From assembly GCA_021409285.1 (NCBI GenBank), contig JAGFND010000009.1, forward strand, positions 1-38,580: a stretch of 38,580 nt of DNA, given 5' to 3'. The stretch comes from Candidatus Methanoperedens sp. (GTDB taxonomy: Archaea > Halobacteriota > Methanosarcinia > Methanosarcinales > Methanoperedenaceae). Shown piece by piece: positions 1-38,580 of the stretch. How positions within the stretch are numbered: position 1 is the stretch's first letter; each line of letters opens with the position of its first letter. Position numbers and translations under genes: made by a program. The notes below the pieces were generated by a model. The model did not search any database and was not told where the DNA came from. It worked only from the letters and a program-made list of their open reading frames with translations.

Positions 1-34
1 ATTGTGATTATATGCAACCGGTGATAACTTGTTA

Positions 35-86
35 AACCCCGCCAGCGGCGGCGCTTCCGCTGGGGTATGGGGTCGCAACCCCAGCG
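35..86. repeat. GC-rich overlapping inverted repeats
   Basis: Two stems share one arm. CCAGCGG (42-48) can pair with CCGCTGG (57-63), and CGCTGGGG (58-65) can pair with CCCCAGCG (79-86). The two hairpins exclude each other. The GC content is far above that of the flanking AT-rich DNA. No transposase is nearby, so a small mobile-element end, a terminator remnant or a simple structured repeat are all possible. Confidence 0.5.
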
Positions 87-121
87 CCGTCAAGATAATG
101 TTGACCAAAAGTGTTAATAGT

Positions 122-216
122 ACGCTTATCTGCGTTCATCTGCGGCTAAATAATAGACGAAACAACCCTTTTCAAAATTTTTCTGCGCCCACCTGCGGTT
201 TAATTAAATCGCATAA
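122..216. repeat. Intergenic 'TCTGCGTTCATCTGCGGCT' repeat phrase
   Basis: The stretch contains two copies of a related phrase: ATCTGCGTTCATCTGCGGCT near 128-147 and TCTGCGCCCACCTGCGGTTT near 182-201, separated by an AT-rich spacer. I recognise this kind of phrase as recurring in intergenic DNA of many unrelated prokaryotic genomes, without a known function. It lies just upstream of decayed genes. No convincing coding region covers it. Confidence 0.4.
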
Positions 217-281
217 GACAAAACAAACTTATTTCATATTTAATATTCTATTGTCAATGAATTTCAGGAGATATTTAAAAT

Positions 282-581
282 ATGAGCAATAAAGAAGAAG
301 CTGTGCGGTGGTTAAATCAGGGTGAACGCGACCTGGGCGCTGCCCATGTTTTAATGGATAAAATATGCAGAATCGATATTAGTAGAAGTGAGGAACTTCC
401 TGGCAAAATAAAAAGTTTTGTTGAGAAACTCACTTCTCGTATCAATATTAAAAAGGTATATCTATTCGGTTCAGTGGCGCGTAACGACCTTAATGAAGGC
501 AGCGATATAGACCTTGCTATCATAGGAGATTTCAAAGAACGTTTTATAGACCAGAATATTGATCACAGATTTTCATCCTGA
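282..581 (+). pseudogene. Truncated HEPN-MNT chimera (toxin-antitoxin remnant)
   Basis: The first ~27 residues look like the start of a HEPN-domain protein (RWLNQGERDLGAA pattern). From about residue 38 the protein becomes a minimal nucleotidyltransferase with the full GS-x10-DxD motif (G63, S64, D75, D77). HEPN and MNT proteins are normally separate genes of about 100-140 residues each. Here the HEPN part lacks its last two thirds and the MNT part stops soon after the active site, so an internal deletion plus 3' truncation is the simplest explanation. A site AGGAGA lies about 10 bases before the ATG. The 3' end runs into the restriction-enzyme remnant at about 550-581. It could in principle still be translated, but an active pair is unlikely. 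Confidence 0.7.
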
Positions 582-1419
582 TACAAAATATAGAAGAGAA
601 TGGGAACTTGAAGAATCAAATTTCTCATACAGTGTATTCCTGCGAAACACCGTTAAAGGCATTATCAGTGGAAATCGGAGATCTGCCTGGCTCACACGTT
701 TTTCGCCCGATATTACAGGCATAGTTGATCAATACATATCAGGTCATCTATTTGGAAGAAAAATAGATTTCAATCTGGATGAAAATTTGAGGAGATTGAG
801 AAATCAGCAAGTTTTTGATTTTGTCATAACTGAGGTCAGAAAAAAGCTAATGAAATTCATACAGAATGCAAGATCAAATGAAGTCATTGAAGCTGAATGG
901 ACGAAACTTTCAAACTTTAAAGTCCTGAAAGTTCGTATGGAACGAGCTATCCCCACCAGGAAATGTGTGTATCCTTATGTCGATTTTCCTCCCAGGGGCG
1001 GCTTTGAGCGTAAATTTACAGAAGATGTCCTTGAGAATGATTCTTCGGTTGAAGCCTATGTGAAACTCAATCAATATTTGCATCAATTTTCTATACCTTA
1101 CATAAATTCAATGGGACACCTGGTGCCTTATTATCCGGATTTTCTGGTAAGAACCAGTGACGCTATGTATATTATTGAGACCAAATCCACAAAAGATGCT
1201 AATTCTGATATTGATACAAAAATTAAAGCCATTGCTGCTTCAGAGTTATGCATCCGGATTTCAAAGATAAAAAATATGCCGCCCACAATCCAGCCGCGCA
1301 ATTGGGATTATGTATTGATTCCTCAGAATATCTTCGAAGAGATGGAAGGTTCAGGGTTGCGAAGCATAATTGAAAGATGCGAGGCTAACCTTGCGCTTCT
1401 CAAAATGAGAAGGGAGTAA
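550..1419 (+). pseudogene. C-terminal remnant of a type III restriction enzyme (Res)
   Basis: The open frame (about 286 codons, first possible start TTG at 559) has no helicase motifs but matches the end of type III restriction Res subunits. The nuclease core is visible as YYPDFLVR (P193, D194, counted from 559) followed by YIIETKS (E207, K209), the PD...ExK arrangement of the endonuclease domain. Full Res proteins are about 900-1000 residues, so roughly the last third remains. The frame opens directly after a TAG at 547-549, inside the truncated MNT gene, so the junction between the two fragments lies near 550-581. No modification (Mod) gene is in view. The reading frame is intact, so a stand-alone nuclease fragment cannot be excluded, but a relic is more likely. 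Confidence 0.65.
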
Positions 1420-1426
1420 AGTTACC

Positions 1427-2275
1427 ATGACCCCACCCCTCCTCCCCATCCTCGATAACCACATGCACCTGAACCCTGCGGGCAGATGCCTCGACGCAGT
1501 CAGGGAATTCGCACGCGCCGGGGGCACGCATATCGTTCTCGTCTCACTTCCACCCTGGTCGCTGGGCATCGATATCAATGCACCCGATGATTACAGAAAT
1601 GTTTTCGATAAAATCCTCAGGATCGCCCGGCGCGCGGAGGAATGTGAGAACGTGAAAATCTTCGTTGTTCTTGGTGTCCATCCGGCTGAGCTTACAAAAT
1701 ATTACGGGCGCTTCGGACTTGCGCGCTCCGTGGAGATAATGCTTGGCGGTCTTGAAATTGCGCACGATTATGTTGTTGAGGGAAAAGCCATTGGATTAAA
1801 GTCGGGGCGGCCCCATTATCCTGTCGAGCCAAAGATCTGGGAGGCATCGAACGATATCATGCGCCGCAGTTTTGAACTTGCAAAAGGTGCCGGATGCGCG
1901 ATACAGCTTCATACCGAAAGTGCCACTGAGGAAGGGCTTGCTGAAATTGCCGGTATCGCAAGAAATGCAGGATTGCCGGATGGAAAAGTCGTCAAGCATT
2001 TTTCACCGCCGATTGTCAAAATATGCGAAAAGTACGGGATTTTCCCCAGTGTTCTTTCAGGCGAGGATGCGATCCAGAAAGCACTTGCTCAGGGCACACG
2101 GTTCATGATGGAAACAGATTACATCGATGACCTCGGGCGGCCGGGTTCAGTGCTTGGGCCAAAGACTGTCCCGAAAAGGACAAAACAGCTCATTCCCGAA
2201 TGGGGAGAAGATGTATTCTGGAAGATACATAAAGAAAATCCGGAAAAAGTGTATGGGGTAGAGATAACTATTTAG
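1427..2275 (+). CDS. TatD-like metal-dependent hydrolase (archaeal, COG1099-like)
   Basis: This 282-residue protein is a TIM-barrel amidohydrolase of the TatD-related group. Metal-binding elements are in the expected order: DNHMHL near the N terminus (H12, H14), GVHPAE after the third strand, a glutamate/lysine segment (VEGKAIGLKSG), QLHTE, KHF, and a late aspartate in METDYIDD. TatD proteins are metal-dependent nucleases or hydrolases; the substrate of this archaeal branch is unknown to me. GGGAGT lies about 10 bases before the ATG. It is convergent with acdB, only 12 bases away, and does not share an operon with either neighbour. Length is normal for the family. Confidence 0.8.
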   Translation: MTPPLLPILDNHMHLNPAGRCLDAVREFARAGGTHIVLVSLPPWSLGIDINAPDDYRNVFDKILRIARRAEECENVKIFVVLGVHPAELTKYYGRFGLARSVEIMLGGLEIAHDYVVEGKAIGLKSGRPHYPVEPKIWEASNDIMRRSFELAKGAGCAIQLHTESATEEGLAEIAGIARNAGLPDGKVVKHFSPPIVKICEKYGIFPSVLSGEDAIQKALAQGTRFMMETDYIDDLGRPGSVLGPKTVPKRTKQLIPEWGEDVFWKIHKENPEKVYGVEITI

Positions 2276-2287
2276 GCATAATATTTA

Positions 2288-2938
2288 TTACTCAACCATC
2301 GCCCTCGCGTCAACCGCAATCGCACCGCTCTCATTCACGATCAGCGGATTAATATCAAACTCGATAATATTCTCCTTTTCCGCAAGTTCTGAAACATACA
2401 CCAGCACATCGGCTATTGATCCAATATCAGCGGGTTTTCTTCCCCTGATACCTTTTAGTATCGGATACCCTTTGATCTCAGAAATCATGGCAAGAGCATC
2501 CCGCTTTTCGATAGGTGCGACCCTGAAAGAGACATCTTTATAGACCTCCACGAAGATCCCCCCCAATCCGAACATCAGCGCGTAGCCGAACTGCGCATCC
2601 TTTTTGAGCCCCACAATGATCTCATGCCCCGGCGGCGCCATCTGCTGGATAAGGATACCTTCTATATTTGCGGCCGGGACCATTTTGCGTATCCGTGTTA
2701 TCATTTCCTCATAGGTTTTTATGACATCCTCTTTTTTCACATTTAGCAGCACTCCGCCAACGTCGCTTTTATGAGATATGTCAGGTGAGGAGATTTTCAT
2801 TGCAACGGGCGTGCCTATCCGGGATGCGATGTCGAATGCTTCATCAGGGCTTCCGGCGATTCTGCCCTCTGTGATCTTTATCTTATATTTTGAGAGGAGT
2901 TTTTTTGCCTCAAATTCTGTGAGTATTTTCATTTGCAT
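2288..2938 (-). CDS. acdB: ADP-forming acetyl/acyl-CoA synthetase, beta subunit
   Basis: This 216-residue ATP-grasp (type 5) subunit forms ATP from ADP and phosphate while releasing acid from acyl-CoA, together with the alpha subunit. Visible family features are the N-terminal FEAKKLLSKYKI, the VAMKISSPDISHKSDVGGV nucleotide-binding segment, a central FGLGGIFVEVYKDVSFR stretch, and the terminal EFDINPLIVNESGAIAVDARA metal-binding strand. The length fits the short separate beta subunits of archaea (about 230). The start at 2938 overlaps the end of acdA by 10 bases, pointing to coupled translation. It is the last gene of the dehydrogenase-acdA-acdB set. Confidence 0.9.
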   Translation of the reverse strand: MQMKILTEFEAKKLLSKYKIKITEGRIAGSPDEAFDIASRIGTPVAMKISSPDISHKSDVGGVLLNVKKEDVIKTYEEMITRIRKMVPAANIEGILIQQMAPPGHEIIVGLKKDAQFGYALMFGLGGIFVEVYKDVSFRVAPIEKRDALAMISEIKGYPILKGIRGRKPADIGSIADVLVYVSELAEKENIIEFDINPLIVNESGAIAVDARAMVE

Positions 2939-4332
2939 CTTCCAAGCTTATCTTTAGCCTCAACCCCGATCTTTACAGTCTCAAGGAATTCCCTGTGCTT
3001 TATCAGGCCTGCGAGGACTTTTACTGCCCTTTCTGGAACAGGATAATTGGGAACACATCCGCTCTTTAGCAACTCAACCCCTTCTTCCGTACCAGCACCG
3101 CCCATCCAGCAAGCTATTATAGGTTTCCTGCTTCCTTCTTTATGGCATTTCTGTTTCAATTCAACAACTGCCTCTGCCGGAGGCATCGCATTTGATAAAA
3201 GCGTATGCACGTAAATAATGATAATAGCATCGACGTTCGGATCATCGTGAAGCGCCTGTATGGAGTCGTTATATATCCTGAAAGAAACAGTGCCGGCCGT
3301 ATCGATGGGATTTGAGGTTGAGGCAAATGCCGGAATGACCTTTTTTATCTTTTCTCTTGTTTTGACTTCAAGATCCACAATATTGAGACCCTGTCTTTCA
3401 CATTCATCTGCTGCGACGATTGAAGCTCCCCCGCCATTTGAGAATATCGCGACATTATTTCCCACGGGCAGTGGCTGGCATGAGAACGCAAGTGCAGTAT
3501 CAAAAAGGTCATCGATATTTTCCACCCGCAATATCCCGGCCTGCCGGAATGCCGCAGAATATACCTCATCTGAACCTGCCATGGAGCCTGTATGTGAAAA
3601 AACCGCATTTGCACCTCGTTTTGATCTGCCGGTCTTAATAGCCACGATGGGTTTTTTTATGAGCCTTGCTGCCTCCATGAACATCTTCCCGCGCGTTATT
3701 CCTTCGATATACATGGCGATAACCCCTGTTGATGGGTCGTTGCCGAGATATTCCAGAAGGTCGACATCATCTGTATCAGCCTTGTTACCTGTACTGATCA
3801 CTTTGCAAAGGCCAAGCTCTGTATCGATAGTCCACTCGGCAAGGGCAAGCCCAAGAGAGCCGCTTTGCGTTATGAAAGATATGGAACCAGGCCGCGGAAG
3901 CCTTCCAATAATGCTGGCATTAAGGCGTGCCCGCTCATTGACAATGCCAAGCGAGTTGGGGCCTATCATACGTATCCCGTACTTTCGGACTGTCTTAACA
4001 AGCTCTTTTTCAAGTTCAGGATGACCGGCCTCGCCAAATCCGGCAGTTATCACTATAACCCCCTTTACTCCTTTTTTCCCGCACTCTTCAATGATCGGAA
4101 TGACAAATTGAGAAGGCACTATTATCACTGCCATCTCTACTTCACCCGGTATATCAAGAATAGAAGAATATGAAGCCAGGCCCTGGACGAGCGTTTCTTT
4201 TGGATTCACCGGATATATCTTGCCTTCAAAACCTGAAAGAATGTTCTTGATAATCCTCCCCCCCCATTTTGTAATATTATTGGACGCCCCTATTATTGCC
4301 ACTGACCCCGGTTCAAATATAGAAGAAAGCAT
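2929..4332 (-). CDS. acdA: ADP-forming acetyl/acyl-CoA synthetase, alpha subunit
   Basis: This 467-residue protein has the CoA-binding Rossmann domain at the N terminus (SVAIIGASNN, about 10-20), then two succinyl-CoA-ligase-like domains. The conserved histidine phosphorylated during catalysis is visible in FSHTGSMAGSD (H247). Length equals that of the known archaeal alpha subunits (about 460). The enzyme conserves energy by turning acyl-CoA plus ADP and phosphate into acid, CoA and ATP in the cytoplasm. The start ATG lies 3 bases after the dehydrogenase stop and is preceded by GGATGTGA, so the two genes are almost certainly co-transcribed. Acyl specificity (acetyl, branched-chain or aryl) cannot be told from sequence here. 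Confidence 0.92.
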   Translation of the reverse strand: MLSSIFEPGSVAIIGASNNITKWGGRIIKNILSGFEGKIYPVNPKETLVQGLASYSSILDIPGEVEMAVIIVPSQFVIPIIEECGKKGVKGVIVITAGFGEAGHPELEKELVKTVRKYGIRMIGPNSLGIVNERARLNASIIGRLPRPGSISFITQSGSLGLALAEWTIDTELGLCKVISTGNKADTDDVDLLEYLGNDPSTGVIAMYIEGITRGKMFMEAARLIKKPIVAIKTGRSKRGANAVFSHTGSMAGSDEVYSAAFRQAGILRVENIDDLFDTALAFSCQPLPVGNNVAIFSNGGGASIVAADECERQGLNIVDLEVKTREKIKKVIPAFASTSNPIDTAGTVSFRIYNDSIQALHDDPNVDAIIIIYVHTLLSNAMPPAEAVVELKQKCHKEGSRKPIIACWMGGAGTEEGVELLKSGCVPNYPVPERAVKVLAGLIKHREFLETVKIGVEAKDKLGRCK

Positions 4333-4335
4333 TTT

Positions 4336-5445
4336 TCACATCCATTCCCTGTATTTCATCGCACGAAGTACCCTTTGCTTTGCTATGATCATGGCAGTTT
4401 CCCGCGGATATGATTTTTCTGAATAAACTTTATCAAGTATCTCTTTTGTGTTCTTTGAAATCGTGCTTTTTATCCTGTCAAACGCCTGCGTTTCTGTACC
4501 CCCGTGATATTCAGCTGATGCAGTTATTACACCTCCTGCATTTGCCACAAAATCCGGGATAACAAGTATACCCCTATCATGCAGCATCTTCTCAGCATTT
4601 TCAGAGATCGGGATGTTAGCGCCTTCTATCACTACTTTCGCATCCAGTACATCCGAATTTGCTTCTGTTATGACATCGGGACGCGCCGCAGGGATGAAAA
4701 TATCTGTACTGATAGTTGGAAGATCCGTCGTCTTCAGTACTTCTCCATTTTTATAATTTATGACTGAACCCGTTGTATCTTTAATTCTTATGAGCTCTTC
4801 CACATTGAGACCTTCAGGATCATAGATAGTCCCTTTTGAATCACTTGCTGCTATGAGTTTTACACCCCTTTCTGAAAAAAAACGGGCAGCGGGTTTGCCA
4901 ACATTCCCGAAACCCTCGATGGTGAGACGGGCTCCTTCAAGTTCAAGAGGGACATAGTCTTTTGCCACATCGGCACATACCGCAAGGCCGTATCCGGTCG
5001 CGCCAACTTCATCAAGCGGGATACCTCCAAGCTCAACCGGCAGCCCCACAGCGCGCGAAATTTCATCATAAATATATGCCATGCAGCTTTCATCAGTTCC
5101 CATATCAGGTCCCGGAATATATTCTGCAAGATTTTTTATTGCCCTGGCAAATATCCTGACAACAACTTCTTTGTTCACTGTTTTCGGGTCGGCGATGATC
5201 CCTGATTTCCCGCCACCGTGAGGAAGGCCAGCCATTGCATTCTTATAGGTCATTGCCCTCGCCAGTCTTCTTACCTCATTTATAGTCACATCCGACGCCA
5301 TTCGCACGCCGCCAATAGCAGGCCCTGCTGACACGTTATCCACGACCACCATTGCCTTTGTCTGCGACCTGGGTTCGTATAGATAGATTATCTTCTCAGG
5401 TCCAAGTTCATCCACGATTTTGAATATATTTTCTGTTATTTCCAT
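4336..5445 (-). CDS. Glu/Leu/Phe/Val-type amino-acid dehydrogenase
   Basis: This 369-residue enzyme oxidatively deaminates an amino acid to a 2-oxo acid with NAD(P). K68 (MTYKNAMAG), K80 (HGGGKSGI) and D114 (GPDMGTDE) fit the substrate-binding and catalytic residues, and GFGNVGK marks the nucleotide-binding fold. Length (369) and the spacing of both lysines match leucine dehydrogenase (about 364 residues) better than glutamate dehydrogenase (about 415), while HGGGKSG and GPDMGTDE are glutamate-dehydrogenase-like. The substrate is therefore left open. GGGAGAGG precedes the ATG. The acyl-CoA synthetase genes directly downstream suggest a role in amino-acid catabolism; a 2-oxoacid ferredoxin oxidoreductase would be needed in between and is not in the window. 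Confidence 0.88.
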   Translation of the reverse strand: MEITENIFKIVDELGPEKIIYLYEPRSQTKAMVVVDNVSAGPAIGGVRMASDVTINEVRRLARAMTYKNAMAGLPHGGGKSGIIADPKTVNKEVVVRIFARAIKNLAEYIPGPDMGTDESCMAYIYDEISRAVGLPVELGGIPLDEVGATGYGLAVCADVAKDYVPLELEGARLTIEGFGNVGKPAARFFSERGVKLIAASDSKGTIYDPEGLNVEELIRIKDTTGSVINYKNGEVLKTTDLPTISTDIFIPAARPDVITEANSDVLDAKVVIEGANIPISENAEKMLHDRGILVIPDFVANAGGVITASAEYHGGTETQAFDRIKSTISKNTKEILDKVYSEKSYPRETAMIIAKQRVLRAMKYREWM

Positions 5446-5469
5446 GATTTTGCCTCTCCCAGTATTATT

Positions 5470-6084
5470 TCAAGTTTGTCTGGATAGTAAATTAAAATTG
5501 TGGTGCTGGTTGTTGAGGCAAAGCAATTTATAAAGCAGTCGCATCGCTTCTTGCTCTCTCGGACCTCCACATCTCCTGACTATGGTATTATGATATTTGA
5601 TGAGATCCAGATATTTTTCTTCCTTTGATATTACATATCTTGTGGCATGTATCAGAGCCTCAATGACAGCATTGAATCCGCGGTTTACAGGTTTTATTTT
5701 TCTATTGTTTATTTTGCCTTTGACTGGCATAAGCTCAACAACCGAAATAACTTCGCCTTTTATGCATCTGCAGTCAAAAACTATCCATCCACATGAGCAT
5801 CTAAGAACAGGAAAATTCTCAATGAATTCAAACTTCTCTGATCCAATATCGGAAAGTGCAGACTGCACGAATATGACTGGATCATCGACCATGTTGGCTG
5901 CAGCAACAGGATAGCCAATTATATTATCAAGTGTCTTTGAGTTGTATATCCTCGCAAAAAATCTGCCGTCTTTTCTATGCAGCCCGATCGGTGCGGCATT
6001 GGGAACGCCTTCGGACGATATGGTCGTAAAGATCACTTCCGATATCCCTTCCTGTATCCCAAAATCATTGATGTCTATCAGAAT
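5470..6084 (-). CDS. DUF447 family protein (FMN-binding split-barrel like)
   Basis: The conserved core is clear: GVPNAAPIG, then a basic segment, NMVDDPVIFVQSAL and the CG/C-rich middle (RCSCGWIVFDCRC). From the first canonical start (GTG at 6036) the protein has 188 residues, but the frame stays open upstream through residues resembling the family N terminus (DFGIQEGISEV). No ATG, GTG or TTG lies between the upstream stop and 6036. A ribosome site GAGGGGATGA ends just before ATT (6084), CTG (6081) and ATA (6078), so I place the start here at a non-standard codon, overlapping the end of the CitG-like gene. As I recall, DUF447 and CitG-like genes occur together near methanopterin-linked C1 genes; exact function unknown. 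Confidence 0.72.
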   Translation of the reverse strand: MLIDINDFGIQEGISEVIFTTISSEGVPNAAPIGLHRKDGRFFARIYNSKTLDNIIGYPVAAANMVDDPVIFVQSALSDIGSEKFEFIENFPVLRCSCGWIVFDCRCIKGEVISVVELMPVKGKINNRKIKPVNRGFNAVIEALIHATRYVISKEEKYLDLIKYHNTIVRRCGGPREQEAMRLLYKLLCLNNQHHNFNLLSRQT

Positions 6085-6941
6085 CTCATCCCCTCAAAAA
6101 GTGAAACGAACAATCCTGCGATAATTATGTCAGCCGTTGAACCAGGATTAACACCCTCTTTTAGTAATTTCTCATCAAATAAACATATTTCGTCCCTGAC
6201 ATCATCAATATCTCCTTTCTCAAGTATTTTTTTTGCCATCAAAGAAACTTCTTCCGCTTTCTTTCTGTCAAATTTTGTCTGAATGAAGGTATCTTTATTT
6301 TGTGATAAAAGCTCCATGAATGTTAGAACGACCGCATCATTGATACAATATTTTCTGATCTTATTCTGGATGGAAATAGCACAATCAAATGTCTTCTCAA
6401 AGCCATTAATCCACTCAGCGGCAATAATGTCGTAGCTGCCTGAGATCTCCATCATCTTAAAAAGGGTCAATCGATGTGCCTCTATTTTCTTGATCGAGCT
6501 CTGGTCATTAAGATCAAGATCCGTCACTTGTTTAACTTTCACTTTTGCCTCAGAGAACGCCCTGAAAAATTCAATTGCATCTTCCGATGACGTTTCTCTG
6601 ACTATTTTTTTAACCTGGGATAGTAAGCAAGTTCTGTCCTCGCATTTTCCTGCTGCCATCACAAGAGGGACAAGCAGGATAAAGGCGCCAAAATGAGTAT
6701 TTCCCCCTTTTTGCCATTTGCTGCTTTCCAATACGGAGCCCCGGATGAGTGCGCCAACTCCTGACCCTGAACCTGCCGCTTTCTCCATGACAGGATAAAC
6801 TCCCACAGCACTTGCCAGGAAATGCTCAAAACGCGTACCTGAGTAATTATGGTCGCGGTCGATATTGCCCGGCTTTGGTGTAGCTGAAACCTCAAGGATC
6901 ATGGCAAGCTGCGCGCACCGGGCGATGTTGGAAGAGTCCAT
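6078..6941 (-). CDS. CitG-like triphosphoribosyl-dephospho-CoA synthase family protein
   Basis: This 287-residue protein carries the CitG/MdcB family signatures: ATPKPGNIDR near residue 20, GGNTHFGAF near 80-90, and NPGSTADI near the C terminus. CitG makes a phosphoribosyl-dephospho-CoA prosthetic group for citrate lyase, but no citrate or malonate lyase is in view. In methanogens and methanopterin-using methylotrophs such proteins sit with DUF447 and are suspected of a role in cofactor biosynthesis; that is family context, not shown here. Its stop overlaps the proposed DUF447 start. A TATA-like element (GGTATATTTGTATA on the minus strand, 6979-6992) lies about 40 bases upstream of the ATG. 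Confidence 0.8.
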   Translation of the reverse strand: MDSSNIARCAQLAMILEVSATPKPGNIDRDHNYSGTRFEHFLASAVGVYPVMEKAAGSGSGVGALIRGSVLESSKWQKGGNTHFGAFILLVPLVMAAGKCEDRTCLLSQVKKIVRETSSEDAIEFFRAFSEAKVKVKQVTDLDLNDQSSIKKIEAHRLTLFKMMEISGSYDIIAAEWINGFEKTFDCAISIQNKIRKYCINDAVVLTFMELLSQNKDTFIQTKFDRKKAEEVSLMAKKILEKGDIDDVRDEICLFDEKLLKEGVNPGSTADIIIAGLFVSLFEGMRF

Positions 6942-6977
6942 TAAACTGATATTCTTTTAAGTTAAGATAAATTCAGG

Positions 6978-7061
6978 CTATACAAATATACCCTTTAAAA
7001 TAGATGATGGGAATGCAGCATGACATTTAGGAATGGTGGTGGTATAAAAAAGTTGGATCAT
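6978..7061 (-). CDS. Possible 27-residue small ORF with strong ribosome site
   Basis: This short frame encodes MIQLFYTTTIPKCHAAFPSS and seven more residues. It deserves mention because GGGAGG lies exactly 8 bases before its ATG, and a TATA-like element (7095-7104) lies at the right distance before that. A 9-base inverted repeat (7058-7066 with 7015-7023) would pair its start codon with a site inside the ORF. It lies directly upstream of the CitG-like gene and could be a leader peptide. There is no recognised homologue and the length is too short for composition tests. Confidence 0.35.
   Translation of the reverse strand: MIQLFYTTTIPKCHAAFPSSILKGIFV
6979..6992 (-). promoter_or_regulatory. TATA-like promoter element of the citG-DUF447 unit
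   Basis: On the minus strand the sequence reads GGTATATTTGTATA, preceded by TTTTAAAG. It is placed to start transcription about 10-20 bases before the CitG-like start at 6941. It overlaps the end of the small ORF at 6978-7061, so the two arrangements may be alternatives. Judged by eye only. Confidence 0.4.
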
Positions 7062-7094
7062 GCTGCCTTCCTCCCTTTAATGTTACTTTCTTAG

Positions 7095-7131
7095 AGTATA
7101 AATAGGACAGTCCATTCTCAAATTTGAGAAT
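7095..7131. promoter_or_regulatory. TATA element next to a perfect 18-base palindrome (candidate operator)
   Basis: ATTCTCAAATTTGAGAAT at 7114-7131 is a perfect palindrome. It lies 10 bases after the stop of the winged-helix regulator gene and just upstream of a TATA-like element (7095-7104, usable on either strand; leftward it would serve the small ORF and the CitG-like gene). A near copy lies at 7823-7841. It is not followed by a T-run, so an operator is more likely than a terminator. Confidence 0.5.
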
Positions 7132-7141
7132 AATTCATTTA

Positions 7142-7510
7142 TTATGTGATTCCATTATTGGGATGTGCAAATCTTTTCCATAACCTTATTATCTTATCGG
7201 AATGGTCTTCCTTCTTAAAGTCCACTGAGAGCAAGCCGTTATGAATACGTACTGTGGCCTCACGGATCGCGCAGCGGTAATATTTCTCCTCATTACCTGA
7301 AAAATTGATAATGGTTTTAACATGTTGTATCAGACCCGTGCTCTCCATAAGCTTAATTTTTCTATATACTGTTGCAAGAGGTATGCCAAGCTCCTGGCTC
7401 AATTGAGCGGCCGAACATTCCTTTATGGATGTAAGAGATAATATCTTCCGAGAGTACTTGTTTGCAAGCAACTCAAAGGCGATCTCTTCATCGCCGGGAT
7501 CTGAGTTCAT
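7142..7510 (-). CDS. Winged helix-turn-helix transcription regulator (ArsR-like)
   Basis: This 122-residue protein has one DNA-binding domain: residues about 12-70 form the winged helix with recognition helix around IPLATVYRKIKLMESTGLI, followed by a short beta wing (VKTIINFSGNEEKYYRC). The C-terminal 40 residues have no recognisable sensor domain, though one cysteine (in YYRCAI) is present. It starts 2 bases after the stop of the upstream membrane-protein gene, so both are one transcription unit. Similar palindromic sites before that unit (7823-7841) and after this gene (7114-7131) suggest that the protein binds them, for autoregulation and for the CitG-like unit; that is inference. Confidence 0.75.
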   Translation of the reverse strand: MNSDPGDEEIAFELLANKYSRKILSLTSIKECSAAQLSQELGIPLATVYRKIKLMESTGLIQHVKTIINFSGNEEKYYRCAIREATVRIHNGLLSVDFKKEDHSDKIIRLWKRFAHPNNGIT

Positions 7511-7512
7511 TA

Positions 7513-7776
7513 TTAGCTTTTTCTTATTGCAATTATTAATGCAATTAGCCCCAGTATATCAAAAACATTTGCAAGCAATTTGTCCATTCGCATATCATCG
7601 ACATAATAAATGGTTGAGAATAGATTTCCAATCGTTATCAGGGTAAATCCTGTAGTAAGATAAAACATATCAGAAGTCCTTGTTTTCAAAAACGCTCGCA
7701 TGGCAATGATAATCAAGATAAGACCTACGAAAAAACGAGCCGCACCAATAATATTATCTATCAGGTGTAGAGCCAT
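7513..7776 (-). CDS. Small membrane protein in operon with the regulator
   Basis: An 87-residue protein with three hydrophobic segments (about 8-27, 36-54 and 68-84), so probably an integral membrane protein. I chose the ATG at 7776 (MALHLIDN): the frame is open up to 7830, but that stretch overlaps the imperfect palindrome at 7823-7841 and lies where transcription should begin. An alternative ATG is at 7824. I do not recognise the family. Its pairing with a winged-helix regulator suggests a membrane-linked sensing or transport accessory role, but nothing in the sequence proves it. Confidence 0.65.
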   Translation of the reverse strand: MALHLIDNIIGAARFFVGLILIIIAMRAFLKTRTSDMFYLTTGFTLITIGNLFSTIYYVDDMRMDKLLANVFDILGLIALIIAIRKS

Positions 7777-7822
7777 GATTATTCTGAATATCAATTGTTG
7801 CTTCAAGATAATAATTTCTGTC

Positions 7823-7841
7823 ATTATCAATTTCTGAGAAT
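7823..7841 (-). promoter_or_regulatory. Imperfect palindrome at the regulator operon promoter
   Basis: On the minus strand this reads ATTCTCA, five bases, TGATAAT: the same left half-site as the perfect palindrome at 7114-7131 and a right half-site with one mismatch. An AT-rich TATA-like stretch (about 7848-7860) lies just upstream. The position, at the predicted transcription start of the membrane protein/regulator unit, suits repression. Confidence 0.5.
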
Positions 7842-7870
7842 GGATAATATCATTTATTATTCAAGAACAC

Positions 7871-7886
7871 GGTAAAAAATAAATAT
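7871..7886 (+). promoter_or_regulatory. TATA-like element before the moxR operon
   Basis: GTAAAAAATAAATATC resembles an archaeal TATA box and lies about 45 bases before the GTG start of moxR, in the gap between the divergent transcription units. Judged by eye. Confidence 0.35.
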
Positions 7887-7926
7887 CTGGCAAGAAACAA
7901 CGGGATACTCGAAGAGACTTATCAAG

Positions 7927-8922
7927 GTGATTAAGACGAACGAAGACATACAAACGCTCAACAAACAGGCACTCCTGTATTCAAAAGACCTCGAATCAAT
8001 AATGACCGAAATGCACAGGACTATAATCGGCCAGGAAAATGTGCTTGAGAAACTCATTCTTGCACTCGTGGCTGACGGCCACGTACTTCTTGAGGGAATG
8101 CCGGGCCTTGCAAAGACCCTGATGATAAAGACCCTTTCCGATACAATAGATGCCTCATTCAAACGGATACAATTCACGCCTGACCTGCTTCCTGCCGATA
8201 TTACTGGGACAAGGATATACAACCAGCATACCGGTCAATTTTCAACAAAAAAGGGTCCAATCTTTGCCAGTTTCATCCTTGCCGATGAGATTAACAGGGC
8301 ACCTCCGAAAGTCCAGAGCGCGCTTCTTGAGGCTATGCAGGAGCGGCAGGTTACAATTTCAGATGAAAGTCACACTCTTCAAAAGCCATTCCTTGTAATG
8401 GCCACACAGAATCCGATAGAAACACAGGGAACATACGAGCTTCCTGAAGCCCAGGTCGATCGTTTCATGTTCAAGATATTGCTTGATTATCCCACTCAGA
8501 AGCAGGAGCAGGAGATTATCAATATGATAGCCGGGACAGGTATTCCGGATATTAGAAAAATGATTTCACCTGCAAAGATATTGGATATCCAGAATTTCAA
8601 TCACCTCATATACATGGATGAAAAAATAGTAAAATATATTACCGATATTGTCCAGGCAACAAGGGAACCTGGATCATACGGTCTTGATGTCAGCGATTTC
8701 ATAGAATATGGTGCCTCTCCGAGGGCTTCTATATACCTTGCTCTTGGAGGCAAAGCAAGCGCGCTTCTTGCGGGAAGAGGATACATGATCCCGGAGGACA
8801 TAAAAAGGATCTCAAAGGATGTCCTGAGGCACCGCATCATCCTTACCTATGAAGCTCTTGCCGAGGAAGTGACAACGGATAAAATTATAGGTTCAATTCT
8901 TAACAAAGTCCCAGTACCATAG
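7927..8922 (+). CDS. MoxR family AAA+ ATPase
   Basis: This 331-residue ATPase has Walker A GMPGLAKT (57-64), Walker B FILADE (D120, E121) followed by the family signature INRAPPKVQSALLEAMQE, sensor 1 MATQNPIE, and a C-terminal lid domain. MoxR proteins act as chaperones that assemble or activate partner proteins carrying VWA domains, often with metal ions. The three genes downstream (DUF58, VWA, BatD-like) are the usual partners. The start is GTG at 7927; no strong ribosome site is visible, which fits a leaderless or short-leader transcript. The gene is 13 bases from the next one and is the first of the operon. Confidence 0.92.
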   Translation: MIKTNEDIQTLNKQALLYSKDLESIMTEMHRTIIGQENVLEKLILALVADGHVLLEGMPGLAKTLMIKTLSDTIDASFKRIQFTPDLLPADITGTRIYNQHTGQFSTKKGPIFASFILADEINRAPPKVQSALLEAMQERQVTISDESHTLQKPFLVMATQNPIETQGTYELPEAQVDRFMFKILLDYPTQKQEQEIINMIAGTGIPDIRKMISPAKILDIQNFNHLIYMDEKIVKYITDIVQATREPGSYGLDVSDFIEYGASPRASIYLALGGKASALLAGRGYMIPEDIKRISKDVLRHRIILTYEALAEEVTTDKIIGSILNKVPVP

Positions 8923-8935
8923 CGGGGTGAGATAA

Positions 8936-9823
8936 TTGGCTCGTCCAGATACGAAAGAAATTATCGCAAAAGTCAGGCAGATAGATATAACGACAAAACA
9001 CCCTGTCGAGGGAATTATAAGCGGCGCTTACCTATCAGCTTTCAAGGGCATGGGTATTGATTTCTCGGAAGTGCGTGAATACCAGATCGGTGATGACCCG
9101 AGAACCATCGACTGGAACGTTACTGCGCGAATGAACCATCCTTTCGTGAAAGAATTCATCGAAGAGCGCGACCTTACCGTGATGATAGTCTTCGATATTT
9201 CACGTTCTTCGGAGTTCGGATCCGTCCGTTCGATAAAAAAAGATATCGGGATAGAGTTGTGTGCTTCGCTTGCCATGTCCGCGATGAGAAACAATGACAA
9301 GGTCGGCCTTATGCTTACAACGGATATGGTGGAAAAATATCTTCCTCCGGTGAAAGGGAAAAAGCATGTGTTCAGGATTATAAGAGAGACCATCTTCCAC
9401 GAACCTGCACATAATAATACGGATCTTTCAGTCCCGCTTATCAGGCTCTCAAGGATATTAAAGAAGAAAAGCGTGATATTTATAATCTCTGATTTCCAGG
9501 TTGAACCTGATTCAATCAAAAAACCGCTTCAGGTACTAAAATGCAGGCATGACATCATTTGTATAAGGCTATGGGACGTCCGGGAACATCAGATCCCCGA
9601 TATCGGATTAATTGAGCTTGAAGATGAAGAAACTGGAGAACAGATACTTGTAGATACAGGAGATATTGAATTCAGGAAAAAATATTCCGAATCGGTTGGA
9701 TTGAGAATTTGGAAATTATCAGAGATTATGAATCGCCTCGAATTAGATCTTATAGATATTTCAACAGTGCAGGACTGGGTGCAGCCTGTCTTAAAATTCT
9801 TCAATATGAGGGTGAAAAGATGA
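8936..9823 (+). CDS. DUF58 protein of the MoxR operon
   Basis: This 295-residue protein has the DUF58 signature YQIGDDPRTIDWNVTARM (about 52-70) followed by FVKEF.EERDLTVMIVFDISRSSEFG, a degenerate VWA-like fold with DISRS in the place of the metal site. It has no membrane segment, so it is probably cytoplasmic or peripheral. Start codon TTG at 8936 is preceded by GGGGTGA at the right distance. The stop overlaps the ATG of the VWA gene (ATGA), showing coupled translation. Partner of MoxR and of the membrane VWA protein; exact role unknown. Confidence 0.88.
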   Translation: MARPDTKEIIAKVRQIDITTKHPVEGIISGAYLSAFKGMGIDFSEVREYQIGDDPRTIDWNVTARMNHPFVKEFIEERDLTVMIVFDISRSSEFGSVRSIKKDIGIELCASLAMSAMRNNDKVGLMLTTDMVEKYLPPVKGKKHVFRIIRETIFHEPAHNNTDLSVPLIRLSRILKKKSVIFIISDFQVEPDSIKKPLQVLKCRHDIICIRLWDVREHQIPDIGLIELEDEETGEQILVDTGDIEFRKKYSESVGLRIWKLSEIMNRLELDLIDISTVQDWVQPVLKFFNMRVKR

Positions 9824-10761
9824 ATTTTGGGGATCCGGTGTGGTTTTTAGCACTTCTGCTGCTTCCTTTGATATGGTATTTTTACATACGCTCGATTAAA
9901 AAGAAAAAGGCTGCCGCTATTAAATTCAGCAACATTTCTCTCATCAAGGAAGCAGGTGCCGGAATATCAAAAGCAAAAGAAGTGCTCTTTTATATGAATA
10001 TCCTATTAATATCCTTGCTGATCACGGCCCTTGCCGATCCGCATATTCCGCTGACGCAAACAAAAGAAGGCGTTAATGTGGTGGTTGTGATGGATGTTTC
10101 AGGAAGTATGGCAGCGACTGATTATAAACCCACAAGGCTTGAGGCTGCCAGGGAAAGCGCAAAGATACTTATCAACGGGCTCAATATGAAGGACAATGCA
10201 GGAGTCGTTATTTTCTCAAGCGGCGCAACAACCTCCGCATATCTTTCGCCTTTTAAGGATAAGGTGCTTGAGAAACTTTCTGCCATTAAACAGACAGAAG
10301 GTGAAACAGCTATCGGTGACGGCCTTGCTCTTGCAGTGGATATGGCAACATCTGTTCCCAATAAGAAAAAAGTTATAATTCTTATGAGCGACGGTGTGAA
10401 CAATGCCGGGGTAATCAGTCCTGATGATGCTATTCGTTTTGCAAAAACGAACAATATTCAGGTATATACTATCGGAATTGGTTCAAATGAAAAAGTAATT
10501 CTCGGATACGACTGGTTCGGGCGCCCACAGTACGCTGATTTGGATGAAGCGACATTGCAGAAGATAGCAGAAGTAACGAATGGTGAATATTATAAATCGG
10601 TAGATAGTAAAACGCTTGAGCATATCTATAGTGCACTGCCAGAAAAGATCGAGCGAGAGCCCGAGGATTCAAGCATAAAAGACTGGGTGATCATGGCCGC
10701 AATAGGTGTTTTGCTGGCAGAATTGTATCTGAGATTCGGAAGATACAGGATATTGCCATGA
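9820..10761 (+). CDS. BatA-like VWA-domain membrane protein
   Basis: From the ATG at 9820 (overlapping the DUF58 stop) the protein has 313 residues. There are two N-terminal membrane segments (about 7-23 and 55-72), a VWA domain with a complete metal-ion-dependent adhesion site (D92-x-S94-x-S96 in VVVMDVSGSMAAT, a later threonine near GETAIGDG, and MSDGVNN), and a last membrane segment near the C terminus (WVIMAAIGVLLAELYL). This is the layout of BatA in Bacteroides aerotolerance operons. The VWA domain is probably exposed on one side of the membrane to bind a partner such as the BatD-like protein encoded next. An upstream in-frame start at 9709 lies inside DUF58 and is rejected. Confidence 0.9.
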   Translation: MNFGDPVWFLALLLLPLIWYFYIRSIKKKKAAAIKFSNISLIKEAGAGISKAKEVLFYMNILLISLLITALADPHIPLTQTKEGVNVVVVMDVSGSMAATDYKPTRLEAARESAKILINGLNMKDNAGVVIFSSGATTSAYLSPFKDKVLEKLSAIKQTEGETAIGDGLALAVDMATSVPNKKKVIILMSDGVNNAGVISPDDAIRFAKTNNIQVYTIGIGSNEKVILGYDWFGRPQYADLDEATLQKIAEVTNGEYYKSVDSKTLEHIYSALPEKIEREPEDSSIKDWVIMAAIGVLLAELYLRFGRYRILP

Positions 10762-10771
10762 AGGTGAGATC

Positions 10772-12280
10772 ATGAAACCTGATTTAAGAATAATATGCGT
10801 GACTATTTGCATCATGCTGCTATTTTCATGTACGGCCTCTGCAAGTCAATTGTCCGTCAAAAAAGAAGTCCAGAACACTGACATAAAAACCGGGGACAGC
10901 GTAAGCATTTCACTCGAATTTGAAAATCCTTTCAATAAAACAATACCTGTTACAATACAGGATAATAATGTCATAGGGAGCAACGGCCTTGAGATACAGT
11001 GCTATGAATATTCCATTCCAGATAAACCGCTAACGAGCCTTGGGTACGATTTTTCTATTCAGGCTTTTTCGCCGGGTGAATTTACGCTGGATCCTGCCAC
11101 AATAACCTATACAAATCCGGAAACTGGAAAACAGGAATCTGTCAGATCAGAACAATTAAAAATTTCGATAAAACAGGGCTCAAGTGCAGGCCAGCAGCAG
11201 GGGGTCACAAAGATATACAACTGCGGCGGTGTCAGTATGAGGAGCACATCATATTCATCAAGTGGTTCAACTTCCATATCGATAAGCAGCGGCAGCCAGC
11301 AGGCCCAGCAAAGTCAACAGAACCCTGATAATGTCCAGCAGACCGCCCAGGATATGCAGAACCTCAAAGATGAAATGAACCGCCAGCAGCAGGACTTCCA
11401 GGAGATGCAAAACGAACTGAAAAGCAGGATTGAGAATACTACCGATTTCCGGAAGATGAAGCAGGAACTCGAAAAAAATGGTTATTCACAGACAGAAAAT
11501 AACCTTAAGCCAGAAAGCAATGATACTGGAGATTTTGAATACCGCTTCATGAAAAATAACGAGAGCGCAGACATCAATGGCAGGATGAGTGTCGGAAAAA
11601 TGGAATCGATAAATGAAAGCAGTACTGAAGACTTGAAAAGGATACAGGAATTTATCGAGAACAACGAAACATTCCAGAAAATGCAAAAAACCCTTTCGGA
11701 TAAAGGTTTCAATCTGACAGATAAAAAGATAGATCTTGGTTCCAATATCAGCCGGTTTGAATATACATACGGTGATACGAATAGTAGGAACGCTTCCATA
11801 TCCGGAAATGTGACCGGTACAGGTGAGATAAAGGACATATTAAAAAAAGAGCCACCAGTGATTTTCCCATATTGGATATCTGTTCTTCTTTTAATCCCGC
11901 TGATCGGGTTTTATCTTTATAAAAAATATAACTATAAAGCTATAATCCCTCCCGCAGCGCCTCAAGTGACCTTTGATTATAAGAAAGAAGCGCTTTTGCA
12001 ACTTGAAAATGCAATTGGAACATTTAAAAACGGTAAGCAGCGGGAGGCATATACTGGAGTTTCAGCCGCATTGAGGCTTTATTTTAGAGGAACGATTGGA
12101 ATTACAGAGCTTACAAGTGAGGAGTTTTTAAGAATTCTAAAGGGATCAAAAGATGATGCCTGTATCGAGAATGTGAAACATTGTTTTTTGCTGTGCGACC
12201 TTGTTAAATTCGCAAAATATGAGCCCAATAAGGCAGATTTCGATGAGGCGGTCGAAGATGCAAGAAAGATAATTATCTGA
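10772..12280 (+). CDS. BatD-like membrane protein with an internal duplication
   Basis: This 502-residue protein starts with a signal segment (about 6-24, with LFSC resembling a lipobox around C20), then a beta-rich domain (about 26-135) like the first Ig-like domain of BatD, a Ser/Gln-rich linker (136-215), two copies of a ~55-residue unit (226-280 and 301-356), a membrane segment (367-383) and a cytoplasmic tail of about 120 residues. The repeat units share FxKMxxxL, xxGxxxT, FEY and IxGxx at matching positions. The tail (REAYTGVSAALRLYF, ELTSEEFLR) resembles the helical cytoplasmic domain of BatD and DUF4129 proteins. The order moxR-DUF58-batA-batD suggests a membrane complex remodelled by MoxR. 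No second VWA protein or TPR BatC/BatE gene follows. Confidence 0.75.
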   Translation: MKPDLRIICVTICIMLLFSCTASASQLSVKKEVQNTDIKTGDSVSISLEFENPFNKTIPVTIQDNNVIGSNGLEIQCYEYSIPDKPLTSLGYDFSIQAFSPGEFTLDPATITYTNPETGKQESVRSEQLKISIKQGSSAGQQQGVTKIYNCGGVSMRSTSYSSSGSTSISISSGSQQAQQSQQNPDNVQQTAQDMQNLKDEMNRQQQDFQEMQNELKSRIENTTDFRKMKQELEKNGYSQTENNLKPESNDTGDFEYRFMKNNESADINGRMSVGKMESINESSTEDLKRIQEFIENNETFQKMQKTLSDKGFNLTDKKIDLGSNISRFEYTYGDTNSRNASISGNVTGTGEIKDILKKEPPVIFPYWISVLLLIPLIGFYLYKKYNYKAIIPPAAPQVTFDYKKEALLQLENAIGTFKNGKQREAYTGVSAALRLYFRGTIGITELTSEEFLRILKGSKDDACIENVKHCFLLCDLVKFAKYEPNKADFDEAVEDARKIII

Positions 12281-12296
12281 GGACATGCATGAAATT

Positions 12297-12323
12297 CGCC
12301 ACCGAGGCGCAGAGAACACGGAA
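12297..12323. repeat. Intergenic 'CCACCGAGGCGCAGAGAACACGG' phrase
   Basis: The 54-base gap between the convergent batD-like gene and the coiled-coil gene contains TTCGCCACCGAGGCGCAGAG followed by AACACGG. I recognise this as a phrase repeated in intergenic DNA of many environmental prokaryote genomes, often near the CTGCGTTCATCTGCGG phrase also found at 122-216. Its function is unknown to me. Confidence 0.4.
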
Positions 12324-12334
12324 GTTACTGTATT

Positions 12335-12574
12335 CTACTTTCTTTTCTTTCCCTGGTGCATTTTTTTTATCTCATCTTCAGCAGCCTGCATTCTTACTAT
12401 ATTTTCTTCATAGATCTTTGAGACATTCTCCATAGCCCTCTCAAGTCTCTTTTTAAGTATTACAAGTTCCTGCGTCGAGAGCGCATAGTTGGGAGTGTTC
12501 TCGATCCATAACTGATCGATATCTATGAGAGCATTGATAGCAGCTTTTGTCCTGTTCACTGTGTTCTCGTCCAT
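12335..12574 (-). CDS. Small coiled-coil protein of unknown function
   Basis: A 79-residue charged protein, mostly helical by composition: residues about 30-72 form a heptad-like run (LVILKKRLERAMENVSKIYEENIVRMQ) that could be a coiled coil, and the C terminus is basic (HQGKKRK). I do not recognise a family. It follows pyrI by 41 bases in the same direction and may be co-transcribed, though nothing links it to pyrimidine synthesis. Reading-frame length and composition support a real gene. Confidence 0.6.
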   Translation of the reverse strand: MDENTVNRTKAAINALIDIDQLWIENTPNYALSTQELVILKKRLERAMENVSKIYEENIVRMQAAEDEIKKMHQGKKRK

Positions 12575-12615
12575 GGGACGCTATTAGACTTTTCGTTAAA
12601 TTAAGGTTTGCCCGT

Positions 12616-13104
12616 TCAGATCAAATGCTCTGCGATCCCTTCGGAAATAACATGATCGCAATATATGCACCGCAGCTCAACCGGCTTCTTATTAACAGTG
12701 AATTTTGAGGTTACGGGTTCATTAGTATTTGAAATGCAATTGGGATTCGCACATTTCACCACACCTTCAAGCCGTTCAGGAAGATCGACCATGTATTTTT
12801 CTATTACCTCAAAATCACGGATGATATTGATGGTCGCATCCGGGGCAATAAGCGAGATCCTGTCCACCTCTTCCTCTTCAAGTTCCCTGTCTTCGACCTT
12901 TACTATGTCCTTTAATCCTATGACCCCACTTGAAACGTTCAGGGCTACACTGACAACAGCGGTGGTCGTGCCCGATATCCCCAGAATCCTGAGAACATTG
13001 AGCGCCTGTCCTGCCGTGATGTGATCAATCACAGTCCCATGATGGATCCGGCGAATCCGCATCTCTTTTTTTGAAGGATCTTCCGACACCATATTCCCGG
13101 TCAT
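12616..13104 (-). CDS. pyrI: Aspartate carbamoyltransferase regulatory subunit
   Basis: This 162-residue protein has the nucleotide-binding N-terminal domain ([20 protein letters not shown]) and the C-terminal zinc domain with four cysteines (C118, C123, C146, C149) that joins it to the catalytic trimers. It makes carbamoyl-aspartate formation sensitive to nucleotide end products. The ATG overlaps the pyrB stop (ATGA), so translation is coupled. The N terminus is about 8 residues longer than usual; an internal ATG five residues in is also possible. Confidence 0.95.
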
Positions 13105-14012
13105 ACTGCCTCCATCGCCATCGAAAGAAGCGTCATTCTTATGGGAACCCCGTAGAACGACTGCTCAAAATAACGTGCATATTTTGTCCTGTCAACTGCC
13201 GGGTCGATCTCATCCACCCGCGGAAGAGGATGCATTACGATAAGATTATCGCGGGCTTTTTTCAGGAGTTCTTCAGTTATTCTGTAGATGCCTGCTACTT
13301 TCTGGTACTCAGCAGGGTCAGGAAAACGCTCTTTCTGTATCCTTGTAACATACAGGACATCAATATCCCCGATGACATCGTCGATATTTGAAACTTCTCT
13401 TATCACAGCACCCTGTTTTTTCAGATCTTTCTTGAAAATATCCGATATCTTCAACTGAGGAGGCGAAACAAGTGTCATCTCGGCATGATATAAAGAAAGA
13501 GCATAAGCAAGAGAATGTACTGTCCTTCCGTATTTAAGGTCACCTAGAAGCGCTATTTTAATATCCAGAAGGCTGCTCTCCCTCATGATCGTGTAAAGGT
13601 CAAGAAGTGTCTGGGTGGGATGATGCCCTGCGCCGTCCCCTGCATTGATGATAGGTACTTTTGAGAATTCTGCTGCCATCCTGGCTGCCCCTTCACGGGG
13701 ATGACGCAGTACTATGGTATCAGCATAATTCCCGACCACTCTTATCGTATCTGCAAGGTTCTCTCCTTTTGCAACTGAACTTAATTCGATCCCCCCCATA
13801 TCGACCACTTCACCACCCAGCCGTTTCATCGCGGTCTCAAAAGAAAGGCGTGTACGCGTGCTGGGTTCATAAAAAAGTGTTGCGAGGATCTTACCTGATA
13901 ACAGGTCAGATCTTTTGCCTCTTGCTATGGGTTCAAATTCTTTTGTCTTTTTAAGAATAAGATCAATATCATCCCTTGAAAAATCCCTCATTGAGATGAT
14001 ATGATGCTGCAT
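13101..14012 (-). CDS. pyrB: Aspartate carbamoyltransferase catalytic subunit
   Basis: The enzyme transfers a carbamoyl group to aspartate in pyrimidine synthesis. Carbamoyl-phosphate binding STRTR (in [11 protein letters not shown]), HHPTQTLLD and [10 protein letters not shown] are all present. I place the start at ATG 14012 (303 residues, [11 protein letters not shown]), which matches the usual N terminus, rather than at 14057 where the frame opens. A TATA-like AAATTTAAAT on the minus strand near 14036-14046 lies about 28 bases upstream, which would give a leaderless transcript. The ATG at 14057 overlaps the mntA stop (ATGA) and would add 15 unconserved-looking residues; that alternative cannot be excluded. 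Confidence 0.93.
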
Positions 14013-14053
14013 CACATCTAATAGGTGGGATTGTAATTTAAATTTATGCGTTT

Positions 14054-14449
14054 TCATCCCAGAATATCAGCCATCTCTGCGGCAGTTACACGTTGTCTCA
14101 TTGCCTGATCCTCCCAGAGCTTCCTGAAATAATAAAAATACTCGTACAAATCATAAACATCGTTTACATAAAGGATATTATTTTTTTCTATGACATTGAT
14201 TTGAATATAAAGCGGCAATTCTTCAAAAAACCTGACATCGTATTTTTTTGAAAATACGTCCAGTTTCCTGAAAATTTCATTCAATAAACCCAACCTGTCT
14301 TTGCATGAAGGTGAAACAATACAGATATCAATATCGCTTCGCGGCGTATCCTCACCTTTTGCAATTGACCCATAAAGTAAGATAGCAATAATATCATCTC
14401 TTGATGATAGGAAAAGAAAGTCTTTCTTTATAGTTCCGATCTCAACCAT
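14054..14449 (-). CDS. mntA: MntA-type nucleotidyltransferase antitoxin
   Basis: This 131-residue minimal nucleotidyltransferase has the full active-site motif GS-x10-DxD (G27, S28, D39, D41 in [19 protein letters not shown]). In type VII toxin-antitoxin pairs MntA inactivates the HEPN RNase HepT by adding AMP units to a tyrosine. The gene overlaps hepT by 22 bases and lies downstream of it, so the pair is translated together. The middle ([18 protein letters not shown]) fits the family. It ends where pyrB begins, which places a toxin-antitoxin unit directly before an essential biosynthetic operon. Confidence 0.88.
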
Positions 14450-14859
14450 ATTCCAATTACCTCTAAAAAATCCGAAATCGTTGTTAGATGCTTCAGGAGT
14501 GAATCAAAGGCCAGGGAATCGTCCAATCCATTATAACGGTGGACAAGTCTGTTCCTTAAACCATTAGCCTCAGAAAGAGCATTTTTTAAGCTGAGATTAA
14601 TGATCTTTTTTTCAAATAGCAGGTCGATGTTTGTATAGTCATCCTTCGGAATTATTTTTATATCTTTACATGCCATTGCAGCAATGTCAAAAGATGCTTC
14701 TACAAGTTCCTGGAATGCTTTATAAACTGCAAGTCGTGTCTTTTTATCAGCAGTGAAATCAGAAGGATCAAAGCCTGAAGCCCATTCCTCAATGTCCTGT
14801 TTTCTTTCGGAAATGAAGTTGATTTTATCTTTGTATCTTTCAATTCGTTTGATTTCCAT
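14428..14859 (-). CDS. hepT: HepT-type HEPN (DUF86) RNase toxin
   Basis: This 143-residue helical protein has the HEPN active-site motif R-x4-H followed by x-Y: R102, H107, Y109 in LRNRLVHRYN. The tyrosine is the residue AMP-modified by MntA in characterised pairs. YKAFQELVEASFDIAAM (about 46-62) is the usual second helix. HepT proteins cleave RNA (tRNA in one studied case) when not neutralised. A TATA-like TTTATTAATTATAAC on the minus strand (14876-14890) lies about 25 bases before the ATG, so the transcript is probably leaderless. All key residues are present, so the toxin looks functional, unlike the remnant at 282-581. Confidence 0.88.
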   Translation of the reverse strand: MEIKRIERYKDKINFISERKQDIEEWASGFDPSDFTADKKTRLAVYKAFQELVEASFDIAAMACKDIKIIPKDDYTNIDLLFEKKIINLSLKNALSEANGLRNRLVHRYNGLDDSLAFDSLLKHLTTISDFLEVIGIWLRSEL

Positions 14860-14875
14860 CAGTTTTCTAATTCTT

Positions 14876-14890
14876 GTTATAATTAATAAA
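14876..14890 (-). promoter_or_regulatory. TATA-like promoter of hepT-mntA
   Basis: The minus strand reads TTTATTAATTATAAC, centred about 25 bases before the hepT ATG, the spacing expected for an archaeal leaderless transcript. Confidence 0.5.
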
Positions 14891-14945
14891 CTATTTCATT
14901 TGCAGTGAGCCTCCAAGCTTGCAGATGTGTGTCTGGAATGCCTTC

Positions 14946-15761
14946 TTAAGATATCGTCCCATCAAAAACCCTATCCGCAGTTCCTTCCATGAAAGCAGCA
15001 TCCTCAGCAAGTGTGATCATCAATACCCCACCTTTTGTATTCACTTTAACACTTTTGCCGGTCTTGCCAAGCTTCCTGGCCACTGCAGCGCATGCCACCG
15101 AGCCCGTGCCGCAGCTTAGCGTTTCAGCCTCAACGCCGCGCTCGTATGTATGGATGGTCATCTCATCATGCGAGTCCACGCGCACGAAATTCACATTTGT
15201 CCCTTTTGGAAAGATGGGATCATATCTTATCTTTGGTGCAATAAGCATCAGTTCGCGATCGTCAAGAGAAGCCGTGAAAATGACTGCATGCGGTACTCCG
15301 GTGTTCACCACTGAGACCTTATATCCATGTAAGGCCACATCGATGAACTCCCCGGTTCCTTTTGCAGGCAGGTTTTCCCTGGAGAATTGAGGCCTGCCCA
15401 TATTAACTTTGACCCAAGTCTTATCCTCAATCCGGCACTCTACAGGAAGAACTCCTGCTAGAGTTTCAACCATTGAATTCCCTTTGATATATCCTTCGTC
15501 AAATGCATATTTCACAAGACAGCGGACACCATTGCCGCACATTTCTGCTTCAGTCCCATCAGAATTGAATATACGCATCCTGATATCAGCCTTATCGGAT
15601 TTTCCCAGAAACAGTACTCCATCTCCTCCAATACCGAACCTGCGATCACAATATTTTGCCACAAAAGCTGCTTTTTCTTTTTCGGGTATGATCACCTCAT
15701 TGAACTCATCTACCAGGATGAAATCATTACCATTCCCGTGAAGTTTTGTGAAATGTATCAT
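14946..15761 (-). CDS. dapF: Diaminopimelate epimerase
   Basis: This 271-residue enzyme interconverts LL- and meso-diaminopimelate in lysine synthesis. Both catalytic cysteines are present: C75 in MCGNGVRC and C217 in LSCGTGSVACA. The N-terminal FTKLHGNGNDFILVD and GIGGDGVLFL are typical of the family, and the length is normal. It starts one base after the stop of the diadenylate cyclase-like gene, so both share a transcript, possibly with smc further upstream. Confidence 0.95.
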   Translation of the reverse strand: MIHFTKLHGNGNDFILVDEFNEVIIPEKEKAAFVAKYCDRRFGIGGDGVLFLGKSDKADIRMRIFNSDGTEAEMCGNGVRCLVKYAFDEGYIKGNSMVETLAGVLPVECRIEDKTWVKVNMGRPQFSRENLPAKGTGEFIDVALHGYKVSVVNTGVPHAVIFTASLDDRELMLIAPKIRYDPIFPKGTNVNFVRVDSHDEMTIHTYERGVEAETLSCGTGSVACAAVARKLGKTGKSVKVNTKGGVLMITLAEDAAFMEGTADRVFDGTIS

Positions 15762-15762
15762 A

Positions 15763-16395
15763 TCATTTATTCTTATCTTTCTTCAATGCTGAAGAAATTA
15801 TCGAACCTGCTGTCTTCACGACCATATATGCCCCGCCAAATATCAGCACAGCTGGCGCACCGATAGTCGCTGCCGCTATCCCTGCACTTGCCAGGAGCGC
15901 CATGTCCTGGTTCGTGAGGAAACGGGAGACTTTATCAAGTGTGGTTGGTTCGATATCCACAGCATCGGTCTCAAGAACAATTTCACCTTTCTGGAAAACC
16001 TTTATCCATCCGCTCTCTTCTGAAACAAGGACTGCGGTAAATGAGTTGTCATACAATGTAATACCTTTCGCTGCCGCATGTTTTGTCCCAAATCCGAGAA
16101 GTGTTTCTGATCTCAGTATTCTTGAACCGTATGAGACCATTTCACCTTCTGGAGTAAAGATCATTGCGCCGTCAAGTGTTGCAAGTTTCTCAACTACTGC
16201 CTCCATACCCTTTTCAAGAAGGTTGCCTGCAAATATAATCTGGGGATAATGCGGGCGATAATTGCCTTTTATCTTTTCTTTGTCCGCAATTAAGAAAAGA
16301 GCTCCAAGTTTTTTTTTAGCAAGAGTCTTTGAGATATTAAGGATCTCGCGCATTACATCTGATTTTGTATCCAAAATATTTACTCTATTCTTCAT
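15763..16395 (-). CDS. dacZ: DisA-N/DacZ-like diadenylate cyclase with altered RHR motif
   Basis: This 210-residue protein resembles the diadenylate cyclase domain that makes cyclic di-AMP. DGA is present (TLDGAMIF, about 94-101). Where canonical cyclases carry GTRHR, this one reads GTKHAAAKGIT, so the first arginine is lysine and the second is alanine. The following VLVSEESGWIKVFQKGEIV strand pair fits the domain. The last 40 residues are hydrophobic (about 167-200) and may anchor it in the membrane. Archaeal DacZ proteins are soluble or unanchored as far as I recall. The product may be a cyclase with relaxed motif or an inactive paralogue; the gene symbol is tentative. Confidence 0.68.
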   Translation of the reverse strand: MKNRVNILDTKSDVMREILNISKTLAKKKLGALFLIADKEKIKGNYRPHYPQIIFAGNLLEKGMEAVVEKLATLDGAMIFTPEGEMVSYGSRILRSETLLGFGTKHAAAKGITLYDNSFTAVLVSEESGWIKVFQKGEIVLETDAVDIEPTTLDKVSRFLTNQDMALLASAGIAAATIGAPAVLIFGGAYMVVKTAGSIISSALKKDKNK

Positions 16396-16449
16396 CCAGT
16401 CCTACTTGTAATTGAGGTATGTTATAAGTTTTGGCTGAACTGCAGAGCC

Positions 16450-19400
16450 TCAATTAAGCTTTATCCCAGTAACGCTTGAAATATTATTTTCCTGCATGGA
16501 AACACCTATTGTTCGTTTCGCGGCCTCTATCATGGGTTTCCTGAGCGTAACCACGATGAACTGGGCTTTTCCTGCGGATTTCTGGATGCGCTTTGCTACC
16601 CTGTCAGCATTCACACCATCAAGGAACATATCGATCTCATCAAAAGCGTAAAATGGCGCTGGCCTGTACTGCTGAATGGCAAAAAGAAGCGAGAGTGCCG
16701 TCAGGCTTTTCTCACCTCCAGACATAGCTTCAAGCCGCTGCAATGTCTTTTCTGAAGGCTGGGCTTTTATAGTCATACCACCTGAGAACGGTTCATCCGG
16801 CTTTTCAAGGAACAGTCCGCCGGTTCCTTCGGAAAGCTCCGCAAATACCTGCTTGAACTGCTCATTGATTCCATTAAATGAATTCATGAAAGCCTCTTTT
16901 TTCAATTCTTCATATTTCTTGATTCTTATGATTATCTCCTCCCTCTCATGGAAAAGAGTATCACGCCGTGATTTCAGGTCTTTCTGTCTGCTTCCAACAT
17001 CGTTATATTCATCTATTGCTCTCATGTTCACGGGTTCAAGTTTTTCCATGGCCCGCGTGAGAGCAGAAATACGCGATACTATCGATTCAGAAGATGGTAC
17101 CTCATCTTCACAGTAAAGACCGCGCTCAGCGATCTCGCCAGCAAGACCTGTTATCTGCTCTGATACGGCTTCTTTTGTGGAATGAAGCGCCATAATGTTC
17201 CGCTCCATTTCATTTAGAAATCTCTGGGCATCCTCAAACTTCTCTTTCAGTGAATATTGCTCCTTCTGGATTGTTGCCCGCTGGTTCTGAAGCTCGAGGA
17301 GTTCACCTCCCAGTTCTTTTTCCCGAATATTCTTTGCATTAAGATCAAGATCAAATGATTTTGTCTTTTCTCGCAGTGAAGTTATCTTCAGACGAAGCTC
17401 ATTTTTCTTATTATCAAGATCTATTAGCCGCTCTTTTGTCTCATCAATTTTAGAAGCAGCATATTTCCTGTCAAGTGTAATGGCATTGATCCCTGCCTCA
17501 ATATCCCTCAACCTCCCTTCAAATCTGTCAATTTCTTCTTCAATCTGTGTGGCTTTGCTATTGAGTTCAGGAACTTCAGAACCTTTCAAGAGTTCTTCAA
17601 TCCTGTAAATATCCTCTAAAAGAGCGCTGATTTGCGAATCCTTCACACGTTTCTGCTTTTCATTGACATCCATCTGCTTCTTTATCTCGATACGTACAAT
17701 CTCCATTTCCTCGATCTGCTTCTTCCTTATATCTATTATTTCAGAAAGTCTTGTGCCTCTCCCTTTGATCTCAGTCATCTGCATATTGAGCTTTATGATC
17801 TCATTATCAAAGTTCCTCGCTTCGGTCTTCATCTCCTCAAGATGCTCCTCAAGTTTTTCAAATTTAGAAACAGCAGATCTTCTCCTGCCGTCATATTCCG
17901 AGATCTGCTCAGCAATCTTCTTGAGGTTCTCTTCCTCACCGCTTGCAAACGACAATCTTGATCGGATGGTGCCTCCTGTCATTGCGCCTGCTTTCTCGAT
18001 CAATTCCCCTTCAAGTGTCACCATGCGTTTGCTTCCCATAAGCCGCCTTGCAGTAGTCATGTTATCCGAAACGACCGTGTCCTTGAACACATACCAGAAG
18101 GCTGGCTCAAGCTTCCTGTCATAATTGACAAGTTTGATCGCATAATTTATAATCCCTTCCTTATCTATTTTTGAAAGTGGATGCATCGGTTCCATCTTGT
18201 TCAGCGGCAAAAATGTCACCCTGCCAAGCCGTCTTTCCTTAAGATAGGTGATAGCCCTTGCAGCATCCTCATCATTATCCACAACTACGGCCTGCATCCT
18301 TGATCCGGCTGCTATCTCAAGTGCGGTTGAGTATTTCTTATCCACTTTTCCAAGTTCGGCCATGGTTCCGTAGATACCTGGAAGTTCCTTATTCTTCCGT
18401 GCACGAAGAATGGACTCCACGGGCTCGCTGTAGCTCATCTCAGAGGCCATTTTGATGCGCGCTTCAGTTCTTGCATATTCCTGCTGCAATGTCCGGAGCT
18501 GTCCCTCAATTTCTGAGATCACAGTTTTAATCTGCACCCTGTTTTTCTCAAGGTCAATTAGATCCCTGCTCAATTCCTGTTTTCTTACATTTATCTCTTC
18601 TATCTGAGCCTTTACAGTATCAGCATCAAAATCGGCGGACTTTATCTTCGAAAGGGAATCCTCTATCTCATTTTCCATATCCCTTGCTTCAGATGATTTT
18701 CTCCTGATGGCATCAAGCAGGCGATCCTCATCACGCATGAGTTCATTCTTTTCATTTTTCAGGGTCTCAAGCTTTTGTTTTTCCCCTGAAAGCTCATCGC
18801 GGGTCCGGGCAAATTTTGCATCCACTTCTGCAATCTTGCTCCGGACAAGAAGGAGGGTAGTATTCCTGTCATTTATCTCATTTGAGATAGTATCTTTTCT
18901 CAGGTTTTCTTCATTTAATGTAGCGTCAAATTCTTTTATTTTTCCCTGCGTAGCATCAATGTCAATAAAGGCTTTTCGTCTTTGCGACTCAATATCATTT
19001 ATTTCATTCTCAGCAAGCTCAATAGTACTCATACATCTTGATATCTCGCCCTTTATGGATTCTATATCTTTTCGTAGAGCTATCTGCTCACTTTCACCTT
19101 TCTGGATAATCAAAGAGTTTAAATTTGAGAGCTTATCTTCGATATCCCTGATATCTTTCTTGCGCTCATCAGCCTGTTTTGACAGGTCATTTTTTCTTAT
19201 TTCTTTATCGTTCAATTCTTGTGTGATCTTTTCCAGTTCGTTTTTGGCATCTTTAAGTCTGGCAAGCAAAACATATCCTTCATATTTTCGCTTCTCATCA
19301 CGCAGCGATTGATATTTGAGCGCCTGGTCGCGTTCTTGCTGCAATTTAAGAAGCTGATCGGCCACTTCCCCAAGAATGATGTCAACCCTCTCGATTCTTT

Positions 19401-19959
19401 CCCGGACTATTTCAAGTTCATTCATAGCCTGTTCTTTTTTCTCATCGAACTCAGCCACTCCTGCTATCTCATCGATTATTTTTCGCCTTTCAGTAGATGT
19501 CATTTCTATTATATGTGTGACATCACCCTGCATAACAACATTATAACCTTCGGGAGTAATTTTGGCGCGAGCAAGGTGATTATGTATATCTCCCAGACTC
19601 ACAGGAATATCATTAAAATAGTAATAACTGTAATATCCTGATTCGGTACGCCTTACTTTTCGTGAAATTATGACCTCGTCAGACTCCACAGGCATCTCGC
19701 GGTCAGTATTGTCAAAACGGATTGTGACCTGTGCAAATTCTTTTCGTCCATTATCAGCATTAAATATCAGGTCTGTTAGCTTCTCAGCCCTCATTACCCT
19801 TGAATTCGAGAGCCCGAGAGCAAAAAGAATGCCGTCGATTATATTGGATTTTCCACTACCATTCGGACCCGAAATAGTAGTGAAATCATCAAAAAATGGA
19901 ATTTTAACTTTTTTACCGAAGGATTTGAAGTTTTGAAGTTCTATCTCTTTGATATGCAC
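16450..19959 (-). CDS. smc: Chromosome segregation protein SMC
   Basis: This 1169-residue ATPase has Walker A GPNGSGKSN (31-39), long coiled-coil arms (about 165-500 and 680-1020), a hinge domain around 505-665 (ELPGIYGTMAELGKVDKKYSTA and the later GAMTGGTIR), and the C-terminal head with the signature MSGGEKSLTALSLLFA and Walker B FYAFDEIDMFLD. SMC organises and separates chromosomes. The start is GTG at 19959 with AGGAGGT just upstream, 3 bases after the coiled-coil gene stop. No scpA or scpB gene follows; the next genes are dacZ-like and dapF. Length and domain order are complete. Confidence 0.97.
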   Translation of the reverse strand: MHIKEIELQNFKSFGKKVKIPFFDDFTTISGPNGSGKSNIIDGILFALGLSNSRVMRAEKLTDLIFNADNGRKEFAQVTIRFDNTDREMPVESDEVIISRKVRRTESGYYSYYYFNDIPVSLGDIHNHLARAKITPEGYNVVMQGDVTHIIEMTSTERRKIIDEIAGVAEFDEKKEQAMNELEIVRERIERVDIILGEVADQLLKLQQERDQALKYQSLRDEKRKYEGYVLLARLKDAKNELEKITQELNDKEIRKNDLSKQADERKKDIRDIEDKLSNLNSLIIQKGESEQIALRKDIESIKGEISRCMSTIELAENEINDIESQRRKAFIDIDATQGKIKEFDATLNEENLRKDTISNEINDRNTTLLLVRSKIAEVDAKFARTRDELSGEKQKLETLKNEKNELMRDEDRLLDAIRRKSSEARDMENEIEDSLSKIKSADFDADTVKAQIEEINVRKQELSRDLIDLEKNRVQIKTVISEIEGQLRTLQQEYARTEARIKMASEMSYSEPVESILRARKNKELPGIYGTMAELGKVDKKYSTALEIAAGSRMQAVVVDNDEDAARAITYLKERRLGRVTFLPLNKMEPMHPLSKIDKEGIINYAIKLVNYDRKLEPAFWYVFKDTVVSDNMTTARRLMGSKRMVTLEGELIEKAGAMTGGTIRSRLSFASGEEENLKKIAEQISEYDGRRRSAVSKFEKLEEHLEEMKTEARNFDNEIIKLNMQMTEIKGRGTRLSEIIDIRKKQIEEMEIVRIEIKKQMDVNEKQKRVKDSQISALLEDIYRIEELLKGSEVPELNSKATQIEEEIDRFEGRLRDIEAGINAITLDRKYAASKIDETKERLIDLDNKKNELRLKITSLREKTKSFDLDLNAKNIREKELGGELLELQNQRATIQKEQYSLKEKFEDAQRFLNEMERNIMALHSTKEAVSEQITGLAGEIAERGLYCEDEVPSSESIVSRISALTRAMEKLEPVNMRAIDEYNDVGSRQKDLKSRRDTLFHEREEIIIRIKKYEELKKEAFMNSFNGINEQFKQVFAELSEGTGGLFLEKPDEPFSGGMTIKAQPSEKTLQRLEAMSGGEKSLTALSLLFAIQQYRPAPFYAFDEIDMFLDGVNADRVAKRIQKSAGKAQFIVVTLRKPMIEAAKRTIGVSMQENNISSVTGIKLN

Positions 19960-19962
19960 TAT

Positions 19963-20643
19963 CTACCTCCTTTTTTGGGTCTCAATTATCTCAACCCCTT
20001 CCTTCACATTTTCACTCCTCTTTGAATCAGATTTTCTTATCGTTTTCTCCATATTTTTTCCGGGATTGCTCTCTTTCTTTGGCACCACTTCATCTGCCTC
20101 GATGACCACCTGCTGTTTTTTTCTCTCCCGGGGTACATAATTTTCAGCGATTATATATTCACCCTTCGTCTTTGACTTTTCCGGCTGTTTTGTTTCTTCC
20201 CTGGGCTTGGCCTCAGGAATTTTCTGTACAGGTTGTTCCCTTATCGGAACATTCTTTTTGGGTCTTAATTCCTGCAGTATTGATTTCTGGTCAAGGAGTT
20301 CTTTCATAACTCCATCATATGCACTATTGAGTTCCATAAGCCTGCGTTCGACCCGTTCCATCCTTCCCTCTGCCTCATGGACAGAATCGGTCTCTGTTTT
20401 TCGCTGTTCCAGAGAATCCCTGAGAGATTTGTTCATCTCTATTATCTCATTTACTTTTTCAGTGAATTTCATCTTGATATCATCGATTGTGGATTCCCTT
20501 AATTTCATCTTGTCCATGAATTTTTTCTCCATATCAGCGATGATAGATTCCCTCATTGATTCCTGAATCCTCTCGATCTCTTTATCCCGTGCTGCCAGTT
20601 TCTGCTCAAGCCTCTCGATTATAATATCCCTTTCGGTGGTCAT
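19963..20643 (-). CDS. Coiled-coil protein directly upstream of smc
   Basis: A 226-residue charged protein: residues about 1-130 form a long coiled coil (repeated E/K/R heptads from TTERDIIIERLEQKLAARD onward), followed by a Pro/Lys/Glu-rich, probably disordered half ending in a basic tail (ETQKRR). I chose ATG 20643 because GAGGGAT lies about 8 bases upstream; an in-frame start at 20664 lies inside the aspS terminator. It ends 3 bases before smc, so the two are almost surely one transcript, which suggests a role in chromosome organisation. No family is recognised with certainty. Confidence 0.8.
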   Translation of the reverse strand: MTTERDIIIERLEQKLAARDKEIERIQESMRESIIADMEKKFMDKMKLRESTIDDIKMKFTEKVNEIIEMNKSLRDSLEQRKTETDSVHEAEGRMERVERRLMELNSAYDGVMKELLDQKSILQELRPKKNVPIREQPVQKIPEAKPREETKQPEKSKTKGEYIIAENYVPRERKKQQVVIEADEVVPKKESNPGKNMEKTIRKSDSKRSENVKEGVEIIETQKRR

Positions 20644-20662
20644 CTGTATCCCTCTTAACAGC

Positions 20663-20700
20663 AAAAAAAGTCAAATAAGTTTCAGTAAATCTGACTTTTT
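20663..20700 (-). terminator. Hairpin terminator of aspS
   Basis: On the minus strand, AAAAAGTCA and TGACTTTTT form a 9-base stem around an 18-base loop, and the second arm continues into a run of seven T. It lies 34 bases after the aspS stop. Confidence 0.55.
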
Positions 20701-20733
20701 GCACAGTACACATATCTTATTACGTTAAATAAT

Positions 20734-22029
20734 TTATGGAGATAATCGTTTTCTATCCCTCGGGAATAATACGACCTCGCGTATATTTTCTATTCCAAGC
20801 ATTGTCATTAGCAATCTCTCGGCGCCAACACCCCACCCTGAATGCGGCGGCATACCATATTTGAAGGCTTTGAGATAGAACTCAAATCCGTCCGGGTTCA
20901 ATCCCTGCGCCTCTATTCTGTCCCGTAGCATTTCATACGAATGTACGCGCTGAGCTCCCGATGACAGTTCCATGCGCGGATGCATCATGTCAAAAGCCCT
21001 GCATAACTCTGGTTTGTCTTCATAAGGCAGGGCATAGAATGGCTTTATTTTTGATGGCCAGTCCACGATAAAATAATGCTCACCTATTGTCTTTCCGATT
21101 GTATGTTCGGATTCCGTTGAGAGGTCATCTCCCCATTCTATCTTTTCACCGTTTTTGCGGGCGATCTCTATCGCTTCTGAGTATGTGATGCGCTTAAAAG
21201 GAATTTCCGGTATCTTGAGCTCTACCCCAAGTGTCTTCAGATAGGTTGCACCTTTTTCCTGAACTTTCATATATATATATTTGACAAGGTTCTCAAGAAT
21301 GACCATTACATCTTCATTATTCAGAAAACTTGCTTCAATATCGATCGATGTCGCTTCATTGAGATGTTTTCTGGTATCATGTTCCTCGGCTCTGAATATC
21401 GGGCCTATCTCAAATACCCGGTCAAGCCCGCCTGACATCATGAGTTGTTTGAACAATTGAGGGCTCTGGTTAAGAAATGCCTCCCGTTCAAAATATGTTA
21501 TCGGGAAGAGCGCAGTCCCGCCTTCTGTTGCAGTTGCGACCACCTTGGGGGTAGTTATTTCCAGGAATCCATCATTGTCAAGATATTCTCTTATGCTTTT
21601 AAGAATAAGATGCCTTATTCTGAAAATAGCCTGCGTATACGGGCGCCTCACATCCATGAATCTCACATCAAGCCTTGTATCAAGGTCGGCATCAACTTTG
21701 CCGGTTGTGTCCATTGGCAGCGGCGAATCTGCTTTTCCAAGAACCTTCACTTCTGTCGGGACAACTTCATAGCCATTTGGGGCCTTTGCTTCCTTTTTTA
21801 TAGTTCCAGTAATTGCGACAACTGATTCCCGGCTAAGGTTCCGCACGATCTCAAGCAAGTTCTTATCAATTGTTTTCTTAAAAAGCGTTACCTGGACAAG
21901 CCCTTCCCTGTCCCTCACTACAAGGAACGTTATTCCGCCAAGGTCACGTATTTCATGCGCCCATCCGCAGATGGTAACGCTTTCCTTCATATCGGGTGTT
22001 ATCTGTGTGGAGTAATGAGTTCGTATCAT
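20734..22029 (-). CDS. aspS: Aspartyl-tRNA synthetase, archaeal type (probably non-discriminating)
   Basis: This 431-residue class II synthetase has an N-terminal OB-fold anticodon-binding domain (about 15-100), motif 2 [17 protein letters not shown] and motif 3 [15 protein letters not shown], typical of the short archaeal/eukaryotic type. Two positions bear on tRNA choice: H25 in [11 protein letters not shown] and the proline in [10 protein letters not shown]. As I recall, histidine and proline here mark non-discriminating enzymes that also charge tRNA-Asn with Asp, whereas tryptophan and lysine mark the discriminating type. The cell would then need GatCAB to make Asn-tRNA-Asn. Transcribed away from the ribosomal operon. 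Confidence 0.95.
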
Positions 22030-22040
22030 TGGTATCCCGG

Positions 22041-22070
22041 TCTGTAATGAGTAATACAGATTATTAATCT
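22041..22070. repeat. Short inverted repeats before aspS
   Basis: AGATTATTAATCT (22058-22070) is a palindrome around one base, and TCTGTA (22041-22046) pairs with TACAGA (22055-22060). They lie 12-41 bases before the aspS start, in its promoter or leader. They could be an operator or just part of an AT-rich promoter. Confidence 0.3.
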
Positions 22071-22146
22071 ATTGCATTGCCGATAAGGCATTAAAATATC
22101 GAGATGCCATGTCGGTCAGGACGCTAAAAGGATTATTCCCAAAGCT

Positions 22147-22156
22147 TTTATATACT
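22147..22156 (+). promoter_or_regulatory. Distal TATA box of the ribosomal operon
   Basis: TTTATATACT preceded by AAAGC is a good archaeal promoter element. Transcription would start near 22175 and give a leader of about 200 bases before rpl3. The 348-base gap 22030-22377 also holds a structured segment and a second TATA-like box, but no credible gene. Confidence 0.55.
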
Positions 22157-22234
22157 AATTCTTCATTTAGAGTCAAAAGTACGATGCGTTTAAAATAACG
22201 CAAGTTGAAGTCGATCAAAGTCGGATTTGATGAA

Positions 22235-22275
22235 ATGCAAGGGCCAATGCTGAAAACGTATGCCCACGAATGCAT
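22235..22275 (+). promoter_or_regulatory. Stem-loop in the rpl3 leader
   Basis: ATGCA (22235-22239) plus GGGC (22241-22244) can pair with GCCC (22262-22265) plus TGCAT (22271-22275), giving nine pairs around an internal bulge of 1 and 5 bases and a 17-base loop. It lies between the distal promoter and the gene, where ribosomal protein feedback sites are often found. No protein partner can be named. Confidence 0.35.
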
Positions 22276-22325
22276 GTAAGTCGAACTCTATTTGTGAAGC
22301 CCTATGCAAATCATTCAGGTTTGCA

Positions 22326-22338
22326 ACTTGTTTAAAAA
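22326..22338 (+). promoter_or_regulatory. Proximal TATA-like element of the ribosomal operon
   Basis: ACTTGTTTAAAAA resembles a TATA box and would start transcription near 22360, giving a short leader with the AAGGAG ribosome site (22365-22370) before the rpl3 ATG. It may be an alternative to the distal promoter. Confidence 0.35.
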
Positions 22339-22377
22339 CCTCGTATCAGTATTCATTATTGACCAAGGAGAAATAAA

Positions 22378-23385
22378 ATGTCGCATCCACACAGACCAAG
22401 GCGCGGATCTATTGCATACAGTCCGCGTGTAAGAGCGAGAAGCGAAATACCCCGTGTGAGAGCATGGCCTATAAAAAAAGAGCCAAAGCTAATGGGATTT
22501 GCAGGTTATAAAGCCGGTATGACACACGCAGTCATGATAGATGATGTACCCAACAGCCTCACTTCAGGGATGGAGATATCAATTCCAGTTACAGTTCTGG
22601 AAGTTCCCCAAATGAAGGTTGCTGGTATACGTGTTTATGGAAAATCCACGTATGGGGCAAGTGCCATCGCTGAAGCCTGGACCACAGAACTTGACAAGGA
22701 GCTGAACCGGGCATTGACCGTTCCCAGAAAACATGACCTTTCTGCTGCACTTGCCAGGATTGACCAGCTGATAAATGACGGATTAGCAATAGATCTCAGG
22801 GTTATTATGTACACTCTTCCTGAAAAAGTGACAGGCGTCCCAAAAAAGAAACCTGAAATAATGGAAAACAACATTGGTGGAACTGATCTGAAGGCACGCT
22901 TTGAATATGCAAAGGGCCTTCTTGGAAAATTCATTAATATAAGTGATGTTTTCAATAACGGTGATATTATCGACGTTCTTGCCATAACAATTGGAAAAGG
23001 ACTACAAGGGCCAGTCAAAAGATGGGGAATACAGCTCCAGAAATCCAAACACTCAAGAGCAGGCAGCGTTCGAGAAATTGGAACTCTGGGTCCGTGGCAT
23101 CCCTCACATGTAAATTGGAGAGTGCCTCAGCTTGGTCAGACTGGTTATCACCAGAGGACTGAATTCAACAAGAGGGTGATGCAAATAGGTAAGGATGGCA
23201 AAGCCGTAACTCCTCAAGGAGGATTCCTGAATTACGGCATCGTAAGGAATGATTATATCATCATTAAAGGAAGCGTTCCAGGCCCTGTAAAAAGGCTTGT
23301 GCGCCTCCGCCCAGCTATAAGAATGAAGAAACAACTGCCGGCTCCTGAGATACAATATTTGAGCCTTGAATCAAAACAAGGGTGA
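22378..23385 (+). CDS. rpl3: 50S ribosomal protein uL3
   Basis: First gene of the ribosomal cluster, 335 residues, the normal archaeal length. The N terminus [18 protein letters not shown] and the central [12 protein letters not shown] with [21 protein letters not shown] are diagnostic of archaeal/eukaryotic L3; this loop reaches the peptidyl transferase centre. AAGGAG lies 8 bases before the ATG. In some euryarchaea a SPOUT methyltransferase gene precedes rpl3; none is present here. Confidence 0.97.
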
Positions 23386-23389
23386 TCAC

Positions 23390-24142
23390 ATGGAAATAAA
23401 TGTAATCGATCTATCCGGAAATACATCGAAGAAAATAACATCTGACATATTTGATGAGCCTTTCCGTCCTGATCTTATTAAAAAAGCAGTACTTGCCTCT
23501 CAGGCAAACCGCCAGCAGGCTTATGGTCCTCATATATATGCTGGAATGAGAACATCTGCAGAAGGCTGGGGACCAGGTCGCGGCGTATCAAGGGTCGCAA
23601 GATTGAGGAACGGAAGCAGAGCGGCCAGGATACCTCAGGCAGTAAAAGGCAGACAGGCACATCCTCCAAAGCCTGAAGCAGACAGAACAGAAAAGATAAA
23701 TGATAAAGAACGGAACAAAGCCATTAAGTCAGCTATCGGAGCAACAGCTAATCCCGAGCTTGTCAGAAAGCGTGGACATCAGTTCGAAGCGCAATTGCCG
23801 CTTGTCGCTGTGGATGATCTTGCAGCTCTTACAAAGACAAAAGATGTCAGGTCTTTCATGGAAGCAATGCATGTATGGAAGGATATAGCCCGCGCAAAAG
23901 AAAAAACAATAAGAGCTGGAAAAGGAAAACTCCGTGGACGAAAATATAAGCGTTCAAAGAGTATCCTTATCGTAACAGCCCAGGATATGGGAATATCCAG
24001 AGCAGCCAGGAATCTTGCAGGAGTGGATGTCATAACACATGACAAGTTGAATGCTGAATTGCTTGCTCCGGGTGCATTTGCAGGACGACTTACGATCTTT
24101 ACAGAATCTGCTATTGCCAAACTTCAGGAGGCAATCCGATGA
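23390..24142 (+). CDS. rpl4: 50S ribosomal protein uL4
   Basis: 250 residues with the archaeal L4 pattern, including the extended loop [22 protein letters not shown] that lines the peptide exit tunnel. The ATG at 23390 is set by GGGTGATC immediately upstream; an in-frame upstream TTG overlaps rpl3 and is rejected. Its end overlaps rpl23 by 4 bases. Confidence 0.97.
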
Positions 24143-24384
24143 TCCAGCATCCTCATGTTACAGAAAAAGCAACCCTCCAGGCAGAAGAAAAGAATTTGCT
24201 TCAGTTCATAGTTGATGTGAATGACACTAAAGTTAACGTGAAAACAGAGATAGAGGCTCTCTACAAGGTAAAAGTGCACAGCGTTAATACAATGCTGACT
24301 CCAAAAGGAAAGAAAAAAGCCATCGTGGTATTCGAAGAAAAAAATGCTGCGACAGAACTTGCCTCCAGGTTAGGAATATTTTAA
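24139..24384 (+). CDS. rpl23: 50S ribosomal protein uL23
   Basis: 81 residues, typical for archaeal L23 at the tunnel exit, where signal recognition particle and the translocon dock. [20 protein letters not shown] and [18 protein letters not shown] are characteristic. AGGAGG precedes the ATG, which overlaps the rpl4 stop (ATGA). Confidence 0.97.
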
Positions 24385-24393
24385 GGTGATAAT

Positions 24394-25107
24394 ATGGGAC
24401 ATAGAATTATTTCACAGAGCAGAGGAAAAGGTTCTCCAACATATAAGGCGCCATCTCATAAATTCAAGGCGAACCTTGAGCATATCGGGGTTCATGAAGG
24501 ACTTGTCACTGGAAAAGTGCTTGAGATCATCCATGATACAGCACGGTCAGCACCAATTGGACGGATTTCATTCAGCAATGGTGAAGAAAGGTTGATGTTA
24601 ATACCTGAAGGTGTAAAAACAGATCAGATCATTCAGTGCGGTATATCCGCCCCGGTGGAGCCAGGTAACACATTATCTCTGGCCGAAATACCGGAAGGGA
24701 TGCCTATCTGCAATATAGAATTACAGCCAGGTGATGGAGGAAAATTCGCCAGAGCATCGGGAATGTACGGGATCCTTATAGCACATGATGCTGGGAAGAC
24801 CAATGTTCAGCTTCCAAGTGGTAAGATGAAATGGCTCAATCCGAAATGCAGGGCCATAATCGGTGTTGTAGCAGGAGGCGGACGCACAGAAAAGCCCTTC
24901 TGTAAGGCTGGTAAGAAATTCCACCGGATGAAAGTTAGAGCGACAAAATGGCCGAGATCCCGCGGTGTCGCCATGAATGTTGTAGACCATCCCTTCGGTG
25001 GTGGCGGTCAGCAGCATCCGGGCAGACCAAAGACAGTGGCCAGAGGAACACCACCCGGTCGAAAGGTGGGTTCCATAGCGGCAAGAAGGACAGGAAGAAG
25101 AAGGTGA
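24394..25107 (+). CDS. rpl2: 50S ribosomal protein uL2
   Basis: 237 residues. The N-terminal GHRIISQSRGKGSPTYKAPSH and the C-terminal NVVDHPFGGGGQQHPGRP, which contacts the peptidyl transferase centre, identify archaeal L2. AAGGTGATA lies just before the ATG. Complete and of normal length. Confidence 0.98.
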   Translation: MGHRIISQSRGKGSPTYKAPSHKFKANLEHIGVHEGLVTGKVLEIIHDTARSAPIGRISFSNGEERLMLIPEGVKTDQIIQCGISAPVEPGNTLSLAEIPEGMPICNIELQPGDGGKFARASGMYGILIAHDAGKTNVQLPSGKMKWLNPKCRAIIGVVAGGGRTEKPFCKAGKKFHRMKVRATKWPRSRGVAMNVVDHPFGGGGQQHPGRPKTVARGTPPGRKVGSIAARRTGRRR

Positions 25108-25113
25108 GCAGAA

Positions 25114-25527
25114 ATGGCAAAAAAAATGTCAACAAAGGTTCCCAAGAGGAAGGGCGAATTCACATATCGTGGAAAGTCGATTGAGGATCTCAAAAAATTA
25201 AGTATTGAGGATTTCGCTAATCTTGTGCCTGCAAGACAGCGCCGCACAATTCAGCGTGGATTCTCAGAAGAACATAAGAAACTGTTACATAAGATCAAGA
25301 TCAAAGATCCTAACATAAGAACGCATTTGAGGGATATGATATTCCTTCCGGAAATGGTAGGGATGAAAATCGCCATACATAGTGGTAAAGAATTCGTTCC
25401 GATCGATGTGATCCCTGAGATGATGGGACATTATTTCGGAGAATTCGTGCTCACACGCAGGAAAGTCAACCACGGAGCAGCAGGAATAGGCGCTACCAGA
25501 TCAAGCAAATTCATACCATTGAAGTGA
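25114..25527 (+). CDS. rps19: 30S ribosomal protein uS19
   Basis: 137 residues, the archaeal form with an N-terminal extension. [39 protein letters not shown] and the end [10 protein letters not shown] are conserved S19 segments. AGGTGAG precedes the start. Binds the head of the small subunit. Confidence 0.97.
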
Positions 25528-25532
25528 TGCAC

Positions 25533-25979
25533 ATGAAAATAGATTATTCAATTGACCTTGGTTCTGAAAAGACCTCAAAATCAACCGGAAAAGAACTTCA
25601 TATTTCAAAAAAGCATGCCCATGAGATATCAACGGCAATAACAGGTATGAAGGTTGAAGTTGCGAGAAAATTCCTGGAAGAAGTAATAGAATTGAAAAGA
25701 GCTGTACCATATAAGAGATTCGTAAGGAGCGTTCCTCACAGAAGAGGGATGTGTACAGGCAGGTACCCGCAAAAAGCTGCAAAAGAGTTCCTCAAAGTAC
25801 TGGAAAATGCCCAGAACAATGCGGTTTATAAGGGGCTTGAGGGCGATAAGATGAGCATATATCATGTTGAGACAAAGAAAGGACATACTTTCAGAGGTTC
25901 ATTCCCGCGAGCGCAGGGAAGGGCCACCCCCAAGAACCATGAAACGGTAAGTATTCAAATGATATTGGGGGTGAGTTAA
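25533..25979 (+). CDS. rpl22: 50S ribosomal protein uL22
   Basis: 148 residues from the ATG at 25533. Two upstream in-frame start codons (25524, 25527) overlap rps19; the AGTGATG site just upstream favours the third. [44 protein letters not shown] and [13 protein letters not shown] fit archaeal L22, whose loop lines the exit tunnel. Confidence 0.96.
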
Positions 25980-26851
25980 TGGGAGTTGAAAGAAAATTCG
26001 TCAAAAATGGACTTGACAAGGCCCAGATGGCCGAATACTTCTCAAAACAACTGGAAAGAGCAGGCTATGGCGGTATGAATATAAATAGAACCCCTATGGG
26101 TACTCAGGTCACGATATTTGCTGAGAAGCCTGGAATGATCATTGGAAAAGGCGGAAAGACAATCCATAAGATCACTCATGATCTTGGAACGATCTTCCAT
26201 GTGGATAATCCACAAATAGATGTTCAGGAAGTAAAAATCCCCGAACTTAATGCCCAGATGATGGCGTCCCGTCTTGCTGCAGCAATCGAACGTGGACTCT
26301 ATTTCAGAAAAGCAGGCCATAATATGCTAAGGAGAATAATGGAATCCGGGGCGCTTGGGTGCGAAATCGATATCGCTGGCAAGCTTACAGGTCCCAGAAA
26401 GAGGACTGAGAAATTCGTAGCCGGTAATATGCTCCATGCAGGCAACCCTGCAATGGAAATGGTAGATAAAGGTTTCGCGATAGCCATAAAGAAATTGGGA
26501 ATTATTGGATGCCGGGTGCGAATAGTCCCACCATCCACCAAACTTCCTGGAAGATTTAAGACCATCCCCGGGGATGCCCCTGCAATTGAGGCAAAGAAAC
26601 CTGAAGGAATCAAAGAACTGATAAAAACACCAGTTGCCACACCAAAACCTGTGGATACACCTGGAACTGATGTAAAGAGACCGGAAGTCGCAGTGCCTGA
26701 GCAGCCGGAAGTGCAGTCTATGCAGGAAATCGATTCAGTGCATACTGGCAATATCGAAGAAAGACAGCATGGTGACGTAATTGAGCACAAACATGAGGGA
26801 TATGATTACTGGCATCCTGCTTCCCGTATGCATAAGAAGGAGGAAAACTGA
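25979..26851 (+). CDS. rps3: 30S ribosomal protein uS3 with long C-terminal tail
   Basis: 290 residues. The KH domain is clear ([19 protein letters not shown]), followed by the S3 C-terminal domain ([22 protein letters not shown] and [15 protein letters not shown]). From about residue 205 comes a Pro/Val/Glu-rich tail of some 85 residues that ends in a conserved-looking [19 protein letters not shown]. Such tails vary in archaea and may contact mRNA or other factors. GGGGTGAG precedes the ATG. Confidence 0.97.
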
Positions 26852-27054
26852 TGGCAATACTGCGTGTTGAGGAAATCAGGAACATGAACCTGAATGAACA
26901 GCAAGATGAACTTGATAAACTCAGACTGGAGTTAATTCGGGAGCGTGCGATCGCCTCTGCAGGTGGCGCCCCGGAAAATCCTGGCAGGATAAATGAGATT
27001 AGAAAAACCATAGCCAGGATAAAAACGATCCAGAAGGAGCCAAGAGAGAAATGA
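26851..27054 (+). CDS. rpl29: 50S ribosomal protein uL29
   Basis: 67 residues forming the usual pair of helices: [28 protein letters not shown] and [21 protein letters not shown] precedes the ATG, which overlaps the rps3 stop. It sits near the exit tunnel, close to uL23. Confidence 0.95.
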
Positions 27055-27362
27055 AGCTGACACCGCACAATATCATTCACCATGAACTGATCGGTCTTGA
27101 TACAGAAGTAGCGGACAGCACAAACAGTTCCTTCATAGGACAGAAAGGAAGAACGATCGATGAAACAAAGAACATAATTAAATTGCAGACCGATGAAAAG
27201 GAGAAGAACATCCCAAAATCCTGTTCATCTTTTATATTTACAATTCCATCCTTTGATGGTAAACGTTACTTACCATTAAAAATAAAGGTGGATGGAAGAT
27301 TATTGCTCGCGCAACCAGAAAACAGAATTCAGACGAAGTTCAAGAAGAAATTTAGGAAATAA
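27051..27362 (+). CDS. rnp1: Ribonuclease P protein component 1 (Pop4/p29)
   Basis: 103 residues with the Sm-like fold of archaeal Rpp29: [21 protein letters not shown], then [14 protein letters not shown] and a late FTIPSF. It binds the RNase P RNA for tRNA 5' maturation. Its place between rpl29 and rps17 is the standard euryarchaeal position. The ATG overlaps the rpl29 stop (ATGA). Confidence 0.93.
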
Positions 27363-27376
27363 GTGAGGTTATTTTA

Positions 27377-27700
27377 ATGGCACGTGATATAGGGCTGGAT
27401 GTTTCACAACCAGCAAAGGAATGCACAGATCCGAATTGTCCATTTCATGGAATACTTCCAGTAAGAGGACAGGTTCTAAGCGGTGTCGTTGTAAGCGATA
27501 AAATGGAAAAGACCGTTGTAGTGCAGAGAACATTTGAGAAAAAGATCAAAAAATATGAGCGATATGAGAAAAGGAAAACTAAAGTACATGCCCATAACCC
27601 CCCATGTATCAACGCACATGAGGGAGATAATGTTCTCGTCGCTGAATGCAGACCGCTTTCAAAGACAAAATCTTATGTTGTCATCGAGGTGGCAAAATGA
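27377..27700 (+). CDS. rps17: 30S ribosomal protein uS17
   Basis: 107 residues. [21 protein letters not shown] is the archaeal N-terminal form with CxxxxC, followed by the OB-fold [16 protein letters not shown] and [21 protein letters not shown]. The start is preceded by AGTGAGG. Complete. Confidence 0.97.
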
Positions 27701-28095
27701 GAGGAATGAAAGCAAAGATACCGCGTTCACTTCAGACCGCTTCTCGTATGGAATGTGCAGATAATACAGGGGCACGAATAATCGAGGTAATATCGGTATT
27801 GAAATATCGCGGCGTAAGGAATAGATACCCCAAAGGCGGGATTGGAGATACTCTTATCGTGAGCGTCAAGAAAGGGACACCGGAAATGAGAAAACAGGTA
27901 TTCAAAGCTGTCATTATACGCCAGAAGAAAGAGTTCAGGCGGCCAGATGGCACACGGGTTTCATTTGAAGATAATGCCTGCGTGATAGTTGATGATGAAG
28001 GCGTGCCCAAAGGCACAGAAGTAAAAGGACCTGTTGCCAGGGAAGCTGCAGAGAGGTACTCGAAGATAGCGTCTGCAGCCTCAATTATCGTATAG
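27697..28095 (+). CDS. rpl14: 50S ribosomal protein uL14
   Basis: 132 residues from ATG 27697, which overlaps the rps17 stop (ATGA); a second ATG four codons in is also possible. [30 protein letters not shown] and [22 protein letters not shown] are the L14 hallmarks. Located at the subunit interface. Confidence 0.96.
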
Positions 28096-28104
28096 GTGAG
28101 AATC

Positions 28105-28446
28105 ATGGTATCATCACAACCAAGAAAGCAGAGAAAATCCAGATATCAGGCACCATTGCATATCAGACATAAATTAATGGGTGCTATGCTGAGTGAAGAA
28201 CTTAAAGAAAAACATGAGATCAAAACATTACCGGTCCGCCTTGGAGATACTGTAAAAGTATTACGCGGTGACCATAGAGGTAAGGACGGGAAAGTATCGG
28301 TCGTCGATCTTAAGTCAATGACGATAACAGTCGATGGTGTGAGTGTCGCTAAATCAGACGGCACTGAAGTACCAAGACCGATCCAGCCCTCAAATGTAAT
28401 GATCACGAAATTAGAATTGAAAGATAAAAAGCGCCTGGGTGATTAA
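28105..28446 (+). CDS. rpl24: 50S ribosomal protein uL24
   Basis: 113 residues from ATG 28105, chosen because GGTGAG lies at the right distance; an in-frame GTG at 28096 lies within that site. The KOW motif [20 protein letters not shown] is clear. Archaeal L24 with the longer N terminus ([20 protein letters not shown]). Confidence 0.96.
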
Positions 28447-29139
28447 ATGGGAAGACATCAAAAGAGAGTGGCTGCACCAGTTTCATGGCCGATTACCAAA
28501 AAGACACATGCATGGGTTGTCGGAGCCAGCGCAGGCCGTCATTCGAAAGAAACAGGGTTACCGCTACTTTTAGTGGTTAGAGACATGCTAAAAATAGCCA
28601 ACGATAGCAGAGAGGCAAAAAGAATAATCAACGAAGGGAATATTTTCATTGATGGCATACCAAGAAAGGATTATAAATATATCACTGGTCTCTTTGATAT
28701 AATATCAATTCCTGTCACAAATGAATATTACCGCCTTTTGTTAGATACGAATAACAAATTCAAACTTTTTAAAGAAAGTCCTGATGCATGTAAATTATGC
28801 AGGATAAACAATAAGACCATCGTCAAAAAAGGAGCTATTCAGATAAATCTGCATGATGGCAACAATATGCTTGTGTCCGAAGACTACAAAACTTTCGATA
28901 CCCTCCTGTTGTCATTGACTGACAGGAGGAGTGTGAAACATCTGTCATATAAGACTGGAAATCTCGCCATTGTTGTCGGCGGTGAACATTCCGGGGAAAT
29001 AGGTAAGATAAAACAGATCCGTAAGGTCAGAGGTTCTGGAACTAACATGGTCGTATTATCAAACGAAAAGGATTTCGAAACTATTGAAAATTACGTATTT
29101 GTCATAGGCGAGAACACGCCAGAGATAAAGGTGATTTAA
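28447..29139 (+). CDS. rps4e: 30S ribosomal protein eS4
   Basis: 230 residues of the archaeal/eukaryotic S4e family, absent from bacteria. N-terminal HQKRVAAPVSWPITKKTHAWV, an S4-type RNA-binding region (EAKRIINEGNIFIDGIPRKDY) and a KOW segment (LAIVVGGEHSGEIGKIKQI) are in the normal order. The ATG directly follows the rpl24 stop codon (TAAATG). Confidence 0.97.
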   Translation: MGRHQKRVAAPVSWPITKKTHAWVVGASAGRHSKETGLPLLLVVRDMLKIANDSREAKRIINEGNIFIDGIPRKDYKYITGLFDIISIPVTNEYYRLLLDTNNKFKLFKESPDACKLCRINNKTIVKKGAIQINLHDGNNMLVSEDYKTFDTLLLSLTDRRSVKHLSYKTGNLAIVVGGEHSGEIGKIKQIRKVRGSGTNMVVLSNEKDFETIENYVFVIGENTPEIKVI

Positions 29140-29646
29140 ATGAATCCAATGAGAATACCTTCTATTGATAAAATAACCGTTCATATCGGGACAGGAGAAA
29201 GCGGCGAGCGATTAACGAACGCGGAAAAATTGCTTGAGGCGATCGTAAAGCAAAAAACTGTGCGCGCCAAAGCAACAAAGACAATTCCCAATTTTTCAAT
29301 TAAGAAACACGAGCCTATTGGATGCAAAGTTACTTTAAGGGGAAAAAAAGCAGTTGATTTCCTGAAGACTGCACTTAAGATAGTTGCAAATAAGATAAAT
29401 GAATCACAGTTCGATCAGCAAGGCAACTTTTCTTTTGGTATCGAGGAGCATACGGATTTTCCAGGAATGAAATATGATCCTTCAATAGGTATCTACGGAA
29501 TGGACGTGAATGTAGCAGTAAAACGACCCGGTTTCAGAATAAAACGAAGGAAGATCCAGAACCACAAGATACCACATAACCATAGGCTGACAAAAGAAGA
29601 TGCGATTTCTTTTGTGAAAAGTGATTTTGGCGTGGAGGTAATTTAA
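29140..29646 (+). CDS. rpl5: 50S ribosomal protein uL5
   Basis: 168 residues, archaeal length. [46 protein letters not shown] and [22 protein letters not shown] are conserved L5 segments that bind 5S rRNA and the P-site tRNA. AAGGTGAT precedes the ATG. Confidence 0.97.
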
Positions 29647-29799
29647 ATGGAAAGAAGCAATAAGAAATTCGGACGGGGCGCAAATTCTTGCAAGCGCTGC
29701 GGTAGAAAACAAGGACTTGTTCGAAAATATGATATATACCTCTGTAGACAATGCTTCCGAGATATGGCATATAACATGGGTTTTGAGAAATATACATAG
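29647..29799 (+). CDS. rps14: 30S ribosomal protein uS14, zinc form
   Basis: A 50-residue gene easily missed because of its size. It encodes [15 protein letters not shown], then [13 protein letters not shown], with zinc ligands C15, C18, C33 and C36 (CKRC and CRQC), as in archaeal S14. It fills the gap between rpl5 and rps8 exactly (TAAATG at its start), with GGAGG 6 bases before the ATG. Confidence 0.95.
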
Positions 29800-29808
29800 G
29801 TGATTATA

Positions 29809-30198
29809 ATGTTATTAGATCCACTTGCAGATGCATTATCAATAATAAAAAATGCGGAGAATATAGGCAAACCTGAATGTACGATCAACCCGGCTTCAAA
29901 ACTTATTGGAAGCGTGCTTAAAGTCATGAAGGATCAAGGTTACATCGGCGAATTTGAATTCGCAGACGATGGAAAATCTGGCCTGTTTAAGGTACAGCTA
30001 AAAGGAACAATCAACAAATGCGGTGTAATCAGACCACGCCATGCTGTCAAGAATACTGAGTTCGAGAAATGGGAAAAACGTTTCCTGCCAGCAAGAGGCT
30101 TTGGCTCTATTATCCTTACAACCCCAGATGGTGTCATGACGCATAACGAAGCTAGAGAAAGCGGTCTGGGCGGGCAATTACTCGCTTATGTATATTAG
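29809..30198 (+). CDS. rps8: 30S ribosomal protein uS8
   Basis: 129 residues from ATG 29809, set by the upstream GGTGAT; the in-frame GTG at 29800 lies in the ribosome site. [35 protein letters not shown] and the C-terminal [22 protein letters not shown] are typical of archaeal S8. Confidence 0.97.
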
Positions 30199-30207
30199 GT
30201 GAAAGTT

Positions 30208-30738
30208 ATGGAAACGAAGAGAACGATAGAAATTCCCAATGGTGTGAATGTTATCATTGATAATATAACCGTGAAGGTATCTGGCTCTCTCGGAGAGCTC
30301 CAGAGAGATATCTGGTATCCAAGAATAACACTTATGAAAACGGGTTCAGAAATTACACTGAATACAGATGTACCAAGGAGAGAACAAATGGCCATGCTGG
30401 GTACCTTTGAATCACATTTGAAGAATATGATCACTGGAGTCAGCAAGGGATATGAGTATAAGATGAAAATCGTGTATTCACATTTTCCGATACAGTTAAA
30501 GACAGAAGGAAAACAGGTAATAATAGCGAATTTTCTTGGCGAAAAGAAAGCCAGAAAAGCCAATATTATGGGTAATGTAAAAGTTACAATAAAGGGTGAT
30601 CAGGTAATTATTAATGGTTTGAATAAAGAAGAAGTTGGGCAGACGGCGGCCAATATCAATATTGCGACAAAGATAAGAGGATTCGATCCCAGGGTTTTCC
30701 AGGATGGGGTCTATCTCGTTGAGAGGTCGGGCAGGTGA
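30208..30738 (+). CDS. rpl6: 50S ribosomal protein uL6
   Basis: 176 residues from ATG 30208, with GGTGAAAG upstream. IEIPNGVNVIIDNITVKVSGSLGEL, LGTFESHLKNMITGVSKGYEYKMKI and the end IRGFDPRVFQDGVYLVER are characteristic of archaeal L6. Confidence 0.97.
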   Translation: METKRTIEIPNGVNVIIDNITVKVSGSLGELQRDIWYPRITLMKTGSEITLNTDVPRREQMAMLGTFESHLKNMITGVSKGYEYKMKIVYSHFPIQLKTEGKQVIIANFLGEKKARKANIMGNVKVTIKGDQVIINGLNKEEVGQTAANINIATKIRGFDPRVFQDGVYLVERSGR

Positions 30739-30743
30739 AAAAC

Positions 30744-31196
30744 ATGGAAGAAGAATCTATAAAAAGCTTTGAAGAGATCGTACCAGCTCAGGTTAAGATA
30801 AGTTTCGATGAAGAGACAAAGAGACTTCTTGATGTGAGAAAGAAACAGAAAAGCAAGAAACCAGTATTCAAACAGACTGATTCACACAAGAAAAAGAAAC
30901 TTGCTGATTACTGGAGACGACCTGATGGTATGCATAATAAGACCAGGACAAGCCAGCATGGAAAATGTCCCCTTGTAGAAGCTGGATATGGAAGTCCTGC
31001 TTCTGTGCGCGGGCTTCACTCATCTGGATTTGAAGACATCCTGGTAAAGAATCCTGGCGACCTTGATTCCATAAATGTTGGAACGCAGGCTGCAAGGATC
31101 GCTCATACTGTAGGTTCAAGAAAGCGTACTCTTATCGAAAAGAAAGCAGCAGAGTTAGGATTGAAGATATTAAACCCCACAAGGAGAGCAGAGTGA
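30744..31196 (+). CDS. rpl32e: 50S ribosomal protein eL32
   Basis: 150 residues. The conserved core begins near residue 40 ([24 protein letters not shown], then [19 protein letters not shown]); the first ~35 residues form an extra acidic N-terminal extension. Archaea and eukaryotes only. ATG 30744 is preceded by GGTGAAAA; the in-frame GTG at 30735 is inside that site. Confidence 0.95.
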
Positions 31197-31197
31197 A

Positions 31198-31650
31198 ATG
31201 ACAGACCTAAAAAATCAGAGACGTCTGGCTGCCGGCGTAATGGATATAGGAGTAAACAGAGTATGGATGAATCCTGAAGCTGAAAAAGACATTGCAGCAG
31301 CGTTGACACGGGAAGATATCCGAAAATTGATAGAAGAAGGCAAAATCGGAAAAAGGGCAATTAGAGGAGTCAGCCGTGGCCGTGCACGCAGTGTCGATGA
31401 GACTCGTGCATATGGACATAGAAAAGGACACGGTTCCAGAAGTGGTGCAAAAGGTGCACGCAGACCTAAGAAAGAACAGTGGATGAAGAAGATCAGAGCT
31501 CTTCGCAGCCTTCTTAGAGAAATGAGAGAGAATAAAAAAATTGACGTCTCCACATACAGGAAATTATACAGGAAAGCAAAAGGCGGAGAATATAGAAGCA
31601 GATCACATATGAATGCTCATGTGGAGCAGCTCAAGAGCAAGGAGGCTTGA
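31198..31650 (+). CDS. rpl19e: 50S ribosomal protein eL19
   Basis: 150 residues, strongly basic and helical. [23 protein letters not shown] and [30 protein letters not shown] identify the archaeal/eukaryotic L19e family. GAGTGAA precedes the ATG, which lies 1 base after the eL32 stop. Confidence 0.97.
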
Positions 31651-31652
31651 AT

Positions 31653-32171
31653 ATGGCGACAGGTGCCAGATACAGAGTCAGGTTCAGACGGGCAAGGATT
31701 GGAAAAACGGATTATAGGGCCAGAAAACAGCTCCTTTTCTCCAGAAAACCAAGACTTGTGGTCAGAAGAAGTTTAGAACATACAAATATACAATTGATCG
31801 TACCAGAAAAAAATGGTGATGAGGTTATAATATCGGCAAATACCATTGATCTTAAGAAATACGGGTATACCGGCGGAACAGGAAATCTGCCTTCAGCTTA
31901 CCTGGCAGGATTGTTACTTGGATATCGTGCTAAAAAGAAGGGACAATCTGTAGCGATACTGGACATCGGATTGTCTCAGGCAACAAGAGGTGGAAGAGTT
32001 TTCGCTGCTCTCAAAGGAGCGATAGATTCCGGCCTTGAAATACCGCATGATCCTGAAATATTCCCAAAAGAGGATAGGATCATGGGCAAACACATCGATA
32101 AATACAGGAAAACTGATATTGCAGGTCAATTCCAGGCGGCAAAGGAAAAGATTCAGAGTGAGTTCAGGTGA
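31653..32171 (+). CDS. rpl18: 50S ribosomal protein uL18
   Basis: 172 residues. ATG 31653 follows GGAGG at the usual distance; an in-frame TTG at 31647 overlaps eL19. [22 protein letters not shown] and [24 protein letters not shown] are typical of archaeal L18, a 5S rRNA binder. Confidence 0.97.
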
Positions 32172-32176
32172 ACAAA

Positions 32177-32800
32177 ATGAGAGATAGAGGATTCGAACAA
32201 GAAAAAGTGGAATGGATACCCCAGACAAGACTTGGTAAACTTGTCAAGGAAGGACAGGTTACAACGATGAGTGAAGCTCTTGAATCTGGATTGCCGATAA
32301 GGGAACCTCAGATCGTGGATGCACTGATTCCTGAAATCCGGGATGAAGTTCTGGATATCAATATGGTCCAGAGAATGACCGACTCCGGAAGGAGAGTAAA
32401 ATTCAGAGCTACTGTTATCGTTGGCAATGGTGACGGTTTTATCGGGCTGGGGGACGGCAAGGATGTCCAGGTCGGCATAGCTATCAAGAAAGCCATAGAT
32501 GATGCCAAGATGCATGTAATGGGGATCAAGAGGGGATGCGGTTCATGGGAATGCGGCTGTGGTCTCGGACATACCGTACCGTTTGAGGTAACAGGTAAGG
32601 CAGGAAGCGTAGTGGTGGCACTTTTGCCCGCCCCACGCGGGCTTGGTCTTGCTTCAGGTGGAACTGCAAAGAAAGTGCTTGAGATCGCCGGGATAAAAGA
32701 TGTCTGGGCAAAAGCAAGCGGGGAGACAAGAACCACTCTCAATTTTGCGAAAGCGACTTATAATGCTCTTATAAGAACCACTACCATGAAGGTGAAATAG
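32177..32800 (+). CDS. rps5: 30S ribosomal protein uS5
   Basis: 207 residues from ATG 32177, with GGTGAAC upstream. The double-stranded RNA-binding region ([27 protein letters not shown], here [17 protein letters not shown]) and [31 protein letters not shown] are conserved S5 segments. Complete. Confidence 0.97.
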
Positions 32801-33262
32801 ATGTACGCAGCAGTGAGACTTCGTGGTGGGGTCAAAACGAGACAGGATATTAAGGATACCCTGGCAATGATGCGCCTTGACAGGATCAATCATTGCGTGA
32901 TTATCCCTGAAACATCAAATTACCAGGGTATGATCCGCAAGGCCAAGGATTATATTGCATGGGGTCCCATCGATGCGGAAACCCTTGCACAGATGCTTGA
33001 GAACAGAGGAAAGCTCGAAGGCGGAAAGGACTTGACTGAGGAATACCTGAGCAAGAATACAAACTTTAAATCATTTCTTGATCTGGCAAATGCGATATGT
33101 GAAGGAAAAGCACAGATTTCCGATGTTCCAAAAATGAAGCCGGTTTTCAGGATGCATCCTGCAAGAAAGGGCTTAAAAGGCACAAAGAGGAATACTCTTG
33201 AAGGCGGAGACCTAGGGTTTCATGGAATCGAAATGAAAACGCTATTGAACAAGATGAGGTAA
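32801..33262 (+). CDS. rpl30: 50S ribosomal protein uL30
   Basis: 153 residues, the long archaeal form. [29 protein letters not shown] and the C-terminal [21 protein letters not shown] are conserved. The ATG follows the rps5 stop (TAGATG), with AAGGTGAA upstream. Confidence 0.97.
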
Positions 33263-33267
33263 TTTTC

Positions 33268-33732
33268 ATGAGCAAACAGAAAACCAAGAAATTCAGGGGA
33301 TCAAGATCATGCGGCGGCGGCACGCACAAAAACAGAAGAGGCGGTGGAAACCGCGGCGGTCGGGGAAATGCCGGTACATGCAAGCATCACTTTGTCAGGG
33401 CACAGCAGCGCGGCATCTATTTCGGGAAGCATGGATTCAAGAGACCTCTTTCAGTCTCAATCGATAAGATCATAGCGAACGTTGGTGAGCTCGATGAGGT
33501 CATTGAGCAACTGGTAGCTGAAGGCTATGCAGAAAAGAAAGGAGAATCTTTCTACATTGATCTTAATAACATTGGCATTGAAAAGGTTCTTGGTAATGGA
33601 AAAGTGACAAAGTCTTTATTCATTACAGCAGATGAGTTCTCATCCTCGGCAAAAGAAAAGATAGAGCAGGCTAATGGAAAGGCTATTGAGAAATCACAGG
33701 GGATAGAAATAGAAATACCCACATCTGAGTAA
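33268..33732 (+). CDS. rpl15: 50S ribosomal protein uL15
   Basis: 154 residues. The Gly/Arg-rich N terminus ([20 protein letters not shown]), GKHGFKRP and the later [19 protein letters not shown] match archaeal L15. GAGGTAA precedes the ATG. It is followed by secY after 5 bases. Confidence 0.97.
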
Positions 33733-33737
33733 CTAAT

Positions 33738-35222
33738 ATGGCTTTTGAAAGTATTGCACCTCTATTGAAGCGTTTGCCTGCAGTGTCACGGCCGGAAGGT
33801 CATGTTCACTTCAAGAAAAAACTGGGCTGGACACTTGGGATTCTCATACTTTATTTTGTCCTGGCGAATATACCTCTTTTCGGACTTGATAAAAATTCCA
33901 TTGACCTTTTTGAGCTGTACCGTGCATTCTTTGCCGGTGCTTCTGGTTCATTGATGGTACTTGGTATAGGGCCAATAGTGACGGCGTCAATAGTGCTGCA
34001 ATTACTTGTAGGAGCAAATGTTCTCAAGATGGATCTTGGCGATCCACATCAGCAGGCCATTTTCCAGGGATTGCAGAAGCTTCTTGTATTTGTAATGGTA
34101 GCACTTGAAGCTCTTCCGCAGATACTTGGAGGATATATTCGCCCTGATGCGGGACTGGCAGCACAGCTTGGTGTGAATGTCAGTTTCCTCGTAATATTAT
34201 TGTTTATTCAGATTTGCATAGGAGGCATTCTGATCCTTTATATGGATGAAGTTGTATCCAAATGGGGCATAGGCTCCGGTGTTGGATTATTCATCATAGC
34301 AGGTGTGTCCCAGCAGATAGTGACAGGTATCTTTAACTGGAATAAAGATGAAACAGGTTTCCCGATAGGCCTTATCCCTAAATGGATATATATTGCCAGT
34401 CCTTCATCCAATATTGGTCTTGATTATCTTCTCACCGGGGATGGCGTTTTATTCCTGCTTGTAAGAGGCGGAATACTAGCTCTTATCAGCACTGTGATGA
34501 TCTTTTTGATGGTCGTCTATGTGGAAAGTACAAGGATAGAGATACCACTTGCCCATGCAGCTGTAAGAGGGGCACGCGGCAGGTTTCCGGTAAAGCTCAT
34601 TTACGCAAGTGTCCTGCCAATGATCCTGGTAAGAGCACTTCAGGCAAATATCCAGATGGTCGGGCTTATTCTCTCAAGCCGGGGCTTAACGATACTGGGA
34701 CAATATAAACAGGCTACGCCCGTAAATGGTATTATGTACTATCTATCTCCTATCAGCAGTCCCAACGACTGGATACCATCTCTTGTTTCAGCAAAGTTTT
34801 CAGGTCTTGGTGTAACGGAACCGGCGATATGGCAGATCGGCCTTCATGTTTTAACAGACGCATTCCTGCTGATAGTGGGAGGCATAGTATTCGCTCTTTT
34901 CTGGATCGAAACAACAGGAATGGGAGCAAAGAATGTGGCTGAAAAAATTCAGAAATCAGGGATGCAGATACCTGGCTACAGACGAAGCAGCGGGACACTT
35001 GAGCGCGTGATGCAGCGATATATTCCCAAAGTAACTGTAATTGGCGGCGCTTTTATCGGAGTGCTCACACTTATCGCAAGTCTTATGGGGACTCTGGGAG
35101 GCGCAGGAGGCACAGGATTGCTGCTCACTGTAAGCATCATGTACAGGTTGTATGAGGATATCGCCAGCCAGCAAATGATGGAAATGCATCCGATGATGCG
35201 AAGTTTCTTCGGGAAAGATTGA
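33738..35222 (+). CDS. secY: Protein translocase subunit SecY
   Basis: 494 residues with ten predicted membrane helices, the central pore of the Sec translocon. APLLKRLPAVSRPEGHVHFKKKLGWTLGILILYFVLAN is the usual archaeal N terminus; the cytoplasmic loops include ARGRFPVKLIYASVLPMILVRALQANIQ. It closes the ribosomal operon. In many relatives adk, a DUF106 gene, rpl34e and cmk follow; here a terminator and unrelated decayed DNA follow instead. Confidence 0.97.
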   Translation: MAFESIAPLLKRLPAVSRPEGHVHFKKKLGWTLGILILYFVLANIPLFGLDKNSIDLFELYRAFFAGASGSLMVLGIGPIVTASIVLQLLVGANVLKMDLGDPHQQAIFQGLQKLLVFVMVALEALPQILGGYIRPDAGLAAQLGVNVSFLVILLFIQICIGGILILYMDEVVSKWGIGSGVGLFIIAGVSQQIVTGIFNWNKDETGFPIGLIPKWIYIASPSSNIGLDYLLTGDGVLFLLVRGGILALISTVMIFLMVVYVESTRIEIPLAHAAVRGARGRFPVKLIYASVLPMILVRALQANIQMVGLILSSRGLTILGQYKQATPVNGIMYYLSPISSPNDWIPSLVSAKFSGLGVTEPAIWQIGLHVLTDAFLLIVGGIVFALFWIETTGMGAKNVAEKIQKSGMQIPGYRRSSGTLERVMQRYIPKVTVIGGAFIGVLTLIASLMGTLGGAGGTGLLLTVSIMYRLYEDIASQQMMEMHPMMRSFFGKD

Positions 35223-35229
35223 ACTGATG

Positions 35230-35251
35230 AGACAGGACTTTTGTCCTGTCT
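35230..35251 (+). terminator. Hairpin terminator after secY
   Basis: AGACAGGAC (35230-35238) and GTCCTGTCT (35243-35251) form a perfect 9-base stem around TTTT, followed by a short pyrimidine run. It lies 8 bases after the secY stop and marks the end of the ribosomal operon. Confidence 0.75.
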
Positions 35252-35399
35252 TAACCTCTTAACCTGGATCTTTTAAGTGTGCTCTGGTATGAAAAAATTA
35301 ACAACTAACCGTACGACTCATGCTATCGGAATTCGTTTCGGTTCGTATTAGTCGTTGTTTTTCACGATATTTTTTCATGTTCATTTATGAACCAGAGGT

Positions 35400-35971
35400 T
35401 CATAGCCGACTTCTTCTCAATCCTAAAATACTGATCATCAACAAAGACATTCCCATTATCATGAATCCAACAATTCCAAAACTGGATCCCATTGCTGTTC
35501 TCCCGCTGCCACCACCAGGAGAAGAAAATGGATATGCAATTGCGAATGGAGATAATGATGTTGAGGTTCCAGTGATAATATTATTAGTGGTATCTATAGA
35601 TAATGTTACATCCACCCAATCATTACCATCCCAATGAAAATGTCCTGAGAGCATGTTCGCTATTATCTGGAACTTCGGAATCGTCATATGATAAGCTAAT
35701 GGTTATAAGTCCATCAAATGAGGCTGTGGTTGTGATATCATAATACTTGGTTTTTTCTTTTCCGGGATTTTTTGAGCTTATAGTTACAGTCGTATCGCCG
35801 CATGCTGTAACAGAATCAAATTTCACATTGAGATTTGATACAGGGGTGTTTTCACCTGTTTGGGTATTGCCGCATGGAACAGGAGTAGGGTGTAGGTGTA
35901 GATTCAGAATTTACATGATATGTGACTGCATACGTCTTTGTATTTCCTGCTTTATCCTCAGCAAGTACATC
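35400..35971 (-). pseudogene. Frameshifted C-terminal remnant of a surface protein
   Basis: Read leftward, three frame segments join into one protein end: an Ig-like strand (AEDKAGNTKTYAVTYHV), a Thr/Pro linker (ESTPTP), a beta domain (FDSVTACGDTTVTI, then DGLITISLSYDDSEVPD) and HFHWDGNDWVDVTLSIDT with ITGTSTSLSPFAI, then a membrane segment (about 35410-35480) and RRSRL. The last pieces are a pattern I know from archaeal cell-surface proteins. Frameshifts lie near 35885-35895 (in the linker) and near 35635-35650, and the frame is closed by a stop at 35972-35974 upstream, so the N-terminal bulk is lost. It looks like a decayed S-layer or adhesion-type gene. Confidence 0.7.
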
Positions 35972-35999
35972 TCAATACATACTTCAAGGAAAATGAATA

Positions 36000-36170
36000 A
36001 TGGGAAAGCTAAAGATAAAGGATATATGGTTTATGGTATATGAGTATAAACAGTTAAAGGAAGGATACTTGCTTGCAAAACCATATAAGAAGAACCTTTA
36101 TTTGTATGAAATTTATTCAGATAGAATCTTAGGCGTTCATACTAATGAATATAGATCAGATAATCAATGA
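36000..36170 (+). CDS. Possible 56-residue basic protein overlapping the RelA/SpoT gene
   Basis: The frame encodes MGKLKIKDIWFMVYEYKQLK and continues for 36 residues, rich in Tyr, Lys and Leu, ending in RSDNQ. AAGGA lies about 12 bases before the ATG; a second in-frame ATG is at 36033. It overlaps the first 26 bases of the RelA/SpoT-like gene in another frame. Small antitoxin genes often overlap alarmone-synthetase toxin genes, which is why I list it, but no homologue is recognised and chance cannot be excluded. Confidence 0.35.
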   Translation: MGKLKIKDIWFMVYEYKQLKEGYLLAKPYKKNLYLYEIYSDRILGVHTNEYRSDNQ

Positions 36171-37236
36171 GTATAAGAATCAATTTCCTCTTTATGATAG
36201 ATATACTCAAAAAAATGAGCAATTCCTTAAGGAAATTCTTGAATCAATTAATATAAATCATATACTTGAAGCTCATACCAAAGACCCAGACCATCTTCGG
36301 GAGAAGATTTTACGAGAAGATAAATCATATAAAGATCCACTTCATGAGATTACTGATTTATCAGGCCTCCGAATAATTCTTCGCCATTTAACTGATGTGA
36401 ATAAAGTTGTCAAGCTTATCGAAGAAGAGTTTGTAATAGATAAAGAGAATTCTATCTATATCTATGATATTCCTGCAAATCAATTTGGATATCGTTCAAT
36501 ACATCTGGTAGTATGTCATAAAGAAGAGCGTCTAAAACTTATAGAGTGGAATGATTTTAAACTTCTTAAAGCTGAAATACAAATCCGTACACACCTTCAG
36601 CATGCATGGGCAGAAATTTCACATGAATTTATCTATAAAGTGGATACCGATATACCAAAAGAAGTTCGTAGACCTTTATTCCGCCTAAGTGCTTTATTCG
36701 AAATTGCTGATGAAGAGGTTAATAGAATAGTTCATGACGTTAATGAGGTTCGCAGAAATTATAAAAAAGGGATCATAAAGGGGGAAAATCTATTAGAAAT
36801 CAATGTAGATTCTTTAAAATCTTACATAGAAAATTCTGAAGAAGTTCAATATTGGAATGAGTTTATACTTAATGATAGTGAAATCGGTCATAGAGTTGAG
36901 GGCTGGGGAGATCTGTCACGTGATGTAAGAATAGCTGAATTCTGTGGCTTAAAAACAATTGAAGATATTGACCATATTCTTAAAAAAGCTCATGGTTGGG
37001 GAGAACGGTTTCTTAAAGAATATTTTAAAAAATATTACTTCAATGATAAGTATTCTCTTCGTATGATATCAACTTTCATTAACGGAAGTGTTACCATGTT
37101 AATGATAGCATCTTATGCTGACAAATTTGAACCTAAGATTTTAGTTAAAGAATTTGGCTTTAGTGAACCTCGATATGCACTTAAAATTCTTGATATTGCT
37201 AAAGCAGTCCAAAAAGATGATATCCTTAATAGTTAG
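36145..37236 (+). CDS. RelA/SpoT-domain alarmone synthetase homologue
   Basis: 363 residues. The (p)ppGpp synthetase domain (about 20-170) shows LREKI with HEITDLSGLRI (D71), NQFGYRSIHLVV (115-123) and LLKAEIQIRTHLQHAWAEISHE (about 140-161), so all main catalytic elements are in place. There is no HD hydrolase, TGS or ACT domain. The remaining ~190 residues form a helical domain (VNRIVHDVNEVRRNYKKG, HILKKAHGWGERFLKEYFKKYYF) I do not recognise. Such stand-alone synthetases are rare in archaea and are usually acquired by transfer; AT-rich codon use here differs from the ribosomal cluster. It could be a housekeeping-like signal enzyme, a toxin of the toxSAS kind, or a phage-defence gene. Confidence 0.82.
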   Translation: MNIDQIINEYKNQFPLYDRYTQKNEQFLKEILESININHILEAHTKDPDHLREKILREDKSYKDPLHEITDLSGLRIILRHLTDVNKVVKLIEEEFVIDKENSIYIYDIPANQFGYRSIHLVVCHKEERLKLIEWNDFKLLKAEIQIRTHLQHAWAEISHEFIYKVDTDIPKEVRRPLFRLSALFEIADEEVNRIVHDVNEVRRNYKKGIIKGENLLEINVDSLKSYIENSEEVQYWNEFILNDSEIGHRVEGWGDLSRDVRIAEFCGLKTIEDIDHILKKAHGWGERFLKEYFKKYYFNDKYSLRMISTFINGSVTMLMIASYADKFEPKILVKEFGFSEPRYALKILDIAKAVQKDDILNS

Positions 37237-37290
37237 ACTGCATATAATTTTATAGTATACGCATATTTTGAGTTTAAAAACATTTAATAG

Positions 37291-37298
37291 TATTTAAG
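37291..37298 (+). promoter_or_regulatory. TATA-like element before the first membrane gene
   Basis: TATTTAAG is centred about 26 bases before the ATG at 37321, the spacing of a leaderless archaeal promoter. A second AT-rich element (TTTATATTA, 37302-37310) is closer and less well placed. Confidence 0.4.
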
Positions 37299-37320
37299 TA
37301 GTTTATATTAAGTAAGTTTT

Positions 37321-38049
37321 ATGAGTGAAATTGTAAAAGGAAATCTCAAAGATTCAAAATCGAGTAATCTGAGAATTGGTAAGTATATTGGTTCACGAGC
37401 CTGGAGAGCTGTCCCAGTTTTTTTCTTGGTTGGAATTCTTATTTCTTATCAATTCAAATTAACAATGAACAAAGATGCCTGGTTTTGGTTTTTTAGCTCG
37501 ATAGCACAAACATTTGCCGCGCTTGTTGCCCTTGTTGCCATATTTTTAATTTCTCGTTTAGAATTGTATAATGCTACGATAAATAAGAATAAGGACGTAA
37601 TGCGGACTCTTTTATATAATGTCGGTGCAGATGAAATCGAGTATTTTGATGATAAAGTGTTAATAAAGACGGTAGATGAGTTTCTCTCTTTAATAGAATC
37701 AGAGCCGGAGCTGAAACCAGATATAACTGATTTAAACCTTAAAACTAAAAAAGGTAAAATTTACCTTTTAAAACGAGCAAGAGAAGAGAATAATCGCTTT
37801 GAACAAAAAAAGGAACGAGCTAAAGAACAAATGAGGATATTACTAGAACACACTGTTTTAATAATAATGCTGTCTATTTTATTAATACCTTTTGGCTCTG
37901 TAAATACTGAAAATAGCTTGATTTTAGCTTTATGGAATAATTATTATTTGAAATGGGGGATCATATTTGGTGTAGTCGGCCTTTGTATTTCCTCTTTGTA
38001 TATAGTAGAATCTTTACTAATGAAATCTTTATCAGAAGAAGAAGTATAA
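37321..38049 (+). CDS. Membrane protein with FSSIAQ motif and cytoplasmic helical domain
   Basis: 242 residues. Two membrane helices near the N terminus (about 33-50 and 57-83), the second carrying WFWFFSSIAQTFAALVALVAIF; then a charged, mostly helical region of about 95 residues (coiled-coil-like near RAREENNRFEQKKERAKEQMR); then two more membrane helices (about 178-197 and 212-234). No family is recognised. The FSSIAQ...AAL segment reappears in the next gene. The gene has its own promoter-like element and no ribosome site, and lies 84 bases after the RelA/SpoT-like gene. Confidence 0.75.
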   Translation: MSEIVKGNLKDSKSSNLRIGKYIGSRAWRAVPVFFLVGILISYQFKLTMNKDAWFWFFSSIAQTFAALVALVAIFLISRLELYNATINKNKDVMRTLLYNVGADEIEYFDDKVLIKTVDEFLSLIESEPELKPDITDLNLKTKKGKIYLLKRAREENNRFEQKKERAKEQMRILLEHTVLIIMLSILLIPFGSVNTENSLILALWNNYYLKWGIIFGVVGLCISSLYIVESLLMKSLSEEEV

Positions 38050-38069
38050 AAAAAACTCTTTTTTTTTTC
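38047..38069 (+). terminator. A-run/T-run terminator
   Basis: A run of eight A, ACTC and then about ten T lies directly at the stop codon of the first membrane gene. The A and T runs could pair, and oligo-T alone is enough for archaeal termination. Confidence 0.5.
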
Positions 38070-38103
38070 AATATAATCAGATCTTTAAATGAAAAAATAA
38101 AAT

Positions 38104-38113
38104 TTTTATATAA
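38104..38113 (+). promoter_or_regulatory. TATA box before the second membrane gene
   Basis: TTTTTATATAAG is centred about 26 bases before the ATG at 38134, so the transcript is probably leaderless. Confidence 0.5.
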
Positions 38114-38133
38114 GCTGACTTAATTGAGGACTA

Positions 38134-38550
38134 ATGAAATTGGATAATGAATTGTTATTAGGAAAATTTACAGATCCTAAATATATAACAATATTGTGTT
38201 TTATTGTCTCATCTATAGTATTCTTAATAACATATATAAACCCTATAGCTACTGGAGATAATATATTATATTTTCTCAGTTCAATTTCACAAGGACTTGC
38301 AGCCATTTTTACTTTAATATTTACCATTACAATTTTTGGTGCTCAAATGATGAAAAGATATTCATCAATGGGTAGAATATTGGATAGATGGACTATCTTT
38401 TTAATGATATTTTTTGCCATTGGAATTATTTTACCATTAATTACATCTCGGACAAATGACCCATGGTATAAATCCAACAAAGTTGAATTTGCTAAAGGTG
38501 ATGACCTTGTATTGCGAAGAATTAGATCGAATGGGAAAGAAGACCCCTGA
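38134..38550 (+). CDS. Small membrane protein with SSISQ motif
   Basis: 138 residues with three membrane helices (about 18-34, 43-70 and 85-103). The second carries YFLSSISQGLAAIFTLIF, which matches the FSSIAQ segment of the preceding gene, and the order TM1, short loop, motif TM2 is the same. The short tail (WYKSNKVEFAKGDDLVL) ends at TGA 38548-38550. No family is recognised. The open frame one base further (38531 on) may be the next gene or the true continuation after a frameshift. Confidence 0.7.
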   Translation: MKLDNELLLGKFTDPKYITILCFIVSSIVFLITYINPIATGDNILYFLSSISQGLAAIFTLIFTITIFGAQMMKRYSSMGRILDRWTIFLMIFFAIGIILPLITSRTNDPWYKSNKVEFAKGDDLVLRRIRSNGKEDP

Positions 38551-38580
38551 ACAAATGTTAAAAGTTGAATTGGAAAACGA
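38531..38580 (+). CDS. Start of a possible next gene, cut by the window end
   Basis: ATG 38531 opens a frame reading MGKKTPEQMLKVELEN to the edge of the window. It overlaps the end of the second membrane gene in another frame. It may be a new gene or the continuation of that membrane protein after a frameshift. Too short to assign. Confidence 0.35.
   Translation, partial: MGKKTPEQMLKVELEN

Follow-up and report, generated by a model that had tools for sequence, protein, structure and literature searches.

Comparison of a stretch of 38,580 nucleotides (hereafter the window) with related genomes indicates that an ArsR-type regulator of Candidatus Methanoperedens sp. probably controls both its own operon and a small RNA of ~90 nt with a C-rich loop, via two operators. 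The sites, their spacing, the stem of the RNA and the linkage of these elements all emerge from this comparison. On its minus strand the window encodes a DUF7521 protein (7776–7513) and the regulator (7510–7142), followed by a gap, a CitG-like gene (6941–6078) and DUF447. Within the gap, a putative second promoter composed of operator 2 and a TATA box leads into a stem-loop of ~90 nt, located between the palindrome and CitG. The features are as follows:

7823–7841, minus strand: putative operator 1, ATTCTCA-N5-TGATAAT, at the promoter of the DUF7521-regulator operon
7806–7813, minus strand: TATA-like box TATTATCT, 9 bp after operator 1
7513–7776, minus strand: small DUF7521 protein, first gene of the operon (PF24365, E=9.8e-7, 29.4 bits, cut-off 27)
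7142–7510, minus strand: winged-helix regulator of 122 aa, ArsR-type / HTH_20, second gene of the two-gene operon
7114–7131, minus strand: putative operator 2, ATTCTCAAATTTGAGAAT, a perfect 18-bp palindrome upstream of the small RNA
7097–7104, minus strand: TATA box TATTTATA, 9 bp after operator 2
6995–7081, minus strand: predicted small structured RNA of class I (covariance models R1/R2, covariation)
7058–7071, minus strand: 5' arm of the stem, GGAAGGCAGCATGA
7035–7051, minus strand: loop and proposed pairing segment (oligo-U at 7051–7046, ACCACCACC at 7043–7035)
7010–7024, minus strand: 3' arm of the stem, GTCATGCTGCATTCC
6963–6974, minus strand: TATA-like box GAATTTATCTTA of CitG, 33 nt before the CitG ATG
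6078–6941, minus strand: CitG-like gene (PF01874)

An earlier note had reported a perfect 18-bp palindrome at 7114–7131 and a near copy at 7823–7841, and both were confirmed. They differ in their spacers (4 versus 5 bp), and one half-site of the near copy, which reads ATTCTCA-GAAAT-TGATAAT on the minus strand, carries one mismatch. ATTCTCAAATTTGAGAAT is the window's sole perfect palindrome of at least 16 bp. Taken alone, the 18-bp palindrome has no significance: perfect palindromes of at least 18 bp are present in 17 of 60 dinucleotide shuffles of the window, and the case for the sites therefore rests on comparison. Loose dyad matches with up to three mismatches are in slight excess in the window (43 versus 31.5 expected). 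The relaxed pattern ATTCTCA-N4/5-TGAKAAT occurs at three places in the 2.78-Mb genome, two of which are the window's own sites, and the strict pattern ATTCTCA-N4/5-TGAGAAT at ten places in the 31 genomes of the genus, as compared to none for the reversed-pattern control. When operator and TATA box were combined (TTCTCA-N4/5-TGAKAAY-N7/11-TTTAT), eight places were found in these 31 genomes and none with the control. Four of the eight are promoters of class I RNAs (G000, G019, G020:C96, G005:C103) and one lies on the opposite strand at a class I promoter (G020:C22). The others precede another hairpin (G018:C95:3558), a small gene without a class I match (G012:C40) and, as judged by eye, a glycosyltransferase-like ORF (G020:C101). 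At the G018 place (L283, G018:C95:3558–3591) the same operator-TATA arrangement is followed by a hairpin GAGGAGCCA..TGGCTCCTC that does not contain the ACCACCACC motif.

The palindrome at 7114–7131 starts 10 bp past the stop codon of the regulator gene and would fold as RNA at about -7 kcal/mol, as might be expected if it were the transcription terminator hairpin of this gene and nothing more. However, a U-run is absent after the palindrome, a like dyad stands before DUF7521, the spacing to the TATA box is fixed, and at L115 a like dyad lies at the start rather than the end of the flanking ORF. We regard a role as terminator only as hardly credible, and rejected this reading.

The regulator matches PF12840 (HTH_20) with E=1.3e-8 and 35.2 bits (cut-off 27). 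Its AlphaFold model (pLDDT 79) predicts the winged helix-turn-helix fold of ArsR-type / HTH_20 regulators, and the best Foldseek matches are archaeal ArsR-type structures. The top match in the PDB is the heat shock regulator of Pyrococcus furiosus (2p4w, E=4.9e-6), known as Phr; identity amounts to 20%, and 2p4w differs by its longer chain of ~198 residues and its heat-shock role. The DUF7521 protein, by eye probably a membrane protein, adjoins the regulator in same-genus relatives. Searching 60 related genomes with the regulator protein yielded 34 strong matches (E<1e-30). They come from 19 genomes, with up to four in each, and every one of these genomes belongs to the genus. The named records among its closest relatives (25 loci) are Candidatus Methanoperedens or archaea assigned at the level of Methanosarcinales. 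Outside the genus DUF7521 is present, but no relative of the regulator was found beside it (17 loci, ~1.5 kb on each side). Divergent from the regulator operon, the window holds a MoxR-DUF58-vWA-BatD-like cluster (7927–12280), whose gene order is kept in G019, G020 and G021; the names DUF58, vWA and BatD are those we presume for genes beside MoxR.

In same-genus relatives, the dyad TTCTCA-N4/5-TGAGAA flanks the DUF7521-winged-helix operon and stands ~9 bp before the TATA box at the key promoters. The DUF7521-regulator pair together with the divergent MoxR cluster is kept in G020, G021 and G019; dyads flank the operon in G000, G020 and G019, and G021 has one upstream only. Operator 1 is found at the equivalent place in L051, L052 and L053 and is degenerate in L050, and TATTATAT occupies the operator-1 TATA spacing in L050, L051 and L053. 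The spacing between operator 2 and its TATA box is the same in the latter three loci and in L115, L147 and L148. In L052 (G021:C9) the downstream operator and the RNA are absent right after the regulator, as if deleted, and the sequence past the regulator stop resembles the L051 sequence beyond the RNA.

Across the regulator family, a dyad scoring at least 11/14 against ATTCTCA/TGAGAAT is present downstream of the regulator in 16 of 34 loci (shuffle mean ~9), while 18 stay below this score; 13 of the 34 reach p<0.05 against shuffles. The more distant L068 and L049 were scored as well and are left out of these counts. By eye, a TATA-like box follows ~9 bp later at 11 of the 16 dyad loci. At L035, L036, L037 and L061, which precede CxxCH genes, the TATA box lies ~23 bp and not 9 bp from the dyad, and the L039 dyad has no TATA-like box as judged by eye. 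The half-site also follows the recognition helix, with assignments made partly by eye: wherever a site was assigned to a regulator with an IP[LP]AT helix (17 cases), it is TTCTCA-like, whereas four loci with IP[SH]TT (L046, L047, L048, L066) have TTACCA-type dyads downstream in place of TTCTCA, three from the score search and that of L048 by eye. To seven further IPLAT regulators no site was assigned, and L044 (LTT helix) has a TTCTCA-like half-site upstream. The match is not absolute, because L068 and L049 pair TTCTCA sites with an STT helix. Protein alignment A4 comprises 18 sequences; L037 (stop in the chosen frame), L063, L040 and the minus-strand loci were left out, the window's own protein excepted. 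Thus, retention of the dyad upstream of the operon and downstream of the regulator, together with the different half-site in the regulator branch that has another recognition helix, lends good support to the earlier proposal that one protein has two targets, one being itself.

The earlier note had seen the second target in the CitG/DUF447 unit. Upstream of orthologues, the dyad was recovered at the DUF7521-regulator operon, but at none of 26 other CitG upstream regions of the genus did an operator rise above chance (350 bp each; best scores 8–10/14, random 8–12). One further fragment had no upstream sequence. CitG was detected in 27 of the 31 genus genomes, and by tblastn it lies beside the regulator in the window and in no fetched relative. 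It also has a TATA-like box of its own, a likely separate promoter: GAATTTATC is common to 5 of 27 CitG upstream regions (the window and 4 of the 26 relatives), 33–36 nt before the start. Control of CitG/DUF447 thus finds no support, and the CitG-like gene is probably not a conserved target. That 7114–7131 is nevertheless the operator of a CitG-DUF447 unit, the intervening stretch being an untranslated leader with a hairpin, would suit the position of CitG, which at 172 bp from the palindrome is the first long ORF to follow on that strand; against the findings just given, and with the RNA element occurring elsewhere beside other neighbours, we consider it unlikely. Transcription may nonetheless read through into CitG in this one genome.

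The element behind operator 2 is best read instead as a small structured RNA (class I) not listed before, at a promoter with a regulator site. A hairpin behind the downstream dyad and TATA box is common to the window, L050, L051 and L053, and in L054 and L056 it is preceded by a small gene, of 44 and 78 codons respectively, that encodes a membrane-like segment. RNAalifold analysis of these six sequences gave 14 pairs, five of them with double-sided changes. Covariance model R1, derived from this six-sequence alignment with the operator left out, detected six further strong copies in the 31 genomes (E 3e-11 to 3e-6), and upstream of every one of them stand an operator-like dyad and a TATA box. 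Two of them (G026, G005:C20) lie divergently upstream of DUF7521-regulator operons, one (G020:C73) follows a small gene of the same kind as in L054 and L056, and three (G002, G018, G020:C22) have no regulator match on their contig. With model R2, 149 genomes of the order yielded 12 places in 9 of the 31 genus genomes, each behind an operator-like dyad; under stricter filters no class I match was obtained in the 118 other genomes of the order (genus tally 1/24). G015, with weak R2 matches only, is left out of this count, and weak R1/R2 matches (e.g. G015:C151, G015:C70, G020:C85) were by eye other hairpins and were not counted as class I. A simple stem pattern hit mostly unrelated places among the matches listed and recovered one true new copy (G002).

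Operator and RNA keep their distance: the distance from the start of the operator to the RNA model is 50 or 53 nt at 7 of the 12 loci and ~100 nt at two, and at three the operator stands before a co-oriented small gene. At 11 of the 12 loci the operator score reaches at least 11/14 within 420 bp (L055, 10/14), as compared to 8–10/14 within 120 bp at 13 class II loci taken as control. At L115 operator, TATA box and RNA are free-standing, the best regulator match in that genome having only E=2.7e-5. In L054 (6187–6318), L056, L146 and L078/L286 the operator is followed by a small protein that contains ..SPLW.K.. and a membrane-like segment; at three loci the class I RNA comes next, and the L054 copy of the protein has no Pfam match.

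In an alignment of all 12 sequences (A2), which was fitted to the structure and thereby favours the pairing result, 92.8% of cells are paired versus 36–61% in slid versions. Doubly changed cells number 18 versus 7.2 in shuffles. Neither the pairs with double-sided change (6 versus 3.6; 34 of 500 shuffles reach 6) nor the pair types (16 versus 16.2; 375 of 500 shuffles reach 16) stand out. The folding energy of the window RNA (z -1.3; 14 of 200 shuffles as good) makes thermodynamic stability alone weak evidence for an RNA. Rfam 15 returned four weak matches in window positions 6800–8000, all below the gathering score, and no match at 11 RNA loci.

A Shine-Dalgarno sequence and an ATG lie within the 5' arm in 10 of 12 copies. 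This GGAGG and ATG could start a short peptide, with the stem acting as a translational switch, and several of the predicted peptides begin with MT-x-F (in L056 and L034 the start was read by eye). However, L115 and L056 have no ATG, the frame between the arms is not preserved, the peptides are dissimilar, and class II hairpins have the same loop without such an ATG. Since the ATG is absent in 2 of 12 copies and frames shift between copies, a conserved ORF is unlikely and a translated leader improbable, though some short peptide may still be made from the 5'-arm ATG.

The loop with its oligo-U and ACCACCACC is conserved in class I and recurs in other hairpins with differing stems. Class II hairpins, such as those centred in L183 and L190 or located at G000:C178:17225–17295 and G000:C112:35904–35973, have a GUGGGCAG stem, double-sided change in 4 of 10 pairs and a loop U6..AUACCACCACC, and lie behind a TATA box and then a TTCGTATATATACGAA-type site; some occur in tandem, ~140 bp apart. 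At E<=0.001, class II model R3 matched all 31 genus genomes, with at least 3–22 places each among the matches listed. Elsewhere it matched 3 of 3 family mates and at least 24 of 115 further genomes, many of these outside matches being weak. The R3 counts derive from stricter filters and rough E-values, with ~25 matches checked by eye, and may include other classes. Class III hairpins were found at four loci (L186, L189 at G000:C74:305–315, L194 and L205). They read CCUUUGCAG..CUGCAAAGG (CCUCUGCAG in L194), their loop again contains ACCACCACC, and a AAAGTCTTTATA-like stretch is conserved upstream of them. In five genomes of 3.7–4.2 Mb from two genera of another family of the order (L259–L261, L263 and L264; L265–L269 were left out of this inspection), the match is a nearly invariant hairpin TTGTGAGCGGG..CCCGCTCACA that carries oligo-U and CCCCCCACUCCCC in its C-rich loop; this hairpin may be a known Methanosarcina-type sRNA.

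The multi-copy and tandem cases of class II, as well as the differing neighbourhoods of the module across genomes, would suit a downstream palindrome and hairpin that are ends or remnants of a mobile element (IS200/605-type hairpins, MITE) carrying the regulator pair. Yet operator, TATA box and stem keep a fixed spacing in 7 of 12 cases, stem pairs co-vary while copies have diverged, the loop is kept across classes with differing stems, and none of seven neighbouring proteins searched is a transposase, so we judge a mobile origin very improbable. We tentatively envisage, with some doubt, that these RNAs form a Methanoperedens hairpin network, in which one loop code (oligo-U and ACCACCACC) on different stems and operators would let several transcription factors act on one post-transcriptional switch: the DUF7521-linked ArsR-type regulator would govern class I, a TTCGTATATATACGAA-type site class II, and another conserved promoter class III. 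Such a network would be an archaeal counterpart of RyhB/IsrR, built independently, and class I would be wired to a regulator family that also stands before haem-motif genes of electron-transfer type.

Among 27 regulator-family loci, 10 have a gene with CxxCH motifs (1–17) close downstream. Paralogues stand before CxxCH genes at L035, L036, L042, L044, L046 and L060–L064, often with a leader of 150–200 nt or more. According to Pfam, the downstream gene encodes cytochrome c7 and MtrC-like domains in L042, has sub-threshold cytochrome matches only in L060, and in L061 encodes Ig-like domains with one CxxCH and no cytochrome family.

Mechanistically, we infer that a dimer of the 7142–7510 protein binds the TTCTCA/TGAGAA dyad ~9 bp upstream of two TATA boxes. 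Binding at the first, that of its own DUF7521-regulator operon, would bring about autoregulation; the second would drive a non-coding RNA gene of ~90 nt (~7080–6995, minus strand). At both promoters the operator precedes the TATA box, a position used by archaeal activators, which makes activation a little more likely than repression. Since regulator paralogues often precede CxxCH haem-motif genes, the input may be the redox or electron-acceptor state; DUF7521 as a possible membrane partner is a guess. Once transcribed, the RNA would fold into one long stem that exposes oligo-U and ACCACCACC in its loop, and an Sm-like protein may bind the oligo-U. The RNA would most likely act in trans; that its C-rich loop pairs with Shine-Dalgarno-like, G-rich stretches of mRNAs is a possibility we place slightly short of even. 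Duplexes between six loops and regulator start regions were no better than shuffles (p 0.53–0.94), and self-targeting of the regulator in the manner of sRNA162 was rejected on this ground. The extended target GGTGGTGGTAT was not enriched (58 places versus 65 for the reversed control TATGGTGGTGG, which is contaminated because it also fits loops), and by eye 17 of 30 inspected GGTGGTGGTAT places were hairpin loops themselves.

Little work has addressed gene regulation in anaerobic methane-oxidising archaea, and the module, a defined operator with a likely protein and an RNA output, is conserved and testable. As its regulator family borders haem-motif genes, the module offers a starting point for studying how these archaea may switch electron acceptors. 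In open-licence literature on small RNAs, regulators and multiheme proteins of Methanoperedens and on C-rich sRNAs of Methanosarcina, titles and opening lines of abstracts named no such RNAs. Archaeal intergenic RNAs are known from M. mazei with sRNA41 and sRNA154, which by their description mask ribosome binding sites (PMC5867862). Similar in layout is the M. mazei MM2440-MM2441-sRNA162 locus, in which a bicistron for a small unknown protein and an ArsR-family regulator is followed by an intergenic small RNA (PMC3510493). There, sRNA162 is described as having three stem-loops, a single-stranded linker masking the RBS of MM2441, and transcription that is constitutive in exponential growth. Set against this description, the class I RNA is a single stem-loop with a C-rich loop and an operator at its promoter, and its pairing with the start of the regulator gene is not above shuffles. 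In alphaproteobacterial alpha-r14 / cuckoo RNAs, a conserved C-rich motif of anti-Shine-Dalgarno type likewise stays unpaired while stems differ; their motif is CCUCCUCCC, with three hairpins, whereas the archaeal RNA has ACCACCACC and oligo-U on a single hairpin (PMC10746234). Staphylococcal IsrR also combines C-rich single-stranded regions with a promoter under a winged-helix regulator, in that case the metal-responsive repressor Fur, and its targets include respiratory genes (PMC9410917). By its published description IsrR has several hairpins and a Rho-independent terminator, and Fur takes the place of the ArsR-type regulator (PMC9410917). With cuckoo RNAs and IsrR, the class I RNA shares a conserved hairpin exposing a C-rich motif and, as judged by sequence and spacing, an apparent promoter of its own. 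The loop common to several RNA classes suggests an archaeal analogue of the C-rich-loop sRNAs.
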